This document shows, in pieces, positions 1-64,000 of a stretch of DNA of 64,000 bases. The stretch's first letter is position 1; each line of letters begins with the position of its first letter. Source of the stretch: an uncultured Opitutia bacterium (GTDB taxonomy: Bacteria > Verrucomicrobiota > Verrucomicrobiia > Opitutales > Opitutaceae); contig CAIJZY010000014.1 in the NCBI GenBank assembly GCA_903825285.1, forward strand, positions 62,001 through 126,000, given 5' to 3'. The notes beneath the pieces were generated by a model that did no database searches, was not told the DNA's origin, and was given only the letters and a program-made list of their open reading frames with translations. The position numbers and the translations under genes were made by a program.

Positions 1-746
1 CGGTAGCGCGCGAGCTGCTCGGGACTCAACTCCTGCTGCTGCCCGAGGAGCATCGCGCGCAGCACATGCGTGAGCGCCGGCTGCTTGGCTGCGACCCCCG
101 CACCGAGCAGCTCGCCGCAGCGCGCCAATGCCCGCGCGCAGAACCGCCGGTAGGCCGGCGCCGCCCGCACCTCGCCCAGCCAGCGTCCGCGCGTGAGCCG
201 GAACCCCACGCCGGCGCCCGCCAGATAGCTCTCAAACGAGTTCGGCGGCGGATTGCGCGGCAGCACCGCCACCACGCCGCGCGCCCGGAACACCGCGCCG
301 ACGATCGGCGCCTCGGTGCCGGGTACCAGGGTCAGCGCGTAGTGCGCCCGCTGTCCGTCGAGCCCGCGCACGGGCGACTCCGTCGCGACGATCCTCGCGA
401 TCCCCGCCGCGCGGCGCGGGTCGGTCCTCGGGAAAACTCGCTCCACCGTCAGCGTCGCCTCCGCCTCGCGCGGCGGCAGGACGTCCCAGCCCTTGGCCGG
501 ACGCGGCTGCACCCGCGCATACAGCGCCGCGCCGGCCAGGACCATGGCCGCCCCGAGTGTGGCCGCCCAGGTCCGGGGCCAGTCGCGCCAGCCCGCGACC
601 AGGGCCAGTCCCGCGGCCAAACCCGCCGGAACCAGCCCCCACGCGCTCGCCGGCAGCAACCCGGCCCGGCCCGCCGCCAGGCCCGCCATCAGCGGCAGCA
701 CCAGCCAGAGCAGCGGCGCACGATGACCAAGACTCCGTTGAGCCAT
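1..746 (-). CDS. comEC: ComEC/Rec2-family DNA uptake channel, N-terminal part (runs off the window)
   Basis: The reading frame is open from an ATG at 746 to the window edge, giving about 248 residues of the N-terminal part. It begins with two hydrophobic segments (residues about 10-30 and 33-65). A soluble stretch follows that matches the DUF4131/OB-like region of ComEC, including NSFESYLAG and a region ending in LLGQQQELSPEQLARYR, which in this family lies just before the first conserved competence-domain helices. ComEC forms the inner-membrane channel that passes single-stranded DNA into the cell during natural transformation. The catalytic membrane core and the metallo-beta-lactamase domain would lie to the left of the window. 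The start fits the usual short charged N-terminus (MAQRSLGHR) before the first helix. dprA at 32434 is a second competence gene in the window. Confidence 0.8.
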   Translation of the reverse strand, partial: MAQRSLGHRAPLLWLVLPLMAGLAAGRAGLLPASAWGLVPAGLAAGLALVAGWRDWPRTWAATLGAAMVLAGAALYARVQPRPAKGWDVLPPREAEATLTVERVFPRTDPRRAAGIARIVATESPVRGLDGQRAHYALTLVPGTEAPIVGAVFRARGVVAVLPRNPPPNSFESYLAGAGVGFRLTRGRWLGEVRAAPAYRRFCARALARCGELLGAGVAAKQPALTHVLRAMLLGQQQELSPEQLARY

Positions 747-834
747 CCCGCTGGGGTAGGCGGACGCGCCGCGGAGAAAACCCGAAAGTCGAACTAACGC
801 CCCAATGCCAAGTGCTGACCATACCAATGCGTTG

Positions 835-905
835 AATCGCAAAGGCGCGAGGACGCGAAGGGCGCATCAACTGCCAGGTCTTCGCGTGCTTGGCGGTGAA
901 AACCT
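835..905. repeat. Intergenic inverted repeat of GCGAAG-type short units
   Basis: The left arm (about 839-867) has units such as GCAAAGGC, GCGAGGAC and GCGAAGGGC. The right arm (about 876-903) holds the inverse, TCTTCGCG and TTGGCGGTGAAAA. It fills the gap between the 3' end of the orphan gene at 915 and comEC. It belongs to the same class as the elements at 4436, 22475, 33564 and 57553. Confidence 0.6.
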
Positions 906-914
906 CCGCCCGGA

Positions 915-1841
915 TCACGCCGGCTTGGGGGCGCGGAAGAGGGGGCCGCCGGACAGGAACGAGACGTCGGGGTCCATCTCGAGCTGGCTGAAGATTTCCG
1001 GGTTGACGCTGTAGATGGCGGTGGCGATCGCGAGGAGCAGCTTCCCCTTGGCCTCGGCGACGTCCTTGCTGTCGCGGAAGAGCCGGCTGGCGCGCTTGAT
1101 CGCAGTGGGATCACCGACGCGCGTGAGCGAGATCAGGAACGGCAGCACGTGGGTGTGCTCCGGCAGGCAGGGCTCGCGGTGCGCGCCGGCGCGCTCGAGC
1201 TCGGCCACGTCGGTCGAGGGCGGGTACTGCGGCGGCACACCGTTGATGGCCCGGGCGAAGACGCGCGGGCCGTGGCCCTCGTTGATGCCCTTCTCGCTGT
1301 TCTGGAGCACGTCGCCGGTGTACAGGACATGCCGCGCGAGGCCGGGGCCGCATTGCCGGAGGAAGCCGACGGGCAGCGTGACGGGCGACACGACGCAGAC
1401 GGTGTCGGGCTCGTTCTCGAAATACGCGCGGAAGGCCTGCAGGATCTGGTCCATAGCCGGCGGCGTGAGCCGGATGCTAGGGTACGACGCCGGGCCGGGC
1501 TCGAAGACCGCAATGCCGGTCGCGGCGTACCAGTAGCCCGGGTTGCCGTCTGCGTCCTCGAGCGGCATCAGCTGCGACGAGAGATAGCTGCAGACCTGGT
1601 GCTGGGCGTAGTCGCCGACCTCGCGGCCGTCGAGCGCGGCGACCTCCTCGCCCGCCTTCACGAGGTCCTCGGCCCGGGCGCGGTGGAGCGGGTGGTCGGC
1701 CTCGCTGATCCACCGCAGGCCGGGGAACGGCGGACAGTCCTCGACCCCGTTGGCGACCTTGCGCAGGTGCTCACGGACCTCCGGGTATTTCGGCGTCACC
1801 CACGCCTGTCGGAAAATAGGCCTGGTATCGGAGGATTCCAC
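915..1841 (-). CDS. Conserved-looking hypothetical protein, 308 aa, cytosolic
   Basis: I do not recognise this family. The 308-residue protein has no signal peptide and no membrane helix. It has a balanced, acidic composition and proper codon use with G/C at third positions, so it looks like a real globular protein. The middle part (residues about 95-190) has an alternating hydrophobic pattern (GYWYAATGIAVFEPG, FENEPDTVCVVSPVTLPVGFL) that may be a beta-rich domain. The C-terminal half is helical (KGKLLLAIATAIYSVNPEIFSQLE). No catalytic motif stands out. An ATG at 1841 opens the frame. The preceding 150 bp hold no gene that I can see. It may be a stand-alone gene, since comEC lies downstream behind a repeat. 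Confidence 0.7.
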   Translation of the reverse strand: MESSDTRPIFRQAWVTPKYPEVREHLRKVANGVEDCPPFPGLRWISEADHPLHRARAEDLVKAGEEVAALDGREVGDYAQHQVCSYLSSQLMPLEDADGNPGYWYAATGIAVFEPGPASYPSIRLTPPAMDQILQAFRAYFENEPDTVCVVSPVTLPVGFLRQCGPGLARHVLYTGDVLQNSEKGINEGHGPRVFARAINGVPPQYPPSTDVAELERAGAHREPCLPEHTHVLPFLISLTRVGDPTAIKRASRLFRDSKDVAEAKGKLLLAIATAIYSVNPEIFSQLEMDPDVSFLSGGPLFRAPKPA

Positions 1842-1994
1842 GTCCGCCCATCAGCATACACTGCGCCGCGTCCTTCAACCCCAATCCTGAGCCTGCGGAC
1901 GTAAGAAAAACGTCAAAAGCGGTGCATCAGACTGGCACCTAGCCGGCATGGTTTAACCCGCCAGCGGGAAAGGCCGGACCCAAGAATCGACCGC

Positions 1995-2147
1995 CTAGTG
2001 ACCTTTCTTGGGCGGAGCGGGAGGTGGCGGGGGCACCGGCTGTGAGGGCGGTGGCGGCGGCGAATAATTCTCGCCCAGGCTCCGGCGTTCCGGAATGGGC
2101 CTGGGTGAAGGGGGCGGTGGCTGGGTTTCAGGCTTGGGATTGCTCAT
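1995..2147 (-). CDS. Small proline-rich protein, 50 aa
   Basis: A 50-residue frame starts at the ATG at 2147, inside the last 20 bp of the upstream membrane-protein gene, so the two are probably translationally coupled. The protein is almost entirely low-complexity: blocks of prolines flank a conserved-looking centre (RRSLGENYSPPPPP), and the end is basic (PPKKGH). It has no membrane helix. It could be an accessory subunit or a cytosolic tail partner of the upstream protein. An ATG further upstream (2219) would extend it by 24 residues, but that stretch lies wholly within the upstream gene. The function is unknown. Confidence 0.5.
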   Translation of the reverse strand: MSNPKPETQPPPPSPRPIPERRSLGENYSPPPPPSQPVPPPPPAPPKKGH

Positions 2148-2817
2148 GGCGGATTTCGGGTTCCGGACCGGGGACAGGTTTGGTCTCCTCAGGTGACTGC
2201 AGGAATTCAATGAAATCAATCAGGTCCCGTTTCACAAGAAAGAGACCATGGCTGTTTGTCTCGATGTACTGGTTCTTGGCATCGAGCCACTTGGGGCCGT
2301 GCAAGTAAATGAATCCATCCTCCGCCGTATTTGAGTAATGCATGATCCAGCCGAAGACGCGGCGCTCATCGGCCAGGTGAACCACGACGTAGCGGCGATA
2401 CTCGGCGAACACATCGAGCCAGATCGTGGCCCTGGCTGATTGCGAAGTAATGCGGATCTTCCGCAGCGCTCGGCCCAACCAGTCCTGATTCAGCGCGTAG
2501 GCCATCAGCAGTGGGAGCGCGGTCGCCACGCCAAACAACCAGGCGATCGCGGAGGCGTTGTAAGTGATGCCCCGCGTAACCACGTCACCGTGCTTCGTCT
2601 CGGTCATCTGCACGGCCGCATCGTGGCCAAAGCCAGCGCACAGGGCGTAGATAACTAAGCTCCCCAGCAGGGCTCCGACAACCTTGTCGAATGCGCTCGA
2701 TTCCTTCCGATACACGAGCAGCCGAAGGACCCAGCTGGCCAGTAAACCGGGGCACAAGAACAACAGGATATTCAACACCTCATAGCTCAGCTGCATCGCC
2801 CAAGCCAGAGCACCCAA
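2128..2817 (-). CDS. DUF6338-like membrane protein
   Basis: A 229-residue protein with three predicted membrane helices (residues about 10-35, 45-65 and 90-110). A cytosolic domain of about 110 residues follows, with a compact beta-rich pattern (ATIWLDVFAEYRRYVVVHLAD, GWIMHYSNTAEDGFIYLHGPKW). The arrangement of a short membrane anchor with a YRKESSAFDKVV loop and a C-terminal SH3-like soluble part fits the DUF6338 family as I remember it. The biochemical role of that family is not established. The gene overlaps the small proline-rich frame downstream by 20 bp. Upstream, 2818-3014 holds only low-complexity GGTC-rich sequence. Confidence 0.6.
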   Translation of the reverse strand: MGALAWAMQLSYEVLNILLFLCPGLLASWVLRLLVYRKESSAFDKVVGALLGSLVIYALCAGFGHDAAVQMTETKHGDVVTRGITYNASAIAWLFGVATALPLLMAYALNQDWLGRALRKIRITSQSARATIWLDVFAEYRRYVVVHLADERRVFGWIMHYSNTAEDGFIYLHGPKWLDAKNQYIETNSHGLFLVKRDLIDFIEFLQSPEETKPVPGPEPEIRHEQSQA

Positions 2818-3014
2818 TGACTCTGCCGCAATGGGAAGTTGGCATGTCGCTTATTACTCATTTGCGAATGGGTAGGAAGGGGTCGAGCGGGTCGGAGTCT
2901 GCTGGGTCAGCCGGGATGACAGTCGAACCTGGAAGCAGGCTGAAAGCCGCAGCGAGGGAAGCGGCGGGGGCGACACGGCTCGAATCCTAACCCAACCTCC
3001 GCTAGGCTTTGCGG

Positions 3015-4373
3015 CTAGGCCGGGCCGCTCTTGCCCTTGAGCTGGGCCTTGAGGTCGCGCCAGCGGGCGAGGCGGTCGGCAATCTTGGCCTCCCAGCCGG
3101 CGGTCTTCGGGGTGTAGAGCGCGAGGGGCTTTTCCAGGTAGTCCTGACCCGAGATGTTCTCCGGGTAGTCGTGCGAGTAACGGTAGCCCTTGCCGTGCTG
3201 GTTCTGCTTGCTGGCGGTGCCGGTCTTGTCCCGCAGCGGCTTGGGCACGGGCTGGACCGGCTCCTCCTTCAGCACCCGGTGCGCCTCGCCGAGCGCCAGG
3301 GTGGCGGAATTGCTCTTCGGCGCCGTCGCGATGTAGAGCGTCGCGTGCGCCAGGGTCAGCTCGGCCTCGGGCAGGCCGATGAAGTCGCACGCGTGGTGCG
3401 CCGCGACCGCCAGCGGCAGCGCCTGCGGGTCGGCCAGGCCGACATCCTCGCTCGCCAGGATGACCAGGCGGCGCGCAATGAACCGCGGGTCCTCGCCGCC
3501 GGCGAGCATCTTGGCCAGCCAGTACATCGCCGCGTCGGGGTCGCTGCCGCGGCAGCTCTTGATGAACGCCGAGATGGTGTCGTAGTGCTCGTCCTCGTCG
3601 GCGTCGTAGCGGATGCGCCGCTCGCGCGCGAAGACCTCCAGGTCCGCCGGCGTCAGCGCCGCGCCGTCGGCCAGGCCGAGCACGAGCACCTCGAGGGCGT
3701 TGAGCGCGCGGCGCAGGTCGCCGTCGCAGAGCACGGCGAGGTCGGCGAGGAGCGCGTCAGGGGCCGTCACGCCGCGCGCCCCGAGCCCGCGCTCGCGGTC
3801 CGTCAGCGCGGCCCGGAGCACGCCGGCGACGGCGGCGGCGGGCAGCGGCTCGAGGCGGAAGAGGTGGCTGCGGGAGAGCAGGGGCGGGTTGACGTAGAAG
3901 CCGGGGTTGTGGGTGGTGGCGCCGATGAGCCGCACGGTGCCCTCCTCGACGTCGGGCAGGAGCAGGTCCTGCTGGGACTTGTTGAACCGGTGGAGCTCGT
4001 CGATGAAGAGGATGGTGCCGGCGGCGGGCTGGCGGCGCGCGGCGGCGAGGATCTCGCGCAGCTCGGCGACGTTGGACATGACGGCGTTGACGCGGACAAA
4101 GCGGCTCTTGGTCTCGTGCGCAATGGCCTCGGCGATGCTGGTCTTGCCGCAGCCGGGCGGCCCGTAGAAGAGCAGCGAGCCGAAGCGGTTCTGCGCGACG
4201 AGCCGCGGCAGCAGGCTGCCGGCGCGGAGGAGATGGTCCTGTCCGACGACCTCGGCCAGCAGCCGCGGGCGCATGCGGGCCGCGAGGGGCTGGTGCGCGG
4301 GCTTGGCGGCCGCGGGCCAGTCCGGCGCGGGGGCGTCCGGGGCAAAGAAGTCGGTTTGATCGGCGGCAGCCAT
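3015..4373 (-). CDS. rarA: Replication-associated recombination protein A (RarA/MgsA AAA+ ATPase)
   Basis: RarA is a tetrameric AAA+ ATPase of the clamp-loader clade that acts at stalled replication forks with SSB and RecQ. The 452-residue protein shows Walker A (GPPGCGKTS, residues 71-79), Walker B (ILFIDE, 121-126), sensor 1 (LIGATTHNP) and a sensor 2 region (DGDLRRALNALE). The C-terminal tetramerisation domain follows, with the signature RIRYDADEDEHYDTISAFIKS and ARRLVILASEDVGLADP. Its length matches E. coli RarA (about 447). I chose the ATG at 4373 (MAAADQTDFF). A longer frame to 4484 would translate part of the intergenic repeat and look non-protein-like. The last residues (KAQLKGKSGPA) are lineage-specific. 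Confidence 0.95.
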   Translation of the reverse strand: MAAADQTDFFAPDAPAPDWPAAAKPAHQPLAARMRPRLLAEVVGQDHLLRAGSLLPRLVAQNRFGSLLFYGPPGCGKTSIAEAIAHETKSRFVRVNAVMSNVAELREILAAARRQPAAGTILFIDELHRFNKSQQDLLLPDVEEGTVRLIGATTHNPGFYVNPPLLSRSHLFRLEPLPAAAVAGVLRAALTDRERGLGARGVTAPDALLADLAVLCDGDLRRALNALEVLVLGLADGAALTPADLEVFARERRIRYDADEDEHYDTISAFIKSCRGSDPDAAMYWLAKMLAGGEDPRFIARRLVILASEDVGLADPQALPLAVAAHHACDFIGLPEAELTLAHATLYIATAPKSNSATLALGEAHRVLKEEPVQPVPKPLRDKTGTASKQNQHGKGYRYSHDYPENISGQDYLEKPLALYTPKTAGWEAKIADRLARWRDLKAQLKGKSGPA

Positions 4374-4435
4374 CGAAGGGACGACTGAACACGATTGGCC
4401 CCGAATGAAAAGCCGATCCTGTCCGCGAGTGAAAT

Positions 4436-4615
4436 CACCTCGAGGAGCACGAAGCACACGAAGCGCAGCCAGCATAACTCCCAAACCTTCGTGTGCTTCG
4501 TGCCCTTCGTGGTAAAAATCTGTCGGATCGATCGCTGAAGCGCGGAGACGCGAACACAGCCACTAAGGATCGCGGCTTCGCGCACTTCGCGACCTTGGCG
4601 GTGAAAAATCTGACT
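4436..4615. repeat. Two adjacent inverted repeats of CACGAAG / GCGAAG units between rarA and ribBX
   Basis: The 315-bp divergent gap 4374-4688 contains no gene. It holds two hairpins side by side. The first has AGCACGAAGCACACGAAG at about 4446-4463 facing CTTCGTGTGCTTCGTG at about 4486-4501. The second has GCGGAGACGCGAACAC at about 4542 facing CTTCGCGCACTTCGCGACC at about 4578. The right arms of both end in the same GTGGTAAAAATCTG / GGCGGTGAAAAATCTG sequence, so they look like two copies of one element type. They separate the two divergent promoters. Confidence 0.65.
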
Positions 4616-4688
4616 ACCGTCCACCCGCACCACCCACCGGCGGTTGACAGCCTGCCGCGCCGGCCAGACGGTTGGGCCTCTCCGCGCC

Positions 4689-5792
4689 ATGTCCGTCCCG
4701 ACCTCGACACCCTTCGATCCCGTGGCCTCCGTGCTGACGGACATCGCCGCCGGGCGCCCCGTGATCGTCACCGACGACGAGGGCCGCGAGAACGAGGGCG
4801 ACCTCGTGCTCGCCGCCGCCAAGGTCACGCCCGAGGCGGTGAACATGATGATCCGTTATGCCCGCGGCCTGATCTGCGTGCCGACCACCGCCGCGCAGCT
4901 GCGCCGGCTGGCGATCGGCCCGATGGTCCAGGAGAACCGGGAGTCCCACAAGACGGCCTTCACCGTGTCGGTGGACGCCGCCACGGGCATCACCACCGGC
5001 ATCAGCGCCGCGGACCGCGCGCGCACGATCGCACTCGTGGCCGGGCCCGAGACGCGTCCCGAGGACCTGGTGCAGCCGGGGCACATTTTCCCGCTGCGGG
5101 CCAAGGCCGGCGGCGTGCTCGAGCGCGCGGGCCACACCGAGGCCGCGGTGGACCTCGCGACCCTGGCCGGACTGCCGCCATCCGGCGTGATCTGCGAGAT
5201 CCTGAACGACGACGGCGCCGCGGCGCGGCTGCCGGAGCTGGTGGAGTTCAAGCGGCGCTTCGGGCTGAAGCTCGTTTCGATCGCCGCGCTCATCGAGCAC
5301 CGGCACCAGCGCGAGCAGCTGGTCGAGCTGGCCGGCACGCGTCCGTTTCCCTCGGAGTTCGGCGACTTCACGCTGCATATCTACCGCAGCCGCCTCGACG
5401 ACCGTCACCACCTCGCGTTCACGCTGGGCCAGCTCGGACCCGAGCCGACGCTCGTGCGCGTCCACAGTGAGAATTTGCTGAGCGACGTCTTCCGCGCGAA
5501 GGGCATGGACAGCCACCGCTCGCTGACGGCGTCGCTGGCGGCCGTCGCGTCGGCCGGGCGCGGCGTCGTGCTCTACATGGAGCAGCCCGACGGCGGCCGC
5601 GACGCGCTGCGCCGCGTGCTGGCGCCGCCCGGCGAGGCCCCGGCCCCGATGAGCTTCCGCGACTACGGCATCGGTGCCCAGATCCTCGTCGCGCTCGGCC
5701 TGCGCCGGATCCGGCTGCTGTCCCATACCACCCGCAAGGTGGTTGGGCTGGATGGGTACGCACTGGAGATTGTGGAACAAGTACCCCTGTAG
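4689..5792 (+). CDS. ribB: 3,4-dihydroxy-2-butanone-4-phosphate synthase fused to a degenerate GTP cyclohydrolase II domain (RibBX)
   Basis: The N-terminal domain (residues about 5-205) makes 3,4-dihydroxy-2-butanone 4-phosphate from ribulose 5-phosphate for riboflavin synthesis. It has the acidic metal loop DDEGRENEGDL (29-39), GHIFPLRA (131-138) and RAGHTEAAVDL (146-156). Residues 215-367 have the cyclohydrolase II fold but have lost its zinc site: the usual HSEC and RCDCG cysteines read HSEN (259-262) and RAKGMDSHRS (269-278). The second half is therefore very unlikely to open GTP, as in the RibBX proteins known from proteobacteria. A separate RibA should exist outside the window. I chose the ATG at 4689; the upstream ATG at 4644 adds 15 residues that look non-coding. 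ribH follows after a 212-bp gap with a repeat. Confidence 0.92.
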   Translation: MSVPTSTPFDPVASVLTDIAAGRPVIVTDDEGRENEGDLVLAAAKVTPEAVNMMIRYARGLICVPTTAAQLRRLAIGPMVQENRESHKTAFTVSVDAATGITTGISAADRARTIALVAGPETRPEDLVQPGHIFPLRAKAGGVLERAGHTEAAVDLATLAGLPPSGVICEILNDDGAAARLPELVEFKRRFGLKLVSIAALIEHRHQREQLVELAGTRPFPSEFGDFTLHIYRSRLDDRHHLAFTLGQLGPEPTLVRVHSENLLSDVFRAKGMDSHRSLTASLAAVASAGRGVVLYMEQPDGGRDALRRVLAPPGEAPAPMSFRDYGIGAQILVALGLRRIRLLSHTTRKVVGLDGYALEIVEQVPL

Positions 5793-5796
5793 GAAA

Positions 5797-5936
5797 CACG
5801 AAGATCGAAATCCGAAAAGGGATCCAGCGCGCGGCCACCCATGGAGAAAGTGGAGATCTTAGGGAGCTGATTCTTGCGCCTTGGCCGGCTGGATTAGGGC
5901 TTAACTCGAATTTCGAATTTCCGTCTTCGAATTTAC
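5797..5936. repeat. Heptamer-unit inverted repeat between ribBX and ribH
   Basis: The left arm at 5797-5820 reads in 7-bp steps (CACGAAG ATCGAAA TCCGAAA). The right arm at 5901-5936 reads as the inverse (TCGAATT TCGAATT TCCGTCT TCGAATT). A loop of about 80 bp lies between them. The right arm ends about 70 bp before ribH. Confidence 0.55.
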
Positions 5937-6004
5937 GCCCGTTAGGGCGTATTTTGGTTGCGGACGCTTTCCATCCCGCATCCGCTGTCCGACTTCTTTC
6001 CCAT

Positions 6005-6475
6005 ATGAGTCTAGCCGCTTCCCAGTCACCAGCGCCCAAGGGCAACGCCTTCACGATCGGCGTGGTGGCGGCGTGCTACAACCCGCAGCTGGTGAACGCG
6101 CTGCTCGCGCGGGTGCAGGCCGGATTGCGGGCGGCCGGGGTGCAGGCGCGGCGGATCCGCGTGGTGCGCGTCCCGGGTTCGCATGAGCTGCCGGTGGCGG
6201 CGCAGTGGCTGGCCCGGCGCCGGCCCGACGCGGTCATCGCGCTCGGCGTGCTGATCCGGGGCGACACGATTCACTACGAGCTGATCGCGAACGCGACCAC
6301 GGAGGCCCTGCAGGCGGTGGCGCTGGCCACGGGGGTGCCGGTGATCAACGGCGTGATCGTGGCCGAGACCGCCGCACAGGCGCGGGCGCGGTGCGCGGGC
6401 CGGATCGACCGCGGCGCGGAGTTCGCGCACGCGGCGCTGGTGATGGCGGATCTCCGCCGGAGGATCTCCCAATGA
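6005..6475 (+). CDS. ribH: 6,7-dimethyl-8-ribityllumazine synthase
   Basis: The enzyme joins 5-amino-6-ribitylaminouracil and 3,4-dihydroxybutanone phosphate to lumazine, the step directly using the RibB product made upstream. The 156-residue protein has the lumazine-synthase landmarks: the ACYNPQLV substrate loop (23-30), the VPGSHELPVAA phosphate loop (56-66) and GVLIRGDTIHYE (81-92) with the catalytic His90. The late GVIVAETAAQA is a divergent form of the usual GVLTTENxxQA. The ATG at 6005 is the natural start; upstream codons only translate the intergenic repeat. The stop codon overlaps the nusB start (ATGA), so nusB is probably coupled to it, a ribH-nusB pairing seen in many bacteria. 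Confidence 0.93.
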   Translation: MSLAASQSPAPKGNAFTIGVVAACYNPQLVNALLARVQAGLRAAGVQARRIRVVRVPGSHELPVAAQWLARRRPDAVIALGVLIRGDTIHYELIANATTEALQAVALATGVPVINGVIVAETAAQARARCAGRIDRGAEFAHAALVMADLRRRISQ

Positions 6476-6915
6476 GCAAAGCCCAGTTTGCCCAACGCCG
6501 CGACGGCCGCGTCGCCGCCCTCCAGTATCTCTTCGCGTGGAGCCTGAATTCCCCGCAAAACCTCGCCGAGGACCTGCGGACGTTTTTCTCCGAGCTGGAG
6601 CAGCCGCGCGAGCACTACGCGTTCGGCGAGGAGCTGATCCACGGCGTGATCGAGCACCAGGCCGACATTGACGCGCGCATCAAGGCGCTGGCCCACAACT
6701 GGGAGTTCGAGCGCATCGCCAAGATTGACCTCGCGATCCTGCGGGTCGCGATGTTCGAGATGCTCTTCCGCAAGGACATCCCGCCGGTGGTCTCGATCAA
6801 CGAGGCGATCGACCTCTCGAAGCAGTTCTCCAACGCCGACGCCAAGCGCTTCATCAACGGCATCCTCGACCGCGTGAAGGACCAGCTGGGCCGCGATGCG
6901 CGCAAGGCGGAGTAG
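6472..6915 (+). CDS. nusB: Transcription antitermination factor NusB
   Basis: NusB binds boxA RNA with NusE (ribosomal protein S10) and promotes antitermination on rRNA operons. The 147-residue all-helical protein has the family ends: an N-terminal RRDGRVAALQYLFAWSL helix for RNA binding, the central IKALAHNWEFERIAKIDLAILRVAMFEML and the C-terminal VVSINEAIDLSKQFSNADAKRFINGILDRV. The start overlaps the ribH stop by 4 bp. The TAG stop is followed closely by a GTAGCGG-type heptamer element and then ftsY. Confidence 0.94.
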   Translation: MSKAQFAQRRDGRVAALQYLFAWSLNSPQNLAEDLRTFFSELEQPREHYAFGEELIHGVIEHQADIDARIKALAHNWEFERIAKIDLAILRVAMFEMLFRKDIPPVVSINEAIDLSKQFSNADAKRFINGILDRVKDQLGRDARKAE

Positions 6916-6925
6916 GTCTGGTCGT

Positions 6926-7059
6926 GAGTAGCGGGTAGCGAGTAGTGAGCAGGCTGATGTTCTCGGCGGGTGCCGCCACGACTTCACGTCGCGAACTTGC
7001 TGGAAGCGCTGACCCGGACGAATTTCTACTCGCTACCCGCTACCCGCTACCCGCTACTT
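6926..7059. repeat. GTAGCGG heptamer inverted repeat between nusB and ftsY
   Basis: The left arm at 6926-6950 steps as GTAGCGG GTAGCGA GTAGTGA. The right arm at 7026-7059 is the inverse with one more unit (CTCGCTAC CCGCTAC CCGCTAC CCGCTAC). The right arm ends about 5 bp before the ftsY ATG, so the hairpin would sit in the ftsY leader. The same heptamer recurs at 29962 and 36963. Confidence 0.7.
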
Positions 7060-7064
7060 CCGGC

Positions 7065-8000
7065 ATGTTTGGCCTGTTTAAAAAATTCAAAGCCGGCTTC
7101 GCCAAGACGGTGTCCGCCATTGCGGCAAAGACGGCCGGGATCTTCGGCGGGCGGAAGATCGACGCGGCGTCGCTCGGCGAGCTGGAGGAGGCGCTCTACA
7201 CCGCCGACTTCGGCGTCGAGACCACCACCGAGATCCTCGCCGAGATCAAGCAGGCCTACGCCCGCGACCCCGGCCTGCAGGGCCGCCAGGCGGCCGAGAT
7301 CGGCGCGACGGTCCTCAAGCGCGTGCTGGCCGGCTCCGAGGGCGTGCTGGCGCCCGTGGCGCCCGCGTCGCCGGACCGGAATCCCACCGTCATCGCGATG
7401 ATCGGCGTCAACGGCTCGGGCAAGACCACCACTTCCGCGAAGCTCGCCTGGCGGCTCCGGCAGGAGGGCGGCAGCGTCACGCTGGCGGCGTGCGACACTT
7501 TCCGCGCCGCGGCCGTGGAGCAGCTGAAGACCTGGGCCACGCGGCTCGAGCTGGAGATCGTGGCGAGCCACACCGGCGCCGACGCGGCGGCGGTGGCCTT
7601 CGACGCCTGGCAGGCCGCGCGGGCGCGCGGGCGCGACTACCTGATCGTGGACACCGCCGGGCGGCTGCACACGAAGTCCAACTTGATGGAGGAACTGGCG
7701 AAGATCCGCCGCGTGCTCCAGAAGCACGACCCGACCGCGCCGCAGCACCGCTGGCTGGTGGTGGACGGCTCGCTGGGCAGCAACTCGATCGAGCAGGCGA
7801 AGGTGTTTCACCAGAGCTTCGGGCTCACCGGGCTGGTCGTGACCAAGCTCGACGGCACCAGCCGCGGCGGCGCGCTGGTGGGCATCTATCGTCAGCTGCG
7901 GATCCCGATCTATTTCCTCGGCCTCGGCGAGCAGGCCGAGGACCTGCAGCCGTTCAGCGCGGACCTCTACGCGAAGGCGGTCTTCGGGCTGGACGGCTAG
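7065..8000 (+). CDS. ftsY: Signal recognition particle receptor FtsY
   Basis: FtsY docks SRP-ribosome complexes at the membrane and hydrolyses GTP in a twin complex with Ffh. The 311-residue protein consists of the N domain (residues about 1-95, starting with the amphipathic MFGLFKKFKAGFAKT) and the G domain. It lacks the long acidic A region of E. coli. Visible motifs are G1 GVNGSGKTTTSAKLA, CDTFRAAAVEQL, G3 DTAGRLHTKSNLMEEL and G4 TKLDGTSRGGALVGI. The segment that is normally DATTGQN reads DGSLGSNS here, a change worth comparing across relatives. I chose the ATG at 7065 because residues before it would translate the heptamer repeat. Confidence 0.94.
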   Translation: MFGLFKKFKAGFAKTVSAIAAKTAGIFGGRKIDAASLGELEEALYTADFGVETTTEILAEIKQAYARDPGLQGRQAAEIGATVLKRVLAGSEGVLAPVAPASPDRNPTVIAMIGVNGSGKTTTSAKLAWRLRQEGGSVTLAACDTFRAAAVEQLKTWATRLELEIVASHTGADAAAVAFDAWQAARARGRDYLIVDTAGRLHTKSNLMEELAKIRRVLQKHDPTAPQHRWLVVDGSLGSNSIEQAKVFHQSFGLTGLVVTKLDGTSRGGALVGIYRQLRIPIYFLGLGEQAEDLQPFSADLYAKAVFGLDG

Positions 8001-8030
8001 GGTGTGTCTGTCGCCGCCCTCCTCCCAAGG

Positions 8031-8188
8031 CCGTCACCCTGAGTGAAGACTAAGGATCGCTGTGCCCATTGCACCCGAGCCTACGTTAAATTCCAGACAC
8101 TCCAGCGGCGTCGAGAGAGTGTCTTAGAACTAGCGCGGGCTCGGCGAAGAGGCTAACAGCGATCCTTCGCAGTCGCTCAGGATGACGG
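8031..8188. repeat. REP-like inverted repeat with GTCA(C/T)CCTGAG ends
   Basis: The left end CCGTCACCCTGAGTGA followed by AAGGATCGCTGTG (8031-8064) is matched in inverse by ACAGCGATCCTTCGCAG and TCGCTCAGGATGACGG (about 8156-8188). This ending type (GTCATCCTGAGCGA with AAGGATC) recurs between genes of many environmental bacteria. It separates the convergent ftsY and TonB-receptor genes and may help terminate both. Confidence 0.65.
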
Positions 8189-8212
8189 AAGAGTAGGGTG
8201 GTTTCTTGGGTT

Positions 8213-10333
8213 TCAGAAATCCCACGCCAGACCGCCATAGAGCCCGCGGCGCTCGCCGTACTGTGGCGCGCCCACGCCGATGCCGGAGCCGTCGCGCAGT
8301 TCGTAGACCTCGTCGAACACGTTCACGGCCTCGAGGCGGGCGCGCAGCTTTTCGTGCCGCGCGAACCGGAAGGTGTGCTCAAGCCCGAGGTTGAGCGGAT
8401 GATAGGCCGGCAGCTGGCCGGTGTTGGCGAATCCCCGGCGCAGGCCGCTGCCGTAGAGCAGGTCGGCGTACACGAGCGTGTGATCCAGCGTGTACGAGAG
8501 GCCGGTCGAGGCGGTGAGACGCTGGTCGTGGTCGAGGTAGACGTCATGGGCCGCGATGTACGCCAGCTCATCCGGGTCGAACTGGAACTCGCCGCTGGTG
8601 ATCTCCCGGCCGGTCGCGCGGCTGACCGCGAGGTTGGCGTAGGCGGTGAATTTTTCCCGGGTGTAGTTGACGGAGAACTCCGCGCCGGTCACGCGGCCCG
8701 TGCGGTAGTTGAACGGGGCGAAGATGATCGCCTGCCCGAACTGGCCCTCGTCGAGCTGGTTCCGCGCCCGCTTGAGGTAGCTGTCGAGGGTGAAGGAAAG
8801 CTCGGGGCTGACCTTGTGGCTGAGGCCGAGGTCGAAGTAGTGCGACCGCTCCGCGCGCACGGGGGAGCTGGTCGTGACCGCGGCGGCGTTGGTGGTGCCG
8901 GCGAACCGGGCCACGTCGCCGGTCTGCAGGATCTCCAGCGGCGGCGGCGTGAAATACCGCGCGTAGCCGGCGTGCAGGCTGGTGGCCTCGCTGAGCTTGA
9001 ACACGGCGTTGACGCGCGGGCTGAGCTGGCCCTCGCGGGTGTAGGCATCCACGCCGTCGGCCCGTGCCCCGTAGTTGAGCGTGAGGCGGTCGCCGAGCTT
9101 CCACTCGTCCTGCGCATAGACGCCGTAGAGCCGGCCGCGCTTGCCCTGGTGGTCCGCGAGGGTGAACGGCACGTTGGAGGTCACCGCGCCGCTGTCATCC
9201 GCCGCGAACACCGCCGTCGCGCTGTCCGTGTTGGCGCGGTCCGCCGACACCAACAGCCCGCCGCGCAGGGTGTGGTTGTCACTCGCCGCCCAGCGCGCGT
9301 CGAACTCGAATCCGTTCGAGACGATGTCGCGCCGCACGTCGCTCGCCACGCCGTTGAAGATCAGGTCGCCCACCGGGTCGGGCGTGAAGTGCAGGCGGCT
9401 GGAGCGGTTGAAGACGACGGCCTGGAGGCTCGCCGCGCCGAGGGTCTGCTGGTACGCGACCACGGCGTAGCGGTTGGCCTCGCGCTGGTTCTCGTCCAGC
9501 TGGGCGGAATCGAACGTCGTGACCCCGGGCAGGGTGAAGGCCGGCGACTGGTCCGGGTTGTTGGGGATCTGGAAGCGCGACTCCGAGCCGCTGACGATCA
9601 GGTTGAGCCGGCTGCTGGGGCTGAGCAGCACGGAGAAGTAGCCGAAGCCCTTGAACTGCTCGCTGTGGTCATGGAGCGCCGTAGTCCCGGCGGTGGGGTT
9701 CTCGATGCCGAGGTCGCCGGAGTCGAAGCTGCCGCTCAGATAATAGTCGAGGCGGCCCTGGCTGCCGCCGGTCTCGACGCTGGGACGGAACCGGTCGTGT
9801 GCGCCCCCGTAGAGGGACAGCTCGCTCGCCGCCGCCGTGGCGCCGCTCTTGGTGTGGATGTCCACGACGCCGGAGGTCCGGTAGCCGTACTGCGCCGGCA
9901 GCGACCCGGTCAGGACCGCCATCGTGGAGACGAAGCGCGTGTCGAGCTCCGAGCCGAAGCCGCTGATCCCCTCGGGGAGGAGGACGTCGTTGATGCGGTA
10001 CTGGAGGTTGGCGTGCTCGCCGCGCAGGTGGACCTGCCCGCCGGAGTCCTCCGCGACGCCGGGCACGCGGAGCAGCACCTGGTTGAACGAGGCGTCGGCG
10101 CCCTGCGACTGCGCGGAGATCTGGATCGCGGTTAGCTCGTAGGAGGTCGCGCCGAGGCTGGGGACGATGTCCTCGCGGGCGCGGTCGAGGTGGTCGGTGA
10201 CGATGAATTTCTCAAGCTCGACCGGCGCCTTGTCGGCGGGGGGAGCGGCGGGGTCGGGCGCGGCGGGCGTCTGGGCCCGGAGTCCGACGGCGGTAATAAT
10301 GAGGCAAAGGGAGAATGAGCGGAAAGAGTGCAT
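8213..10333 (-). CDS. TonB-dependent outer-membrane receptor, probably for a metal ligand
   Basis: The 706-residue protein starts with a signal peptide (MHSFRSFSLCLIITAVGLRA) and a proline/alanine-rich linker. The plug domain follows (residues about 35-160: VELEKFIVTDHLDRA as a TonB-box-like region, FNQVLLRVPGVAEDSGGQVHLRGEH, ITDVLLPEG-like NDVLLPEG and GVVDIHTKSG). The rest is a 22-strand barrel of alternating aromatic strands that ends in the terminal phenylalanine of LYGGLAWDF. The C-terminal LEAVNVFDEVYELRDGSGIGVGAPQYG is typical of a clade often found with metal-handling genes. Upstream lie a His-containing small protein and a protein with a CusF-like domain, so copper or another metal is a plausible substrate. 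This is inference. I chose the ATG at 10333 because of the signal peptide. Confidence 0.9.
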   Translation of the reverse strand: MHSFRSFSLCLIITAVGLRAQTPAAPDPAAPPADKAPVELEKFIVTDHLDRAREDIVPSLGATSYELTAIQISAQSQGADASFNQVLLRVPGVAEDSGGQVHLRGEHANLQYRINDVLLPEGISGFGSELDTRFVSTMAVLTGSLPAQYGYRTSGVVDIHTKSGATAAASELSLYGGAHDRFRPSVETGGSQGRLDYYLSGSFDSGDLGIENPTAGTTALHDHSEQFKGFGYFSVLLSPSSRLNLIVSGSESRFQIPNNPDQSPAFTLPGVTTFDSAQLDENQREANRYAVVAYQQTLGAASLQAVVFNRSSRLHFTPDPVGDLIFNGVASDVRRDIVSNGFEFDARWAASDNHTLRGGLLVSADRANTDSATAVFAADDSGAVTSNVPFTLADHQGKRGRLYGVYAQDEWKLGDRLTLNYGARADGVDAYTREGQLSPRVNAVFKLSEATSLHAGYARYFTPPPLEILQTGDVARFAGTTNAAAVTTSSPVRAERSHYFDLGLSHKVSPELSFTLDSYLKRARNQLDEGQFGQAIIFAPFNYRTGRVTGAEFSVNYTREKFTAYANLAVSRATGREITSGEFQFDPDELAYIAAHDVYLDHDQRLTASTGLSYTLDHTLVYADLLYGSGLRRGFANTGQLPAYHPLNLGLEHTFRFARHEKLRARLEAVNVFDEVYELRDGSGIGVGAPQYGERRGLYGGLAWDF

Positions 10334-10428
10334 GGCATGGCTGAGTTGCGGACGGGTGGACGCGCACGGAAAACGTACGCGAAAACGCGCGGCCCGGATG
10401 CGGGCGCGGCGCGGCGACAACGCGGAAC

Positions 10429-10746
10429 TCAGCTGACCGGCGGACCCCGACCGGGCGGATGCAGGTGCCGGGAGGCCGCCAGGGCCACCTCGGCCACCTC
10501 GGGCCGATCCAGCCCGCGCCAGAGCGCGGGCGTGGCGGCCAGCACGGCGGTATCCGGTGCGACCGACACGCCGTGGGCGTACAGCACGACGGCGCAATTG
10601 TCCTCGCTGCCGCCGTCATCGCCGCCGTGGAACCAGTGGTGCAGCTCCGGACTGGCCGATAGGGCCGTCAGGAGCAGCACCAGCGCGACGCCGCCGACCG
10701 CCATCAGGCGTCGGAGAAACTCAAGGTATTGCCGGCGGCGGCGCAT
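10429..10746 (-). CDS. Small membrane-anchored His-rich protein, 105 aa
   Basis: The protein has one N-terminal hydrophobic segment (residues about 13-32, LMAVGGVALVLLLTALSAS) after a strongly basic start (MRRRRQYLEFLRR). A periplasmic tail follows with HHWFHGGDDGGSEDNC, a cluster of histidines, acidic residues and a cysteine that could bind a metal ion. It has no family that I recognise with certainty; short proteins of this build occur beside copper and cobalt TonB receptors (DUF2946-like). It lies between the TonB receptor and the sialidase-like/CusF-like gene, all on the same strand with gaps of about 50-95 bp, so it is probably co-transcribed. Confidence 0.65.
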   Translation of the reverse strand: MRRRRQYLEFLRRLMAVGGVALVLLLTALSASPELHHWFHGGDDGGSEDNCAVVLYAHGVSVAPDTAVLAATPALWRGLDRPEVAEVALAASRHLHPPGRGPPVS

Positions 10747-10799
10747 GTGTCGCGGAAGGTTGCCAATCCGCGCGCGGCGTCAAGCGGAAGTCGACGATG

Positions 10800-12260
10800 T
10801 CAGCGCGTCGGGGCGCCCAGCCACCGGACGCCGAAGATCCACCACGGCGACCCGCGGCGCTCGATGCGGGCGAGCAGCTCGCGGCCGGGCCGGGCCTCGG
10901 CGAGAATGTCGGGCGAGGCGTGGAATTCCATGGTCATCGCTCGCATCACGCCCGGGATCTCCTCGTGGCGGACCAGCAGCACGGCGCGTTCCGGCCGGAC
11001 CTCGATGATCCGGCCCTTGATCGGATAACCCCGCACCGCGGCGGCGTCCTCCTCGTCGCAGGGCACGCAGGGTGCGCGGCCGGCCAGCGTGGACCGGTCG
11101 GGCAGGGTGACGAGCAGCGTGCGCAGCTTTGCAGGGCTGCCGTTGTCACCGAATACCACGGCGAGCTGGGCGGGCGACGCCTCGTAGTCGTGCACGAGCG
11201 TCATCCGCGGCACGGCGGCGAGCGGGGACGGGTCGAGTGCAGCGAGGCGAACGGCGCCACCGAGCTCAGACGCGGGCGTGATCCGACGCAGCCAGAGGCC
11301 GGGCTGCGCGCCACCTTCCAGCCAGGTCACGAGCAGCGTGCCGTCCGCAAGCATGATCACATCCACGCCGCCCCGGGGCTGGCCGAGGTCCACGCGCAGG
11401 GGTGACAGGAAACGATTGCCGGCGTCCGGTGATACAGCCGCCTGCACGCGGGCCTCTCCGCCCATCGTGACGCACCAGGCAATTCCAGCCCGGCCGCCCG
11501 CGCTGGCGAGACGCGGACCTTCGCCGGCCGGCTGCGCTTCTCCAGGAAGGAGGCTCGGACCCGCGGACCATTGATTTCCCTCGAAGCGCATCACCCGGAG
11601 GCCGCCGGTCCCGTCGGTGGCGCGGCTGAAGCCGGCCAGCAGCGCGGTGCCATTGGGAAAGGCCGCCAGTCCCGCCGAGCCTTCGCCGTGTCCGGCGGAC
11701 TCGGCCCGCCGGTCGGCTTGTTCATCACTCAGGCAGCGCGTGAACAGGGATGAGTCGCCGGAGCCGTCGCGCCACGCCGCGAGCACGCGATCGTCGGCCA
11801 GCGCCTGCAGGCTCACGGAGGCGCTGGACGGTCCCCCGCGGGCCAACGGGGCTGGCGGGTTCCAGGTCCGGCCGCGGTCGGTGGATTGGCTGAAGCGGAG
11901 GGACGTTTGATCCGCGTGTCCGGTCTGGATCGTCCAGGCCGCGGTGAGGCGTCCATCGGAAGCGACGGTGAAGGCGGGCTGCCCGGCCGCGAGGTTCGCG
12001 TCCTGCGTGATCGTCCGCGGCGCGCTCCACTCCGCGGCGGCCGCGTCGAGCGTCGCGCAGCGCAGCGCATTTCCGCCCGACGTCGGCTCGATCCACGCAA
12101 GCCAGACGGTGCCGTCGGGCGCGGTGGCGAGGGCGGCGGATCGGTCCGTCGCGTTCGGGGCGGGGACCTCGCGGAGTTTCACGGGCAGGCTCGGCGCAGG
12201 ATCGGCCCGGCCGGCGAGGGCCGGAAGCAGCAGGCAGAGGGCGAGGAGCAGGCGGGCCAT
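10800..12260 (-). CDS. Exported sialidase-fold (BNR-type) protein with C-terminal CusF-like copper-binding domain
   Basis: The 486-residue protein starts with a signal peptide (MARLLLALCLLLPALAGRA). Residues about 25-380 form a beta-propeller of BNR/Asp-box type, seen in phrases such as TAPDGTVWLAWIEP, RFSQSTDRGRTWNPPAPL and SPDAGNRFLSPLRV. The last 95 residues are a separate small domain with GYPIKGRIIEVRPERAVLLV and EIPGVMRAMTMEF. The GxMxAMTMxF pattern is the copper-binding signature of CusF-like and SCO-adjacent domains, with Met residues as ligands. A CVPC pair sits just before it. I infer a periplasmic metal sensor or chaperone rather than a sialidase. The gene lies directly upstream of the small His-rich protein and the TonB receptor. 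Confidence 0.8.
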   Translation of the reverse strand: MARLLLALCLLLPALAGRADPAPSLPVKLREVPAPNATDRSAALATAPDGTVWLAWIEPTSGGNALRCATLDAAAAEWSAPRTITQDANLAAGQPAFTVASDGRLTAAWTIQTGHADQTSLRFSQSTDRGRTWNPPAPLARGGPSSASVSLQALADDRVLAAWRDGSGDSSLFTRCLSDEQADRRAESAGHGEGSAGLAAFPNGTALLAGFSRATDGTGGLRVMRFEGNQWSAGPSLLPGEAQPAGEGPRLASAGGRAGIAWCVTMGGEARVQAAVSPDAGNRFLSPLRVDLGQPRGGVDVIMLADGTLLVTWLEGGAQPGLWLRRITPASELGGAVRLAALDPSPLAAVPRMTLVHDYEASPAQLAVVFGDNGSPAKLRTLLVTLPDRSTLAGRAPCVPCDEEDAAAVRGYPIKGRIIEVRPERAVLLVRHEEIPGVMRAMTMEFHASPDILAEARPGRELLARIERRGSPWWIFGVRWLGAPTR

Positions 12261-12301
12261 GGCGGGAGCGGGGGACGGGTTGGCGGCCCGGGAAATTGGG
12301 A

Positions 12302-13753
12302 TCAACGCGGCGGCTCGTGGGGCGCGCCGGTCTGGCGGCGGCCGAACGCGTCGGAGAACGCGAGGGCGGGGCCCCACCAGCCGTTTTTCCGCAGGAAGTG
12401 AGCCCACCGCGCCGGGCGGATAAGCGAGACGAGCGCCATGAGCACCAGGCCCACGGTGATGAAGCGCAGGGCGAGCCAGCCGACCTGGGCCCAGGAGCTG
12501 CCGCCGGCGAGCAGGATGCCGGCGACGATCGCGAGCGGCAGCCAGAATTTCCAGCGCGTGAACTCGAGCAGGCGCCGCCACCAGGGCGCCGGGGTGGGGC
12601 GAACCGCCGCCGCGCCCCCGGCCGCCTCCTGGTCGAGCAGGCGCCGCAGCGCGGCCGGCGGCTGCTGCAGCCGCCATGCGACGAGCCCGGTCCCGGCGCA
12701 GACGAGCCCGTGGACCAAGGCCCAGCCGCCCACCAGCCACGGGAGTCCCGGGGCCGGGATGTGCCAGGTGTGCGCCATCCACAGCACGACCGAGTCGTAG
12801 GCGCGGAAGAGATCGTCGCCCAGCAGCAGGTACTCGATGAAGAAGCTCTGCAGCGCCGCCCAGATGCCGATGAGCATCCCGCCGAGGCCGATGGCCAGCA
12901 CGTTGAAGCCCAGCAGCTGCACCGTCGTGCCGAAGAGGAAGCCCTGCATGAAGATCGCGAGCATCGGCCGCAGGCGGTTGCCGCCGGGTGACAGGGCCTT
13001 GAGGCCGGAGGAGATGAACGAGACCCACATGACGCGCCCGGGCTGCGAGAGCCCGTAGCCGGCGAAGACCATCATCGCGCCCTGCAGCGCGGAGAGGAAG
13101 GTGCTGCGGAACGGGACCTTCGCGGCGTGCAGCGCGGAGCCGACGCTCATCTCGATCGTCCCGCTGGCGCCGCCGAAGAGCCCGATGCGCGTCCACTCGC
13201 CGAACTCGTCGCAGATCCGCTCGAGCTGCGCGAGCGCACCGGGGTCGGCGGCGTCGATCGTCAGGTCAAAGGGCCGCCCGAGCCGCGTGGCGATCTCGTC
13301 CACCAGCCCCGCGCGCACCGCCATCACCACGATGCGGGGCCGCTGTGCGCAGATCGCCGGCCAGAGCGGCATCAGCCCCTCGCCGCGCGCCTCGAACTTG
13401 GCGAACTCGTCGAGGAGCACGAGCGGCGTGTGCGGCGCGAGTCCGTTGGCCCAGTCCTGCAGGCGATAATAGGTGATCTCGTCGAACCGGTACGGCGGCA
13501 TCCGCGTCTCGTCGCGCACCGCCCACGGCAGCGACTCGCCCGTGGCCAGCAGGCGCAGCTCGTACTCGCCGGCTCCCTCGTCGGGCGCGCGCCGCGTGCC
13601 GGCGGCGGCGAGGAATCCGTCCGTCCGTCCGCCGCGCGCCCGCTGCCGGGCCGCGAGCTCGGCCAGCAGCCGCGTCTTGCCGGAGCCGGGAAGGCCGGTG
13701 ACGGCGATGAGCAGGCCCGGGGCGGCCGCGGCAGTGGACTCACTCTGGGACAT
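12302..13753 (-). CDS. P-loop NTPase (THEP1-like) fused to a polytopic membrane domain
   Basis: The 483-residue protein has two parts. Residues about 10-190 form a small P-loop NTPase: Walker A AVTGLPGSGKTRLL, Walker B-like PLVLLDEFAKFEARGEGL and a late RPRIVVMAVRAGLVDEI strand. This is the pattern of nucleoside-triphosphatases of the THEP1/DUF2478 type. Residues about 195-455 hold six or more hydrophobic segments, including FLSALQGAMMVFAGYGL, QGFLFGTTVQLLGFNVLAIGLGGMLIGIW and two C-terminal helices. The membrane part vaguely recalls an ECF-type S component, but I cannot prove that. The gene lies just upstream of the BNR/CusF-like gene on the same strand, 41 bp away, which suggests an ATP-coupled import role in this locus. 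I chose the ATG at 13753; starts at 13765 and 13780 are possible. Confidence 0.75.
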   Translation of the reverse strand: MSQSESTAAAAPGLLIAVTGLPGSGKTRLLAELAARQRARGGRTDGFLAAAGTRRAPDEGAGEYELRLLATGESLPWAVRDETRMPPYRFDEITYYRLQDWANGLAPHTPLVLLDEFAKFEARGEGLMPLWPAICAQRPRIVVMAVRAGLVDEIATRLGRPFDLTIDAADPGALAQLERICDEFGEWTRIGLFGGASGTIEMSVGSALHAAKVPFRSTFLSALQGAMMVFAGYGLSQPGRVMWVSFISSGLKALSPGGNRLRPMLAIFMQGFLFGTTVQLLGFNVLAIGLGGMLIGIWAALQSFFIEYLLLGDDLFRAYDSVVLWMAHTWHIPAPGLPWLVGGWALVHGLVCAGTGLVAWRLQQPPAALRRLLDQEAAGGAAAVRPTPAPWWRRLLEFTRWKFWLPLAIVAGILLAGGSSWAQVGWLALRFITVGLVLMALVSLIRPARWAHFLRKNGWWGPALAFSDAFGRRQTGAPHEPPR

Positions 13754-13804
13754 GGTTTGCCCCATTCCGTCCGCTGGCATCCCCACGGCAAGCTGGATTG
13801 TGGA

Positions 13805-14020
13805 GATACCGGATACCGGAGTCCGATCCCCGAACATTCATTGCTGGATACTCCAAATCAAAGGGCAGTTCGTCGGTCAAAGCTGGGTCGGGCACTTCGA
13901 TGTTCGAAGTTGGACGCTGGGCGTCCGACGTTCGTCCGGAAAAGCCCGGGCCCGGCACGTGACGCGGCCCAGAAGAATGGCTTGGCTCCCTCCGCTAACC
14001 GGTATGCGGTATTCGGTATT
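13805..14020. repeat. Heptamer-unit inverted repeat in the leader of the CobW-type gene
   Basis: The outer left arm at 13805-13832 reads ATACCGG ATACCGG AGTCCGA. The outer right arm at about 13995-14020 reads AACCGGT ATGCGGT ATTCGGT ATTC and stops 1 bp before the ATG at 14022. Between them, at 13893-13940, lies a second 7-bp array (GATGTTC GAAGTTG GACGCTG GGCGTCC GACGTTC). This fills most of the 268-bp divergent gap. Confidence 0.6.
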
Positions 14021-14021
14021 C

Positions 14022-15170
14022 ATGTCCGCTCCTGACCCAGTTCCCGGTCCGCCGCCGCCCGTCACGGTGCTGTGCGGCTTCCTCGGCGCGGGCAAGACCA
14101 CGCTGCTGCGCCACCTGCTCGGGCAGGCCGCGGGCCGCAGCTGGGCCGCGGTGGTGAACGACGTGGCGGCGGTCAACATTGACGCGCAGCTCGTCGGCCC
14201 GGTGCCCGCGGGCAAGGTGGTCTCGATCGGCAACGGCTGCGTGTGCTGCACCGTGCGCGACACCCTGGCCGAGACGGTCGCGGAGCTCTGCGCGACCGGC
14301 ACCTACGAGCACGTCCTGATCGAGACGACCGGCGTGGCCGAGCCGCGGGCGATCGCGGGGCTGTTCACCCGCCGCAACGCCTTTGGCCGGAGCCTCGGGG
14401 ACTTCGCGAGGCTGCAGGCGCTGGTGACGGTGATTGATGCGCGGCATTTCCTCGACGAGTGGCGGCGCGGGCGCGACCGGCCGCCGCCGGAGCCCGGGAT
14501 GCCGAAGCCGGTCTTTGAGCTGATGGTGGACCAGGCGGAATGCGCCGACGTCCTGCTGCTGAACAAGTGCGACCTGGCCGACGAGGCGGAGCTCGCGCAG
14601 GTCGAGGCCGTCCTCCGGGCGCTGAACCCGCGCGCCGAGATCGTCCGGGCCGAGCGCGGCCAGGTGGCGAGCGAGTTCCTGCTGGACCGGCCGCGGTTCG
14701 ACGCCGCGGCGACACTGGGCGCGGCGCAGTGGATCCGCGTGCTGCAGCCGCCGGCCGGCGGTCAGGCGGTGCGTCCGACCCCGGTCGCGGCGACGCACGA
14801 GGATGTCTATGGGATCCGCAGCCTCGTGTTCGAGTCGCGCCGGCCGTTTGACCGCGAAAAGTTCCTGGCGCTGACCCGGCAGGGGCTGCCCGCGGGGCTG
14901 CTCCGCGCCAAGGGCTTCTTCTGGCTGGCCCAGCAGCCGGCGGACATCGGCTTCCTGTCTGTGGCGGGCGGGGTGGCGCGGACCGAGTTTGTCGGGACCT
15001 GGGTCGCGGAGCTGCGCGAGCGGGGCGTCATCACCGACGCCGAGATCCCCGCGGCGGCCCGCGCCCGCTGGGTGGAGCCGACGGGCGACCGCCGCCAGGA
15101 GCTCGTGTTCATCGGCACCGGCCTTGATGAGGCCGGCTGGCGGCGGACGCTGGAAGGCTGCCTGGCCTGA
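14022..15170 (+). CDS. CobW/CobP47K-family GTP-binding metallochaperone
   Basis: G3E-family GTPases of this type load metals (Zn, Co or Fe) onto client enzymes. The 382-residue protein shows G1 GFLGAGKTTLLRHLL near the start. It also has the metal-binding CxCC motif in GNGCVCCTVRDTL, the G3 region ETTGVAEP, G4 NKCDL and the C-terminal CobW_C domain (GIRSLVFESRRPFDREKF, LLRAKGFFWLAQQP). The His-rich loop typical of Zn-specific members is absent. The gene stands alone, divergent from the NTPase/TonB cluster that may handle metals. I chose the ATG at 14022 (MSAPDPVPG); upstream frame residues translate the repeat. Confidence 0.9.
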   Translation: MSAPDPVPGPPPPVTVLCGFLGAGKTTLLRHLLGQAAGRSWAAVVNDVAAVNIDAQLVGPVPAGKVVSIGNGCVCCTVRDTLAETVAELCATGTYEHVLIETTGVAEPRAIAGLFTRRNAFGRSLGDFARLQALVTVIDARHFLDEWRRGRDRPPPEPGMPKPVFELMVDQAECADVLLLNKCDLADEAELAQVEAVLRALNPRAEIVRAERGQVASEFLLDRPRFDAAATLGAAQWIRVLQPPAGGQAVRPTPVAATHEDVYGIRSLVFESRRPFDREKFLALTRQGLPAGLLRAKGFFWLAQQPADIGFLSVAGGVARTEFVGTWVAELRERGVITDAEIPAAARARWVEPTGDRRQELVFIGTGLDEAGWRRTLEGCLA

Positions 15171-15236
15171 TCGCGGGGCGGATCCGGCCGGGATTTGATT
15201 TGCGGCCGGAAGATTTTTGAAACCCTTTCTATTCTT

Positions 15237-16298
15237 GTGCGTCGAAGCTGCGTGTTTCCAAATTTTCCAGTTAGACCGGGCCGGCTGAGCCAGCCCTTGT
15301 TCGGCATTCTGATCCTTCTCGCCCTGGCTTTGCCGGCGCGGGCGCATCTCGACCTTCCCGACCCGGTGGCGGCCGATTATGACGTGCTGGTCTACAAGGA
15401 CGGCGACCGGCTGAAGGGTCACCTGAAGGAGCGCTCCAGCACGGAGCTCGTGTTCATCTCGGACCGGTTTGGCCGGCTGGTCGTGCCTGTCGCGAACGCG
15501 AAGGTGATCCTGGCCAACGGTGAGGACGACGCGATGGCGGAGGAGCGCGCGCACACCGAGGAGGCCATGGGGCCGTTCTCGATGCGGACCTTTCTCTCGC
15601 TGAAGGCGCTGCGGGCGGAGCTGCAGGACTACTTCGGCCCGTGGCACGGACGTTTCGCCGTTTCGACCCAGACCCAGACGGGCGCGACCGAGCTGAACAG
15701 CGACACGGTCGAGGCGCACCTGCACCGGAAGCTGCCCGACGACAACGTGCAGCTCAACGCCCGCTACGACTTCAGCGAGTCCAACAATGTCACGACCACC
15801 GACGTGATGAAGGCGGACGCGGCCTGGCGCCACGATTTCAAGGACCGGCTGTTCTCGCTCTACGGACCCTCGCTGGAATGGAACCGCGCCTACGCCAACG
15901 CCGGCCGTCCCGCCGACTACTTCCTGCTCCAGCAGGAAATCGGCGGCGGCGTGAACGTCTTCAAGTCGATCCGGCGCAACCTGCGCGTGGGCGTGTCGGA
16001 GAACTTGTTCGACCAGTGGCAGCTCGTGGCGCCCGAGTCGCACAACTCGAAGACCTCGGAGTCGGCGTTCCTCGAGTCGGACATGAAGCTCCCCTGGCAG
16101 ATGACGCTGACCGAGCGCGGCGTGTGGTACTACTCGTTCAACACCGGCCGCGATGGCTGGGAAAACAAGATCGAGCTGGATAAGAAGCTCACCGAGACCT
16201 TCGTCGTCGGCGTGCGCCACGAGGTCCGCTACAACAACCCGGGCCTCACCGTGCAGGACTACTCGCTGCTGAAGCTCCTGATGGGCGTGGATTTTTAG
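15237..16298 (+). CDS. DUF481-like exported beta-barrel protein
   Basis: This is an outer-membrane barrel of the YdiY/DUF481 type with a signal peptide (PLFGILILLALALPARA). The N-terminal module DVLVYKDGDRLKGHLKE to VVPVANAKVILANG is the small beta module that often precedes DUF481. From residue about 130 the sequence alternates aromatic strands (GRFAVSTQTQTGAT, LNARYDFSESNNV, SLYGPSLEWNR, RNLRVGVSENLFDQW, ERGVWYYSFNTG, FVVGVRHEVRYNN) and ends in LLMGVDF. The start is uncertain: no ATG precedes the signal peptide. A GTG at 15237 gives 353 residues and a TTG at 15195 gives 367. It is convergent with the WD40 gene, and the function is unknown. Confidence 0.75.
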   Translation: MRRSCVFPNFPVRPGRLSQPLFGILILLALALPARAHLDLPDPVAADYDVLVYKDGDRLKGHLKERSSTELVFISDRFGRLVVPVANAKVILANGEDDAMAEERAHTEEAMGPFSMRTFLSLKALRAELQDYFGPWHGRFAVSTQTQTGATELNSDTVEAHLHRKLPDDNVQLNARYDFSESNNVTTTDVMKADAAWRHDFKDRLFSLYGPSLEWNRAYANAGRPADYFLLQQEIGGGVNVFKSIRRNLRVGVSENLFDQWQLVAPESHNSKTSESAFLESDMKLPWQMTLTERGVWYYSFNTGRDGWENKIELDKKLTETFVVGVRHEVRYNNPGLTVQDYSLLKLLMGVDF

Positions 16299-16330
16299 GC
16301 GCGAGAAACGCCCGCGACGCGGGACCCCGC

Positions 16331-17554
16331 TCAGGCCTCGCACTTGAGCACATAGACCACGCCCTTTTCCGAGCCGATCGCGAGCTGGAGATCGTCGGGG
16401 GACCACACGAGCTTGGTGGCGGCGTTGGGCATGCGCACGGTGGCGCGGAGCGGCTGCTTGCGCTCGGGACTCCAGAGCTGGACGACGCCATCCTGCGATG
16501 CCGTGGCGAGCAGGCCGTGCGTGTGCTGGAAGGCGACGGCGCAGACCTTCGCGTCGTGCGGCAGCATCCCGGGTTCGCGGCCCTCGGGACCCGCGCCGGC
16601 GCAGTCCCAGACGCAGCAGTCCCGTCCGCCGCCCGTGGCCAGCCAGCGGCTGGTGCAGTCGAAGGCTAGTTCCTTCACCTTGCCCTCGTAGCCGCTCATC
16701 TGGAGTTCCATGTCCTGCTCCGGCACCCAGAGGTGCACGGAGGGATCCTGGTTGCCCGACACGAGCCACTTGCTGTCGGGCGACCACACCAGCGCGTGGA
16801 TGCCGTTGGCGTAGGGAAACTCCTTCTGGATCACGAAGTCGTCGGCGTCCCACAGGCACACGCCCCCGAAGTACGACACCGCCACGCAGCCGCCGGCGGG
16901 CTGCCAGGCGACCGCGGAAATCGTCTTGGGCGCGGGCTTGAAGGTATGGGCCACCGAGCCATCGGACCGCAGCGCGAACAGGTTTTTTCCGGCGGAGGCG
17001 ACGAGCGATCCAGAGGTCAGAGGCCAGAGGTCAGAGGTCAGATTCGGACCGGTACCTGAGTCACTGCCAGCAGCCTTCTGCCCACTGACCTCAGCCTTCT
17101 GCCCACTGACCTCAGGCTTCTGATCTCTGACCTCCCCGGCCCGAGCCCTCGGCCTCCACGCCAAGTGCTCGACCCAAGCAGTGCCGAGCGTCGCCGTGGC
17201 GATATGCTGCCCGGCCGTCGCGTCCCAGAATTTCACCGCGCCATCCTGCCCGCCGGTGGCGAGGAGCAGACCAGAGGTCAGAGGTCGGATGTCAGAAGTC
17301 AGGTTCTTGAGCTCATCACCGGCCTCAGGCTCCTGACCTCTGACCTCTGACGTCTGACCTCTGACCGCCCATGCCAGGCAGTTCGTGCCATCGGCGTGCC
17401 CGGGCAGGTCGGCCCGGCGCGCGCCGTCCGCGGCGGCGAAGAGCGACACCGGACCGCTGCCGGCGGCGGCCGCCAGCATCGTGCCGTCGGGCGACCAGGC
17501 GAGGTCGATGACGTAGTCCTCGAGCGTCGCGGCCCAGTGTTTCGTGAGTTGCAT
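16331..17554 (-). CDS. WD40-repeat protein with two in-frame repeat-element insertions
   Basis: This cytosolic beta-propeller of 407 residues shows about seven WD-type repeats: VIDLAWSPDGTMLAAAAG, LLLATGGQDGAVKFWDA, AVAWQPAGGCVAVSYFGGVCLWDAD, ALVWSPDSKWLVSGNQDPSVHLW, ELAFDCTSRWLATGGGRDCCVWD, AVAFQHTHGLLATASQDGVVQLW and KLVWSPDDLQLAIGSEKG. Two stretches are foreign to the fold: residues about 64-95 and 138-182. They are rich in SEVRGQ / EVSGQK and NLTSD..PLTSG and are translations of 7-bp CAGAGGT repeat elements. Each lies right after the LAW strand of consecutive blades, where other blades have a short SPDG turn. I chose the ATG at 17554 (MQLTKHW); 17575 is also possible. Such propellers usually serve as protein-binding scaffolds, and no partner is evident. 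Confidence 0.85.
   Translation of the reverse strand: MQLTKHWAATLEDYVIDLAWSPDGTMLAAAAGSGPVSLFAAADGARRADLPGHADGTNCLAWAVRGQTSEVRGQEPEAGDELKNLTSDIRPLTSGLLLATGGQDGAVKFWDATAGQHIATATLGTAWVEHLAWRPRARAGEVRDQKPEVSGQKAEVSGQKAAGSDSGTGPNLTSDLWPLTSGSLVASAGKNLFALRSDGSVAHTFKPAPKTISAVAWQPAGGCVAVSYFGGVCLWDADDFVIQKEFPYANGIHALVWSPDSKWLVSGNQDPSVHLWVPEQDMELQMSGYEGKVKELAFDCTSRWLATGGGRDCCVWDCAGAGPEGREPGMLPHDAKVCAVAFQHTHGLLATASQDGVVQLWSPERKQPLRATVRMPNAATKLVWSPDDLQLAIGSEKGVVYVLKCEA
17011..17134. repeat. CAGAGGT heptamer inverted repeat inside the WD40 gene (copy 1)
   Basis: The left arm at 17011-17043 reads CAGAGGT CAGAGGC CAGAGGT CAGAGGT CAGAT. The right arm at about 17080-17134 holds inverse units (CTGACCTC, CTGACCTC, TCTCTGACCTCC). 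The whole element stays in frame with the surrounding protein and encodes residues about 138-182. Confidence 0.75.
17268..17366. repeat. CAGAGGT heptamer inverted repeat inside the WD40 gene (copy 2)
   Basis: The left arm at 17268-17303 reads CAGAGGT CAGAGGT CGGATGT CAGAAGT CAG. The right arm at 17328-17366 holds the inverse TGACCTC TGACCTC TGACGTC TGACCTC TGACC. It is in frame and encodes residues about 64-95 of the WD40 protein. Confidence 0.75.
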
Positions 17555-17614
17555 GGAGGTGCCGAAGTAGAACACAGCGGTCGCGGAGGGAAAGCGGGGA
17601 TTTGGGGCGGGCAG

Positions 17615-17638
17615 CCCAGCATTGCCGGGCGGTTTTTT
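17615..17638. other. Short motif CCCAGCATTGCCGGGCGG followed by a T run
   Basis: An imperfect GCCC..GGGC hairpin is followed by GGTTTTTT on the + strand, which would look like a factor-independent terminator for transcription entering from the left. The same 18-base motif with one change lies at 26313-26330, directly before the SEC-C gene. It sits in the divergent gap between the WD40 gene and the ABC-importer operon. Confidence 0.35.
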
Positions 17639-17701
17639 GTCGCGCCCACCTCGGCGCGCCCGTAACCCTGTCGCCGCCCCCCATCACTGCCGTCCGCAGC
17701 T

Positions 17702-19192
17702 GTGAAACGAACCTTCCTTATTGCCCTGTGTGTCCTGACAGTGGCGAGCGTGGCCCTGGTTCTGACCCTGCCCGGCCATCAGGGAACGGCCCCGGTGCTT
17801 TTCTGGGTGACGCAGAACGACCCGGTGAAGCGCGAGACGATCGCGGTGTTCGGCCAATGGCTCGCGCAACAGGGTCTGCCGCCCGTCGAGATCCGCATCG
17901 ACAACACCGGCCAGGTGAAGAACGGGACCACCGGCGAGCCGAAGGCCCTGATCCAGGGCGCCTCCGGCATGGGCGGCGACTTGATTGACGTCTACCTCAA
18001 CCAGATGGAGCTGTTCCAGGCGACCGGCATGCTGACCGATGTCACCGACATGGCGCGGGAGGACGGCTTCGACTACGGGCGGACCTATCCGGCGGTGCGC
18101 AGCGACTTCGTGATCGAGGGCCGCCAGTATGGCTTTCCACGCAACGTCGATGTCACGATGTGCTGGGTGAATCGCGACACCTTCGCCCGCTACGGCATCC
18201 CGCTCCCGCCGCACCGCTGGACGATCCGCGAATTCGAGGAGCTGGGCCGGCGCTTCATCGCGGCCGCCAATCCGCCGGGCTCGCGGCACCGCGTCTTCTT
18301 CCTGAACCGCGTGTGGCCGCCGACGCTCCGCCGCAGCCTCGGACTCTCGACCTTCAACGAGACCCTGACGCGCTGCACGCTGGACGACCCGCGCAACGTC
18401 GAGGTGCTGAATCTCCTTTACCGCTGGACGGTGGAGGAGCGGCTGCTGCCCACGCATTCGGAGCAGGAGGCGCTCGCGGCCGACGCGACCGGCTGGGACA
18501 GCTCGTTCTCCCTGTTCGCATCGGGCCGGTTTGCGATCATCTACGAGGGGCTGTGGGCGCTGATCCGGCTGCGGCCGAAGGGCGACCTGCACCTCGACGC
18601 GGTCGAGCCCTTCAACGGCGGCTTCCCCAACACCGAGTTCGGCACCGGTGCCGTGGCGATCTACGCCGGGACGCGGCACCCGACGGAGGCGCGCCAGTTC
18701 CTGCGCTTCCTGGCCAGCGAGCCATTCAACCTCCTGATCGCGCGCAGCAGCGACTCGCTGCCGCCGCTGCCGGCGTATGCGAAGACGGACGCCTATCGCC
18801 GTCCGCCGGGCCATGCCGGGGAGGCCGAGGTGAAGGATGCCTTTGCCGCGGCCGGGCGCGACATCGGCATCGCGCAGAGCAAGAGTCCCTTCGTGCTGCC
18901 GAGCATCACGTTTCGCATCGACACCGAGGCCATCGAGGAGGTGCTGGCCGGGCGGCTCTCCGCGACGGAGGCCGCGCGACGGACCACGGAGCGGATCAAC
19001 GCCGAGATCGAGCTGCGCGTGCGGCGCGACCCCGAGCTGGCGCGGCTGTACGCGGAGCGCCTGGCCATTCAGCGCCAGATTGATGCGCGGCGCGCCGCCG
19101 GGCGGCCGGTGCCCGCGGCGTGGCTGTTCGATCCCTTCCACCTCGCGTACTATCGCGCCCATGGCTGGGTCGAGCCGGAGGTGAAACCATGA
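17702..19192 (+). CDS. Extracellular solute-binding protein of a sugar ABC importer (family 1)
   Basis: This is the periplasmic binding component of a carbohydrate importer. It has 496 residues with a signal/anchor segment (MKRTFLIALCVLTVASVALVLTL, no lipobox cysteine). A bilobed family 1 fold follows: APVLFWVTQNDPVKRETIAVFGQWLAQQG, DLIDVYLNQMELFQATGMLTDVTD, YGFPRNVDVTMCWVNRDTFARYGIPLPP and the late FLRFLASEPFNLLIARSSDSLPPL. The last 90 residues form an unusual basic helical extension (RINAEIELRVRRDPELARLYAERLAIQRQIDARR) beyond the normal fold. The start is GTG at 17702. Its stop overlaps the next start (ATGA). The substrate is not visible from the sequence. Confidence 0.88.
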   Translation: MKRTFLIALCVLTVASVALVLTLPGHQGTAPVLFWVTQNDPVKRETIAVFGQWLAQQGLPPVEIRIDNTGQVKNGTTGEPKALIQGASGMGGDLIDVYLNQMELFQATGMLTDVTDMAREDGFDYGRTYPAVRSDFVIEGRQYGFPRNVDVTMCWVNRDTFARYGIPLPPHRWTIREFEELGRRFIAAANPPGSRHRVFFLNRVWPPTLRRSLGLSTFNETLTRCTLDDPRNVEVLNLLYRWTVEERLLPTHSEQEALAADATGWDSSFSLFASGRFAIIYEGLWALIRLRPKGDLHLDAVEPFNGGFPNTEFGTGAVAIYAGTRHPTEARQFLRFLASEPFNLLIARSSDSLPPLPAYAKTDAYRRPPGHAGEAEVKDAFAAAGRDIGIAQSKSPFVLPSITFRIDTEAIEEVLAGRLSATEAARRTTERINAEIELRVRRDPELARLYAERLAIQRQIDARRAAGRPVPAAWLFDPFHLAYYRAHGWVEPEVKP

Positions 19193-20664
19193 GCGCGGGC
19201 CGTCCAGTGCAGCGCTGGCTGACGGGCATGGCGTTCCTGCTGCCCAGCATCCTCGGGTTCTGCGCGTTCACGCTCGTGCCGCTGGTGCTGAGCTTCGCCA
19301 TGGCCTTCACCGACTGGGATATCCTGCGCCACAATATCTTTCACCACGCGCCGGTGAAGTTTGTCGGGCTGGAGAATTTCATCCGGATGTTTCACGACCC
19401 GCAGTTCTGGCGCGATTTTGGGAACACCTTCTTCCTGATGCTCGGGCTGCCCTTCGCGATCGCCGGCAGCCTCGTGGCCGCGCTGCTGCTCACGCGCACC
19501 GGCCGCCGGCGCGCCGCGGTGGGGCCGGCGCTGGTCCTGGCGACCCTGACCTTGGTGGCCAGCGGGCTGGTGCTGCTGATCGGCGGCATGCCCGAGCCGG
19601 CGGTCTGGTTTCTCTTCGGCACGCTGGCCGCGACCGTGCTGGTGGCCGGCGTGCTCACGGGCGGCACGCTCTACCGCACGCTCTTCTACCTGCCGAACTT
19701 CACGGCGGGCGTCGCCACGTTCGTGCTCTGGAAAAAACTCTACAACCCGCACAGCGGTCCCATCAACCTCGCGCTGGCGCCCGTGCTCGACGGCGTGGCC
19801 GCGGGCCTGCGGGCCGCGCCGCACGCCTGGGCGGTCGGACTGCCCGCGGTCTGCGGCGGGCTGGGGCTGCTGATCATCGCGTGGCAGGCCCGGCGCCTGC
19901 GCAGCGAGGACACCGACAGCGGCCCGGTGGCCACGGCGGCGGGGGCGCTGGTGCCGGCGGCGCCGCTCGCGTGCGGCGCCCTCTGGCTGGGAAATTCCGC
20001 GGCGGTGGCGGCCGGGGTGGCGGTGCTCGGCTGCGGCGTGGTCGCGGCGGTGGCCTGGCGCCGTCCGCGCCGGTACGGCCCGCCGCTCGAGGCGGCCGCG
20101 GGACTCGGGACCGAGTTCGGCCTGGCGCTCGTGCTCGTGCCGCTGCTGACCCTCCTCGCGGCGGGCGTGGCGCTCGGCGCGTCGCTGCCCGTCCTCGCGC
20201 GCACCGGGTTCGAGCCGCCCAGCTGGCTCGGGGACTACGGCTGGGCCAAGCCCGCGCTCATGCTGATGGCCCTCTGGGCCGCGATCGGCTCGAACAACAT
20301 GATCCTCTACCTCGCGGGACTCAGCAGCATCCCGGTCGAGCTGTATGAGGCGGCGGACATGGACGGGGCGTCACCTTCCCAGCGGTTCTGGCACATCACG
20401 TGGCCGCTGCTCGCGCCCGTGACCCTGCTCATCAGCATCATGGGCCTGATCAACGGCCTGCAGGGTGGGTTCGAGATGGCGCGCGCCATGACCTCCGGCG
20501 GCCCGGCTGGCGCGACGACCACGCTCAGTTATTTCATCTTCATCGAGGGCTTCGAGACCGGGCGGCTCGGCTACGCGTCGGCCGTGGCCTGGTTCCTCTT
20601 CGTCCTGGTGTTTGTCCTCTCGTTCGTGAACTTCCGCTTCGGCAACCGCCATGCCAACGACTGA
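19189..20664 (+). CDS. Sugar ABC importer permease, MalF-like, with extra membrane segments
   Basis: This is the inner-membrane permease of the importer, starting at the ATG at 19189, overlapping the binding-protein stop by 4 bp. At 491 residues it is some 200 longer than the usual 290-residue permease of this class. Normal elements are GMAFLLPSILGFCAFTLVPLVLSF (TM1), FVGLENFIRMFHDPQFW, LYRTLFYLPNFTAGVATFVLWKKLYNP and the EAA loop ELYEAADMDGASPSQRFWHITWPLL. Two hydrophobic insertions are visible: about residues 110-155, between TM2 and LYRTLFYLP, and about residues 205-340, between the LYNP motif and WLGDYGWAKPALML. They could add four to six transmembrane helices. Otherwise it pairs with the next permease as a heterodimer. 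Confidence 0.88.
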   Translation: MSAGRPVQRWLTGMAFLLPSILGFCAFTLVPLVLSFAMAFTDWDILRHNIFHHAPVKFVGLENFIRMFHDPQFWRDFGNTFFLMLGLPFAIAGSLVAALLLTRTGRRRAAVGPALVLATLTLVASGLVLLIGGMPEPAVWFLFGTLAATVLVAGVLTGGTLYRTLFYLPNFTAGVATFVLWKKLYNPHSGPINLALAPVLDGVAAGLRAAPHAWAVGLPAVCGGLGLLIIAWQARRLRSEDTDSGPVATAAGALVPAAPLACGALWLGNSAAVAAGVAVLGCGVVAAVAWRRPRRYGPPLEAAAGLGTEFGLALVLVPLLTLLAAGVALGASLPVLARTGFEPPSWLGDYGWAKPALMLMALWAAIGSNNMILYLAGLSSIPVELYEAADMDGASPSQRFWHITWPLLAPVTLLISIMGLINGLQGGFEMARAMTSGGPAGATTTLSYFIFIEGFETGRLGYASAVAWFLFVLVFVLSFVNFRFGNRHAND

Positions 20665-21538
20665 ACCCGCGTCACCTCCGGCCCCGTCCGCCCCGGTGCG
20701 CCCGCCCGGCCGCTTCGACGGGCTCGGCCTGCATGGTCTCATGACGGTGCTGAGCCTGCTGATGATCCTGCCGTTCGCGTGGATGGTCCTCGCCAGCCTC
20801 AAGACGCTCGCCGAGGCCGGCGAGCCGGCGTGGCTCCCCAAGGCCGCGCAGTGGGGCAACTACCTCGAGGTGTTCCAGGTGATTCCCTTCCTGCGGTTCG
20901 GCGCGAACAGCCTCGTGATCGCCGGCTGGGTGACGCTCCTGCAGGTCTTCACGAGCGCGCTCGCGGCCTACAGCTTCGCGCGGCTCGAGTGGCCCGGGCG
21001 CGACCGGCTGTTCTTCCTCTACCTCGGCACCATGATGCTGCCGGGCCTCGTGATGGTGATCCCAAATTTCCAGATCATGATGCACTACCGCATGGTGGAC
21101 TCCTACCTCGGGCTGGTGCTCCCGCCGGTGTACAGCGCCCTCGGCGCGGCGGGCGGCGCGTTTGGCACCTTCCTGCTCCGGCAGTTCATGCTCGGCATCC
21201 CGCGCGCGCTCGACGAGGCCGCGGAGATGGACGGGGCGAGCAAGTGGCGGATTTTCTGGGACGTGATCCTGCCACTGAGCCGGCCGGGGGTCGTCACGCT
21301 CGCGATCTTCACGTTCATGGGCAACTACCACAGCTTCTTCTGGCCGCTCGTGATGATGAAGACGGTGGACAAGTACACGCTGCCGGTCGGCCTGCTGTTC
21401 TTCGACTCGGAGCACGGCCAGGCCACGCACCTGCTGATGGCCGCCGTGACGATGTCCGTGCTGCCGCTGATCCTGATCTTCGTCTTCCTGCAGCGCCAGC
21501 TGATCCGCGGCATCCAGCTCGGGGCGGTCAAGGGCTGA
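20651..21538 (+). CDS. Sugar ABC importer permease, MalG-like
   Basis: This is the second permease of the operon, 295 residues, overlapping the first by 14 bp. It has six transmembrane helices (LMTVLSLLMILPFAWMVLASL, LVIAGWVTLLQVFTSALAAYSFARL, LFFLYLGTMMLPGLVMVIPNF, VLPPVYSALGAAGGAFGTFLLRQF, GVVTLAIFTFMGNYHSFFWPLV, LLMAAVTMSVLPLILIFVFLQR). The EAA motif is DEAAEMDGASKWRIFWDVILPLSRP. The end, LIRGIQLGAVKG, is the classical MalG-type C-terminus. No ATPase gene lies nearby, so a shared MsmK/UgpC-type ATPase elsewhere probably drives it. Confidence 0.92.
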   Translation: MPTTEPASPPAPSAPVRPPGRFDGLGLHGLMTVLSLLMILPFAWMVLASLKTLAEAGEPAWLPKAAQWGNYLEVFQVIPFLRFGANSLVIAGWVTLLQVFTSALAAYSFARLEWPGRDRLFFLYLGTMMLPGLVMVIPNFQIMMHYRMVDSYLGLVLPPVYSALGAAGGAFGTFLLRQFMLGIPRALDEAAEMDGASKWRIFWDVILPLSRPGVVTLAIFTFMGNYHSFFWPLVMMKTVDKYTLPVGLLFFDSEHGQATHLLMAAVTMSVLPLILIFVFLQRQLIRGIQLGAVKG

Positions 21539-21541
21539 GCC

Positions 21542-21637
21542 GATGTAGGGCGGGATCGCTGACCCCGCCTTTCGCCGGCCGATGCCGGTGCGAGTACTCG
21601 GCAGAAATGGCGGGGTCCGCGACCCCGCCCTACATTT
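21542..21637. repeat. GGCGGGGTC-type REP pair (copy 1)
   Basis: Two REP units in opposite orientation: GATGTAGGGCGGGATCGC with GACCCCGCC at 21542-21568, and GGCGGGGTCCGCGACCCCGCCCTACAT at about 21609-21635. The last unit supplies the TAG stop codon of the DUF1638 gene on the - strand. Other copies are at 25690, 51220 and 56420. Confidence 0.75.
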
Positions 21638-22370
21638 TTGCCCGGATCACTTCATCCCAGTCGTACACGCCCTCGGTCAGGCCGGCGGGCGGGACGGTGA
21701 GGTATTCCTTCGCGTCCCACTGGCCGTTGATGAGGTTCTCGATGAGGCGGATGTCGCCCGGCAGCTCGATGGCCTGCTTGCCGGCCTCCGCGGCCTTGGC
21801 GCGGAACTGCGCGGAGTAGCCGAGGTGGCTTGTCTGGGGCAGCTCGATGAACACGGCCTTGTCGTTGTTATGCTCGGGGTGCATCTCCGCCCAGATGTAC
21901 TTGGCGTCCTCCTCGCCGTACTTCTCCACGAGCGCCTTGTAGGCGTCGCCGACCTGGACCTCGGGCGCGCCGTCGTCGCTGGTGCGGAGGAAGTAATTGC
22001 CGCGCTCGATGTAGCCGGCGGAGGAGAACGGCGTGCTGGGGGCGTCGCCGAAGTGCGTGGCGAACTTGCCGCGCGAGCCGAGCAGGATGGTGCAGCAGTC
22101 GTGGGCGCGGGGGATGACGAGCTTCGTGCGCCGGGCCTGCAGGCCGACGGTGGCGTTGCCGCAAAGGCCGAAGAGGAGGAGGATGGCATCGTAGGCTTTC
22201 CCGGAGGCCTCGGTCGCGTCGATCCGCCCCTGGATGATCTGGCGCAGGCCGGTGCTGCGGACGTGCTCGCCGAGCTCGGTGTACTCGACGTCGATGACAT
22301 GGGGCGAACGCGCGATGCACCAGGAGGCCTCGCGTTGAAAGACGTTACAGGAAATCAGTTTTAGGAGCAT
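21630..22370 (-). CDS. DUF1638 domain protein
   Basis: The 246-residue cytosolic protein starts at the ATG at 22370 (MLLKLISCNVFQREASW). It carries the DUF1638 landmarks: an N-terminal LISCNVFQRE, the central YDAILLLFGLCGNATVGLQA and the strongly conserved KLVIPRAHDCCTILLGSRGKF. The late VYDWDEVIR is also typical. The family contains paired cysteines and a histidine and is often found near corrinoid or methyltransferase genes; no such neighbour is present here. The molecular function is unknown. The stop codon is provided by the adjacent REP repeat. The gene is convergent with the ABC-importer operon. Confidence 0.85.
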   Translation of the reverse strand: MLLKLISCNVFQREASWCIARSPHVIDVEYTELGEHVRSTGLRQIIQGRIDATEASGKAYDAILLLFGLCGNATVGLQARRTKLVIPRAHDCCTILLGSRGKFATHFGDAPSTPFSSAGYIERGNYFLRTSDDGAPEVQVGDAYKALVEKYGEEDAKYIWAEMHPEHNNDKAVFIELPQTSHLGYSAQFRAKAAEAGKQAIELPGDIRLIENLINGQWDAKEYLTVPPAGLTEGVYDWDEVIRAKM

Positions 22371-22474
22371 GGGACGGTCGACGGAAGGGACGACAGTATG
22401 GCGGAAAGCCACCGGGCTGGCTCAGCATTTCTTGCCGGAAACACCGCGGCGATTTGCCCGGAGTAGAGTGGGGT

Positions 22475-22566
22475 CACCACGAAAAACACGAAACACACGA
22501 AAGGGCCAGACGCCGATCCCTAGGCCCACGGATCGGCCGACGGATCATTTCGTGTGTTCGTGGTGG
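22475..22566. repeat. Inverted repeat of ACGAAA-type units
   Basis: The left arm at 22475-22507 reads CACCACGAAAAACACGAAACACACGAAA-like 8-9 bp steps. The right arm at about 22545-22566 is TTTCGTGTGTTCGTGGTGGCC. It lies just beyond the 3' end of the fatty-acid-hydroxylase gene and probably separates it from DUF1638. Confidence 0.6.
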
Positions 22567-22582
22567 CCCACCCACACGCGCC

Positions 22583-23590
22583 CTAGTCGCGGTGTTCGCC
22601 GGCGAGGTTGGAACCGGCGCCGTCTGGCAGGCCGTCGCGGAACGTGCCGAACCAGCGGTCCAGCGGCACGGTGGTCTCGCCGTAGTTGCACTCGAAGTAG
22701 CGGTGGTGGAGATAGTGGAAGTACGACCCGGTCGGCAGCTTCCCCTTGAGGATCGGGCCCTCGAACCCGTGGTGCCCGCTCGCCGGCCCCAGCGCCGCGT
22801 GCTGCAGGTCGAAGAGAAAATGGAACGGGTGCGACGGCACCACCCAGTGGATCAGCACCACGCTGAGGTAGAGGATCGTCTCCACCGGGTGCATCGCCAT
22901 GCCGGACCACGCGTTGGGGTTGGTGTTCTTGTGGTGCAGGTAGTGCACGTGCTTGTAGAGCGGCTTCCAGTGGATGAGCCGGTGCACCCAGTAGAAATGG
23001 AACTCGCGCCACAGCGGGATCAGGAAAATCCACGCCACGAACCAGACCGGGTGCGCCGCCCACTCGAGACCCGGGATGCGATGGTTGGCGTACAGCCAGA
23101 GCGTCACGACCTCGTAGCCGGTCCACACCAGCAGCGCGACGCCGCTCGTCCAGAAGATGTTGTCGTAAACCTGGTCGCGGAAAAGGAAGAGGCGGCTGTC
23201 CTGCGCCGGCCAGTGCGGGTCGTACTTGCCCTTCGTGCCCTCGGCCTTGCGGATGTAGAGGTGCAGGTGGTACGCCCCGTAGAAGAGCCACATCATGACC
23301 AGATTTCGCAGGTAAATCTGGAGCATCCATCCCGCCTCGAAGTGCGCACAGCGCGCCACGGCGGGCTGCGTGAAATACCACGAGACGGCGGAGATCGCGA
23401 ACAGCAGCAGGTTCGTCGGCCACAGGAATCCCGGGTAGCGGAAGAGCCACCTGAGGATGTCGAGTGCCCGCAGCGGCCAGGCGAACAGCGGCGCGTACCG
23501 GACCGGGTAGGGCGGGCGCCATTCGCCCTTGGCGTTGCGAAAACCCGGCTCGGACGGCACCGGCGCGGGGGTAAGCGGGTCGGCAGACAT
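22583..23590 (-). CDS. Sterol desaturase / fatty acid hydroxylase superfamily membrane enzyme
   Basis: This is an integral-membrane diiron oxygenase that hydroxylates or desaturates a lipid or sterol-like substrate. The 335-residue protein has at least four hydrophobic helices. The three histidine boxes of the superfamily are HRLIH (in REFHFYWVHRLIHWK), HYLHHKN (in KHVHYLHHKNTNP) and HYLHHRYFECNYG near the end; a further conserved His is in GMAMHPVETILYL. The C-terminal PLDRWFGTFRDG is also typical. I chose the ATG at 23590 (MSADPLTPAP); the longer frame runs through a repeat. The substrate cannot be told from the sequence; it may act on membrane lipids. Confidence 0.9.
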   Translation of the reverse strand: MSADPLTPAPVPSEPGFRNAKGEWRPPYPVRYAPLFAWPLRALDILRWLFRYPGFLWPTNLLLFAISAVSWYFTQPAVARCAHFEAGWMLQIYLRNLVMMWLFYGAYHLHLYIRKAEGTKGKYDPHWPAQDSRLFLFRDQVYDNIFWTSGVALLVWTGYEVVTLWLYANHRIPGLEWAAHPVWFVAWIFLIPLWREFHFYWVHRLIHWKPLYKHVHYLHHKNTNPNAWSGMAMHPVETILYLSVVLIHWVVPSHPFHFLFDLQHAALGPASGHHGFEGPILKGKLPTGSYFHYLHHRYFECNYGETTVPLDRWFGTFRDGLPDGAGSNLAGEHRD

Positions 23591-23653
23591 CGGGCGGCGA
23601 TGGTGTGCGGGCGGCGGCGCAAGGCAAGCCCGCTGCTCGGTGAAGGAGGCTCG

Positions 23654-23760
23654 CATGCGAACACCGTACGCCGAAGATAATTCCAGCACGGCTGCGCCGC
23701 GGGACGATCCTTCGACGTTGGGCGAGGGACGTTCGATGTTCGGCGTTCGCCCGGATTCCC
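23654..23760. repeat. CGAACGC/CGTTCGA heptamer element (inverse orientation of the copy at 54116)
   Basis: Right-hand array at 23710-23755: CCTTCGA CGTTGGG CGAGGGA CGTTCGA TGTTCGG CGTTCGC. The core at 23681-23724 is the reverse complement of 54142-54186, including CCCAACGTCGAAGGAT, GTCCCGCGGCG and GCTGGAA. It lies in the divergent gap before the TIM-barrel gene. Confidence 0.65.
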
Positions 23761-23840
23761 CCGCAGATAGGATTGAGCTCCGCCGCCTTCGTGCTCTTCG
23801 TGGGGCCACCTCCCCATCCGGCGCCCCCGCTTTCCGCCCC

Positions 23841-24581
23841 ATGAAAAACCTCCGTTCCCAGGTCGGCATCCAGAGCTACTGCTTCCGCGGGTTCAAGACC
23901 CTCGCCGAGGTCCTGCCGCGCCTCCGGGCGTGCGGCGCCGCGACCGTCGAGCTGAGTGGCGTGCACGGCGATTTCACGAACGCGGCCCAGGCCGACGCGA
24001 TGCTGGCCGCATGCCGCGACGCCGGCGTGCGCATCGCCAGCATCGGGGTCGAGCGCTTCACCGGCAACGTGGCGCGCGAGCGGGCCCTGGGCGCGTTCAT
24101 GCGCCGGGCCGGCGCGTCGGTCATCGCCGTGGACTTCGAGCCGGGCGCGGGCGCCGAGGTCTTCCGCGCCGCCGAGGCCGTGGCCGAGGAGTTCGACCTG
24201 CGCCTGGCCATCCACAACCACGGTGGACGCCACTGGCTGGGCAACGCCCAGATGCTCGCCCACGTCTTCGCCCACACCTCGCCGCGCATCGGCCTCTGCC
24301 TCGACACCGCCTGGGCGCTCGACGCCCATGAGGACCCCGTCGCGCTGGCCCAGAAATTTGCCGACCGCCTCTACGGGGTCCACGTGAAGGATTTCGTGTT
24401 CGACCGCGCCGGGCGGCAGTCCGATGTCGTGATCGGCGAGGGCAACCTCGACCTGCCCAAGCTCCTCGCCCTGCTCGAGGCCAACGAGCGCACCGCCAGC
24501 GTCATCATCGAGTACGAGGGCGACATCGACAATCCCGTGCCCGCCCTGACCCGCTGCCTGCAGCAGATCACCGCCCGCTGA
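23841..24581 (+). CDS. Sugar phosphate isomerase/epimerase family TIM-barrel protein
   Basis: This is a xylose-isomerase-like (AP endonuclease 2 fold) TIM barrel of 246 residues. Visible elements are GIQSYCFRGFKTLAEVLPRLRACG, the VELSGVHGDF strand with a likely metal ligand, LRLAIHNHGG, the GLCLDTAWALDAHEDP metal-binding strand, LYGVHVKDFVFD and the terminal SVIIEYEGDIDNP. These enzymes use divalent metal to move carbonyl groups on sugars or inositols. The gene lies 21 bp upstream of a Gfo/Idh/MocA oxidoreductase on the same strand, a common pairing in sugar and inositol catabolism, so the two probably act on the same compound. The ATG at 23841 is the only reasonable start. Confidence 0.85.
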   Translation: MKNLRSQVGIQSYCFRGFKTLAEVLPRLRACGAATVELSGVHGDFTNAAQADAMLAACRDAGVRIASIGVERFTGNVARERALGAFMRRAGASVIAVDFEPGAGAEVFRAAEAVAEEFDLRLAIHNHGGRHWLGNAQMLAHVFAHTSPRIGLCLDTAWALDAHEDPVALAQKFADRLYGVHVKDFVFDRAGRQSDVVIGEGNLDLPKLLALLEANERTASVIIEYEGDIDNPVPALTRCLQQITAR

Positions 24582-24602
24582 GCATCCCTGCTTCCATCGC
24601 CC

Positions 24603-25685
24603 ATGACCCCACGAAAAATCCGCGTTGCCATCGTCGGCTGCGGCAACATTGCCGACCGCTACGCCGAGCGCATCCTGACCTATCCCACCTGCGAGCTGGT
24701 CGGCTTCTCCGACCTCGACCCCGCCCGCGCCCGGAATTTCGCCGCGAAATTTGGCGGCCGCGCCTATGAGAGCCTGGCGGCGCTGCTCGCGGACCCGGCC
24801 ATCGAGCTCGTCGTCAACCTCACGATCCACTTCGCCCACTACGAGGTCGTGAAGCAGTGCCTCCTGGCCGGCAAGCACGTGCACACGGAGAAGCCGCTCG
24901 CGCTGCGCTACGTGGACGCGAAGGAGCTCGTGGACCTCGCCGCCGCGCACGGGCTGCGGCTCGGCAGCGCGCCCATCACGTACATGGGCGAGGCCCAGCA
25001 GACCGCGTGGCAGCTCCTGCGGCAGGGGAAGGCCGGACGCGTGCGGCTTGTCTATGCCGACATCAACCACGGCCGCATCGAGGCCTGGCACCCGAACCCC
25101 GAGCCGTTCTACGAGGTCGGCATCCAGTGGGACGTCGGCGTCTACCCGCTCACGCTGCTCACCACCATGTTCGGGCCGGTGCGGCGCGTCACGGCGACGG
25201 GCAAGGTCGTGCATCCGCACCGCGCGACGAAGGAGGGCCGGAAGTTCACGATCACGACGCCCGACTTCGTGCTGGCGATGCTCGAGTTCGAGGAGGGGCT
25301 GACGGCGCGGCTGTCGGCGAACTTCTACGTGCAGGGCGGCAAGCAGCGCGGCGGCCTCGAGTTCTCGGGCGACGCCGGCAGCGTGTACCTCGGCGATTTC
25401 CAGGGCTTCAACACCACGGTGGAGTTCGCCCCGCTCGGCGGGGCGTTCACCGCGGTCCCGCTGCTGCGCCCCGCCTTCGAGGGCGTGGAGTTTGCACGGG
25501 CGGTGGACGACATGACCCAGGCCATGCTCGCCGGCCGGCCGCAGCGCGCCAGCGGCAGCCAGGCGGCGCACGTGGTGGAGATCCTCGAGGCCATCGGCAC
25601 GTCCATGCGCCAGGGCGGCGGCGTGGCCGTGGCCTCGGATTTCACGCCCCCTCCGCCGATGGACTGGGCCGAGCGCCTAAAGTAA
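24603..25685 (+). CDS. Gfo/Idh/MocA-family NAD(P)-dependent oxidoreductase
   Basis: The 360-residue oxidoreductase acts on a sugar, inositol or similar polyol. The N-terminal Rossmann domain has VAIVGCGNIADRYAERI, VNLTIHFAHYEVVKQCLLAGKHVHTEKPLAL (the EKP motif with the catalytic Lys) and a D in GFSDLDPAR suited to NAD. The C-terminal alpha/beta domain has GIQWDVGVYPLTLLTTMFGPV, where the DVGxYP stretch carries residues of the substrate site, and GLEFSGDAGSVYLGDF. It follows the TIM-barrel gene by 21 bp. Its stop is followed directly by a GGCGGGGTC REP unit. Confidence 0.9.
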   Translation: MTPRKIRVAIVGCGNIADRYAERILTYPTCELVGFSDLDPARARNFAAKFGGRAYESLAALLADPAIELVVNLTIHFAHYEVVKQCLLAGKHVHTEKPLALRYVDAKELVDLAAAHGLRLGSAPITYMGEAQQTAWQLLRQGKAGRVRLVYADINHGRIEAWHPNPEPFYEVGIQWDVGVYPLTLLTTMFGPVRRVTATGKVVHPHRATKEGRKFTITTPDFVLAMLEFEEGLTARLSANFYVQGGKQRGGLEFSGDAGSVYLGDFQGFNTTVEFAPLGGAFTAVPLLRPAFEGVEFARAVDDMTQAMLAGRPQRASGSQAAHVVEILEAIGTSMRQGGGVAVASDFTPPPPMDWAERLK

Positions 25686-25689
25686 AAAA

Positions 25690-25721
25690 TGCAGGGCGGG
25701 GTCGCCGACCCCGCCCTACAT
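25690..25721. repeat. GGCGGGGTC-type REP unit (copy 2, single palindrome)
   Basis: The sequence GCAGGGCGGGGTCGCC followed by GACCCCGCCCTACA forms one near-perfect palindrome just after the Gfo/Idh stop codon. It could fold in RNA and act as a stabiliser or terminator. It is the compact form of the two-unit copies at 21542, 51220 and 56420. Confidence 0.75.
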
Positions 25722-25788
25722 CTCTGCTGTGCCGGAGATGATCCTTTGACGATTGGCGCATGGCCGGCCGTCGGCAGCGCCACCGACC

Positions 25789-26310
<522 letters not shown>

Positions 26311-26312
26311 CC

Positions 26313-26330
26313 CCCAGCATTACCGGGCGG
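26313..26330. other. Motif CCCAGCATTACCGGGCGG next to the SEC-C gene start
   Basis: It differs by one base from the motif at 17615-17632. On the - strand it reads CCGCCCGGTAATGCTGGG and ends 3 bp before the start codon of the SEC-C gene. It could be a small hairpin in the mRNA leader. Confidence 0.3.
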
Positions 26331-26365
26331 GTCCCATCCAATGCGAGGGGAAAGCCCGCGGCGCG

Positions 26366-29162
<2,797 letters not shown>

Positions 29163-29216
29163 TTCGCTTTGCCATGCAGATTCACAGGTCGCTTAATCGC
29201 GTCAAACCTCCGTCCC

Positions 29217-29966
29217 ATGATTCTGCTCGGCCTCAACATCGACCACTGCGCCACCGTCCGCCAGGCGCGCTACCGCGAGGCTCCCGCCAGTGCCGGGGGC
29301 ATGGTGGAACCCGATCCCGTCACGCTCGCGCTCCTCGGCGAGCGCGCCGGCGCCGACGGCATCACCGTCCACCTGCGCGAGGACCGCCGCCACATCCAGG
29401 AGCGCGACGTCTGGCGCCTGCGCGAGAGCCTGGCGACGCGGCTCAACCTCGAGATGGCGTGCACGCCGGAGATGACGGCCTTCGCGCTGAAGCTGAAGCC
29501 CGACACGGTCTGCCTCGTGCCGGAGAACCGAGAGGAGATCTCCACCGAGGGCGGCCTCGACGTCGTGGGGAACCGCGCGCGGGTCAAGGCGTGCGTGGAC
29601 GCGATGAACGGCGCGGGCATCCAGACGAGCCTCTTCATCGACCCGGAGGAGGCCCAGATCGACCTCGCCGCGAAGCTGCGCGCGCCGATCGTCGAGCTGC
29701 ACACCGGCGCCTACGCCAACGCCTATTTCACGCCGCACCGCGCGAAGGAGTTCCAGTCCCTCCGCCTCGGCTGCGTGCGCGCCCACGAGCTCGGCCTGGT
29801 CGTCAACGCCGGCCACGGCATCAACTACGTCAACATCGCCGAGATCCGCGCCCTGCCGCACCTCCACGAGCTCAACATCGGCCACAGCATCATCAGCCGC
29901 GCGCTCTTCACCGGCATCGACGAGGCCGTGCGCGAGCTGAAGGCCCGCATGAATCCCGGCAAGTAG
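29217..29966 (+). CDS. pdxJ: Pyridoxine 5'-phosphate synthase
   Basis: PdxJ condenses 1-deoxy-D-xylulose 5-phosphate with 3-amino-2-oxopropyl phosphate to pyridoxine 5'-phosphate, the last ring-forming step of the DXP-dependent vitamin B6 route. The 249-residue TIM barrel has the family motifs LNIDHCATVRQARY at the start, GADGITVHLREDRRHIQERDV with a catalytic His, LNLEMACTPEM with the catalytic Glu, LELHTG-like VELHTGAYANAY and VVNAGHGINYVNI with the second His. The end, LNIGHSIISRALFTGIDEAV, is also typical. The start is the ATG at 29217. The TAG stop is part of a GTAGCGG heptamer element, and acpS follows, the common pdxJ-acpS order. Confidence 0.95.
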   Translation: MILLGLNIDHCATVRQARYREAPASAGGMVEPDPVTLALLGERAGADGITVHLREDRRHIQERDVWRLRESLATRLNLEMACTPEMTAFALKLKPDTVCLVPENREEISTEGGLDVVGNRARVKACVDAMNGAGIQTSLFIDPEEAQIDLAAKLRAPIVELHTGAYANAYFTPHRAKEFQSLRLGCVRAHELGLVVNAGHGINYVNIAEIRALPHLHELNIGHSIISRALFTGIDEAVRELKARMNPGK

Positions 29967-30069
29967 CGGGTAGCGAGTAGCGAGCATGACCCAGACAATC
30001 ACCTCCGTGTTTACCCACCGATCCGCGAGCGTTTCCTACTCGCTACGCGCTACTCGCTCCCCGCTACTT
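29962..30069. repeat. GTAGCGG heptamer inverted repeat between pdxJ and acpS
   Basis: The left arm at 29962-29984 (AGTAGCGGGTAGCGAGTAG) contains the TAG stop codon of pdxJ. The right arm at about 30036-30069 is the inverse (CTACTCGCTACGCGCTACT) and ends 5 bp before the acpS ATG. It is the same kind and position as the nusB-ftsY copy. Confidence 0.7.
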
Positions 30070-30074
30070 TCGCC

Positions 30075-30482
30075 ATGAATCTCACCCTCCCGCCCGGCGG
30101 CGTGCTCGTCGCGCTCGGCGCCGACCTGATCGAGGTCGAGCGCGTGCGGGGCGTGCTGGAGCGCCAGGGCCAGCGCTTCCTTGAGAAGGTGTTCACCGAG
30201 GAGGAGCGCGCCTACTGCGGGGGCATGGCGCACCCGCACAAGCACTACGCCGCCCGCTTCGCGGCCAAGGAGGCCGTCTCAAAGTGCTTCACCACCGGCA
30301 TCGGCGCCCACCTCGGCTGGCGGGCCGTCTCCGTCTACCACGGCGAGCGTCACGAGCCGCTCGTGCACCTCGACGCGCAGGGCCAGGCGCTGCTCGCGCA
30401 GGTCGGCGCCACCCACGTGCTGCTCACGCTCTCCCACACCGAGACCCACGCCCTCGCCGTCGCCGCGCTGGTCCGGGCCTGA
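30075..30482 (+). CDS. acpS: Holo-[acyl-carrier-protein] synthase
   Basis: AcpS moves 4'-phosphopantetheine from CoA onto the serine of acyl carrier protein and is needed for fatty-acid synthesis. The 135-residue protein fits the small trimeric AcpS type. It has GADLIEVERVRGVL near the start (metal-binding Asp), VFTEEERAYC, the conserved RFAAKEAVSKCF with the catalytic Glu and Lys, and LSHTETHALAVAALV at the end. It starts at the ATG at 30075, 5 bp after the right arm of the heptamer repeat. A small anchored protein and nnr follow on the same strand 11 to 13 bp apart, suggesting one operon with dprA. Confidence 0.93.
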   Translation: MNLTLPPGGVLVALGADLIEVERVRGVLERQGQRFLEKVFTEEERAYCGGMAHPHKHYAARFAAKEAVSKCFTTGIGAHLGWRAVSVYHGERHEPLVHLDAQGQALLAQVGATHVLLTLSHTETHALAVAALVRA

Positions 30483-30493
30483 CCCCGCCCGCC

Positions 30494-30955
30494 ATGGCCG
30501 AATCCCCCGAGCGTCCGCCGTCGCCGTCCAATCTCTCCCGGACGCCTTCCTGGGTGCTGCTCGGCTTCGTGCTCGGCGCCGGGTTCGTCTGGTCGCTGCC
30601 GCGTCCCGCCGCGCCCGCGCCCGCGGCCACGCCGCCGCCGCCGACCGTGCAGCTCGCGCGGCCGGTCGCGACGGACATCGAGGCCGTGTTCCATGACTGG
30701 GGCCGGCCTGCGGTCTGGGACCGCGACCTGACCGAGGTGGCGCTCTGGGACGTGGACCGCCGGAGCTATTCCATCTGCTACGAGATCCTCCGCGCCGGCG
30801 ACGTGCTGTATTTCCGCTCCATCCCGAAGCTCACGCGTCCGGTGCTGACCCACGGCGTGCCCCACACCTCGCCGCTGCTCTACACCGAGACCGAGGAGCA
30901 GCGCCGCGAGTGGCTGGCCGGCGGCGAACCGCCGCTCACGCCGCCGCCCCGCTGA
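30494..30955 (+). CDS. Hypothetical membrane-anchored protein, 153 aa
   Basis: Not recognised. The 153-residue protein starts at the ATG at 30494, 11 bp after acpS. It has one N-terminal transmembrane segment (SWVLLGFVLGAGFVWSL, residues about 19-35), an alanine/proline linker, and an exposed domain of about 100 residues (LARPVATDIEAVFHDWG, LTEVALWDVDRRSYSICYEILRAGDVLYFRSIPKLTRPVL). The short distances to acpS upstream and nnr downstream (13 bp) suggest co-transcription. The end is proline-rich. It may be a small periplasmic accessory protein; no motif points to a reaction. Confidence 0.7.
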   Translation: MAESPERPPSPSNLSRTPSWVLLGFVLGAGFVWSLPRPAAPAPAATPPPPTVQLARPVATDIEAVFHDWGRPAVWDRDLTEVALWDVDRRSYSICYEILRAGDVLYFRSIPKLTRPVLTHGVPHTSPLLYTETEEQRREWLAGGEPPLTPPPR

Positions 30956-30968
30956 CCTATTTCCGACC

Positions 30969-32444
30969 ATGACCAGCCATCCGATCCTGACCTGCGCGGC
31001 CGCGGGCCGACTGGAGGCCAAGCGCTTCGGCGGTGACGAGGCCCAGGAATGGCCCGCGATGCAGCAGGCCGGCGGCGCCGTCGCGGCCGCGGTGCGGCAG
31101 GATTTTCAGGAAATCGGCGGACTGCCCCCCGCGGGCCGCGTGCTCGTCCTCGTGGGCAAGGGCCACAACGGCGGCGATGCGCTCCTGGCCGCCGCCGACC
31201 TCGCGACGGCTTTTCCGGCGCTGCGCGTAAGCGTGGTGTTCGCGTTCGGCGAGCGCGTGCTGCGGCCGCTGGCCCAGCGCGCCTACCGGGCGCTCGCCCA
31301 GGCCGCGGGCGGCCGCCTCGCGGTCCTTGCGCCCGAGTCCGTCGAGGGCGCGTGGGATCTCTGCCTCGACGGCGTGTTCGGTTTTTCGTTCCGCCCGCCG
31401 GCCGGCCCGGAGGTGACGACGCTGCTGGAGCGCGTCAATGCGCTCCCGATCCGGCTGCGCGCGGCGGTGGACCTGCCGAGCGCGGGACGCTTCCGGGCGG
31501 ATTTCACCTATGCGACCGGCAGCGTGAAGGAGCCCGTGCTGGCCGATCCGCACGCCGGGCGCCTCCGCTATCTCGACCTCGGATTTTTCACCGGCAAGGA
31601 AGCCGGCCGCGACCGCGTGCTGGCCAACGGGTTGCTGGCGCCCCTGGCCGGGCTGCGTCCGGCGGCGTCCGACAAGCGCAGCCAGGGCCATGTGCTCGTG
31701 CTGGGCGGCTCGCGGAGCTATCCGGGGGCGGTGCTCATGACAGTGTTGGCGGCGCTGCGCAGCGGGGCGGGGTTGGTCACGGCCTTGGTGCCCGAGACGC
31801 TCGCCCCGGCGTTCGCCGCCCGCGCGCCTGAGGCGATGTGGGTCGGCTGGCCCGAGACGCCCGACGGCAGCCTCGCGCTGGAGGGCCGGCATCTGTTGCA
31901 GGCGCGGCTCGCGCGGGCGCAGGCGCTGGTGATCGGCCCCGGCCTCGGCCGCGAGGCGGAGACGCTGGCGCTGGTGGCCGAGATTGTGCGGACGGTTTCC
32001 CTGCCGGTGCTGCTCGACGCCGACGCGCTGCAGCCCGAGCTGGTGAAAACGGCGAAGGCGCCGCTGGTGCTCACGCCGCATGCGGGGGAGTTTGCCCGCA
32101 TCGCCGGGAAAACCGGGCTCCGGGAATTTGCCCGCCGGCACCATGCAACCGTCGTGCTGAAGGGCCCGGTCACGCGTGTCAGCGACGGCGCAGCGGTCTA
32201 TCACAGTTTCCGCGGCGGCCCCGTGCTGGCGCGCGGCGGCAGCGGCGACCTGCTGGCCGGATTGATCGGCGGGCTGCTCGCGCAGACGCCGTCGGACCCG
32301 CTCCTCGCGGCCTGCCGTGGGATGGTGTGGCATGGAATCGCAGCCGACTTGCTGGCCCGCGCATTTGGCCAGACCGCGGTGCAGACGACACAGCTGCTCG
32401 ACTTTCTGGCCGCGGCCCTGCGAGAGTCGCGGCATGAGCCGTGA
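30969..32444 (+). CDS. nnr: Bifunctional NAD(P)H-hydrate repair enzyme (epimerase and dehydratase)
   Basis: This enzyme repairs damaged NADH and NADPH: the N-terminal half (residues about 1-215, YjeF_N) epimerises R-NAD(P)HX to the S form, and the C-terminal half (about 220-491) dehydrates it with ADP or ATP. N-terminal signs are AMQQAGGAVAAAV, LVGKGHNGGDALLAAADLA and LDGVFGFSF. In the C-terminal half the ribokinase-like fold shows GHVLVLGGSRSYPGAVLM, LVIGPGLGREAE, LTPHAGEFARIAG and the catalytic GSGDLLAGLIGGLLAQ. Its length is typical for the fusion. It overlaps the dprA start by 11 bp. The first 20 residues (TSHPILTCAAAGRLEA) are ordinary for the family. Confidence 0.93.
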   Translation: MTSHPILTCAAAGRLEAKRFGGDEAQEWPAMQQAGGAVAAAVRQDFQEIGGLPPAGRVLVLVGKGHNGGDALLAAADLATAFPALRVSVVFAFGERVLRPLAQRAYRALAQAAGGRLAVLAPESVEGAWDLCLDGVFGFSFRPPAGPEVTTLLERVNALPIRLRAAVDLPSAGRFRADFTYATGSVKEPVLADPHAGRLRYLDLGFFTGKEAGRDRVLANGLLAPLAGLRPAASDKRSQGHVLVLGGSRSYPGAVLMTVLAALRSGAGLVTALVPETLAPAFAARAPEAMWVGWPETPDGSLALEGRHLLQARLARAQALVIGPGLGREAETLALVAEIVRTVSLPVLLDADALQPELVKTAKAPLVLTPHAGEFARIAGKTGLREFARRHHATVVLKGPVTRVSDGAAVYHSFRGGPVLARGGSGDLLAGLIGGLLAQTPSDPLLAACRGMVWHGIAADLLARAFGQTAVQTTQLLDFLAAALRESRHEP

Positions 32445-33558
32445 GTTGACCGAGGCGCAGGCGTTCCTGGTGCTGAACGCGCTGCCGAACATCGGCCCGG
32501 TCACGCTCAACCGCCTGCTGGAGGAACTCGGCGGCGACCCGCGGACGATTTTCACCGTGGGCCAGCGCCGGCTCGAGGGCGTCCGTGGCGTCGGTCCGAC
32601 GATCAGCGCGACGATCGCGGCGTGGCCCGAGCACTTCGACCTCGACCGCGAGGAGGAGCGCATGGCCAAGGCGGCCACGAGCTTCATCACCACCCGCGAC
32701 GCGGCCTATCCGCGGCTGCTCAAGGAAATCCACGATCCCCCGATCGGACTCTACCGGAAGGGCGGCTACGCGTTCGAGCAGCCCTGCATCGCGATCGTGG
32801 GCTCGCGGCGGACGACGCTCTACGGCCAGGCGACGGCGAAGCGGCTTGGTGCGGAGCTGGCGCGGATCGGTTTCTGCGTCGTGAGCGGACTCGCCCGCGG
32901 CATTGACACCGCGGCGCACGAGGGCGCGCTGTCGGTCGGCGGCAAGACCGCGGCCGTGCTCGGCTGCGGCATCGACATCATCTATCCGCCGGAAAACCTC
33001 GCGCTGTACCGGCAGATCGAGGCGTCGGGCGCGATCCTCTCGGAGTTTCCCTTCGGCCGCCGCGCCGACCGGCAGAGCTTCCCGATGCGCAACCGCGTCG
33101 TCGCCGGCATGTGCGAGGCGACCATCGTCGTCGAGACCGACGTGTCCGGCGGCGCCATGATCACGGCGCGCTTCGCCGGCGAGCAGGGCCGGCTGCTCTT
33201 CGCCGTGCCCGGCCGGATCGACCAGTCGACCAGCGCGGGTTGTCACCAGCTCATCCGCGACGGCGCGACGCTGCTCACCAGCGTGGACGACGTGCTTGGC
33301 GAGCTGAACTATCTTGACGGACTCCGGCCCGGGCCGATCCCCGACAAGCCCGGGGCCGCGCCCGCCGCTCCGACGGGCCTCGCGCCCGACGAGGCCGCGG
33401 TGTGGGAGCAGTTCCGCGGCGGGGCGATCCTCACGCCGGATGCGTTGGCTGCGTCGACCGGCCTTCCCGCCGAGCGGCTCTCGGCGACGCTGATGCTGCT
33501 CGAGCTGAAGCGCCTCCTCGCGAAACGCGCCGACGGCGCCTACGAGGCGAGATCCTGA
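32434..33558 (+). CDS. dprA: DNA-processing protein DprA
   Basis: DprA binds incoming single-stranded DNA during natural transformation and loads RecA. The 374-residue protein has an N-terminal helix-hairpin-helix part (LNALPNIGPVTLNRLLEEL). The Rossmann-like core has IAIVGSRRTTLYGQATAKRLGAELA, VVSGLARGIDTAAHEGAL, TAAVLGCGIDIIYPPEN, FPMRNRVVAGMCEATIVVETDVSGGAMITA and FAVPGRIDQSTSAGCHQLIRDGA. A C-terminal winged-helix DML1-type domain closes it (TPDALAASTGLPAERLSATLMLLELKRLL). It starts at the ATG at 32434, overlapping nnr by 11 bp. With comEC at the left edge, it points to competence in this organism. Confidence 0.95.
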   Translation: MSRELTEAQAFLVLNALPNIGPVTLNRLLEELGGDPRTIFTVGQRRLEGVRGVGPTISATIAAWPEHFDLDREEERMAKAATSFITTRDAAYPRLLKEIHDPPIGLYRKGGYAFEQPCIAIVGSRRTTLYGQATAKRLGAELARIGFCVVSGLARGIDTAAHEGALSVGGKTAAVLGCGIDIIYPPENLALYRQIEASGAILSEFPFGRRADRQSFPMRNRVVAGMCEATIVVETDVSGGAMITARFAGEQGRLLFAVPGRIDQSTSAGCHQLIRDGATLLTSVDDVLGELNYLDGLRPGPIPDKPGAAPAAPTGLAPDEAAVWEQFRGGAILTPDALAASTGLPAERLSATLMLLELKRLLAKRADGAYEARS

Positions 33559-33563
33559 CGGTT

Positions 33564-33736
33564 GCTTCACCACGAAGAGCACGAAGGGCACGAAGCCAGA
33601 CGGCAGCCTTCGCGGTCTTAGCGCCCTTTGCGGTAGTACCGAATCGACCCCGAACCAGATTTACCGCCAAGAGCGCGAAGACCGCGAAGCTCAAGCAGGT
33701 CTGGCTTCGTGCCCTTCGTGCTCTTCGTGGTGAAGC
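33564..33736. repeat. Nested palindrome: perfect 38-bp inverted repeat of CACGAAG units with an inner GCGAAG pair
   Basis: The outer arms 33564-33601 and 33699-33736 are exact reverse complements over 38 bp, built of 9-bp units CACGAAGAG / CACGAAGGG. Inside lies a second imperfect pair (CCTTCGCGGTCTTAGCG at about 33607 facing CGCGAAGACCGCGAAGC at about 33673). It sits directly after dprA. Transcribed, it would form a very stable hairpin; with the next element it fills the 295-bp gap 33559-33853. Confidence 0.85.
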
Positions 33737-33747
33737 AGTATTCCCTT

Positions 33748-33851
33748 CGGCATTGGGCGCTCGATGTTCGCCCGGCGAAAATCCATTCGCCTCCCGTGGG
33801 CCGCCGGTTCACCTTGGACGAATCCCCGAACCCCGAACTGCGTACTCCGAG
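33748..33851. repeat. Heptamer element in the leader of the GH172 gene
   Basis: Left part 33748-33790: GGCATTG GGCGCTC GATGTTC GCCCGGC GAAAATC. Right part 33819-33848: GAATCCC CGAACCC CGAACTG CGTACTC. It ends a few bp before the ATG at 33854. Confidence 0.5.
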
Positions 33852-33853
33852 AA

Positions 33854-34930
33854 ATGACTCCCATCGACCTCTCGAACCTCTTCCAGAAACGCCAGGCCGA
33901 GTCCCGCTCGATCTCCGCCGAAAATCCCCAGGGCAAGAAGGGCGGCGGCGGCGCGGCCACCAAGAAGACCTCGCTGATCCCGCTGGCGTGCGACCAGGCC
34001 CGCGACCTTGGCCGCGGCTGGAAATGCTCGCCCTGCCGGCCCATTCCCGCGCGCAGCACCGTCACGCTGATGGACCACGAGGGGCCCGGCATCCTCCGGC
34101 ACATCTGGATCACCTTCGACGTGAAGTTCCGCCGGCAGACGATCCTCCGCATCTACTGGGACGGCCAGAAGCACCCGTCCATCGAGTGCCCGATCGGCGA
34201 CTTCATGTGCCAGTCGTGGAACCGCGACCAGCAGATCAACGCGCTCCCGATCAACGTGAACCCCAAGGGCGGCATGAACTGCTTCTTCCCGATGCCGTTC
34301 CGGAAGCACGTCCGCATCACGGTGGAGAACACCCTCGACGCCGAGCTGCCCCATTTCTTCTACACGATCAACTTCACGCTCGAGCCCGTGCCGGCGGACG
34401 CGCTCTACCTCCACGCGCAGTTCCGCCGCACGAACCCCGTGCCCTACAAGGAGGTCTACACGATCCTCGACGGCGTGAAGGGCCACGGCCAGTACGTCGG
34501 CACCTTCATGAGCTGGCAGCAGAACAACTCCGGCTGGTGGGGCGAGGGCGAGATCAAGATGTACCTCGACGGAGACCAGGAGTGGCCGACGATCTGCGGC
34601 ACGGGCACGGAGGACTATTTCGGCGGCGCGTGGTGCTTTGATGAGAACAACTTCTCGTCGCCGTACTTCGGCTTCCAGCACGCGGTCGGCAAGTCGATGC
34701 AGACCGGCGCGCGCATGACGCTCTACCGCTTCCACGTGCACGACCCGGTGTTCTTCAAGCAGGACCTCCGCGTGACGATGCAGGCGCTCGGCTGGCGCGA
34801 CAACGACCTGCCCGACCGCCGCTATCTCGCGCTGCAGGACGACATCGCCTCGGTCGCGTACTGGTACCAGACGCTCCCCGGCGCCCCGCTCGCGCCGCTG
34901 CCGGACCGCGATTACCGCGAAATCATCTGA
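33854..34930 (+). CDS. Glycoside hydrolase family 172 (DUF2961) protein
   Basis: GH172 enzymes act on fructofuranose-, arabinofuranose- or related-sugar-containing oligosaccharides by an exo mechanism. The 358-residue protein has the DUF2961 landmarks DHEGPGILRHIWITF, LRIYWDGQKHPSIECPIGDFM, NCFFPMPFRKHVRITVEN and the hallmark WPTICGTGTEDYFGGAW. No signal peptide is visible (MTPIDLSNLFQKRQAESRS), so it may act in the cytosol on imported sugar. It stands alone between repeats. The exact substrate is unknown. The Glu and Asp of GTEDYFGGAW are the likely catalytic region by family knowledge. Confidence 0.9.
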   Translation: MTPIDLSNLFQKRQAESRSISAENPQGKKGGGGAATKKTSLIPLACDQARDLGRGWKCSPCRPIPARSTVTLMDHEGPGILRHIWITFDVKFRRQTILRIYWDGQKHPSIECPIGDFMCQSWNRDQQINALPINVNPKGGMNCFFPMPFRKHVRITVENTLDAELPHFFYTINFTLEPVPADALYLHAQFRRTNPVPYKEVYTILDGVKGHGQYVGTFMSWQQNNSGWWGEGEIKMYLDGDQEWPTICGTGTEDYFGGAWCFDENNFSSPYFGFQHAVGKSMQTGARMTLYRFHVHDPVFFKQDLRVTMQALGWRDNDLPDRRYLALQDDIASVAYWYQTLPGAPLAPLPDRDYREII

Positions 34931-34960
34931 CCGCGCCACGCGCGTCACGCCCGCGCCCGC

Positions 34961-34985
34961 ATGTGGGAGCGAGCTCGCTCGCGAC
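34961..34985. repeat. Pseudomonas-like REP unit (single)
   Basis: The sequence ATGTGGGAGCGAGCTCGCTC continues with GCGAC, containing the 14-base perfect palindrome GAGCGAGCTCGCTC. It matches one arm of the pair at 47909-47979. It lies in the 77-bp convergent gap between the GH172 and PhyH genes. Confidence 0.65.
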
Positions 34986-35007
34986 CCTTCAGCCTTCCAA
35001 CTCCCGG

Positions 35008-35820
35008 TCACGCGTGCGTCGCACGCACGACCTCCGCTTCCCAAGTCCCCGCGATGACATTCCCATATTCCTCGCGCCCGCCGGTGGCCCGCGGGCCGGT
35101 GAGGCGCGGGCGCGGGTTGCCGATGCGGCCGGTGGTGTAGAACGCCTCGTCGGTCTGGTCCTCGCTGAGAAAGTGGTACGCCAGCCCGGCGCGCTCGGTG
35201 TCGGTCTGGTTGTCGCCCGTCGCGTGGGGCGTGCCGTAGCAGAAGAAGATCACGCCGCCTGCCTTCAGCTCGACCGTCTCCGCCTTGGACTCGTCGGGGA
35301 AGCAGCGGATGTGGTGGTCGCTGTTGCCGTCGCGCTGGTGGGGCAGGGCGGTGGCCCAGGCGTCGGGGATCACGCGCAGCGTGCCGTTGGCCGCGGTGGC
35401 GTCGTGGACCGCGATCCACATCGCGGTGCCGCGCAGGGGCTGCGGGATCTTGAAGTACGCGTTGTCCTGGTGCCACGCGGTGCCCATGCCGGTGCGGCCG
35501 GGCTTCAGGAAGATCTGGTCGAGGTGCAGCGCGACCTCGGGACCGAGCAGGCGGGTGACGGCCGCGACGACCTTTGGCGCGAACGGCAGCGCGCGGATGA
35601 GCGTCGAGTAGAAGTTCGCCGGGCAGAGCTGCAGGTTGACCTTCGTGTCGGTGGGCGTCTGGCCGTCGCCGGCGCGCGCGACGTTGCGGAGAAAGCCGTT
35701 GCGCTTGAGCCGCGCGATGTCCGCCTGCAGGGCCGCGGTTTCCCGCGCGTCGAAGAACCCGGGCACCGCGAGATAGCCGCGACGCCGAAACTGTTCAACC
35801 TGGGCGGGGGTGAGCTCCAT
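35008..35820 (-). CDS. Phytanoyl-CoA dioxygenase family protein
   Basis: This is an Fe(II)/2-oxoglutarate-dependent oxygenase of 270 residues with a double-stranded beta helix. The facial triad is visible: HxD in GTAWHQDNAYFKI and the distal His in FFCYGTPHATGDNQT. The 2-oxoglutarate-binding Arg is probably in RAGLAYHFLSED. Other family signs are YLAVPGFFDARETAALQADIARL at the start and LHLDQIFLKPGR. These enzymes hydroxylate many small molecules, so the substrate is open. A second PhyH gene lies at 52427 but is only distantly similar. It is divergent from the cyclase gene. Confidence 0.88.
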   Translation of the reverse strand: MELTPAQVEQFRRRGYLAVPGFFDARETAALQADIARLKRNGFLRNVARAGDGQTPTDTKVNLQLCPANFYSTLIRALPFAPKVVAAVTRLLGPEVALHLDQIFLKPGRTGMGTAWHQDNAYFKIPQPLRGTAMWIAVHDATAANGTLRVIPDAWATALPHQRDGNSDHHIRCFPDESKAETVELKAGGVIFFCYGTPHATGDNQTDTERAGLAYHFLSEDQTDEAFYTTGRIGNPRPRLTGPRATGGREEYGNVIAGTWEAEVVRATHA

Positions 35821-35942
35821 GGGGTGGCCTTACGAAACGCCTCGCCGGGCACACTTCAAGCCTTGGCTGCGGCGGGCCGTCTCCTCGGTTGCCAACCGGC
35901 GAGTGGCGGGTCACAAGGCTGGCGCGCCCGAGGCGCCGCCCC

Positions 35943-36626
35943 ATGCCGAACTTCATCGACCTGAGCCACACGATCGAGTCGGGCATGATCACATACAAGG
36001 GCCTGCCCGCTCCGCTCGTCTGTGATTTCCTGTCGCGGGAGGATTCGCGCCGGCATTACGACTGCGGCCACGAGTTTCTCATCAGCCGGATCGCGATGGT
36101 GGGCAACACCGGCACCTACCTCGACAGTCCGTTTCACCGCTTTGCGGACGGGAAGGATTTGTCCGAGCTGCCGCTCGACGGCCTGAGCCACCTCGACGGG
36201 GTCGTGATCCGGCGGCCCCATGCGCAGGGTCTGGCGGTGGACGCGGAGTGCTTTGCCGGGTGCGACCTCCGCGGCAAGGCGGTCCTCGTTCACACGGGCT
36301 GGGATGCGCACTGGCGCACCGATCGCTACTTTGAGCAGCACCCCTTCCTAACGGAGGCTGCCGCCCGGCACCTGGTGGCGGCCGGGGCGCGGCTGGTGGG
36401 CATTGACTCCCACAACATCGACGACACCCGGGCGCGCAGCCGTCCGGTGCACACGGTGCTGCTGGGGGCCGGCGTGCCGATCTGTGAGCACATGACCAAT
36501 CTCGGGTCCCTCCCGGACCGCGGTTTCGATTTCTTCGCCGTGCCGCCGAAGGTGAAGGCGTTCGGGACCTTTCCCGTGCGGGCCTATGCGCGGGTCAAAC
36601 CCGCCGCTGAAGCGACAACGGGTTAG
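35943..36626 (+). CDS. Cyclase family protein (kynurenine formamidase-like metal hydrolase)
   Basis: The 227-residue protein has the fold of the cyclase/KynB family: FIDLSHTIESGMITYKGLP at the start, the metal-binding stretch GNTGTYLDSPFHRFADG, a KAVLVHTGWDAHW strand and GIDSHNIDD near the active site. In classical members the motif is HxGTHxDxPxH; here it reads N-TGTYLDSPFH, so the first His and the GTH His have changed (N and Y), while Asp and the last His remain. Metal binding and activity may therefore differ. It starts at the ATG at 35943 and ends convergently overlapping the HIT gene by 4 bp. Confidence 0.85.
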   Translation: MPNFIDLSHTIESGMITYKGLPAPLVCDFLSREDSRRHYDCGHEFLISRIAMVGNTGTYLDSPFHRFADGKDLSELPLDGLSHLDGVVIRRPHAQGLAVDAECFAGCDLRGKAVLVHTGWDAHWRTDRYFEQHPFLTEAAARHLVAAGARLVGIDSHNIDDTRARSRPVHTVLLGAGVPICEHMTNLGSLPDRGFDFFAVPPKVKAFGTFPVRAYARVKPAAEATTG

Positions 36627-36961
36627 CCCGGCGGCCACGTCATCTGCCGCTTGCCGAGCAGGTGCACGTGGAGGTGCGGGACGGATTCGCCGCCGTAGGG
36701 CCCGTTGTTGATCACAAGCCGGAAGCCCTCGGCGAGGTTGAGTTTTTTCGCCATCGCGTTCGCAGTGAGCAGCAGATGGCCCAGCAGCGGCTGGTCCGAG
36801 GCCTGGGCCTCGCTCAGTCGGACCAGGGCGCGCTTCGGCACGATGAGCAGGTGCACGGGCGCCTGCGGCTGGATGTCGTGCAGCACGACGCAGAGTTCGT
36901 CCTCGTGCTCGATCTTGGCGGGAATCTCCCGGTCGATGATTTTTTGGAAGATCGTCTTCAT
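36623..36961 (-). CDS. HIT-family nucleotide hydrolase/transferase (HINT-like)
   Basis: This is a small histidine-triad protein of 112 residues that cleaves nucleoside phosphoramidates or similar substrates. It has the HINT order TIFQKIIDREIPAKI at the start, HEDELCVVLHDIQPQAPVHLLIVPKR, FRLVINNGPYGGESVPH and the triad HLHVHLLGKRQMTWPPG at the end. The ATG at 36961 is chosen because it gives the family N-terminus; the longer frame to 37045 translates the repeat. The stop overlaps the end of the convergent cyclase gene by 4 bp. A GTAGCGG element precedes the start by 2 bp. Confidence 0.93.
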   Translation of the reverse strand: MKTIFQKIIDREIPAKIEHEDELCVVLHDIQPQAPVHLLIVPKRALVRLSEAQASDQPLLGHLLLTANAMAKKLNLAEGFRLVINNGPYGGESVPHLHVHLLGKRQMTWPPG

Positions 36962-36962
36962 G

Positions 36963-37103
36963 GCGTAGCGAGTGGTGCGTAGCGAGTAGCGGGCAGGGCG
37001 GACGCAAGCGTGCGCAGGGCGGAGGGACAGGCAATACTCGAGCAACGGCGGTGAAGCCGGAAGGCTGGGATGCTCGCTACCCGCTACTCGCTACTCACTA
37101 CTA
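36963..37103. repeat. GTAGCGG heptamer inverted repeat between a hypothetical gene and the HIT gene
   Basis: One arm at 36963-36994 reads GCGTAGCGAGTGGTGCGTAGCG with AGTAGCGGGC. The other at 37072-37103 is CTCGCTACCCGCTACTCGCTACT with ACT units. On the - strand the element begins at the TAG stop of the upstream gene (37101-37103) and ends 2 bp before the HIT start. Confidence 0.7.
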
Positions 37104-37604
37104 CAGAAACAGCAGCTGCAGGTTGGCGCTGCGGGTCGTGCGGGCGGCGGTGAGGTCCTGGATGAAGGCGAGGGCCTCGGCATAGTCGCGGCGGCGGCGG
37201 GCGGTGGCGCGGCGCTCGGGCGGGATGAGCGCGGGGCGGAGGTTGGTGACCAGCAGCGTGGCCTCACGGAAGGGCGCGAGGTGGCGCAGGCCGGACATCA
37301 GCTCGGCGCGGGCGAACAGCGGGGTCGCGGCCTCGGGGGTGAGCGCGGCGTCCCAGTGGAAGAAGCCCTGGCGCGGCAGGTGCGAGAAGAGCCGGGCCAC
37401 GAGCAGCGCGGCGGCGGCGTTGAACTCGGCGTCGAACCGCGCGGCGTACTCGGGATGCGCCGCGGTCTGCGCGGCGAGGTCGGCCAGGCTGAACGTGATC
37501 GCGGCCTTGATCTGCTCCGCCAGATAGAGGTCATGCCCCGTGGCGTGGGCAAAGAGCGCGTTCACGAGGTGCAGCCGGCGCAGGTCGGCGCGGTCGCGGC
37601 TCAT
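37101..37604 (-). CDS. Hypothetical helical protein, 167 aa
   Basis: Not recognised. A 167-residue all-helical, cytosolic protein that starts 4 bp inside the end of nrdR. It is rich in Ala, Leu and Arg with amphipathic helices (LRRLHLVNALFAHATGHDLYLAEQIKAAITFSLADLAAQ, AEFNAAAALLVARLFSHL, LTPEAATPLFARAELMSGL). A basic stretch (PPERRATARRRRDYAEAL) suggests nucleic-acid contact. The overall look resembles a short NusB- or UvrC-like helical bundle, but I cannot prove that. The strict coupling with nrdR suggests a link with ribonucleotide reductase control or replication. Confidence 0.7.
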   Translation of the reverse strand: MSRDRADLRRLHLVNALFAHATGHDLYLAEQIKAAITFSLADLAAQTAAHPEYAARFDAEFNAAAALLVARLFSHLPRQGFFHWDAALTPEAATPLFARAELMSGLRHLAPFREATLLVTNLRPALIPPERRATARRRRDYAEALAFIQDLTAARTTRSANLQLLFL

Positions 37605-38059
37605 TTCGGCTTCTTGGCGAGGGTGGAGATCTCGTGCATGAACTCCGCGACGTCGCGGAATTCCTTGTAAACACTCGCGAAGCGGACGTACGCGACCTGG
37701 TCCACGGTGCGCAGCCGCTGCATGACCGCGTCGCCGATCGCCCGCGACGGGATCTCGTTCTCGTACTGTGCCTCGAGCACATCCATCACGTCCTCCAGCA
37801 GCATGCCGATCTGCTCGGCGTCAACCGGACGCTTGTGGCACGCGGCGCGCACGGCGTGCAGCAGCTTCTCGCGCGCGAACTCCTCGCGGCGGCCGTCGCG
37901 CTTGATCACCACCATGCCGTCGCGCACCAGCCCCTCGGTCGTGCTGAAGCGGTGGCCGCATTCCAGGCACTCCCGGCGGCGGCGGATGGACGAGCCTTCC
38001 TTGCTGATGCGGGAGTCGATGACCTTGTCCTCGATGGATGTACACTTGGGGCAGCGCAT
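37601..38059 (-). CDS. nrdR: Transcriptional repressor NrdR
   Basis: NrdR is the (d)ATP-sensing repressor of ribonucleotide reductase genes. The 152-residue protein has the N-terminal zinc ribbon (MRCPKC and CLECGHRF, four cysteines) for DNA binding. The ATP-cone follows, with VVIKRDGRREEFAREKLLHAVRAAC and RAIGDAVMQRLRTVDQVAYVRFASVYKEF. Its length is normal. The gene starts 8 bp downstream of the pabA/trpG-type gene and overlaps the next gene by 4 bp, so the three form one operon. Confidence 0.95.
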   Translation of the reverse strand: MRCPKCTSIEDKVIDSRISKEGSSIRRRRECLECGHRFSTTEGLVRDGMVVIKRDGRREEFAREKLLHAVRAACHKRPVDAEQIGMLLEDVMDVLEAQYENEIPSRAIGDAVMQRLRTVDQVAYVRFASVYKEFRDVAEFMHEISTLAKKPK

Positions 38060-38066
38060 GGGTGGG

Positions 38067-38633
38067 TCAGTTCAGCGACAGGAAATTCTTCAAGATGTTC
38101 ATTCCGCCTGCGGTGGCGATGGACTCGGGGTGGAACTGGACGCCCCAGATGGGCAGCTTCCGGTGGCGCAGGCCCATGATCTCGCCCTCGGCGGTCTCGG
38201 CCGTGATCTCGAGGTCGGCCGGGAAGGTCTCCCGCTCGACCAGCAGCGAGTGGTAGCGCGTGGCGGCGAAGCCCTGGGGCAGCCCGCGGAAGACGTCGGT
38301 GTCCTGGTGCTTGATGGGCGAGGTCTTGCCGTGCATGAGCCGCGCGGCCCGCACGACCTTGCCGCCGAAGTAGTGGCCGATCGACTGGTGCCCGAGGCAG
38401 ACCCCGAAGATCGGCTTCACCCCGGCGAAGGCCCGGATGATGTCGAGCGTCACGCCGGCCTCCCGCGGCGAGCAGGGCCCGGGGGACAGCAGGACGCGGT
38501 CCGGCTTCAGCGCCAGCGCCTCGGCGGGCGTGATCTCGTTGTTCCGGAAGACGCGCTGCGCCACCCCCAGCTGTCCGAAGTACTGGACGAGGTTGAAGGT
38601 GAACGAGTCGTAGTTGTCGATGACGAGCAGCAC
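38067..38633 (-). CDS. Glutamine amidotransferase subunit of anthranilate / aminodeoxychorismate synthase
   Basis: This is a class-I glutamine amidotransferase of the TrpG/PabA type that gives ammonia to chorismate for anthranilate or 4-amino-4-deoxychorismate. The 188-residue protein has [22 protein letters not shown] at the start, [13 protein letters not shown] (oxyanion region), the nucleophile loop [15 protein letters not shown] and [13 protein letters not shown] with the catalytic His-Glu pair. A GTG at 38633 gives the family N-terminus. The synthase partner (TrpE or PabB) is not nearby, so the choice between trpG and pabA stays open. nrdR follows 8 bp downstream. Confidence 0.93.
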
Positions 38634-38708
38634 GGGCGAAAATGTGGTTGGCGGAAAGAAACAAGGAATCCGGCCGGTGGCAATGCGGGTTTGGCCGCCT
38701 TGGGCGGT

Positions 38709-38864
38709 AAATCCGAAGGGCAAAATTCGAAATTCGAGGGAAATTCGAGGCCCCACGCACCCAATTCGAGCACGGGTGCGCGGCCCCTCCGGGTCAGGGA
38801 TTCTGGCGGCGGCATTGCGGATCGGTTTGCCATCCCCCGAGTATTCCCTCGAATTTCCTCCTTC
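38709..38864. repeat. Heptamer-unit element abutting the second tgt gene
   Basis: The left arm at about 38709-38750 reads AAATCCG AAGGGCA AAATTCG AAATTCG, with AAATTCGAGG after it. The right arm at about 38842-38864 is TATTCCCTCGAATTTCCTCC with TTC after it and ends exactly at the GTG start at 38865. It sits in the divergent gap with the pabA/trpG gene. Confidence 0.55.
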
Positions 38865-40019
<1,155 letters not shown>

Positions 40020-40213
40020 ACCGGACTTTTCGCCGCGTAGGGCGCGAAGAACGCGATGGCCGGCCTTGTCTGAGTTGGATTCCGCCTCGCGGGCGTGACG
40101 GCCTTCGCGGTCGGTCCGATTTCCCAGCATGGCGGGGGAGGGTGGCCGCGGCGATTCCTGCGCTCGCCAACCTTGGCCGTTTCCCTCTCACTTCCCGAAA
40201 CTGCCCCTCAACC

Positions 40214-41140
<927 letters not shown>

Positions 41141-41150
41141 TGGGGCGGGC

Positions 41151-41252
41151 AGTTGAAAGTTGAGGGTTGAAAGTTGAAAACAGAGGCCCCGTGGCACTCG
41201 CCAGGTCGCCTCGGCTCGGGCCTTTCAACATTCAACCCTCAACTTTCAACTA
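41151..41252. repeat. GTTGAAA heptamer inverted repeat
   Basis: The left arm at 41151-41180 reads GTTGAAA GTTGAGG GTTGAAA GTTGAAA. The right arm at 41222-41252 is its inverse with one mismatch over about 28 bp. The 41-bp loop has no gene. It lies in the convergent gap between the UXS and transglutaminase genes and could act as a bidirectional terminator. Confidence 0.8.
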
Positions 41253-41270
41253 CGCCCCAGCATCCCCTGC

Positions 41271-42137
41271 TCAGCCCACCGCCACCGGATCCAGCGCGGT
41301 GACGAGCACATCCACGGTCATCTTGCGCTCGCTGGTGCCGCGGTAGGTGCCCTTGATCGGGGCGACGTCGGAGTAGTCGCGTCCGACCGCGACCCGCACG
41401 TAGCGCTCGTCGGGCTGGACGTTGTTGGTGGGATCGAGCCCGCGCCAGCCGAGGCCGGGCAGGTAGACCTCGACCCAGGCGTGGGTGGCCTGCGCGCCGC
41501 GGAGCTGGTCGGCGGGGCCGTTGTAGAGGTAGCCGCTGACGTAGCGGCACGGGATCTTCAGTGAGCGGCACACGCCCAGCATCACGTGGGCGAAGTCCTG
41601 GCACACGCCGCGCTGCAGCCGCAGCACGTCGCGCATGTGGGTGTGCACGTGCGTGGCCGCGGGCGTGTAGGCGAAGTGGCGGTGGATGTGGTCCGTGATC
41701 GCGAGGGCCACCTGCCAGGTGTCGGTCCGGTCCGCCGCCATGTCGAGGCCGAGCCGCCAGGCGGCGGGGCCGGGCTCGACGAACCGGCTGGGCTGCAGGA
41801 AGTCGTGGCAGCGCTCGAGCTGGCCGCAGGCGCGCTCCATGTCGGCGAGGGGCGTCGTGGCCTGGTCCGGCGGCAGCGGCGGGGTGGTCGCGGTGGACAC
41901 GCGCGCGGTCGCCTCGATCGTGAGCGTGGCGTGCGGCTCGGCGAGGTCGAAGAGGTGGACGCAGTTGAACTGGAAATCGAGGTAGTGCGTCAGCCGCGTG
42001 GACGGCAGCACCTTCAGCATGAAGCTGTGGCAGGTCTGGCCCTCGGCGGTGGCGGGCTGGAGGCGGGCCTCGTTGAAGCTCTCGCGGACCGGCGCGGCGT
42101 ACACGTAGTGGGTGCGATGGAGGACCTGCAGCTTCAT
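41271..42137 (-). CDS. Transglutaminase-like cysteine protease family protein
   Basis: The 288-residue protein has the N-terminal beta-sandwich seen before bacterial transglutaminase cores (MKLQVLHRTHYVYAAPVRESFNEARLQPA). The core carries the catalytic triad: Cys in GVCQDFAHVMLGV, His in QATHAWVEVYLPG and Asp in GLDPTNNVQPD. It lacks a signal peptide. It is the third gene of a conserved set with the alpha-E and circularly permuted ATP-grasp genes upstream. In that set it probably cuts or cross-links the peptide bond made by the ATP-grasp enzyme; this is an inference from published neighbourhood analyses of these families. Confidence 0.9.
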   Translation of the reverse strand: MKLQVLHRTHYVYAAPVRESFNEARLQPATAEGQTCHSFMLKVLPSTRLTHYLDFQFNCVHLFDLAEPHATLTIEATARVSTATTPPLPPDQATTPLADMERACGQLERCHDFLQPSRFVEPGPAAWRLGLDMAADRTDTWQVALAITDHIHRHFAYTPAATHVHTHMRDVLRLQRGVCQDFAHVMLGVCRSLKIPCRYVSGYLYNGPADQLRGAQATHAWVEVYLPGLGWRGLDPTNNVQPDERYVRVAVGRDYSDVAPIKGTYRGTSERKMTVDVLVTALDPVAVG

Positions 42138-42162
42138 CGGCCAGGGGCGGCCCGGAGGGCCA

Positions 42163-42264
42163 GGGGACAAGGGACAAGTGACAAGGAACAGGAGGAAGAA
42201 GGGCGGGAAAAAGTCATCGGTTGGGGCTCACAACTTGTCACTTGCCACGTGAAACTTGTCACCT
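42163..42264. repeat. GGGACAA heptamer inverted repeat
   Basis: The left arm at 42163-42190 reads GGGACAA GGGACAA GTGACAA GGAACAG. The right arm at about 42231-42264 is ACAACTTGTCACTTGCCACG with TGAAACTTGTCACC after it. It sits between the alpha-E and transglutaminase genes, both on the - strand, and touches the last codon of the former. Confidence 0.7.
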
Positions 42265-43302
42265 GCGAACGGCGGCCGCCGTTCGCCGCTGCTGCTGCTG
42301 CTCCTCCTGCTGCTGGAGCTGGCCGTTGTCGGGCGTGAGGAAGGGCTGGAAGATGTAGGCCTGGAACAGCGCCTCGCCGATGGCGTTGAGCCGCGCCTGC
42401 AGCTCGTCGATGTAGGCGTGCAGGCCCGTGCCGAAGATCTCCGCGGCGGTGGTGAACTGCAGCTGGGCCAGCAGCCGACCGGAGAGCCGCTCGGCGTCGT
42501 TGGCGAAGCGGTCGGAGGCGCTGCCCGAGATGCCGCGGAGCGTGGCGTTGAGCGCCTGCACGCAGAACCGCACCGAGCGCGGGAACTCCGGCGAGAGCAG
42601 CAGGTACTCGGCGACCAGCGCCGGCTGGACGTCGGCGCCGTGCATCGATTTGTAGGCGTCCCACGCGCTGCACGAGCGCAGCACCGCGGCCCACTCGAGC
42701 GCGCCGGCCTGGTTGACCGGCGCGGGGGCGCCGTGCGCCGGGAACACGGTGTGGCGCACGTCCAGGATCCGCGACGTCTTGTCGGCGCGCTCCAGGTACA
42801 TGCCGGCCTGCTGGAAGAGCCAGCCCTCGTTGCGGACCACGGTGGCGTTGGTCAGGCCCTGCAGGTAGAGCGAGCTGGCCTTGATCTCGTGGAAGAACTC
42901 CACCGGGCTCGAGTCGAGCTGCTGGCGCGCCTGCGGCGAGCGGAGGAACAGGTAGAGGCGGTTGAGCTCCTCCCACACCTCGATCGTGATCTGGTCGCGG
43001 ACCATGCGGGCGTTTTCCCGCGCCTGGGTGACGGCGGCGAGGATCGAGTTGTGGTTTTCCGGCTGGAACACGAGGAACTCGGTCACGGTGCGCCCGGAGG
43101 CCCGGCCGTGGAGCGTGTTGAACAGGGTCTCGTCACCGGCGCTCTGCACGATGGGGATCCACCGGTCGGCGAGCGCGCGGTCGTCGAGCGACCGGAAGTC
43201 CAGGAAGAGCTGGAGGTTCACGTCCACCAGGCGCGCGGTGTTGTCCGCGCGCTCGAGGTAGCGGCTCATCCAGTAGAGGGAGTTGGCGACGCGGGAGAGC
43301 AT
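42259..43302 (-). CDS. Alpha-E domain protein (DUF403)
   Basis: The 347-residue, all-helical protein of the alpha-E family starts with the typical MLSRVANSLYWMSRYLERADNTARLVDVNL. Family signs are AGDETLFNTLHGRASGRTVTEFLVF, NARMVRDQITIEVWEELNRLYLFL, QAGMYLERADKTSRILDVRHTV and FCVQALNATLRGI. The end is low-complexity (QQQEEQQQQRR). The function is not known. The gene always travels with circularly permuted ATP-grasp proteins, and it lies here 12 bp downstream of that gene, on the same strand. The transglutaminase gene follows after a heptamer repeat. It is likely a scaffold or partner of the ligase. Confidence 0.93.
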   Translation of the reverse strand: MLSRVANSLYWMSRYLERADNTARLVDVNLQLFLDFRSLDDRALADRWIPIVQSAGDETLFNTLHGRASGRTVTEFLVFQPENHNSILAAVTQARENARMVRDQITIEVWEELNRLYLFLRSPQARQQLDSSPVEFFHEIKASSLYLQGLTNATVVRNEGWLFQQAGMYLERADKTSRILDVRHTVFPAHGAPAPVNQAGALEWAAVLRSCSAWDAYKSMHGADVQPALVAEYLLLSPEFPRSVRFCVQALNATLRGISGSASDRFANDAERLSGRLLAQLQFTTAAEIFGTGLHAYIDELQARLNAIGEALFQAYIFQPFLTPDNGQLQQQEEQQQQRRTAAAVRR

Positions 43303-43314
43303 GGTCGGGGGGAA

Positions 43315-44817
43315 TTACTCGTCGGCGTAGAGCACCCAGGTGTCCTTGCTGCCGCCGCCCTGGGAGGAGTTGACGACGAGGGAGCCGCGGCGGAGCGCGA
43401 CGCGGGTGAGGCCGCCGGGGACGACGGTGGTTTTCTGGCCGTAGAGGATGTAGGGGCGCAGGTCGACGTGCCGGCCCTCGCAGCGGCCGGTCTCCTCGAT
43501 GAACGTGGGGTGGCGCGACAGGGCGACCATCGGCTGCGCGATGTAGTTGCGCGGCTCGGCGATGATCCGCGCGCGGAACGACTCGCGCTCGGCCGCCGTG
43601 GCCTGCGGGCCCATCAGCATGCCGTAGCCGCCGGCCTCGTTGGCGGCCTTCACCACCAGCTCGTCGAGGTGCTCCAGGATGTAGGCGCGGTCCTGGTCCT
43701 CGCTGGCGAGGTAGGTGGGGACGTTCGGGATGAGCGGTTCCTGGTCGAGGTAGTATTTGATCATCCGCGGGACGAAGTAGTACATCGCCTTGTCGTCGGC
43801 CACGCCGGTGCCGACGGAGTTGGCGAGCGAGACGTTGCCGGCGCGGTAGGCCCGGATCAGGCCGGGCACGCCCAGCGCCGAGTCGGCGCGGAAGACCGTG
43901 GGGTCGAGGAAGTCGTCGTCGATCCGGCGGTAGATCACGTGCACCGGCCGCTCGCCCTTGGTCGTGCGCATGAAGACGCGCTGGTCGCGCACCACGAGGT
44001 CGCGGCCCTCGACGATCTCGATGCCCATCTGGCGCGCAAGGTAGGTGTGCTCGAAGTAGGCGGAGTTGTACGGCCCGGGCGTGAGCAGCGCGACCGTCGG
44101 CTCGGCCACGCCCGCCGGCGCCACGTGCTGGAGCACGGCGAGGAGCTCGGCCGGGTAGTTGTCCACCGGCCGCACGCCGGTGCCCTCGAAGAAGCCGGGA
44201 AACGTGCGCCGCATCGCGCGGCGGTTCTCGAGCAGGTAGCTGGCGCCCGACGGGCACCGGGCGTTGTCCTCCAGCACCAGGTAGCCGCCGTCGGCCCCGC
44301 GGATCAGGTCCGTGCCGCAGACGTGGATGTAGATGTCGCCGGGCACCTGGAAATTCACGAACTCGCGGCGGAAATGCCGGGCGGACAGCACGAAGTAGGG
44401 CGGGATGACGCCGTCCTTCAGGATGCGCTGCTCGTGGTAGATGTCGTGGAGGAAGAGGTTGAGCGCCGTGATGCGCTGCACGAGGCCGGCCTCGAGCTTT
44501 TCCCACTCGGCCGCGGGGATCACGCGGGGCAGGAGGTCGAAGGGAAAGATGCGCTCGGTGCCCTGGGTGTCGCCATAGACGTTGAAGGTGATGCCCTGCC
44601 GGAGGAACAGCGCGTCCACCGCCTGCCGCTTGGCGTCCAGCTCCGGACGCGGGATCGAGCCGAAGCGGGCGACGAACTTCTGGTAGTGGGGCCGCAGGGT
44701 GCCGTCGGGCTGGAACATCTCGTCGAAGAACCCGGCGGGGGCGTAGCCGTGCAGCACGCTCGGCAGCTCACCCGGGCGGGCCTCCGGCGGGCTGGGGGAA
44801 TGGGCGGGGGCGGTCAT
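43315..44817 (-). CDS. Circularly permuted type 2 ATP-grasp protein (DUF404/DUF407)
   Basis: The 500-residue ligase-like protein of COG2308 probably makes a peptide bond with ATP. Visible features: [20 protein letters not shown] near the start, [67 protein letters not shown] (ATP/metal site), [45 protein letters not shown] and [17 protein letters not shown]. It starts at the ATG at 44817 and heads the ATP-grasp / alpha-E / transglutaminase operon. Related clusters in some bacteria also carry the proteasome-like Anbu; it is absent here. Confidence 0.93.
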
Positions 44818-44857
44818 GCAACCCCCTCAGCAAGACCCGTGCGAGGGACCGGCCGAT

Positions 44858-44892
44858 TTGCCATTTGCCAAGCCCCCCGGTGCACCTATGGT
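44858..44892 (+). promoter_or_regulatory. Possible sigma70-type promoter of secA
   Basis: TTGCCA at 44865-44870 and TATGGT at 44887-44892 are 16 bp apart in the short divergent gap before secA. The expected start of transcription would lie only a few bases before the ATG at 44904, so the secA mRNA could be nearly leaderless; no Shine-Dalgarno sequence is visible. A second TTGCCA is at 44858. Confidence 0.3.
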
Positions 44893-44903
44893 ATCGGCCC
44901 TTC

Positions 44904-47888
44904 ATGTTGTCCTTTCTGTTCAAACGCTTCGCCGGCCGGCACTATAAAAAATTCCTGGAGAAGGCCCGCCCCACCGTCGCGCGCATCAACGAGCTCGAAC
45001 AGGCCTACCAGGCGCTCACCGAGGAGCAGCTTCGCGCCAAGACCGACGAGTTCCGCGCCCGCCTGAAGGCCGGCGAGACCCTCGACCAGATCCTCCCGGA
45101 GGCCTTTGCCACGGTCAAAAACGCCGCCCGCCGCCTCCTCGGCCGCACCATCATCGTCTGCGACCATGAGCTCACCTGGGACATGGTGCACTTCGACGTC
45201 CAGCTCATCGGCGGCCTCGCCATCCACCAGGGCAAGATCGCCGAGATGGCCACGGGCGAGGGCAAGACCCTCGTCTCCACGCTGCCCCTCTACCTCAACG
45301 CCCTCACCAGCCGGAACACGCAGCTCGTCACCGTCAACGACTACCTCGCCCGCCGCGACTCCGAGTGGATGGGCCACCTCTACAACTTCCTCGGCGTCTC
45401 CGTCGGCTGCATCCAGCAGCAGATGGCCCCCGACGTCCGCCGCGAGATGTACGGCCGCGACATCACCTACGGCACCGCCAGCGAGTTCGGCTTCGACTAC
45501 CTCCGCGACAACGGCATGGCCACGCGCAAGGAGGACCAGGTCCAGCGCGACCACTGGTACTGCATCGTGGACGAGATCGACTCGATCCTCGTGGACGAGG
45601 CCCGCACGCCGCTGATCATCTCCGGCCCCGCCCCGGTCGAGCGCGAGCAGCCCTTCACCCGCATCAAGCCCCCGGTCGAGCGCCTCGTCAGCGACCAGAC
45701 CCGCCTCTGCAACCGCATCGCCTCCGCGGCCAAGGAGATCCTCGAGAAGTCCGACGCCACGGAGGACGACCAGCTCCTCGCCGCCCGCAAGATGCTCCAG
45801 GTCAAGATGGGGCACCCCAAGAACAAGCTGCTGCTGCGCCTGATGGAGACGCCCGAGTGGCGGAAGCTCCTCGACAAGACCGAGACGGAGATGAACTCCG
45901 ACCTGAACAAGGACGAGCTCTACCGGCTCAAGGAGGACCTCTTCTACGTCATCGACGAGCGCCAGCACCAGGCCGACCTCACCGAGATCGGCCGCAAGGC
46001 GCTGCGGCCCGACAACCCCGACGCGTTCGTCCTGCCCGACCTCGCCACCGAGTTCAGCGACCTCGACAAGGACGCGAACTACACCCCGGAGCAGCGCGAG
46101 GAGAAGAAACTCGCCTCCCAGGCCCGCTACACCGAGGTCTCCGAGGACATCCACGCCATCTCCCAGCTCCTGCGCGCCTACTCGCTCTACGAGAAGGACG
46201 TCGAGTATGTCGTCCAGGAGGGCAAGGTGATGATCGTCGACGAGAACACCGGCCGCGTCATGCCGGGCCGCCGCTGGTCCGACGGCCTCCACCAGGCCGT
46301 CGAGGCCAAGGAGAACGTGATGATTGAGCGCGAGACGCGCACCTACGCGACGATCACGATCCAGAACTACTTCCGCATGTACGAGAAGCTGGCCGGCATG
46401 ACCGGCACGGCGGAGACGGAGGCGACGGAGTTCAACGACATCTACCGGCTGACGGTGCAGGTCATCCCGACCAACCAGCCGTGCATCCGCATCGACAAGA
46501 ACGACTCCATCTTCAAGACGCGCCGCGACAAGTTCAACGCGGTGGTCCGCGAGATCGAGGCCGCCAACCAGCGCGGCCAGCCCGTGCTCGTCGGCACCGT
46601 GTCGGTCGAGTCCTCCGAGGTCCTCTCCCGCATGCTCAAGCGCGCGGGCGTCATCCACACCGTCCTCAACGCCAAGTTCCACCAGCAGGAGTCCGAGATC
46701 GTCTCCCGCGCCGGCCAGCGCGGCGCCGTCACCATCGCCACCAACATGGCGGGCCGCGGCACCGACATCAAGCTGGGCGAGGGCGTGCGCGAGCTCGGCG
46801 GCCTCTACGTCGTCGGCACCGAGCGGCACGAGTCCCGCCGCATCGACCGCCAGCTGCGCGGCCGCTGCTCGCGCCAGGGCGACCCGGGCCTGACGAAGTT
46901 CTTCCTCTCGCTCGAGGACGACCTGATGCGCCTCTTCCTCCAGGGCAACCTGGCCTCGCGCCTCATGGAGGGCTCGATGAAGGAGGGCGAGGAGCTCGAG
47001 CACCCGTGGCTCAACCGCTCCATCGAGTCCGCGCAGAAGAAGGTCGAGCAGCAGAACTACTCCATCCGCAAGCGCCTGCTGCAGTACGACGACGTGCTCA
47101 ACCAGCAGCGCGAGGTCGTCTACGGCATCCGCAACGCCGCCATCCACGCCGACCGGCCCAAGGCCATCATCTTCGAGCAGGTCCAGGAGGAGATCCTCAC
47201 CCGCCTCGAGGCCGCCGGCTACGGCGAGAAGACCGGCGCCGTCCCCTCCGCCGTCGAGAGCCTCGTCGGCTGGGTCAACTCCCACTTCCCGATCAGCCTG
47301 CGCGTCGACGAGCTCGTCGGCAGCGACATCGACGCCCTCGCCGCGCTCATCCTCGAGCGCATCCAGAAGGCCTACGCCGTGAAGGAGGCCGCCGAGATTC
47401 CCGACGCGCTCGGCTCGCTCGAGCGCTACGTGGTCATCAACGCGATCGACCACCACTGGCAGGAGCACCTCACCGAGATGGAGGACCTGCGCAAGAGCAT
47501 CGGCCTGCGCAGCTACGGCCAGAAGGACCCGCTCGTCGAGTACAAGTCCGAGGCCTACCGCTTTTTCGAGGAGCTGATGAACAACGTGCGGCTGCAGATC
47601 TGCACCGGCCTGTTCCGCAGCGCCTCCAACCTCGAGTCGTTCGAGAACATGCTCGCCCTCCTGAGCCGCACGGCCCGCGCCGTCGGCCCGACCGACGCCC
47701 CGGCACCCGCCGCCGCCCCGCGCGTGGAGACCAGCACCACGGTCACCGGCGGCGGCAGCACCGCCTCCAGCGCCCCCGAGATCCAGCTGCCCAAGGTCAC
47801 CATCCGCCGCGACACCCCCAAGGTCGGCCGCAACGACCCGTGCCCGTGCGGCAGCGGCAAGAAGTACAAGCAGTGCCACGGGGCGTGA
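44904..47888 (+). CDS. secA: Preprotein translocase ATPase SecA
   Basis: SecA drives unfolded preproteins through SecYEG. The 994-residue protein is a full-length SecA: Walker A in [50 protein letters not shown], the DEAD-type [75 protein letters not shown] and the helical-wing part [15 protein letters not shown]. The NBD1 insertion near residue 270-360 is extended ([30 protein letters not shown]). The tail has a Pro/Ala linker and the zinc-binding [20 protein letters not shown] chose the ATG at 44904; an upstream ATG at 44865 adds non-family residues. Confidence 0.97.
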
Positions 47889-47908
47889 GGCGGAAGACGT
47901 GTGGGCGC

Positions 47909-47979
47909 GATGTGGGAGCGAGCTTGCTCGCGACTCCTGCCAGCCTGGAGCCAGTCGCGAGCAAGCTCGCTCCCACATC
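47909..47979. repeat. Pseudomonas-like REP pair after secA
   Basis: GATGTGGGAGCGAGCTTGCT plus CGCGACT (47909-47935) and its exact 27-bp reverse complement (47953-47979), with a 17-bp loop. The TGTGGGAGCGAGCTTGCTCGCGA type closely resembles the REP family of Pseudomonas. It probably forms a strong hairpin after secA. Confidence 0.8.
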
Positions 47980-48045
47980 GGCTCCCGTCGCGCGGCCGGC
48001 TCCGTTGACGAGCCAGCCTTGCCACCGGTCGCGTGAGTGGCCTGC

Positions 48046-49716
48046 ATGAATCCCATCGTGCCCGACGCCTCGCCTTCTTCGCCCGCGCCTGATCCCTACG
48101 CGCCGCAGCCGACGCTGTGGGAGCGGCATCCCGACGCGGTCGCGGCCGGCACGGTCTTTTTCCTCACCGCGCTGCTCGCGGTCCTGTCCTTCCCGCCGTT
48201 CAAGATGCCCGAGTTCGCCTACGCGATGCTCGTGCCCGCGATCTTCTGGGCCTACCGCCGGCCGAGCTTCCGGCTCTACGCGTGGACCGTGCTCGGCGCG
48301 CAGGCCGTCGCCTGGACGATCATCCTTGGCTGGCTGCACCACGTGACCTGGCTTGGCCTGTTCCTGCTCGGGCCCATCGTGGGCGTCTGGATCGGCAGCT
48401 GGTTCCTCGCCGCCTGGTGGGCCCTGCCGCGGCTCATCGGCCGGCCGACGCCCGTGCGCCTGCTCGGGATTCTTGGGCTGGGCGGGGCGTGGGTGGTGAT
48501 CGAATGGACGCGCACGTGGCTGCTCGGCGGTTTTCCCTGGCTGCCGCTGGCCGCGAGCCAGTGGGAGCGCGCCAGCATCCTCCAGATCGCGGCGTACACC
48601 GGAGCCTACGGCGTGTCGTTCGTGCTCGTGATGATGAACCTCGGGTTCGGCGCCTACGCGCACCGGCTCTTCTGCGAGGGCGAGACCGGGCTGCGGAAGC
48701 GCAGCCAGGAGTTCTTCCTCGCGATGTTCCTGCTGCTGGTGTGCCTCACCGTGCACGTGCAGGAGTCCTTCAACCGCCTGCGCTTCACCGTGCCCGTCGG
48801 CCGCATTGCCTTCGTCCAGCCGTACATTCCCCAGGAAGTGAAGTGGGACCCGGCCAAGGGCCCGGGCATCCTCGCCGTACTGGAGCAGACGACGCTGGCC
48901 GCCGGCCGCACGCTGCCGGACCTGATCCTCTGGCCCGAGGCCACCACGCCCTGGGCGGTGCGGGGCGACGCCAATGCCCGCGCCTTTGTCGAGTCGCTCG
49001 CCCAGCGGACGCATGCGCCGATGCTGCTCGGCTCCATCGCCATCGAGAACACGCGCGCGCCGGACGAGACCTGGTTCAACGGCGTGTTCGCCGTGGACCC
49101 GGTCACCGGCCTCCAGACCGCCTACTACGCGAAGCGGCATCTCGTGCCCTTCGGCGAGTACGTGCCGCTTCGGCCCGTGCTCGGCTGGCTGTCCAAGGTG
49201 GTGCCGATCGGCGACGATTTTGCCCGCGGCCGGGACGCCTCGCCGCTGGTCGTGGCGCTGCGCTCCGGCGCCCTGGCCTTCGGCCCGCTGGTCTGCTACG
49301 AGGACATTTACCCGCAGCTCGCGCGCACCAGCACCCTGGCCGGCTCCGACGTGCTCGTCGTCCAGACCAACAACGCCTGGTTTGGCGAGGGCGGGGCGGC
49401 CTACCAGCACGCGGCCAACTCGGTCCTCCGCGCCGTCGAGACCCGCCGCCCCGTGCTGCGCTGCGGCAACGGCGGCTGGAGCGGCTGGATCGACGAGTTC
49501 GGCAGCGTGCGCGCGACGCTGACCAACGACGAGGGCAGCATCTATTTCCGCGGCACCCGCACGCTTGTCGTGACCCGCGACGCCCGCTGGATCAACCGCC
49601 TGACCTTCTACGTGGAGCACGGCGACTGGTTCGTCGCAGTGTCCGCCGCGCTGGTCCTCTTCGGTTTCCTCCTCCTCCGGCCGCACAGTCCGGTCGTAAC
49701 CACGAATGAACGCTGA
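48046..49716 (+). CDS. lnt: Apolipoprotein N-acyltransferase
   Basis: Lnt adds the third acyl chain to the N-terminal cysteine of lipoproteins in the inner membrane. The 556-residue protein has an N-terminal Pro-rich tail, several transmembrane helices (about residues 30-260) and a periplasmic nitrilase-like domain. The nitrilase triad is visible: Glu in LILWPEATTPWAV, Lys in YYAKRHLVPFGEYVPLRP and Cys in GPLVCYEDIYPQL. GGFPWLPLAASQWE and QTNNAWFGEGGAAYQHAANSVLRAVETRRPVLRCGNGG are conserved. A final helix closes it. I chose the ATG at 48046; a GTG three codons earlier is also possible. A full triacylated-lipoprotein pathway fits a diderm envelope. Confidence 0.93.
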   Translation: MNPIVPDASPSSPAPDPYAPQPTLWERHPDAVAAGTVFFLTALLAVLSFPPFKMPEFAYAMLVPAIFWAYRRPSFRLYAWTVLGAQAVAWTIILGWLHHVTWLGLFLLGPIVGVWIGSWFLAAWWALPRLIGRPTPVRLLGILGLGGAWVVIEWTRTWLLGGFPWLPLAASQWERASILQIAAYTGAYGVSFVLVMMNLGFGAYAHRLFCEGETGLRKRSQEFFLAMFLLLVCLTVHVQESFNRLRFTVPVGRIAFVQPYIPQEVKWDPAKGPGILAVLEQTTLAAGRTLPDLILWPEATTPWAVRGDANARAFVESLAQRTHAPMLLGSIAIENTRAPDETWFNGVFAVDPVTGLQTAYYAKRHLVPFGEYVPLRPVLGWLSKVVPIGDDFARGRDASPLVVALRSGALAFGPLVCYEDIYPQLARTSTLAGSDVLVVQTNNAWFGEGGAAYQHAANSVLRAVETRRPVLRCGNGGWSGWIDEFGSVRATLTNDEGSIYFRGTRTLVVTRDARWINRLTFYVEHGDWFVAVSAALVLFGFLLLRPHSPVVTTNER

Positions 49717-49766
49717 TTTTCGCTAAGGGCCCGGAAGCTCTCCGGATTAGCGATGATGAGCGTGAT

Positions 49767-49931
49767 TTAGCGGTTCCCCTCAGGCTTGGTGTTGCGCTTC
49801 GCCGGGGACTTGGGCGCAGCGGTGGTCCGGGTGCGCAGGCGGAGAACGGTGCGGCTGGGCCGGGGCCGCGGTTGGCCGCCGTGGAGGCCGGGCAGCCACG
49901 GGGATCCGAGCATTCGACAGGCGTCGCACAT
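49767..49931 (-). CDS. Possible small basic protein, 54 aa
   Basis: A short frame in the 286-bp gap between lnt and the isomerase gene, from ATG at 49931. It starts with a CxxC pair (MCDACRMLGSPWLPGLHGG) and then turns strongly basic (RTVLRLRTRTTAAPKSPAKRNTKPEGNR). The composition is not like the shadows of repeats nearby. No family is recognised. It may be a real small nucleic-acid-binding or zinc protein, or a chance frame. The first 40 bp of the gap (49717-49760) are an imperfect inverted repeat of TTCGCTAA / TTAGCGA. Confidence 0.35.
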   Translation of the reverse strand: MCDACRMLGSPWLPGLHGGQPRPRPSRTVLRLRTRTTAAPKSPAKRNTKPEGNR

Positions 49932-50002
49932 GGGAATGTTCACCAGAAGCGGGAATTTCGCGGCTGACAATCCCCGTCTGCCGAGGCACAACGAAAGCTC
50001 CC

Positions 50003-51202
50003 ATGACGCCGAAACTTCTCCGCCGCGCCGTCGAGGCGCTCGACTCCTTTAATGTCGAAACCCCCTCGTGGGGCTTCGCCGACACCGGCACGCGGTTCGG
50101 CAAGTTTTTCCAGGACGCCGCGGCGATCGACATGAACGACAAGCTGGCGGACGCGGGCCAGGTGCACGCCGTCACCGGCTGCTGCCCGACGGTCGCGACG
50201 CACGTGCTGTGGGACTTCACCCCGGGCGAGGACCCGAAGAAGGTCGTGCGCCTCGCGCGTAAGCACGGCATCAAGCTGGGGGCGATCAACCCGAACGTGT
50301 TCCAGGACCAGTGCTACAAGTGGGGCTCCTTCGGCAACAATGACGCCGCGATCCGGCAGCACGCGCTCCAGCACTGCCTCGACTCCGTCGCCATCATGAA
50401 GGCGGTCGGCAGCGAGTACCTCTCCCTGTGGTTCGCCGACGGCACCAACTACCCCGGGCAGGGCAGCATCCGCGAGCGCAAGGCCCACTTCGAGGAGTGC
50501 CTGAAGGCGCTGCACAAGAAGCTCGGCCCGAAGCAGACGATGCTGGTCGAGTACAAGCCGTTCGAGCCCGCGTTCTACGCCACGGACATCGCCGACTGGG
50601 GCATGGCCTACCTGCTGGCGAAGAAGGCCGGCCCGCGCGCCAAGGTGCTCGTCGACACCGGCCACCACTACAACGCCCAGAACATCGAGCAGATCGTCGC
50701 CTGGCTCCTCGACGAGGACATGCTCGGCGGCTTCCACTTCAACGACCGCCGCTACGCCGACGACGACCTCACACTCGGCTCAATCGACCCGTACCAGATC
50801 TTCCGCATCTTCCACGAAATCCATTTCTTTGCCGCGGACCGCCGCCGGATGCCGAAGATCGCCTACATGGTGGACCAGTGCCACAACGAGAAGCCCAAGG
50901 TCGAGGCGATGATCCAGACGGTCGTCATGGCCCAGGAGCTCTACGCCAAGGCCTCCCTGGTGGACCACGACGCGCTCCGCGCCTGCCAGGCGAAGGAGAA
51001 CGTCATCGACGCCGAGCTGCTGCTGAAGAAGGCGTTCTTCACCGACGTCACGCCCGCGCTCGCCGCGTGGCGCAAGGCGAACAAGCTGCCCGTCGACCCA
51101 CTCGCCGAGCACCGCCGCAGCGGCTACGAGCGCAAGGCCGCCTCCGACCGCCGCCGCCGCCGCAAGGCGATGGGGATCGTGCGCGGCGGCAGCTTCGCGT
51201 AA
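50003..51202 (+). CDS. L-rhamnose isomerase-type sugar isomerase (RhaI family)
   Basis: The 399-residue TIM-barrel sugar isomerase is related to the Pseudomonas-type L-rhamnose isomerase rather than to E. coli RhaA. Landmarks: FNVETPSWGFADTGTRFGKFFQDAA at the start, HAVTGCCPTVATHVLWDF, LGAINPNVFQDQCYKWGSFGN, LSLWFADGTNYPGQGSIRER with metal-site acidic residues, LVEYKPFEPAFYATDIADWG, VLVDTGHHYNAQNIEQIVAWLL and GGFHFNDRRYADDDLTLGSIDP. The end is a basic tail (RKAASDRRRRRKAMG). It would turn L-rhamnose into L-rhamnulose (or act on a similar sugar). No kinase or aldolase of that route is adjacent. The ATG at 50003 is the first good start. Confidence 0.85.
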   Translation: MTPKLLRRAVEALDSFNVETPSWGFADTGTRFGKFFQDAAAIDMNDKLADAGQVHAVTGCCPTVATHVLWDFTPGEDPKKVVRLARKHGIKLGAINPNVFQDQCYKWGSFGNNDAAIRQHALQHCLDSVAIMKAVGSEYLSLWFADGTNYPGQGSIRERKAHFEECLKALHKKLGPKQTMLVEYKPFEPAFYATDIADWGMAYLLAKKAGPRAKVLVDTGHHYNAQNIEQIVAWLLDEDMLGGFHFNDRRYADDDLTLGSIDPYQIFRIFHEIHFFAADRRRMPKIAYMVDQCHNEKPKVEAMIQTVVMAQELYAKASLVDHDALRACQAKENVIDAELLLKKAFFTDVTPALAAWRKANKLPVDPLAEHRRSGYERKAASDRRRRRKAMGIVRGGSFA

Positions 51203-51219
51203 GCGCGCCGGCTCGAATG

Positions 51220-51300
51220 AGGGCGGGGTCGCCGGACCCCGCCTTTTTCGCGTTCAAATCTTGCGACCCGAACCGGCGAGGTCGGCGACCCCGCCCTACA
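51220..51300. repeat. GGCGGGGTC-type REP pair (copy 3)
   Basis: AGGGCGGGGTCGCCGGACCC with CGCC after it (51220-51243) and GGTCGGCGACCCCGCCCTAC with A after it (51280-51300). It lies in the convergent gap after the isomerase gene, and its right end touches the stop codon of the SDR gene. Confidence 0.75.
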
Positions 51301-52104
51301 TCACGGCGCCACCGAGAATTTCATCCGCCGGATCACCCGCGACGCGAGCCCGGGCAGGAAGCGCTTGAGCGCGATCGCCCAGGTCTCCCCGCCGCCGACG
51401 GAGATTTCCTCCCGGCCGCGGGCGACCGCCGCCAGCGTCGCCGCCGCGCACCGCTCCGCGCTGATGCCGCGCTGGTGCGTGGCGTCGGTGACGCCGTGCT
51501 TCTCGCCCTGCGCGCCGAGCGCGTTGTCCGACACGTGGGTCCGCACGTAGCCGGGGCAGACCAGCGTGACCTTCACGCCCTCGCGCCAGATCTCCGCGCG
51601 CAGCGAGTCAAAGTACCCGTGCAACGCGTGCTTCGCCGCGGCGTAGCTCGACCGGCCGGGCGTGCCGACGTAGCCCATCACGCTGCTGATCACGACGACA
51701 TGGCCGGCGCGGCGCGCGAGCATGGACGGGAGCACGGCCTTGGTGAGCGCCACGGGACCGAAATAATCCACCTCCATCAGCGCGCGCTCCACCGCCGGCG
51801 CCGCGTCCACCGCGAGCGCCCGCTGGCTGACGCCGCCGTTGTTCACGAGGATGTCCACCCGGCCCACCCGGCCCAGCACCTCCGCCGTGAGGGCGGGAAA
51901 GGTCTCGCTGCGCGCCAGGTCGAGCGTCACGCACGCGTGCTCATCCGCGCGCGGCAGCGCCCGGCGCACGCGCTCCAGTTCGTCGGCGCGCCGGCTGGAG
52001 AGCACCAGCCGGGCCCCCTCGCGCGCGAAGGCGTGTGCCAGCGCCTCGCCAATGCCCGACGACGCCCCGGTGATCCAGACGACCTGCCCCGCGAATCGCT
52101 CCAT
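51301..52104 (-). CDS. Short-chain dehydrogenase/reductase
   Basis: The 267-residue classical SDR oxidoreductase uses NAD(P). It has the Rossmann loop TGASSGIGEALAHAF, SSRRADELER (Arg pair suited to NADP), DILVNNGGVSQRAL, the catalytic Ser in VVISSVMGYVGTPG and YAAAKHALHGYF (Tyr and Lys). The end carries a basic stretch (LASRVIRRMKFSVAP), which recalls the DHRS7-type branch. It starts at the ATG at 52104. It stands alone, convergent with the isomerase gene, and its stop abuts a REP unit. The substrate cannot be told from the sequence. Confidence 0.9.
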   Translation of the reverse strand: MERFAGQVVWITGASSGIGEALAHAFAREGARLVLSSRRADELERVRRALPRADEHACVTLDLARSETFPALTAEVLGRVGRVDILVNNGGVSQRALAVDAAPAVERALMEVDYFGPVALTKAVLPSMLARRAGHVVVISSVMGYVGTPGRSSYAAAKHALHGYFDSLRAEIWREGVKVTLVCPGYVRTHVSDNALGAQGEKHGVTDATHQRGISAERCAAATLAAVARGREEISVGGGETWAIALKRFLPGLASRVIRRMKFSVAP

Positions 52105-52164
52105 GCGCCGACGCTAGCCGCGTGTGCCGGCGGGTGTCACATATTATCGGTCGCCGGCACGGGG

Positions 52165-52340
52165 GCAAAACGCGAAAAAAGCCAAGCGCGCAAACGCCAA
52201 CAAAACGGACAGGAGCAAACGCACAAGGATGGGGCTTCGCCCGACCGCATGGATTTTCACCACGACCGCAAACGGCAGCATTGGCCGCCTGAGGCCTCCC
52301 TGTTTCGTTGGCGTTTGAAGCCTGGCGTTTGGAAATTTAC
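52165..52340. repeat. Heptamer-unit inverted repeat in the divergent gap SDR / PhyH
   Basis: The 322-bp gap 52105-52426 has no gene. The left arm at about 52178-52220 has GCCAAGC GCGCAAA CGCCAAC AAAACGG. The right arm at about 52300-52340 has TTTCGTTGGCGTTTGAAGCC with TGGCGTTTGG after it. The arms share CAAACGCCAAC in inverse. The remainder shows only weak AT-rich patches that could hold promoters. Confidence 0.5.
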
Positions 52341-52426
52341 AACAGAGTGATTAATTACCACCAAAAGTGATCGCGGCTAACAGCGGGCCATTGCCAGTCC
52401 TGCGGAAAGCTGCGAGGGTGGTGAGG

Positions 52427-53428
52427 ATGAACCACCCCAAGGCGCTGACCCCGCAGCAGGTCCGTTTTTTCCATGAAGAGGGCTACCTGATCGTGCCCGA
52501 CGTGTTTGCCCCGCAGGATCTCGAGCCACTGCGCGCCGAGCTCCACAAGGAGATCAACCGCAAGGCCCGCGAGCTGCAGGCCGCGGGCAAGCTCACCAAC
52601 CTGCATGCCGAGCTGGATTTCGACCGCCAGCTTGCCGCGATCTACCGCGACTCGAACGAGAACGGCGACCAGATCATCCGTAGCCTCGAGGGCCTGCGCG
52701 GCGGCGGCTTCCATGCCCCTGAGATGTTCGCGGTCATCTCCCATCGCCAGCTGCTGCAGCGCGTCGGCGAGCTGCTGGGCTCGGAGGAGATCGTCGCGTC
52801 GTCGGTCTACCGCATTCGTCCCAAGCTGCCCAACCTCGGCCGCGGCGTGGTGCCGTGGCACCAGGACAGCGGCTACATGGCGGAGCACTGCGACCGTCAC
52901 CTGATCATCACCTGCTGGGTGCCGCTGGTGAACGCGACCGTGGAGAACGGCTGCATGCAGATCCTCCCGCGCACGCACGAGGGCAAGGTCGTCACGCACC
53001 ACACGGGCGGCAACGCCGGCTTCCTGGTCATCAAGGACGAGAACCTGCCGGACGACCCGCGCAAGTCGATCACCGCGGCCTGCCCGCGCGGCGGCGTGGT
53101 GTTCATGACCAACCGCACGCCGCACTGCTCGACGCCCAACTCCGCGGACCATATCCGCTGGAGCATCGATCTCCGCTACCAGTCCGCCGAGGTGCCGAGC
53201 AACGTCGGGCTCTGGCCGAAGTCGCTCGACGCCGAGGGCAAGGCTGACGACGAGTTCTACGAGAAGGGCAACATCGCCTGCTATCCGCCCGAGGCCGATT
53301 TCCTTGTCTCGAGCCGGCAGCATCCCGAGCAGGTCACCAACTACGCGGAATATGCGCGCCGTCGCGAGACCTTCGACCAGACCAAGCCGAACTTCCGCGT
53401 CATCCGCCGCTGGCCTGCGTCGGCCTGA
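52427..53428 (+). CDS. Phytanoyl-CoA dioxygenase family protein (second copy)
   Basis: This is a 333-residue Fe(II)/2-oxoglutarate oxygenase. Landmarks are LTPQQVRFFHEEGYLIVPDVFAPQDLEPLRAEL at the start, VVPWHQDSGYMAEHCDRHLI with the HxD pair, ATVENGCMQILPRTHEGKVV, the distal His in FMTNRTPHCSTPNSADHIRWSIDLRYQ and its following Arg. It is longer than the PhyH at 35008 and differs in the loops (PEADFLVSSRQHPEQVTNY). The substrate is unknown; this subtype is common near carbohydrate or osmolyte genes. I chose the ATG at 52427; an upstream ATG at 52367 adds 20 residues without family likeness. Confidence 0.88.
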   Translation: MNHPKALTPQQVRFFHEEGYLIVPDVFAPQDLEPLRAELHKEINRKARELQAAGKLTNLHAELDFDRQLAAIYRDSNENGDQIIRSLEGLRGGGFHAPEMFAVISHRQLLQRVGELLGSEEIVASSVYRIRPKLPNLGRGVVPWHQDSGYMAEHCDRHLIITCWVPLVNATVENGCMQILPRTHEGKVVTHHTGGNAGFLVIKDENLPDDPRKSITAACPRGGVVFMTNRTPHCSTPNSADHIRWSIDLRYQSAEVPSNVGLWPKSLDAEGKADDEFYEKGNIACYPPEADFLVSSRQHPEQVTNYAEYARRRETFDQTKPNFRVIRRWPASA

Positions 53429-53433
53429 TACCG

Positions 53434-53474
53434 CTACCGGATTTCGGATCCCGGATCCCGATATCCGGTATTCC
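53434..53474. repeat. ATCCGG heptamer array after PhyH
   Basis: Units CTACCGG ATTTCGG ATCCCGG ATCCCGA TATCCGG TATTCC follow each other in 7-bp steps. The first four and the last two units are roughly inverse to each other, so it can fold as a short hairpin. It sits directly after the PhyH stop. Confidence 0.6.
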
Positions 53475-53525
53475 GCGTGTCTCTCCGCGTGCTTGCCGTA
53501 TCCCGCGGGTTGAGTTCCCTGCGGC

Positions 53526-54092
53526 ATGCCCAATTCCCTCCGCATCCTGGCGTTTTCCGGCAGCGCGCGCCGGGAGTCGCTCAACCGCAAGCTCCTCGCC
53601 GTGACCGTGCAGGCAGTCCGCGCCGCCGGCGCCGAGGTGACGCTCCTCGACCTCAATGACCTGGCGCTGCCGCTCTACCACGGCGACATTGAGGACCGCG
53701 ACGGCCTCCCGGCCAACGCGGTGAAGCTCATCGAGCTCATCACCCAGCACCAGGGCCTGCTCATCGCCTCGCCGGAGTACAACTCGATGATCACGCCGCT
53801 GCTCAAGAACACGATCGACTGGAGCACGCGCGGCGACGCCAACCCGCTCATCGGCAAGGTCGCCGCCGTCGTCTCGGCGTCGCCCGGCCAGCTCGGTGGC
53901 GTGCGCTCGATGCAGCTCGCCCGGGCGCTCCTGCTGCACCTCGGCTGCCACGTCATCCCCGCCCAGTGCATCCTGCCGCACGCCGACCAAGCCTTCGACG
54001 ACCAAGGCGCGCTCAAGGATGCCCGGACGCAGAAATCGGTGAATGCGGTGGCGGCGCAGTTGGTGAAGGTCACGGGGCAGCTGGCGAGTTGA
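53526..54092 (+). CDS. NADPH-dependent FMN reductase family protein
   Basis: The flavodoxin-like flavin reductase has 188 residues. Typical signs: RILAFSGSARRESLNRKLLA (FMN phosphate loop GSxRxxSxN), LNDLALPLYHGDIE, GLLIASPEYNSMITPLLKNTIDWSTRG (the SPEYN loop that binds the isoalloxazine ring) and IGKVAAVVSASPGQLGGVRSMQLARALLLHLG. Such proteins reduce FMN, quinones, azo dyes or chromate with NAD(P)H. The ATG at 53526 is the first family residue. The neighbours give no hint of a dedicated partner; a heptamer element follows. Confidence 0.9.
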   Translation: MPNSLRILAFSGSARRESLNRKLLAVTVQAVRAAGAEVTLLDLNDLALPLYHGDIEDRDGLPANAVKLIELITQHQGLLIASPEYNSMITPLLKNTIDWSTRGDANPLIGKVAAVVSASPGQLGGVRSMQLARALLLHLGCHVIPAQCILPHADQAFDDQGALKDARTQKSVNAVAAQLVKVTGQLAS

Positions 54093-54115
54093 GTATGACT
54101 GCGGTTGGATTCAGA

Positions 54116-54240
54116 CGAACGCCGAACGTCCAACGCCGAACGCCCAACGTCGAAGGATTGTCCCGCGGCGGCGCCGCGCGCTGGAATCCACTTCGGGGTT
54201 CGACGTTGGGCGTTCGATGTTCGGCGTTCGTTTTCGTCCG
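54116..54240. repeat. CGAACGC heptamer inverted repeat before gmd
   Basis: The left arm at 54116-54155 reads CGAACGC CGAACGT CCAACGC CGAACGC CCAACGT CGAAG. The right arm at about 54191-54230 is the inverse but lacks one heptamer. The core 54142-54186 is the reverse complement of 23681-23724 with few changes, so these are two copies of one element. Confidence 0.8.
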
Positions 54241-54293
54241 TCCACCCGCTGCGTGCTTGCCCGCCTGCAGCACGGGAGCCTAACTATCGCCCC

Positions 54294-55313
54294 ATGAAGA
54301 AGGCACTGATCACCGGCATCACGGGACAGGACGGTTCGTACCTGGCCGAGCTGCTCCTTGGCAAGGGTTACGAGGTTCACGGCGTGATCCGCCGCGCGTC
54401 CACGTTCAACACCAGCCGCATCGACCACCTGTACCGCGACCCGCACGTCAACAACGTGAAGCTGCACCTGCACTACGGCGACCTCGCCGACTCGGTGCAG
54501 ATGGTGAAGCTGCTCTACCAGCTCCAGCCGGACGAGATCTACAACCTCGGCGCGCAGTCGCACGTGCGCGTGTCGTTCGACATCCCCGAGTACACCGGCG
54601 ACGTCGACGGCCTCGGCGCCCAGCGCATCCTCGAGGCCATCCGCGAGGCCGGGCTCGTGAAGAAGTGCCGCTATTACCAGGCGTCCTCGTCCGAGATGTT
54701 CGGCAAGGTCCAGGAGGTGCCCCAGACCGAGACCACGCCGTTCTGGCCCCGCTCGCCCTACGGCTGCGCCAAGGTCTACGCCTACTGGCTCACCGTGAAT
54801 TACCGCGAGAGCTACCAGCTCCACGCCAGCAACGGCATCCTCTTCAATCACGAGAGCCCGCGCCGTGGCGAGACGTTCGTCACCCGCAAGATCACGCGCG
54901 CCGCCACCCGCATTTCCCAGGGCCTGCAGGACTCGCTCTACCTCGGCAACCTCGACGCCCAGCGCGACTGGGGCTACGCCAAGGAGTACGTCGAGATGAT
55001 GTGGCTGATGCTGCAGCAGGATAATCCCGACGACTACGTGGTCGCGACCAACGAGACGCACAGCGTGCGGGAGTTTTGCCAGGAGACGTTCGGGCTGCTC
55101 AACCTCGACTGGGAGAAATACGTCCGGCACGACACGCGCTACGAGCGTCCCGCGGAGGTGGACCTGCTGATCGGCGACGCCGCCAAGGCCCGCCGCCAGC
55201 TCGGCTGGGAGCCCAAGGTGCGCTTCAAGGAACTGGTGCGCATCATGGTCGAGCACGACCTCGACCTCGCCAAGCGCGAGGCTCAGATCGCGAAGCTGCC
55301 CAGCCCTTCGTGA
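54294..55313 (+). CDS. gmd: GDP-mannose 4,6-dehydratase
   Basis: Gmd turns GDP-D-mannose into GDP-4-keto-6-deoxymannose, the first step toward GDP-L-fucose and related sugars. The 339-residue protein has [30 protein letters not shown] (NADP loop), [41 protein letters not shown], the SSSEMFGK serine, [23 protein letters not shown] (Tyr-Lys pair), [23 protein letters not shown] and [26 protein letters not shown]. The ATG at 54294 is the natural start; longer frames translate the repeat. The fcl gene 128 bp downstream gives the second and third steps. Confidence 0.96.
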
Positions 55314-55440
55314 TAAGAACACCGGACCATTTCCGATGTGGAACTCAGGAAAACTGGAAGGGCGGTCCCGGGCAGGGATCATCCTTGGATTGGGCGCATG
55401 GTTCCCGAGTCCCTGATTTCCCCATAATCGGATCGCCTTC

Positions 55441-56376
55441 ATGAAACTCTTTATCGCTGGATCCCAGGGCATGGTTGGCTCCGCGCTGGTGCGGCGGTTT
55501 GCCCGCGAGGCGGGCGTCACGCTGGTCACGCGCTCCCGGGCCGAGCTGGACCTGACCTCGGCGACGGCGGTGAACGCCTGCTACGCCGCCGAGAAACCCG
55601 ACGCGGCCATCATCGCCGCGGCGAAGGTCGGCGGCATCCACGCCAACGCGACGTACCCCGCCGAGTTCCTCCACGTCAACCTGGCCATCGCCGCCAACAC
55701 CATCGACGGCGCCCACCGCCACGGGGTGAAGCGCCTGCTCTTCCTCGGCAGCTCCTGCATCTACCCGAAGCACGCGCCGCAGCCGATGCCCGAGGACTGC
55801 CTGCTGACCGGTCCGCTTGAGCCGACCAACGAGGCGTACGCCCTCGCCAAGATCACCGGGCTCAAGCTCGCCCAGAGCTACCGCCGGCAGTACGGCGTGC
55901 TCTTCCACTCGGCGATGCCGACCAACCTCTACGGTCCCGGCGACAACTACCATCTCCAGAACTCGCACGTCCTCCCGGCGCTGCTGCGGAAGTTTCACGA
56001 GGCGAAGGAGGCGGGGCGTCCCGAGGTCACGGCCTGGGGCACCGGCGCGCCGCGGCGCGAGTTCCTCCACGTGGACGACCTGGCCGACGCCTGCGCGTTC
56101 CTGCTCACGCTGAAGGACCCGCCCGACTGGATCAACGTCGGCACCGGCACGGACGTCACCATCCGCGAGCTCACCGAGACGGTGGCGGCGGTCACGGGTT
56201 TCACCGGCCGCATCGCCTGGGACGCCACGAAGCCGGACGGCACGCCGCGGAAGCTGCTGGATGTCTCGCGCCTGACCGCGCTCGGCTGGCGCGCCCGCAT
56301 CGCGCTGCGCGACGGCGTCGCCCGAACCTACACGGATTTCCTCGCGGAGAAGGCGGCGGGGAAGCTGCGGGGTTGA
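55441..56376 (+). CDS. fcl: GDP-L-fucose synthase
   Basis: This epimerase-reductase makes GDP-L-fucose from the Gmd product with NADPH. The 311-residue SDR-type protein starts [20 protein letters not shown] and has [69 protein letters not shown] (SSC-Tyr-Lys catalytic set), [28 protein letters not shown] and [17 protein letters not shown]. The 127-bp gap to gmd has no obvious signal, but both lie in one direction. The pair supplies activated fucose or a related 6-deoxysugar for surface glycans. A REP pair follows. Confidence 0.95.
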
Positions 56377-56419
56377 GCCTCGGGCGAACGCTCAACGTCC
56401 AAGTGATTTCAGCGGGCGA

Positions 56420-56499
56420 TGTAGGGCGGGGTCGCTGACCCCGCCTTGGTCTGGATCCGATCAAACCCAGAATGGCGGGGTCAGCGACCCCGCCCTACA
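56420..56499. repeat. GGCGGGGTC-type REP pair (copy 4, perfect 26-bp arms)
   Basis: TGTAGGGCGGGGTCGCTGAC plus CCCGCC (56420-56445) and its exact reverse complement (56474-56499), with a 28-bp loop. It lies between fcl and tatC and would form a strong hairpin. Confidence 0.8.
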
Positions 56500-56554
56500 C
56501 AATTTCTAGACTTCCCTCCCTGCGCGATAACTCGCTGAATCCTGCCTGCCCAGC

Positions 56555-57550
56555 ATGGACGATAACGAACAGTTTATCCTCGAGGAGGAGGCGGCGACGC
56601 CGAAGAAGTCCTTCTGGGCGCACCTGAACGACCTGCGCACGGCGCTGGTGCGCTCCGCAATCGCGATCGGCCTCGCCCTGGTGATCTGCCTGCTGCTCTC
56701 GCCGCAGCTGGTCAAGATCCTCGAGTATCCGCTCACCCGGATCGACATGTTCGAGGCCCCGCGTCCGACGGTCAGCTTCCAGGTGGGCGAGGCCAGGTTC
56801 GGGCCGTACCCTGTGACCGCGGAGCAGTTCCCCGGCCTGCCGTCGGGCGAGGCGCCGCAGCTCGTTTTCCAAGTGGGCACGGCGAAGGTCGGACAGGAGC
56901 AGGTGGCGACCCTCAAGCTCCTGCCGCCGCCGCCGACCCGCACGCCCTCCCTGGGGATCCACCTGCACAACTTCGGCCCGGCCGAGGGCTTTTTCATCGC
57001 CTTCCACGTCGCGATCTACGGCGCGTTGATCGTCTCGGCGCCGTTCTGGGCGTTCTTCCTCGCGCAGTTTTTCCTGCCCGCGCTGAACATCAAGGAGCGC
57101 GGGCTCTTCTTCACGTGGATCGGCTGGAGTGTGGCGCTGTTCTTCGCCGGCGTGCTGCTGACGTACTTCGGGCTGCTGCCGCTGGCCCTGCGCGCGGCCG
57201 TGGAGTACTCGCAGCTGCTCGGGTTCGACGCGTACGACTGGCGCGCCGAGGAGTACATCAGCTTCGTCTCGAAGTTCATCTTCGGCATGGGCCTGGGCTT
57301 CCAGTTCCCGATCGTCGTGCTGCTGCTGGTCAAGCTCGGCATGATCACCCACCGGCACCTCGCGAAATACCGCCGCCATGTCGCGGTGCTCTGCCTGATC
57401 CTCGGCGCCGTGCTCACCACGCCCGAGGTCATCACGCAGGTGTGCATGGCCGTCCCGCTCTACGTCCTTTACGAGGCCTGCATCTGGATCGCGTGGTATT
57501 GGGACTGGAAGAAGCGCCGGGCGGAAGGCGCGGCGCCGGCGGCGGAGTAA
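56555..57550 (+). CDS. tatC: Sec-independent translocase subunit TatC with enlarged first periplasmic loop
   Basis: TatC is the core receptor for twin-arginine signal peptides. The 331-residue protein has six membrane helices. The N-terminal cytosolic part is SFWAHLNDLRTALVRSAIAIG (the usual HLxELRxR), then TM1. Between TM1 and TM2 lies a loop of about 100 residues (ending in GPAEGFFIAFHVAIYGALIVSAPFW) where typical TatC has about 25-30. Later parts are normal: IKERGLFFTWIGWSVALFFAGVLLTYFGLLPLAL, YISFVSKFIFGMGLGFQFPIVVLLLVKLGMI, KYRRHVAVLCLILGAVLTTPEVITQVCMAVPLYVLYEACIWI. It stands between REP elements upstream of prfB; tatA/tatB are not in the window. Confidence 0.93.
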   Translation: MDDNEQFILEEEAATPKKSFWAHLNDLRTALVRSAIAIGLALVICLLLSPQLVKILEYPLTRIDMFEAPRPTVSFQVGEARFGPYPVTAEQFPGLPSGEAPQLVFQVGTAKVGQEQVATLKLLPPPPTRTPSLGIHLHNFGPAEGFFIAFHVAIYGALIVSAPFWAFFLAQFFLPALNIKERGLFFTWIGWSVALFFAGVLLTYFGLLPLALRAAVEYSQLLGFDAYDWRAEEYISFVSKFIFGMGLGFQFPIVVLLLVKLGMITHRHLAKYRRHVAVLCLILGAVLTTPEVITQVCMAVPLYVLYEACIWIAWYWDWKKRRAEGAAPAAE

Positions 57551-57552
57551 GC

Positions 57553-57667
57553 GGTTGAAACGCAAGGTCGCGCAGGGCAGACGCGAAGGTCGCCCGCCAG
57601 CGTGGGGAACTCCCATCCGATCTTTGCGCTGACTTCGCGTCCTCGCGGCTTTGCGCTTCAAATTTCA
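57553..57667. repeat. GCGAAG-type inverted repeat after tatC
   Basis: Left arm 57553-57592 has GTTGAAACGCAAGGTCGCGC and GACGCGAAGG. Right arm 57621-57667 has CTTTGCGCTGACTTCGCGTC, then CTCGCGGCTTTGCGCTTCAA. Same class as 835 and 4436. Confidence 0.55.
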
Positions 57668-57702
57668 CCGCCGCCACGTGCCTCCACCGAGCGACCGGGC
57701 TT

Positions 57703-57740
57703 GAAACTATCCGGTTTCCGGTCTCCGGTATCCGGTTTTA
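57703..57740. repeat. ATCCGGT heptamer array directly before prfB
   Basis: ACTATCC GGTTTCC GGTCTCC GGTATCC GGTTTTA in 7-bp steps, ending 2 bp before the prfB ATG. No clear opposite arm is seen nearby. Confidence 0.6.
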
Positions 57741-57742
57741 AC

Positions 57743-58886
57743 ATGATCGCCCCCGAAACCTTCAATCACATCGAGAACATCAAGAAGCGCGCCGGACACC
57801 TCTGGAGGTTTCTTTGACGTCGACCAGAAGCTAAGGGAAATCGAGGCCATGGACGCCCAGATGGGCGCCCCGGCGTTCTGGGACAACAACGAGCGCGCCC
57901 AGAAGCACATCGGCAAGCTGAACGCCCTCAAGCGCTCCGTCCTGCCGGTCGTCGCCTTCCAGAAAAAGGTCGATGACGTGGGCGTCATGGTGGAACTCGT
58001 CGAGGCCGCCGACGGCGCCGAGCGCGAGACTTACGCCCAGGAACTGGACACCTCCGTTGCCGCCATGGTCGCGGAACTCGACCAGCTGGAGATCGCCTCC
58101 TTCCTCACCGGGCAGTTCGACAAGAACAATGCCATCCTCTCCATCCAGTCCGGCGCGGGCGGCACCGAGTCGAACGACTGGGCCGACATCCTCTTCCGCA
58201 TGTACAACCGCTGGGCCGAGCGCCGCGGCTTCACCGTCGAGGTGCAGGACGTCCAGGTCGGCGACCAGGCCGGCATCAGCAAGGCCACGATCCTGCTCAA
58301 GGGCGAGAACGCCTACGGCTACGCCAAGGCCGAGCGCGGCGTCCACCGGCTCGTGCGCATCAGCCCGTTCGACTCGAACAAGCGGCGCCACACCTCGTTC
58401 TGCGCGATCGACGTGATCGCCGAGGTCACGGAGGACATCGCGATCGAGATCCCCGACAGCGAGATCCGCGTGGATGTCTACCGGTCGTCCGGCAAGGGCG
58501 GCCAGGGCGTCAACACCACCGACTCCGCCGTGCGCATCACGCACATCCCGTCCGGCATCGTGGTCGTCTGCCAAAACGAGCGCTCGCAGATCAAGAACCG
58601 CGCCAGCGCCATGAACGTCCTCAAGGCCCGCCTCTACGAGAAGAAGCAGGACGAGCAGCGCGCCGAGATGGACCGTTTCTACGGCGAGAAGGGCGAGATC
58701 GGGTGGGGGAGCCAGATCCGCAGCTACGTGCTGCAGCCCTACCAGATGGTGAAGGACCTCCGCACCGGCATGAGCACGAGTGACACGCAGGGCGTGCTCG
58801 ACGGCGACCTCGACCGCTTCGTCAACGCCTGGCTCCGCGCCGGCTGCCCGCGGCATCGGAATAAGGAGATTCAGATGGAGGAGTAG
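57743..58886 (+). CDS. prfB: Peptide chain release factor 2 (needs a programmed +1 frameshift)
   Basis: RF2 ends translation at UGA and UAA. The first 24 codons ([20 protein letters not shown] and WRFL) are in one frame and end at an in-frame TGA at 57815-57817. Translation shifts by +1 on CTT TGA C and continues as [25 protein letters not shown] to 58886, giving about 380 residues. The rest is standard RF2: [22 protein letters not shown], the SPF tripeptide in [15 protein letters not shown] that reads the stop codon, and the GGQ loop in [20 protein letters not shown] for peptide release. Calling only the second part (from 57849) would miss the N-terminus. Confidence 0.95.
57804..57818 (+). 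promoter_or_regulatory. Programmed +1 frameshift site of prfB
   Basis: GGAGG at 57804-57808 acts as the internal Shine-Dalgarno-like stimulator, three bases before the slippery CTT at 57812-57814. The in-frame stop TGA (57815-57817) is followed by C. This is the classical autoregulatory arrangement: low RF2 leaves time for the shift. Confidence 0.93.
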
Positions 58887-58903
58887 CGCGCGCTGCGCGC
58901 GCG

Positions 58904-59070
58904 CAGAGGTCAGAGATCAGATGTCAGAGGTCAGTCGGATGAATCAGGGGCGAGAGCGCTGCCTGGGTCGTCGGCGGTGAAAGAGGAATTTGCACTTTTC
59001 GCATCTGTCGTCTGAATTTCCCCTCCTTTCCGATGCGCTCCAGCATCCAGCCTCTGACCTCTGACATCTG
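58904..59070. repeat. CAGAGGT heptamer inverted repeat between prfB and the 477-aa gene
   Basis: Left arm 58904-58934: CAGAGGT CAGAGAT CAGATGT CAGAGGT CAG. Right arm 59051-59070: CCTCTGACCTCTGACATCTG. Same heptamer as the two copies inside the WD40 gene. A run of alternating GCGC (58887-58903) precedes it. The 116-bp middle has no gene. Confidence 0.75.
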
Positions 59071-59081
59071 TTTTCACAACA

Positions 59082-60515
59082 ATGCCCAATCTCCCCTACG
59101 AGCAGATCCGCGCCGCGCTGGCCGGGCAGTCGCTGTTCGAGGACAAGACGTGGCAGCTGTCGCCGGACGCGTGGCCGCTGACGCCGGACCAATTGGCCCA
59201 GCTTGAGGCCATCGGGACGGCGTGCCTGGAGTTTCAGCAGGGGCTGGAGACGCTCTACCTGCGCGCGTCCGCGGGGAAGAACCTCCTGCGCAACAAGCCG
59301 CTGCTGGCGCCATGGGTCGCGGACTACCTCGACCGTGGCAAGCCCGCCGAGCTCGTCGCCCACGCGCGCGACCCGCGCAACCGCGGGACTTTCCCGGCCG
59401 TGCTGCGGCCCGACCTGCTGCTGACCGACGACGGCTTCGCGCTGACCGAGCTCGACTCCGTGCCCGGCGGCATCGGCCTCACCGCCTTCCTCAACCGCCT
59501 CTACGCGACCGCGCCCGGCGGCAAGCCCAGCGAGATCCTCGGCGCGGGCGACGCGATGATCACGAACTTCCACGCCGCCCTCGCGGCGCTGCGGCCCGAG
59601 GCCCGCAACCCGTTCATCGCCCTCGTGGTGAGCGACGAGGCCGCGACCTACCGGCCCGAGATGCAGTGGCTGGCCCAGCAGCTCCAGGTGCTGGGGCACC
59701 GCGTGTTCTGCGTGGCGCCCGAGGACCTGTTCCCGCTCGGCGCGCAGCTCTGCGTGGACGTCGAGGGCACGCCGGAGAAGGTGGATGTGATCTACCGGTT
59801 CTTCGAGCTGTTCGACCTCGCGAACATCCGCACCGCGAAGTTCATCTTCGAGGCCTGGAACGCCGGCGAGGTCGCCATTACCCCGCCGCTGCGGCCGTTC
59901 CAGGAAGAGAAGCTGGCCCTCGCGCTCTTCCACCACCACCGGCTGCAGGAGTTCTGGGCCGAGACGCTCGGCGGCCGGACGCTGAAGCTGCTGCGCGCGC
60001 TGATCCCGCCGTCGTGGGTGATGGACCCGGCCCCGCTGCCGCCCGGCGCGGTGCTCGACGCGCCCGCGGTCGGCGGCCGGCAGATGTCCGACTGGCGCGA
60101 CCTCGGCGGCGCCTCCCAGAAGGAGCGCGACCTCATCATCAAGATTTCCGGCTACCACGAGACCGCCTGGGGCGCGCGCAGCGTCGTCCTCGGCAGCGAC
60201 TGCTCGCGCGAGGAGTGGCAGGAGGGCGTGGCCCGCGCCGTGGACCTGGCGCCGTCGAATCTCCATGTGCTGCAGGCCTACCGGAAGCCCCGGCGGGTCC
60301 GGCATCGCGTCTATGCCCGGGAGGCGCCGCACCCGGCGCGCGAGGTGGATGGACGCCTTCGCCTCTGCCCGTACTACTTCGTGGTGGGGGGGAAGGCGAA
60401 GCTCTCCGGCGCGCTCGCGACTTTTTGTCCGCCGGACAAGAAGATCATCCACGGCATGCAGGATGCGGCCTTGCTCCCGGCTAGGGTTTTCTCCTTAAAC
60501 GAAGCCCGTGCGTAG
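59082..60515 (+). CDS. Hypothetical protein, 477 aa, possibly ATP-grasp-like
   Basis: I do not recognise this family with certainty. The 477-residue cytosolic protein has no membrane helix. Parts recall the circularly permuted ATP-grasp or glutathionylspermidine-synthase fold: FPAVLRPDLLLTDDGFALTELDSVPGGIGLTAFLNRLY (the TELDSVPGG turn), ALVVSDEAATYRPEMQWLAQQLQVLGHRVFCVAPEDL, VIYRFFELFDLANI and a late KISGYHETAWGARSVVLG. Such enzymes ligate carboxylates to amines with ATP. The next gene starts inside its last codons (8 bp overlap), which suggests the two work together. A CAGAGGT heptamer element precedes it. A homology search or structure prediction would settle the family. Confidence 0.75.
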   Translation: MPNLPYEQIRAALAGQSLFEDKTWQLSPDAWPLTPDQLAQLEAIGTACLEFQQGLETLYLRASAGKNLLRNKPLLAPWVADYLDRGKPAELVAHARDPRNRGTFPAVLRPDLLLTDDGFALTELDSVPGGIGLTAFLNRLYATAPGGKPSEILGAGDAMITNFHAALAALRPEARNPFIALVVSDEAATYRPEMQWLAQQLQVLGHRVFCVAPEDLFPLGAQLCVDVEGTPEKVDVIYRFFELFDLANIRTAKFIFEAWNAGEVAITPPLRPFQEEKLALALFHHHRLQEFWAETLGGRTLKLLRALIPPSWVMDPAPLPPGAVLDAPAVGGRQMSDWRDLGGASQKERDLIIKISGYHETAWGARSVVLGSDCSREEWQEGVARAVDLAPSNLHVLQAYRKPRRVRHRVYAREAPHPAREVDGRLRLCPYYFVVGGKAKLSGALATFCPPDKKIIHGMQDAALLPARVFSLNEARA

Positions 60516-63500
60516 ACTCGCCGCTCCGACCCCGTCCTTCCTCAGCCGCAGGCAACTCGCGCTCATCGCGGCTGCGTTGCTGACCCTCGGCCCGGCGGCG
60601 GGCCCGGCGGCGGCGCAGGGCAGCCTGGCGGCGCTGCAGGCGCGGGCCGACGAGGGTGACCCGAGCGCGCTGAACACGCTGGGCAACGCGTACGCGAACG
60701 GGCAGGGCGTCGCGCGGGACTATGCCGCGGCGACCCGCTATTACCAGCAGGCCGCGGAGCGCGGCTATGCCCCGGCGCAGTTCAACCTCGGCATGTTCAC
60801 CGAGCTCGGCCGGGGCACGACGGCCGACCCGGCCGCCGCCTTCCAGCTCTATCTCCGGGCCGCCCAGCAGGGCTTCGCCCCGGCGCAGTTCAACGTCGGC
60901 AACATGTACGCCAACGGCGCCGGCGTGGCCCGCGACTTCTTCGAGGCCGCGCTCTGGTTCCGCCAGGCCGCCGCCCAGGGCGTGCCCGAGGCGCAGTACA
61001 ACCTCGGCCTGGCCTACGAGCTCGGCCGCGGCGTGACGAAGGACGAGGCCGAGGCGCAGAAATTCTACCGCGCGGCCGCCGACCAGCACTACGCCCGCGC
61101 CGCCTACAACCTCGCGCTGATGCTGGAGGACGGCCGCGGCTCCGCGCGCGACGACCAGGCGGCGGTGGTGCTGTACCGCGCCGCCGCGCAGCAGGGCTTC
61201 GGCCCCGCGCAGAACAACTACGGCATCATGCTGGCCGAGGGCCGCGGCGGCCTCGCCGTCTCGCTGCCCGAGGCGTACGCCTGGCTGTCGCTGGCCGCCG
61301 AGAACGGCGCCAAGGCCGCGGGCCGCGACCTGCTCGCGCAGAAACTCGCCCCCGACCAGCTCGCCGCGGGCCGCGCGCTTGTCGCCCGGCTGCGCTCCGA
61401 GATCACCGCCGCCGCCCCGGTCGCCGTCGCCTCCGCCGCCTCTCCCACCGCGCCGTCCGCGTCGACGCCGGCCGCCCCGGCCGCGGCCTCGCTGCGTGCC
61501 GCCCTCGCCCAGGTCGAGCAGCTGCGCGGCGAGAACGCCTCGCTGGCCGCCACCGTGCTGGCGCTGCAGGGCGACAAGTCCAGCCTCCAGCAGCAACTCG
61601 CCGCCGCGGGCGACGCCGCCTCGACGGCGGACCTCCACGCGCAGGCCGACCGGCTGCAGCGGGAGAACGACTCCCTGCTCGTCCGGCTGAAGCAGGCCAA
61701 CGACAACGCGGCCCGGCTTTCCAACGAGAACGCCCAGCTCGTCCAGAACTCGGCGACCCCCGTCGGTCCCGCCACCGCCGGCTCCGACGCCGCGCGCGTG
61801 GCGCTGCTCGTGGCCGACAACACCCGGCTCAACGACGAGATCAAGCGCTCCACCGCCGAGCTCGGCTCGCTCTACCGGCAGCTGCGCATCGCCCAGTCCA
61901 AGCTCGCGTCGGGCGGCGAGGCCCCCGCGGCCTCGGCCGACTCCGCCGCCGCGCTGAGTGCGCTCCAGGCGGAAAACGCGCGGCTCAAGCAGGACGCCGC
62001 CGCCAAACCGGATCTCTCGGCCCAGCTGGCCGCCGCGCAGCAGGCCCAGTCCGCGCTGGCCGCGGACAAGGCCGCCCTCGAGCGCCAGCTCGCCGCCGCG
62101 CAGTCGCGCCCCGCGGTCGATCCCGCCGCCGCGCAGCAGCAGGCCCGCCTCGAGGAGGAACTCGGCCAGAGCCGCCAGGATCTCGTCGCCGCGCGCCGCG
62201 ACACCGAGGAGCTGCGCAGCCAGCTCGAGACCGCCCAGGCCAATCTCAAGGTGCAGGCCGCCAAGTTCCAGACGCAGCTGAACGAGGCGAAGATGGCCGC
62301 CGCGGCCGCCGCGACCCAGGCGACCGGCAAGGACCTCGGCGCCCGGCTGGCCGATGCGCAGGCACAGGTCGCCGCGCTCACCCAGGCCAACGCGGAGCTG
62401 AAGCGCCGCGCCGACCAGGCCGCGCAGCAGGCCTCAGTTGCGCAGGGCAGCTCGACCGAGGCCGCGCAGCTCAAGTCCAGCCTCGCCGCGGCCCAGCAGG
62501 CGCAGGCGGTGGCCCATGACGAGGCCGTCAAGCTGGCCGCCCAGCTCGCGCAGCTCCGGCAGGAGCACACCGCGCTTGTCCAGGCCAACCAGGATCTCGC
62601 CACGCGCAACGACGAGCTGACCGCCACGGCGCAGAAGCTCCAGGCGCAGCAGGCCCGCGGCAACCCGGCCGACGCCGAGGTCGCCCGGCTCAAGACCGCG
62701 CTGGCCGCGGCGCAGCAGGCGCAGGCCGCCGCGCGCGACGACCTCGCGAAGGTCGCGGCCCAGCTGGCCGACGCGCAGAAGTGGAACAACTCCGTCACCA
62801 CGGCCAACCAGGGCCTGGCGACCAAGAACGACGAGCTCACGGCGCAGGTCCAGACCCTGCAGGCCAAGCTCGCCACCACCGCCCACAGCGCGGCGGAGAC
62901 CGAGAAGCTGCAGGCCGCGGTCGCCGCGGCGCAAACGACGCAGGCCGGCGAGCACGCGCAGCTCGTCCAGGCCCAGTCCGACCTCGCCGCCGCCACCCGC
63001 GCGGCCAGCGACGCCACCGCCGGCCAGACGACGCTGCAGGCCCGGCTCGCGGAGGCGCAGCAGCAGGCGGCCGACCTGAAGGCGGCCAACCAGAAACTCA
63101 CCACGGCCAACCAGCAGCTCGCGGCCCGGACCGCCGCGCCCGACGACCGCGAGGCGAGCACCAAGCTGGCGGCGCAGTTGGACGCCGCGGGCCGCGCCCT
63201 CGAGGAGAAGAGCAGGGCCGTCACCGATCTCACCGCCGCCAACGAGTCCCTGCAAAAGGACCTGGAAGTGGCCAAGCAGAGCGCCGCCGCCGCGCTGGCC
63301 GCGCAGGCCGCCGCCGCCAAGGCCGCGCCGGGCGACGCGATGAAGCTCGAGCTGTCCACGATGCAGGACCAGGTCCGCTCGCTGGAGGGCCAGATCGACG
63401 AGGACCGCAAGCACTCGGCCCAGGAAATTTCCACGCTGGCCGCGCAGCTGCAGCGCTCGCGCGAGGCGAACAGATCGCTCGCCGACGCCAACCGCGTCCT

Positions 63501-64000
63501 CCTCGAGGCGAAGAGCGCCGAGGATGCCGGCCCGAGCGCGGAACTCACCACGCAGACCGAGAAGGTGCGCACGCTCACCGCCGAGCTCGAACGGCTCCGC
63601 GCCGACCAGCAGCGCCTGGCGGCCGAGAACGACCGCCTCACGGGCGAGAAGCAGGTGGCGGAACGGCAGGCCGCGGAGGCCAAGAAGGCCGTGTCGGCGT
63701 CCGCCGGGGTTGCGCAGGAGCGCGACACCCTCGGCACGCAGCTTGACGGCGCGGTTGCCAAGCTGGCCGACACCGAGCGCCGGCTGGCGCTGGCGAAGCA
63801 GACCGAGGCGGCCGCGAAGACGGATGCGCAGAACCTGCAGGCCGACCTCGACAAGGCGCGCGCGGAGTCCGCGGCGCTGCAGGCGAAGCTGGCGGATTCG
63901 GACAAGGCCGTGGACCAGCACAACGCCAGCGTGGCCGAGCTGACGGACCTGAACACGAAGCTCACGGCGGAGCGCGCCGCGTTGCAGGCGCAGCTGGCGC
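60508..64000 (+). CDS. Sel1-repeat protein with very long coiled coil (runs off the window)
   Basis: The protein, 1,164 residues and continuing, starts at a GTG at 60508, overlapping the previous gene by 8 bp. After a signal-like segment (LALIAAALLTLGPAAGPAAAQG) come about six Sel1 repeats (residues about 45-260), for example ALNTLGNAYANGQGVARDYA, AQFNLGMFTELGRG and AQYNLGLAYELGRGV. From about residue 330 on there is an almost unbroken Ala/Gln/Leu-rich coiled coil with repeated QLAAAQQAQ and LAAATRAASD-like heptads to the window end. Such build suggests an exported structural or scaffold protein. Its biased codon use opens long mirror frames on the other strand. Confidence 0.85.
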   Translation, partial: MRRLAAPTPSFLSRRQLALIAAALLTLGPAAGPAAAQGSLAALQARADEGDPSALNTLGNAYANGQGVARDYAAATRYYQQAAERGYAPAQFNLGMFTELGRGTTADPAAAFQLYLRAAQQGFAPAQFNVGNMYANGAGVARDFFEAALWFRQAAAQGVPEAQYNLGLAYELGRGVTKDEAEAQKFYRAAADQHYARAAYNLALMLEDGRGSARDDQAAVVLYRAAAQQGFGPAQNNYGIMLAEGRGGLAVSLPEAYAWLSLAAENGAKAAGRDLLAQKLAPDQLAAGRALVARLRSEITAAAPVAVASAASPTAPSASTPAAPAAASLRAALAQVEQLRGENASLAATVLALQGDKSSLQQQLAAAGDAASTADLHAQADRLQRENDSLLVRLKQANDNAARLSNENAQLVQNSATPVGPATAGSDAARVALLVADNTRLNDEIKRSTAELGSLYRQLRIAQSKLASGGEAPAASADSAAALSALQAENARLKQDAAAKPDLSAQLAAAQQAQSALAADKAALERQLAAAQSRPAVDPAAAQQQARLEEELGQSRQDLVAARRDTEELRSQLETAQANLKVQAAKFQTQLNEAKMAAAAAATQATGKDLGARLADAQAQVAALTQANAELKRRADQAAQQASVAQGSSTEAAQLKSSLAAAQQAQAVAHDEAVKLAAQLAQLRQEHTALVQANQDLATRNDELTATAQKLQAQQARGNPADAEVARLKTALAAAQQAQAAARDDLAKVAAQLADAQKWNNSVTTANQGLATKNDELTAQVQTLQAKLATTAHSAAETEKLQAAVAAAQTTQAGEHAQLVQAQSDLAAATRAASDATAGQTTLQARLAEAQQQAADLKAANQKLTTANQQLAARTAAPDDREASTKLAAQLDAAGRALEEKSRAVTDLTAANESLQKDLEVAKQSAAAALAAQAAAAKAAPGDAMKLELSTMQDQVRSLEGQIDEDRKHSAQEISTLAAQLQRSREANRSLADANRVLLEAKSAEDAGPSAELTTQTEKVRTLTAELERLRADQQRLAAENDRLTGEKQVAERQAAEAKKAVSASAGVAQERDTLGTQLDGAVAKLADTERRLALAKQTEAAAKTDAQNLQADLDKARAESAALQAKLADSDKAVDQHNASVAELTDLNTKLTAERAALQAQLA

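Follow-up and report, generated by a model that had tools for sequence, protein, structure and literature searches.

Results

A WD40 gene with two heptamer hairpins

The window analysed here, a stretch of 64,000 nucleotides, contains a gene for a WD40 repeat protein that adjoins the gene for a CobW-type GTPase (Table 1). The open reading frame runs from 16331 to 17575 on the minus strand, with a Met start at 17554, and contains no frameshift. The repeated blades of a WD40 beta-propeller were recognized both by Pfam (PF00400, E 9.8e-31) and by matches to WD40 structures in the PDB (down to E 4e-39). Comparison of forms of the gene with and without the inserts described below gave dN/dS values of 0.13-0.23, about 0.15, which places the gene under purifying selection and means that it works. 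A structure prediction from the single sequence returned a pLDDT of 35 and was set aside as useless.

The initial annotation had assigned two elements of CAGAGGT heptamers to this gene, each directly after an LAW strand where other blades have a four-residue turn. The coordinates bear this out, and the other turns read SPDG, QPAG and SPDS; blades 2 and 3 carry the inserts at their A-B turns. Each element is made of two inverted heptamer arrays that flank an unrelated spacer and encodes a loop of 32-44 residues. In loop 1, the CAGAGGT array at 17272-17303 has its inverted partner arm at 17324-17366. Inverted-repeat analysis delimited two arms of 40 nt (17272-17311 and 17324-17363) that are 83% complementary and separated by a 12-nt spacer, with a predicted RNA fold of -63 kcal/mol (z -6.3). 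In loop 2, the array at 17011-17042 pairs with an arm at 17062-17134 that has been rebuilt by a 21-bp tandem repeat (RNA fold z -3.1); TRF reported 7-bp arrays plus the 21-bp repeat at 17071-17134. The seven-residue peptide period noted earlier is real, and EVSGQKA EVSGQKA is the product of this 21-bp repeat. Judging from the architecture of WD40 blades, both inserts are probably surface loops of the protein.

Table 1. Features in the 64,000-nucleotide window.
Feature	Position	Strand	Evidence
WD40 repeat protein, 407 aa	16331..17554	-	Pfam, PDB, 28 orthologues
Loop 1 element, inverted CAGAGGT pair, residues about 64-95	17268..17366	-	Repeat and inverted-repeat analysis
Loop 2 element, CAGAGGT array and partner arm, residues about 139-182	17011..17134	-	TRF and inverted-repeat analysis
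Codon 90, CGA, in the single loop 1 unit with a would-be in-frame TGA	17285..17287	-	Sequence and lattice count
Codon 177, TGG, in the single loop 2 unit with a would-be in-frame TGA	17024..17026	-	Sequence and lattice count
TAGCGGG-family inverted pair, ends just before ATG	6903..7067	.	
CCGGTAT and CGAACGY arrays, weakly paired, upstream of CobW-type gene	13806..14022	.	
TAGCGGG-family inverted pair across intergenic gap	29961..30069	.	RNA fold z -7.7
TAGCGGG-family inverted pair	36971..37102	.	
GTTGAAA-family inverted pair	41138..41262	.	RNA fold z -7.8
GGGACAA-family inverted pair, weak	42135..42291	.	
CGAACGY-family inverted pair	54114..54230	.	RNA fold z -6.6
CAGAGGT inverted pair, further copy	58901..59075	.	

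About ten heptamer elements were found in the window, with the units TAGCGGG, CGAACGY, GTTGAAA, GGGACAA, CCGGTAT, CGGATCC and CAGAGGT. TAGCGGG pairs lie at gene edges, as seen for those beginning at 29961 and 6903 and for another at 10171-10319 of stretch L049; at 29961 the upstream frame terminates at a TAG within the left arm. The right arms stop a few bases before an ATG, so that the intergenic sequence becomes the loop of the hairpin. The TAGCGGG arms may have an effect on the start of translation or the end of transcripts.

The same turns are empty or differently filled in orthologues

We compared 28 orthologues of the WD40 gene from the same bacterial family. The loop 1 region ranged from 39 nt, which corresponds to an empty turn, to 168 nt. 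At the same two turns some orthologues have minimal loops, and others hold heptamers, of at least eight families in all, or GTAG...CTAC REP-like dimers. Loop 1 is filled by CAGAGGT in G000, G010, G005, G026, G034 and G027, by CTCTTCC in G002, and by single arrays of TCAGCC or CTCAGCT in G009, G014, G033 and G036. Loop 2 holds CAGAGGT in G000 and G032, CAAAATC in G012, CAGAACT in G034, CCGGTAT in G026, CAGGGTT in G016, CCCGGCT in G033, and GTAG...CTAC REP-like palindromes in G009, G005, G014, G027 and G010. A third turn is filled in G027, by a GACAGGT element. In-frame GTAG...CTAC or similar REP-like dimers were seen in loops that hold heptamers elsewhere, namely in WD40 loop 2 (L002, L003, L005, L008 and L028) and in release factor RF3 (L302).

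When the loops were left out of the tree, the filled G002 and the empty G006 grouped as sister species with support of 100/99, which shows gain or loss of a filling between them. Another pair of sisters, G005 and G009, have the loop 2 REP in common and differ in loop 1. The CAAAATC filling occurs in one of only two genomes rich in CAAAATC, G012, and fits copying from a resident pool; the other, G013, is also rich in this unit, yet its loop 2 is unfilled. CTCTTCC gave four matches in G002, two of them within the loop itself, and the pool there is therefore small. A possible exchange of arms around a common spacer was also considered for loop 1 of G010 and G002, and was rejected because the spacer homology was not above that of shuffles.

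The earlier proposal that these elements insert or grow in DNA, the two taken together, is supported by the loop-free orthologues (for example G011 and G006) and by the other fillings at the same turns. Tolerance by the protein as surface loops is likewise supported, 'surface' being deduced from the blade architecture. Among the WD40 orthologues, none was seen that carried the same peptide loop without the DNA repeat. Beyond that first reading, our analysis adds the inverted-pair structure, further heptamer families, a stop-codon signature, more host proteins and the spread through the genome.

Heptamer hairpins in other proteins

In the source genome, 19 of the 53 sampled arrays fall within long frames of high GC3, many of these being upstream of the true start codon. 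Three clear in-frame cases other than WD40 were identified with Pfam: an SNF2 helicase, RF3 and a U32 peptidase. In the SNF2 gene of G000, motifs I and Ia are separated by a GTTGAAA hairpin. Related arrays or remnants occur in G002, G003, G004 and G008, and the loop is short in G010, G011, G013 and G017; the fillings in the five congeners are inherited, not new. In the source-genome SNF2 insert (L051 5892-5979), the replaced third unit is GTAGCGAG, a unit of the TAGCGAG family. In RF3 of the source genome, the linker that follows the G domain contains a CCAAGGG hairpin. At RF3, G014 has CTCAACC repeats and a REP-like dimer, G005 and G009 have TCGTCCC repeats, and G003, G012, G013, G015 and G016 are without an insert. 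The U32 peptidase contains a GTTGAAA hairpin in the source genome, and most relatives are about 25 residues shorter; several of its orthologue matches (L318, L321, L323, L336 and L337) hold one TGA.

In-frame stop codons are replaced in single units

One strand of CAGAGGT (TCTGACC) and one of GTTGAAA contain TGA, and thus any three consecutive units, in any frame, place one TGA in frame. Along the heptamer lattice of the arrays in the WD40, SNF2 and U32 loops, TGA was retained at 0 of 11 in-frame positions, which read CGA, TGG, CGT, AGC, CCG and others, versus 31 of 32 out-of-frame positions (Fisher p 2e-9), with the lattice ends anchored on intact units, the SNF2 copies related by common descent, and the lack of TGA in an open frame true by definition. 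The informative part is that arrays long enough to contain a stop persist with only the offending unit altered. The single-arm fillings CTCAGCT and CAGAACT lie in a stop-free orientation.

Abundance in the source genome and its relatives

Stretches adding up to 767 kb of the source genome were scanned for tandem periods at a threshold of at least 18 of 21 matches at the lag. Period 7 gave 23 arrays. At the remaining periods not divisible by 3 the count was 0-1 (period 14: 8), and at those divisible by 3, to which coding repeats belong, it was 0-7 per period. An inverted partner within 250 bp accompanied 33 of 53 period-7 arrays collected at a looser setting, versus 0 of 53 with shuffled flanks. 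The period-7 arrays and their inverted pairing are not due to chance.

Counted as overlapping pattern matches and not as elements, the CAGAGGT-type pattern occurs 72 times in the source genome (reversed-pattern control, 0), 202 times in G017, 45 times in G032 and 14 times in G027. It gave zero matches in the congeners G001, G003, G007 and G008 and in 20 of 20 genomes from other families of the same order. TAGCGRG matched 79 times in the source genome versus 0 for its reversed control and was absent from the genomes of the order's other families, and G008 holds 61 TAGCGRG and 91 GTTGARR matches. The reversed control for GTTGARR was dropped, as it matches the same arrays off-phase and is not independent. 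The source genome thus has many heptamer families, whose occurrence among sister species is patchy.

In six further genomes of the family, the stretches sampled contained period-7 arrays built from still different units; none was found in 80 kb each of G024 and two genomes of other families. CTCTTCC matches number 51 in G043, which belongs to a different family of the order and has no CAGAGGT or TAGCGRG matches. In G017 we counted 26 arrays per 100 kb, in stretches partly picked for matches (L131-L135). The unit of one G017 array shifts from TCTGACN through TCTGGCC and TCAGGCT to TCCGGCT with the period staying at 7, which indicates that families are fluid and the period constant.

Distribution in other phyla

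An exact scan of GTDB genomes for GTCAGANGTCAGANGTCAGA, which has 18 fixed bases and an estimated 7 or so chance matches in the whole collection, matched at least 119 stretches. The titles among the matches listed include Cyanobacteria, Acidobacteria, Nitrospirae, Bacteroidetes, Deltaproteobacteria, Planctomycetes, Kiritimatiellota, Verrucomicrobia, Chloroflexi, Ignavibacteriales, Clostridiales and others, with the CAGANGT unit also in Nostoc and Okeania. Most of the matches listed are longer arrays. An inverted partner was found for 24 of the 119 listed, versus 2 when shuffled, and pairing is therefore stronger in the source genome than elsewhere. In one Nitrospirae contig (L177) an array of CAGAAGT adjoins one of GCTGAAC/CGAACGC, and both units also occur in the window.

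Viral contigs, scanned as well, also contain such arrays, and the matches listed are a lower bound. Those filed as viral under L386 and L350 (IMGVR_UViG_3300033076_001536) and L359 have many CAGANGT arrays, one of them more than 10 in 25 kb. These arrays reflect either carriage by phage or misfiled host DNA.

Discussion

Origin of the loops

The best reading of these data is that both WD40 loops represent copies of STRR-like heptanucleotide hairpin repeats, which are dispersed and are tolerated in frame, as are RPEs and intragenic REPs. Selfish-looking hairpins would thus have settled in loops of working proteins and given them extra protein loops. We consider it likely that hairpin copies were dispersed first and were then shaped by slippage and filtering through the reading frame. 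Copies would arise or land at many places, and the intragenic survivors would be those that combine a permissive turn, a length divisible by three and loss of the unit with the in-frame TGA. The host protein would be left with a probably flexible surface loop of 30-45 residues that may have no function of its own. New copies may come from the genome's own pool via a single-strand hairpin or a template switch during replication, and arrays would afterwards grow and shrink in 7-nt steps through slippage. Along this route we observed dispersed, patchy families, identical turns whose filling family varies from species to species, fillings gained or lost between sisters, an intact host under selection, and a substitution wherever TGA would lie in frame.

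Several points weigh against this reading. The genomes compared revealed no insertion in progress, and some orthologous fillings, such as those of SNF2, are inherited. The unfilled loop 2 of G013 and the rarity of CTCTTCC in G002 also fit it poorly. No target-site duplication was noted at the WD40 sites, in a comparison short of a base-by-base alignment to a clean empty site. Spacers within a family had no homology, and in a test for template switching the arms were no closer to their own partners than to other copies (p 0.11). These two results point to no particular moving unit, and they rule out a MITE with a conserved core. More tentatively, a single widespread process could make and spread heptamer hairpins in many phyla, in which case they would form a class of mobile DNA conserved in its 7-base period rather than its sequence, and one that gives rise to new protein loops.

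Arrays might instead never move: replication slippage at small hairpins present by chance would both create and lengthen them where they are, and the families would look shared since slippage favours certain 7-mers. The constant period with drifting units in single G017 arrays would fit this account, as would the unrelated spacers and the occurrence of CAGANGT in many phyla, mostly as single arrays among the matches listed. Heptamers are also the commonest long simple repeats in many bacteria, and one proposal explains them by the polymerase footprint (Mrazek 2007, as cited in PMC4679880). However, slippage alone does not produce inverted partners, which accompany 33 of the 53 arrays. It also counts against this account that a unit matched 72-79 times in one genome has no match in several congeners. 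We regard this explanation as unlikely.

Somewhat less probable still is that the elements are REPIN-like, with a Y1 (RAYT) transposase moving them in the form of single-strand hairpins. Their inverted doublets with variable spacers recall REPINs (PMC3116915), Opitutus terrae has the most intragenic GTAG REPs (PMC3733652), REP-like dimers occupy the same loops, and the source genome has three Y1 matches. The TAGCGGG unit contains GTAG, which is also present in the REP-like dimers, but most heptamer families are without GTAG, and it is absent from the stem base of CAGAGGT, GTTGAAA, CAAAATC and other units. Y1 genes do not track heptamer repeats in the genomes compared, and no tie to Y1/RAYT as the driver was seen; G008 and G027 both bear repeats and gave no Y1 match, although as drafts they may miss genes.

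Selection of the loops for a protein function, such as a binding surface of the WD40 propeller, with the DNA repeat merely coding the loop, is very improbable: the same two turns are filled across many species, but sequence, length and element type vary by species, a sister species is empty, and the unrelated SNF2, RF3 and U32 proteins hold the same repeats. An assembly artefact or a pseudogene can practically be dismissed: the source genome is a 62-contig draft, but similar loops occur in independent genomes, some of one or two contigs (G014 and G016), and the WD40 frame is open with the dN/dS given above.

We return to the preferred reading, dispersal of hairpin copies followed by filtering. 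At the protein loops, filled and empty sites can be compared between orthologues, and the one stop that is replaced shows coding constraint acting as a filter on repeats; together these make the spread of heptamers testable in culturable relatives. For annotators, the repetitive loops SEVRGQ, TSDLWPLTSG and FNxQPSTFN are DNA repeats and not protein motifs.

Comparison with known repeat systems

The literature searched held nothing direct on heptamers in Verrucomicrobia or on repeats in Opitutaceae. Cyanobacterial STRRs are heptanucleotide repeats with hairpins (Mazel 1990, as cited in PMC2670836), and heptamer repeats have been described with GGGAATC in Xanthomonas and Nostoc (PMC4692102) and with TAACTGA in Beggiatoaceae (PMC4679880). 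All are degenerate 7-bp tandem units, dispersed and mostly intergenic, with hairpins in cyanobacteria. The repeats studied here are likewise tandem degenerate 7-bp units, with period 7 only, and are dispersed (72 and 79 matches). STRRs and heptamer repeats have been described as intergenic or under-represented in coding DNA, whereas here they lie in frame in conserved proteins, form inverted pairs and occur as several families per genome.

RPEs are in-frame palindromic elements of Rickettsia (Ogata 2000, 2002, as reviewed in PMC10969869), and some RPE families end in CGTC (PMC3733652). The elements resemble RPEs in being palindromes of about 100-150 bp that sit in frame in unrelated genes and are tolerated by the protein (here WD40, SNF2, RF3 and U32). 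RPE families, however, have conserved bodies without heptamer units, and the arms here are heptamer arrays around unrelated spacers. REPINs are inverted REP doublets (PMC3116915); with GTAG REPs, BIMEs and REPINs our elements share inverted doublets of variable spacer and, as in Opitutus terrae (PMC3733652), intragenic copies. REPs differ in their short stems, GTAG tag and dedicated RAYT transposase; most heptamer families here are without GTAG and show no tracking with Y1.

Within the literature searched, in-frame heptamer hairpin loops are new, as are the repeated filling of one loop by various families and by REPs and the signature of replaced stops. Heptamer repeats have lacked a mechanism since they became known in 1990, and palindromes in protein-coding sequence have been described mainly from Rickettsia and for REPs; both meet here.
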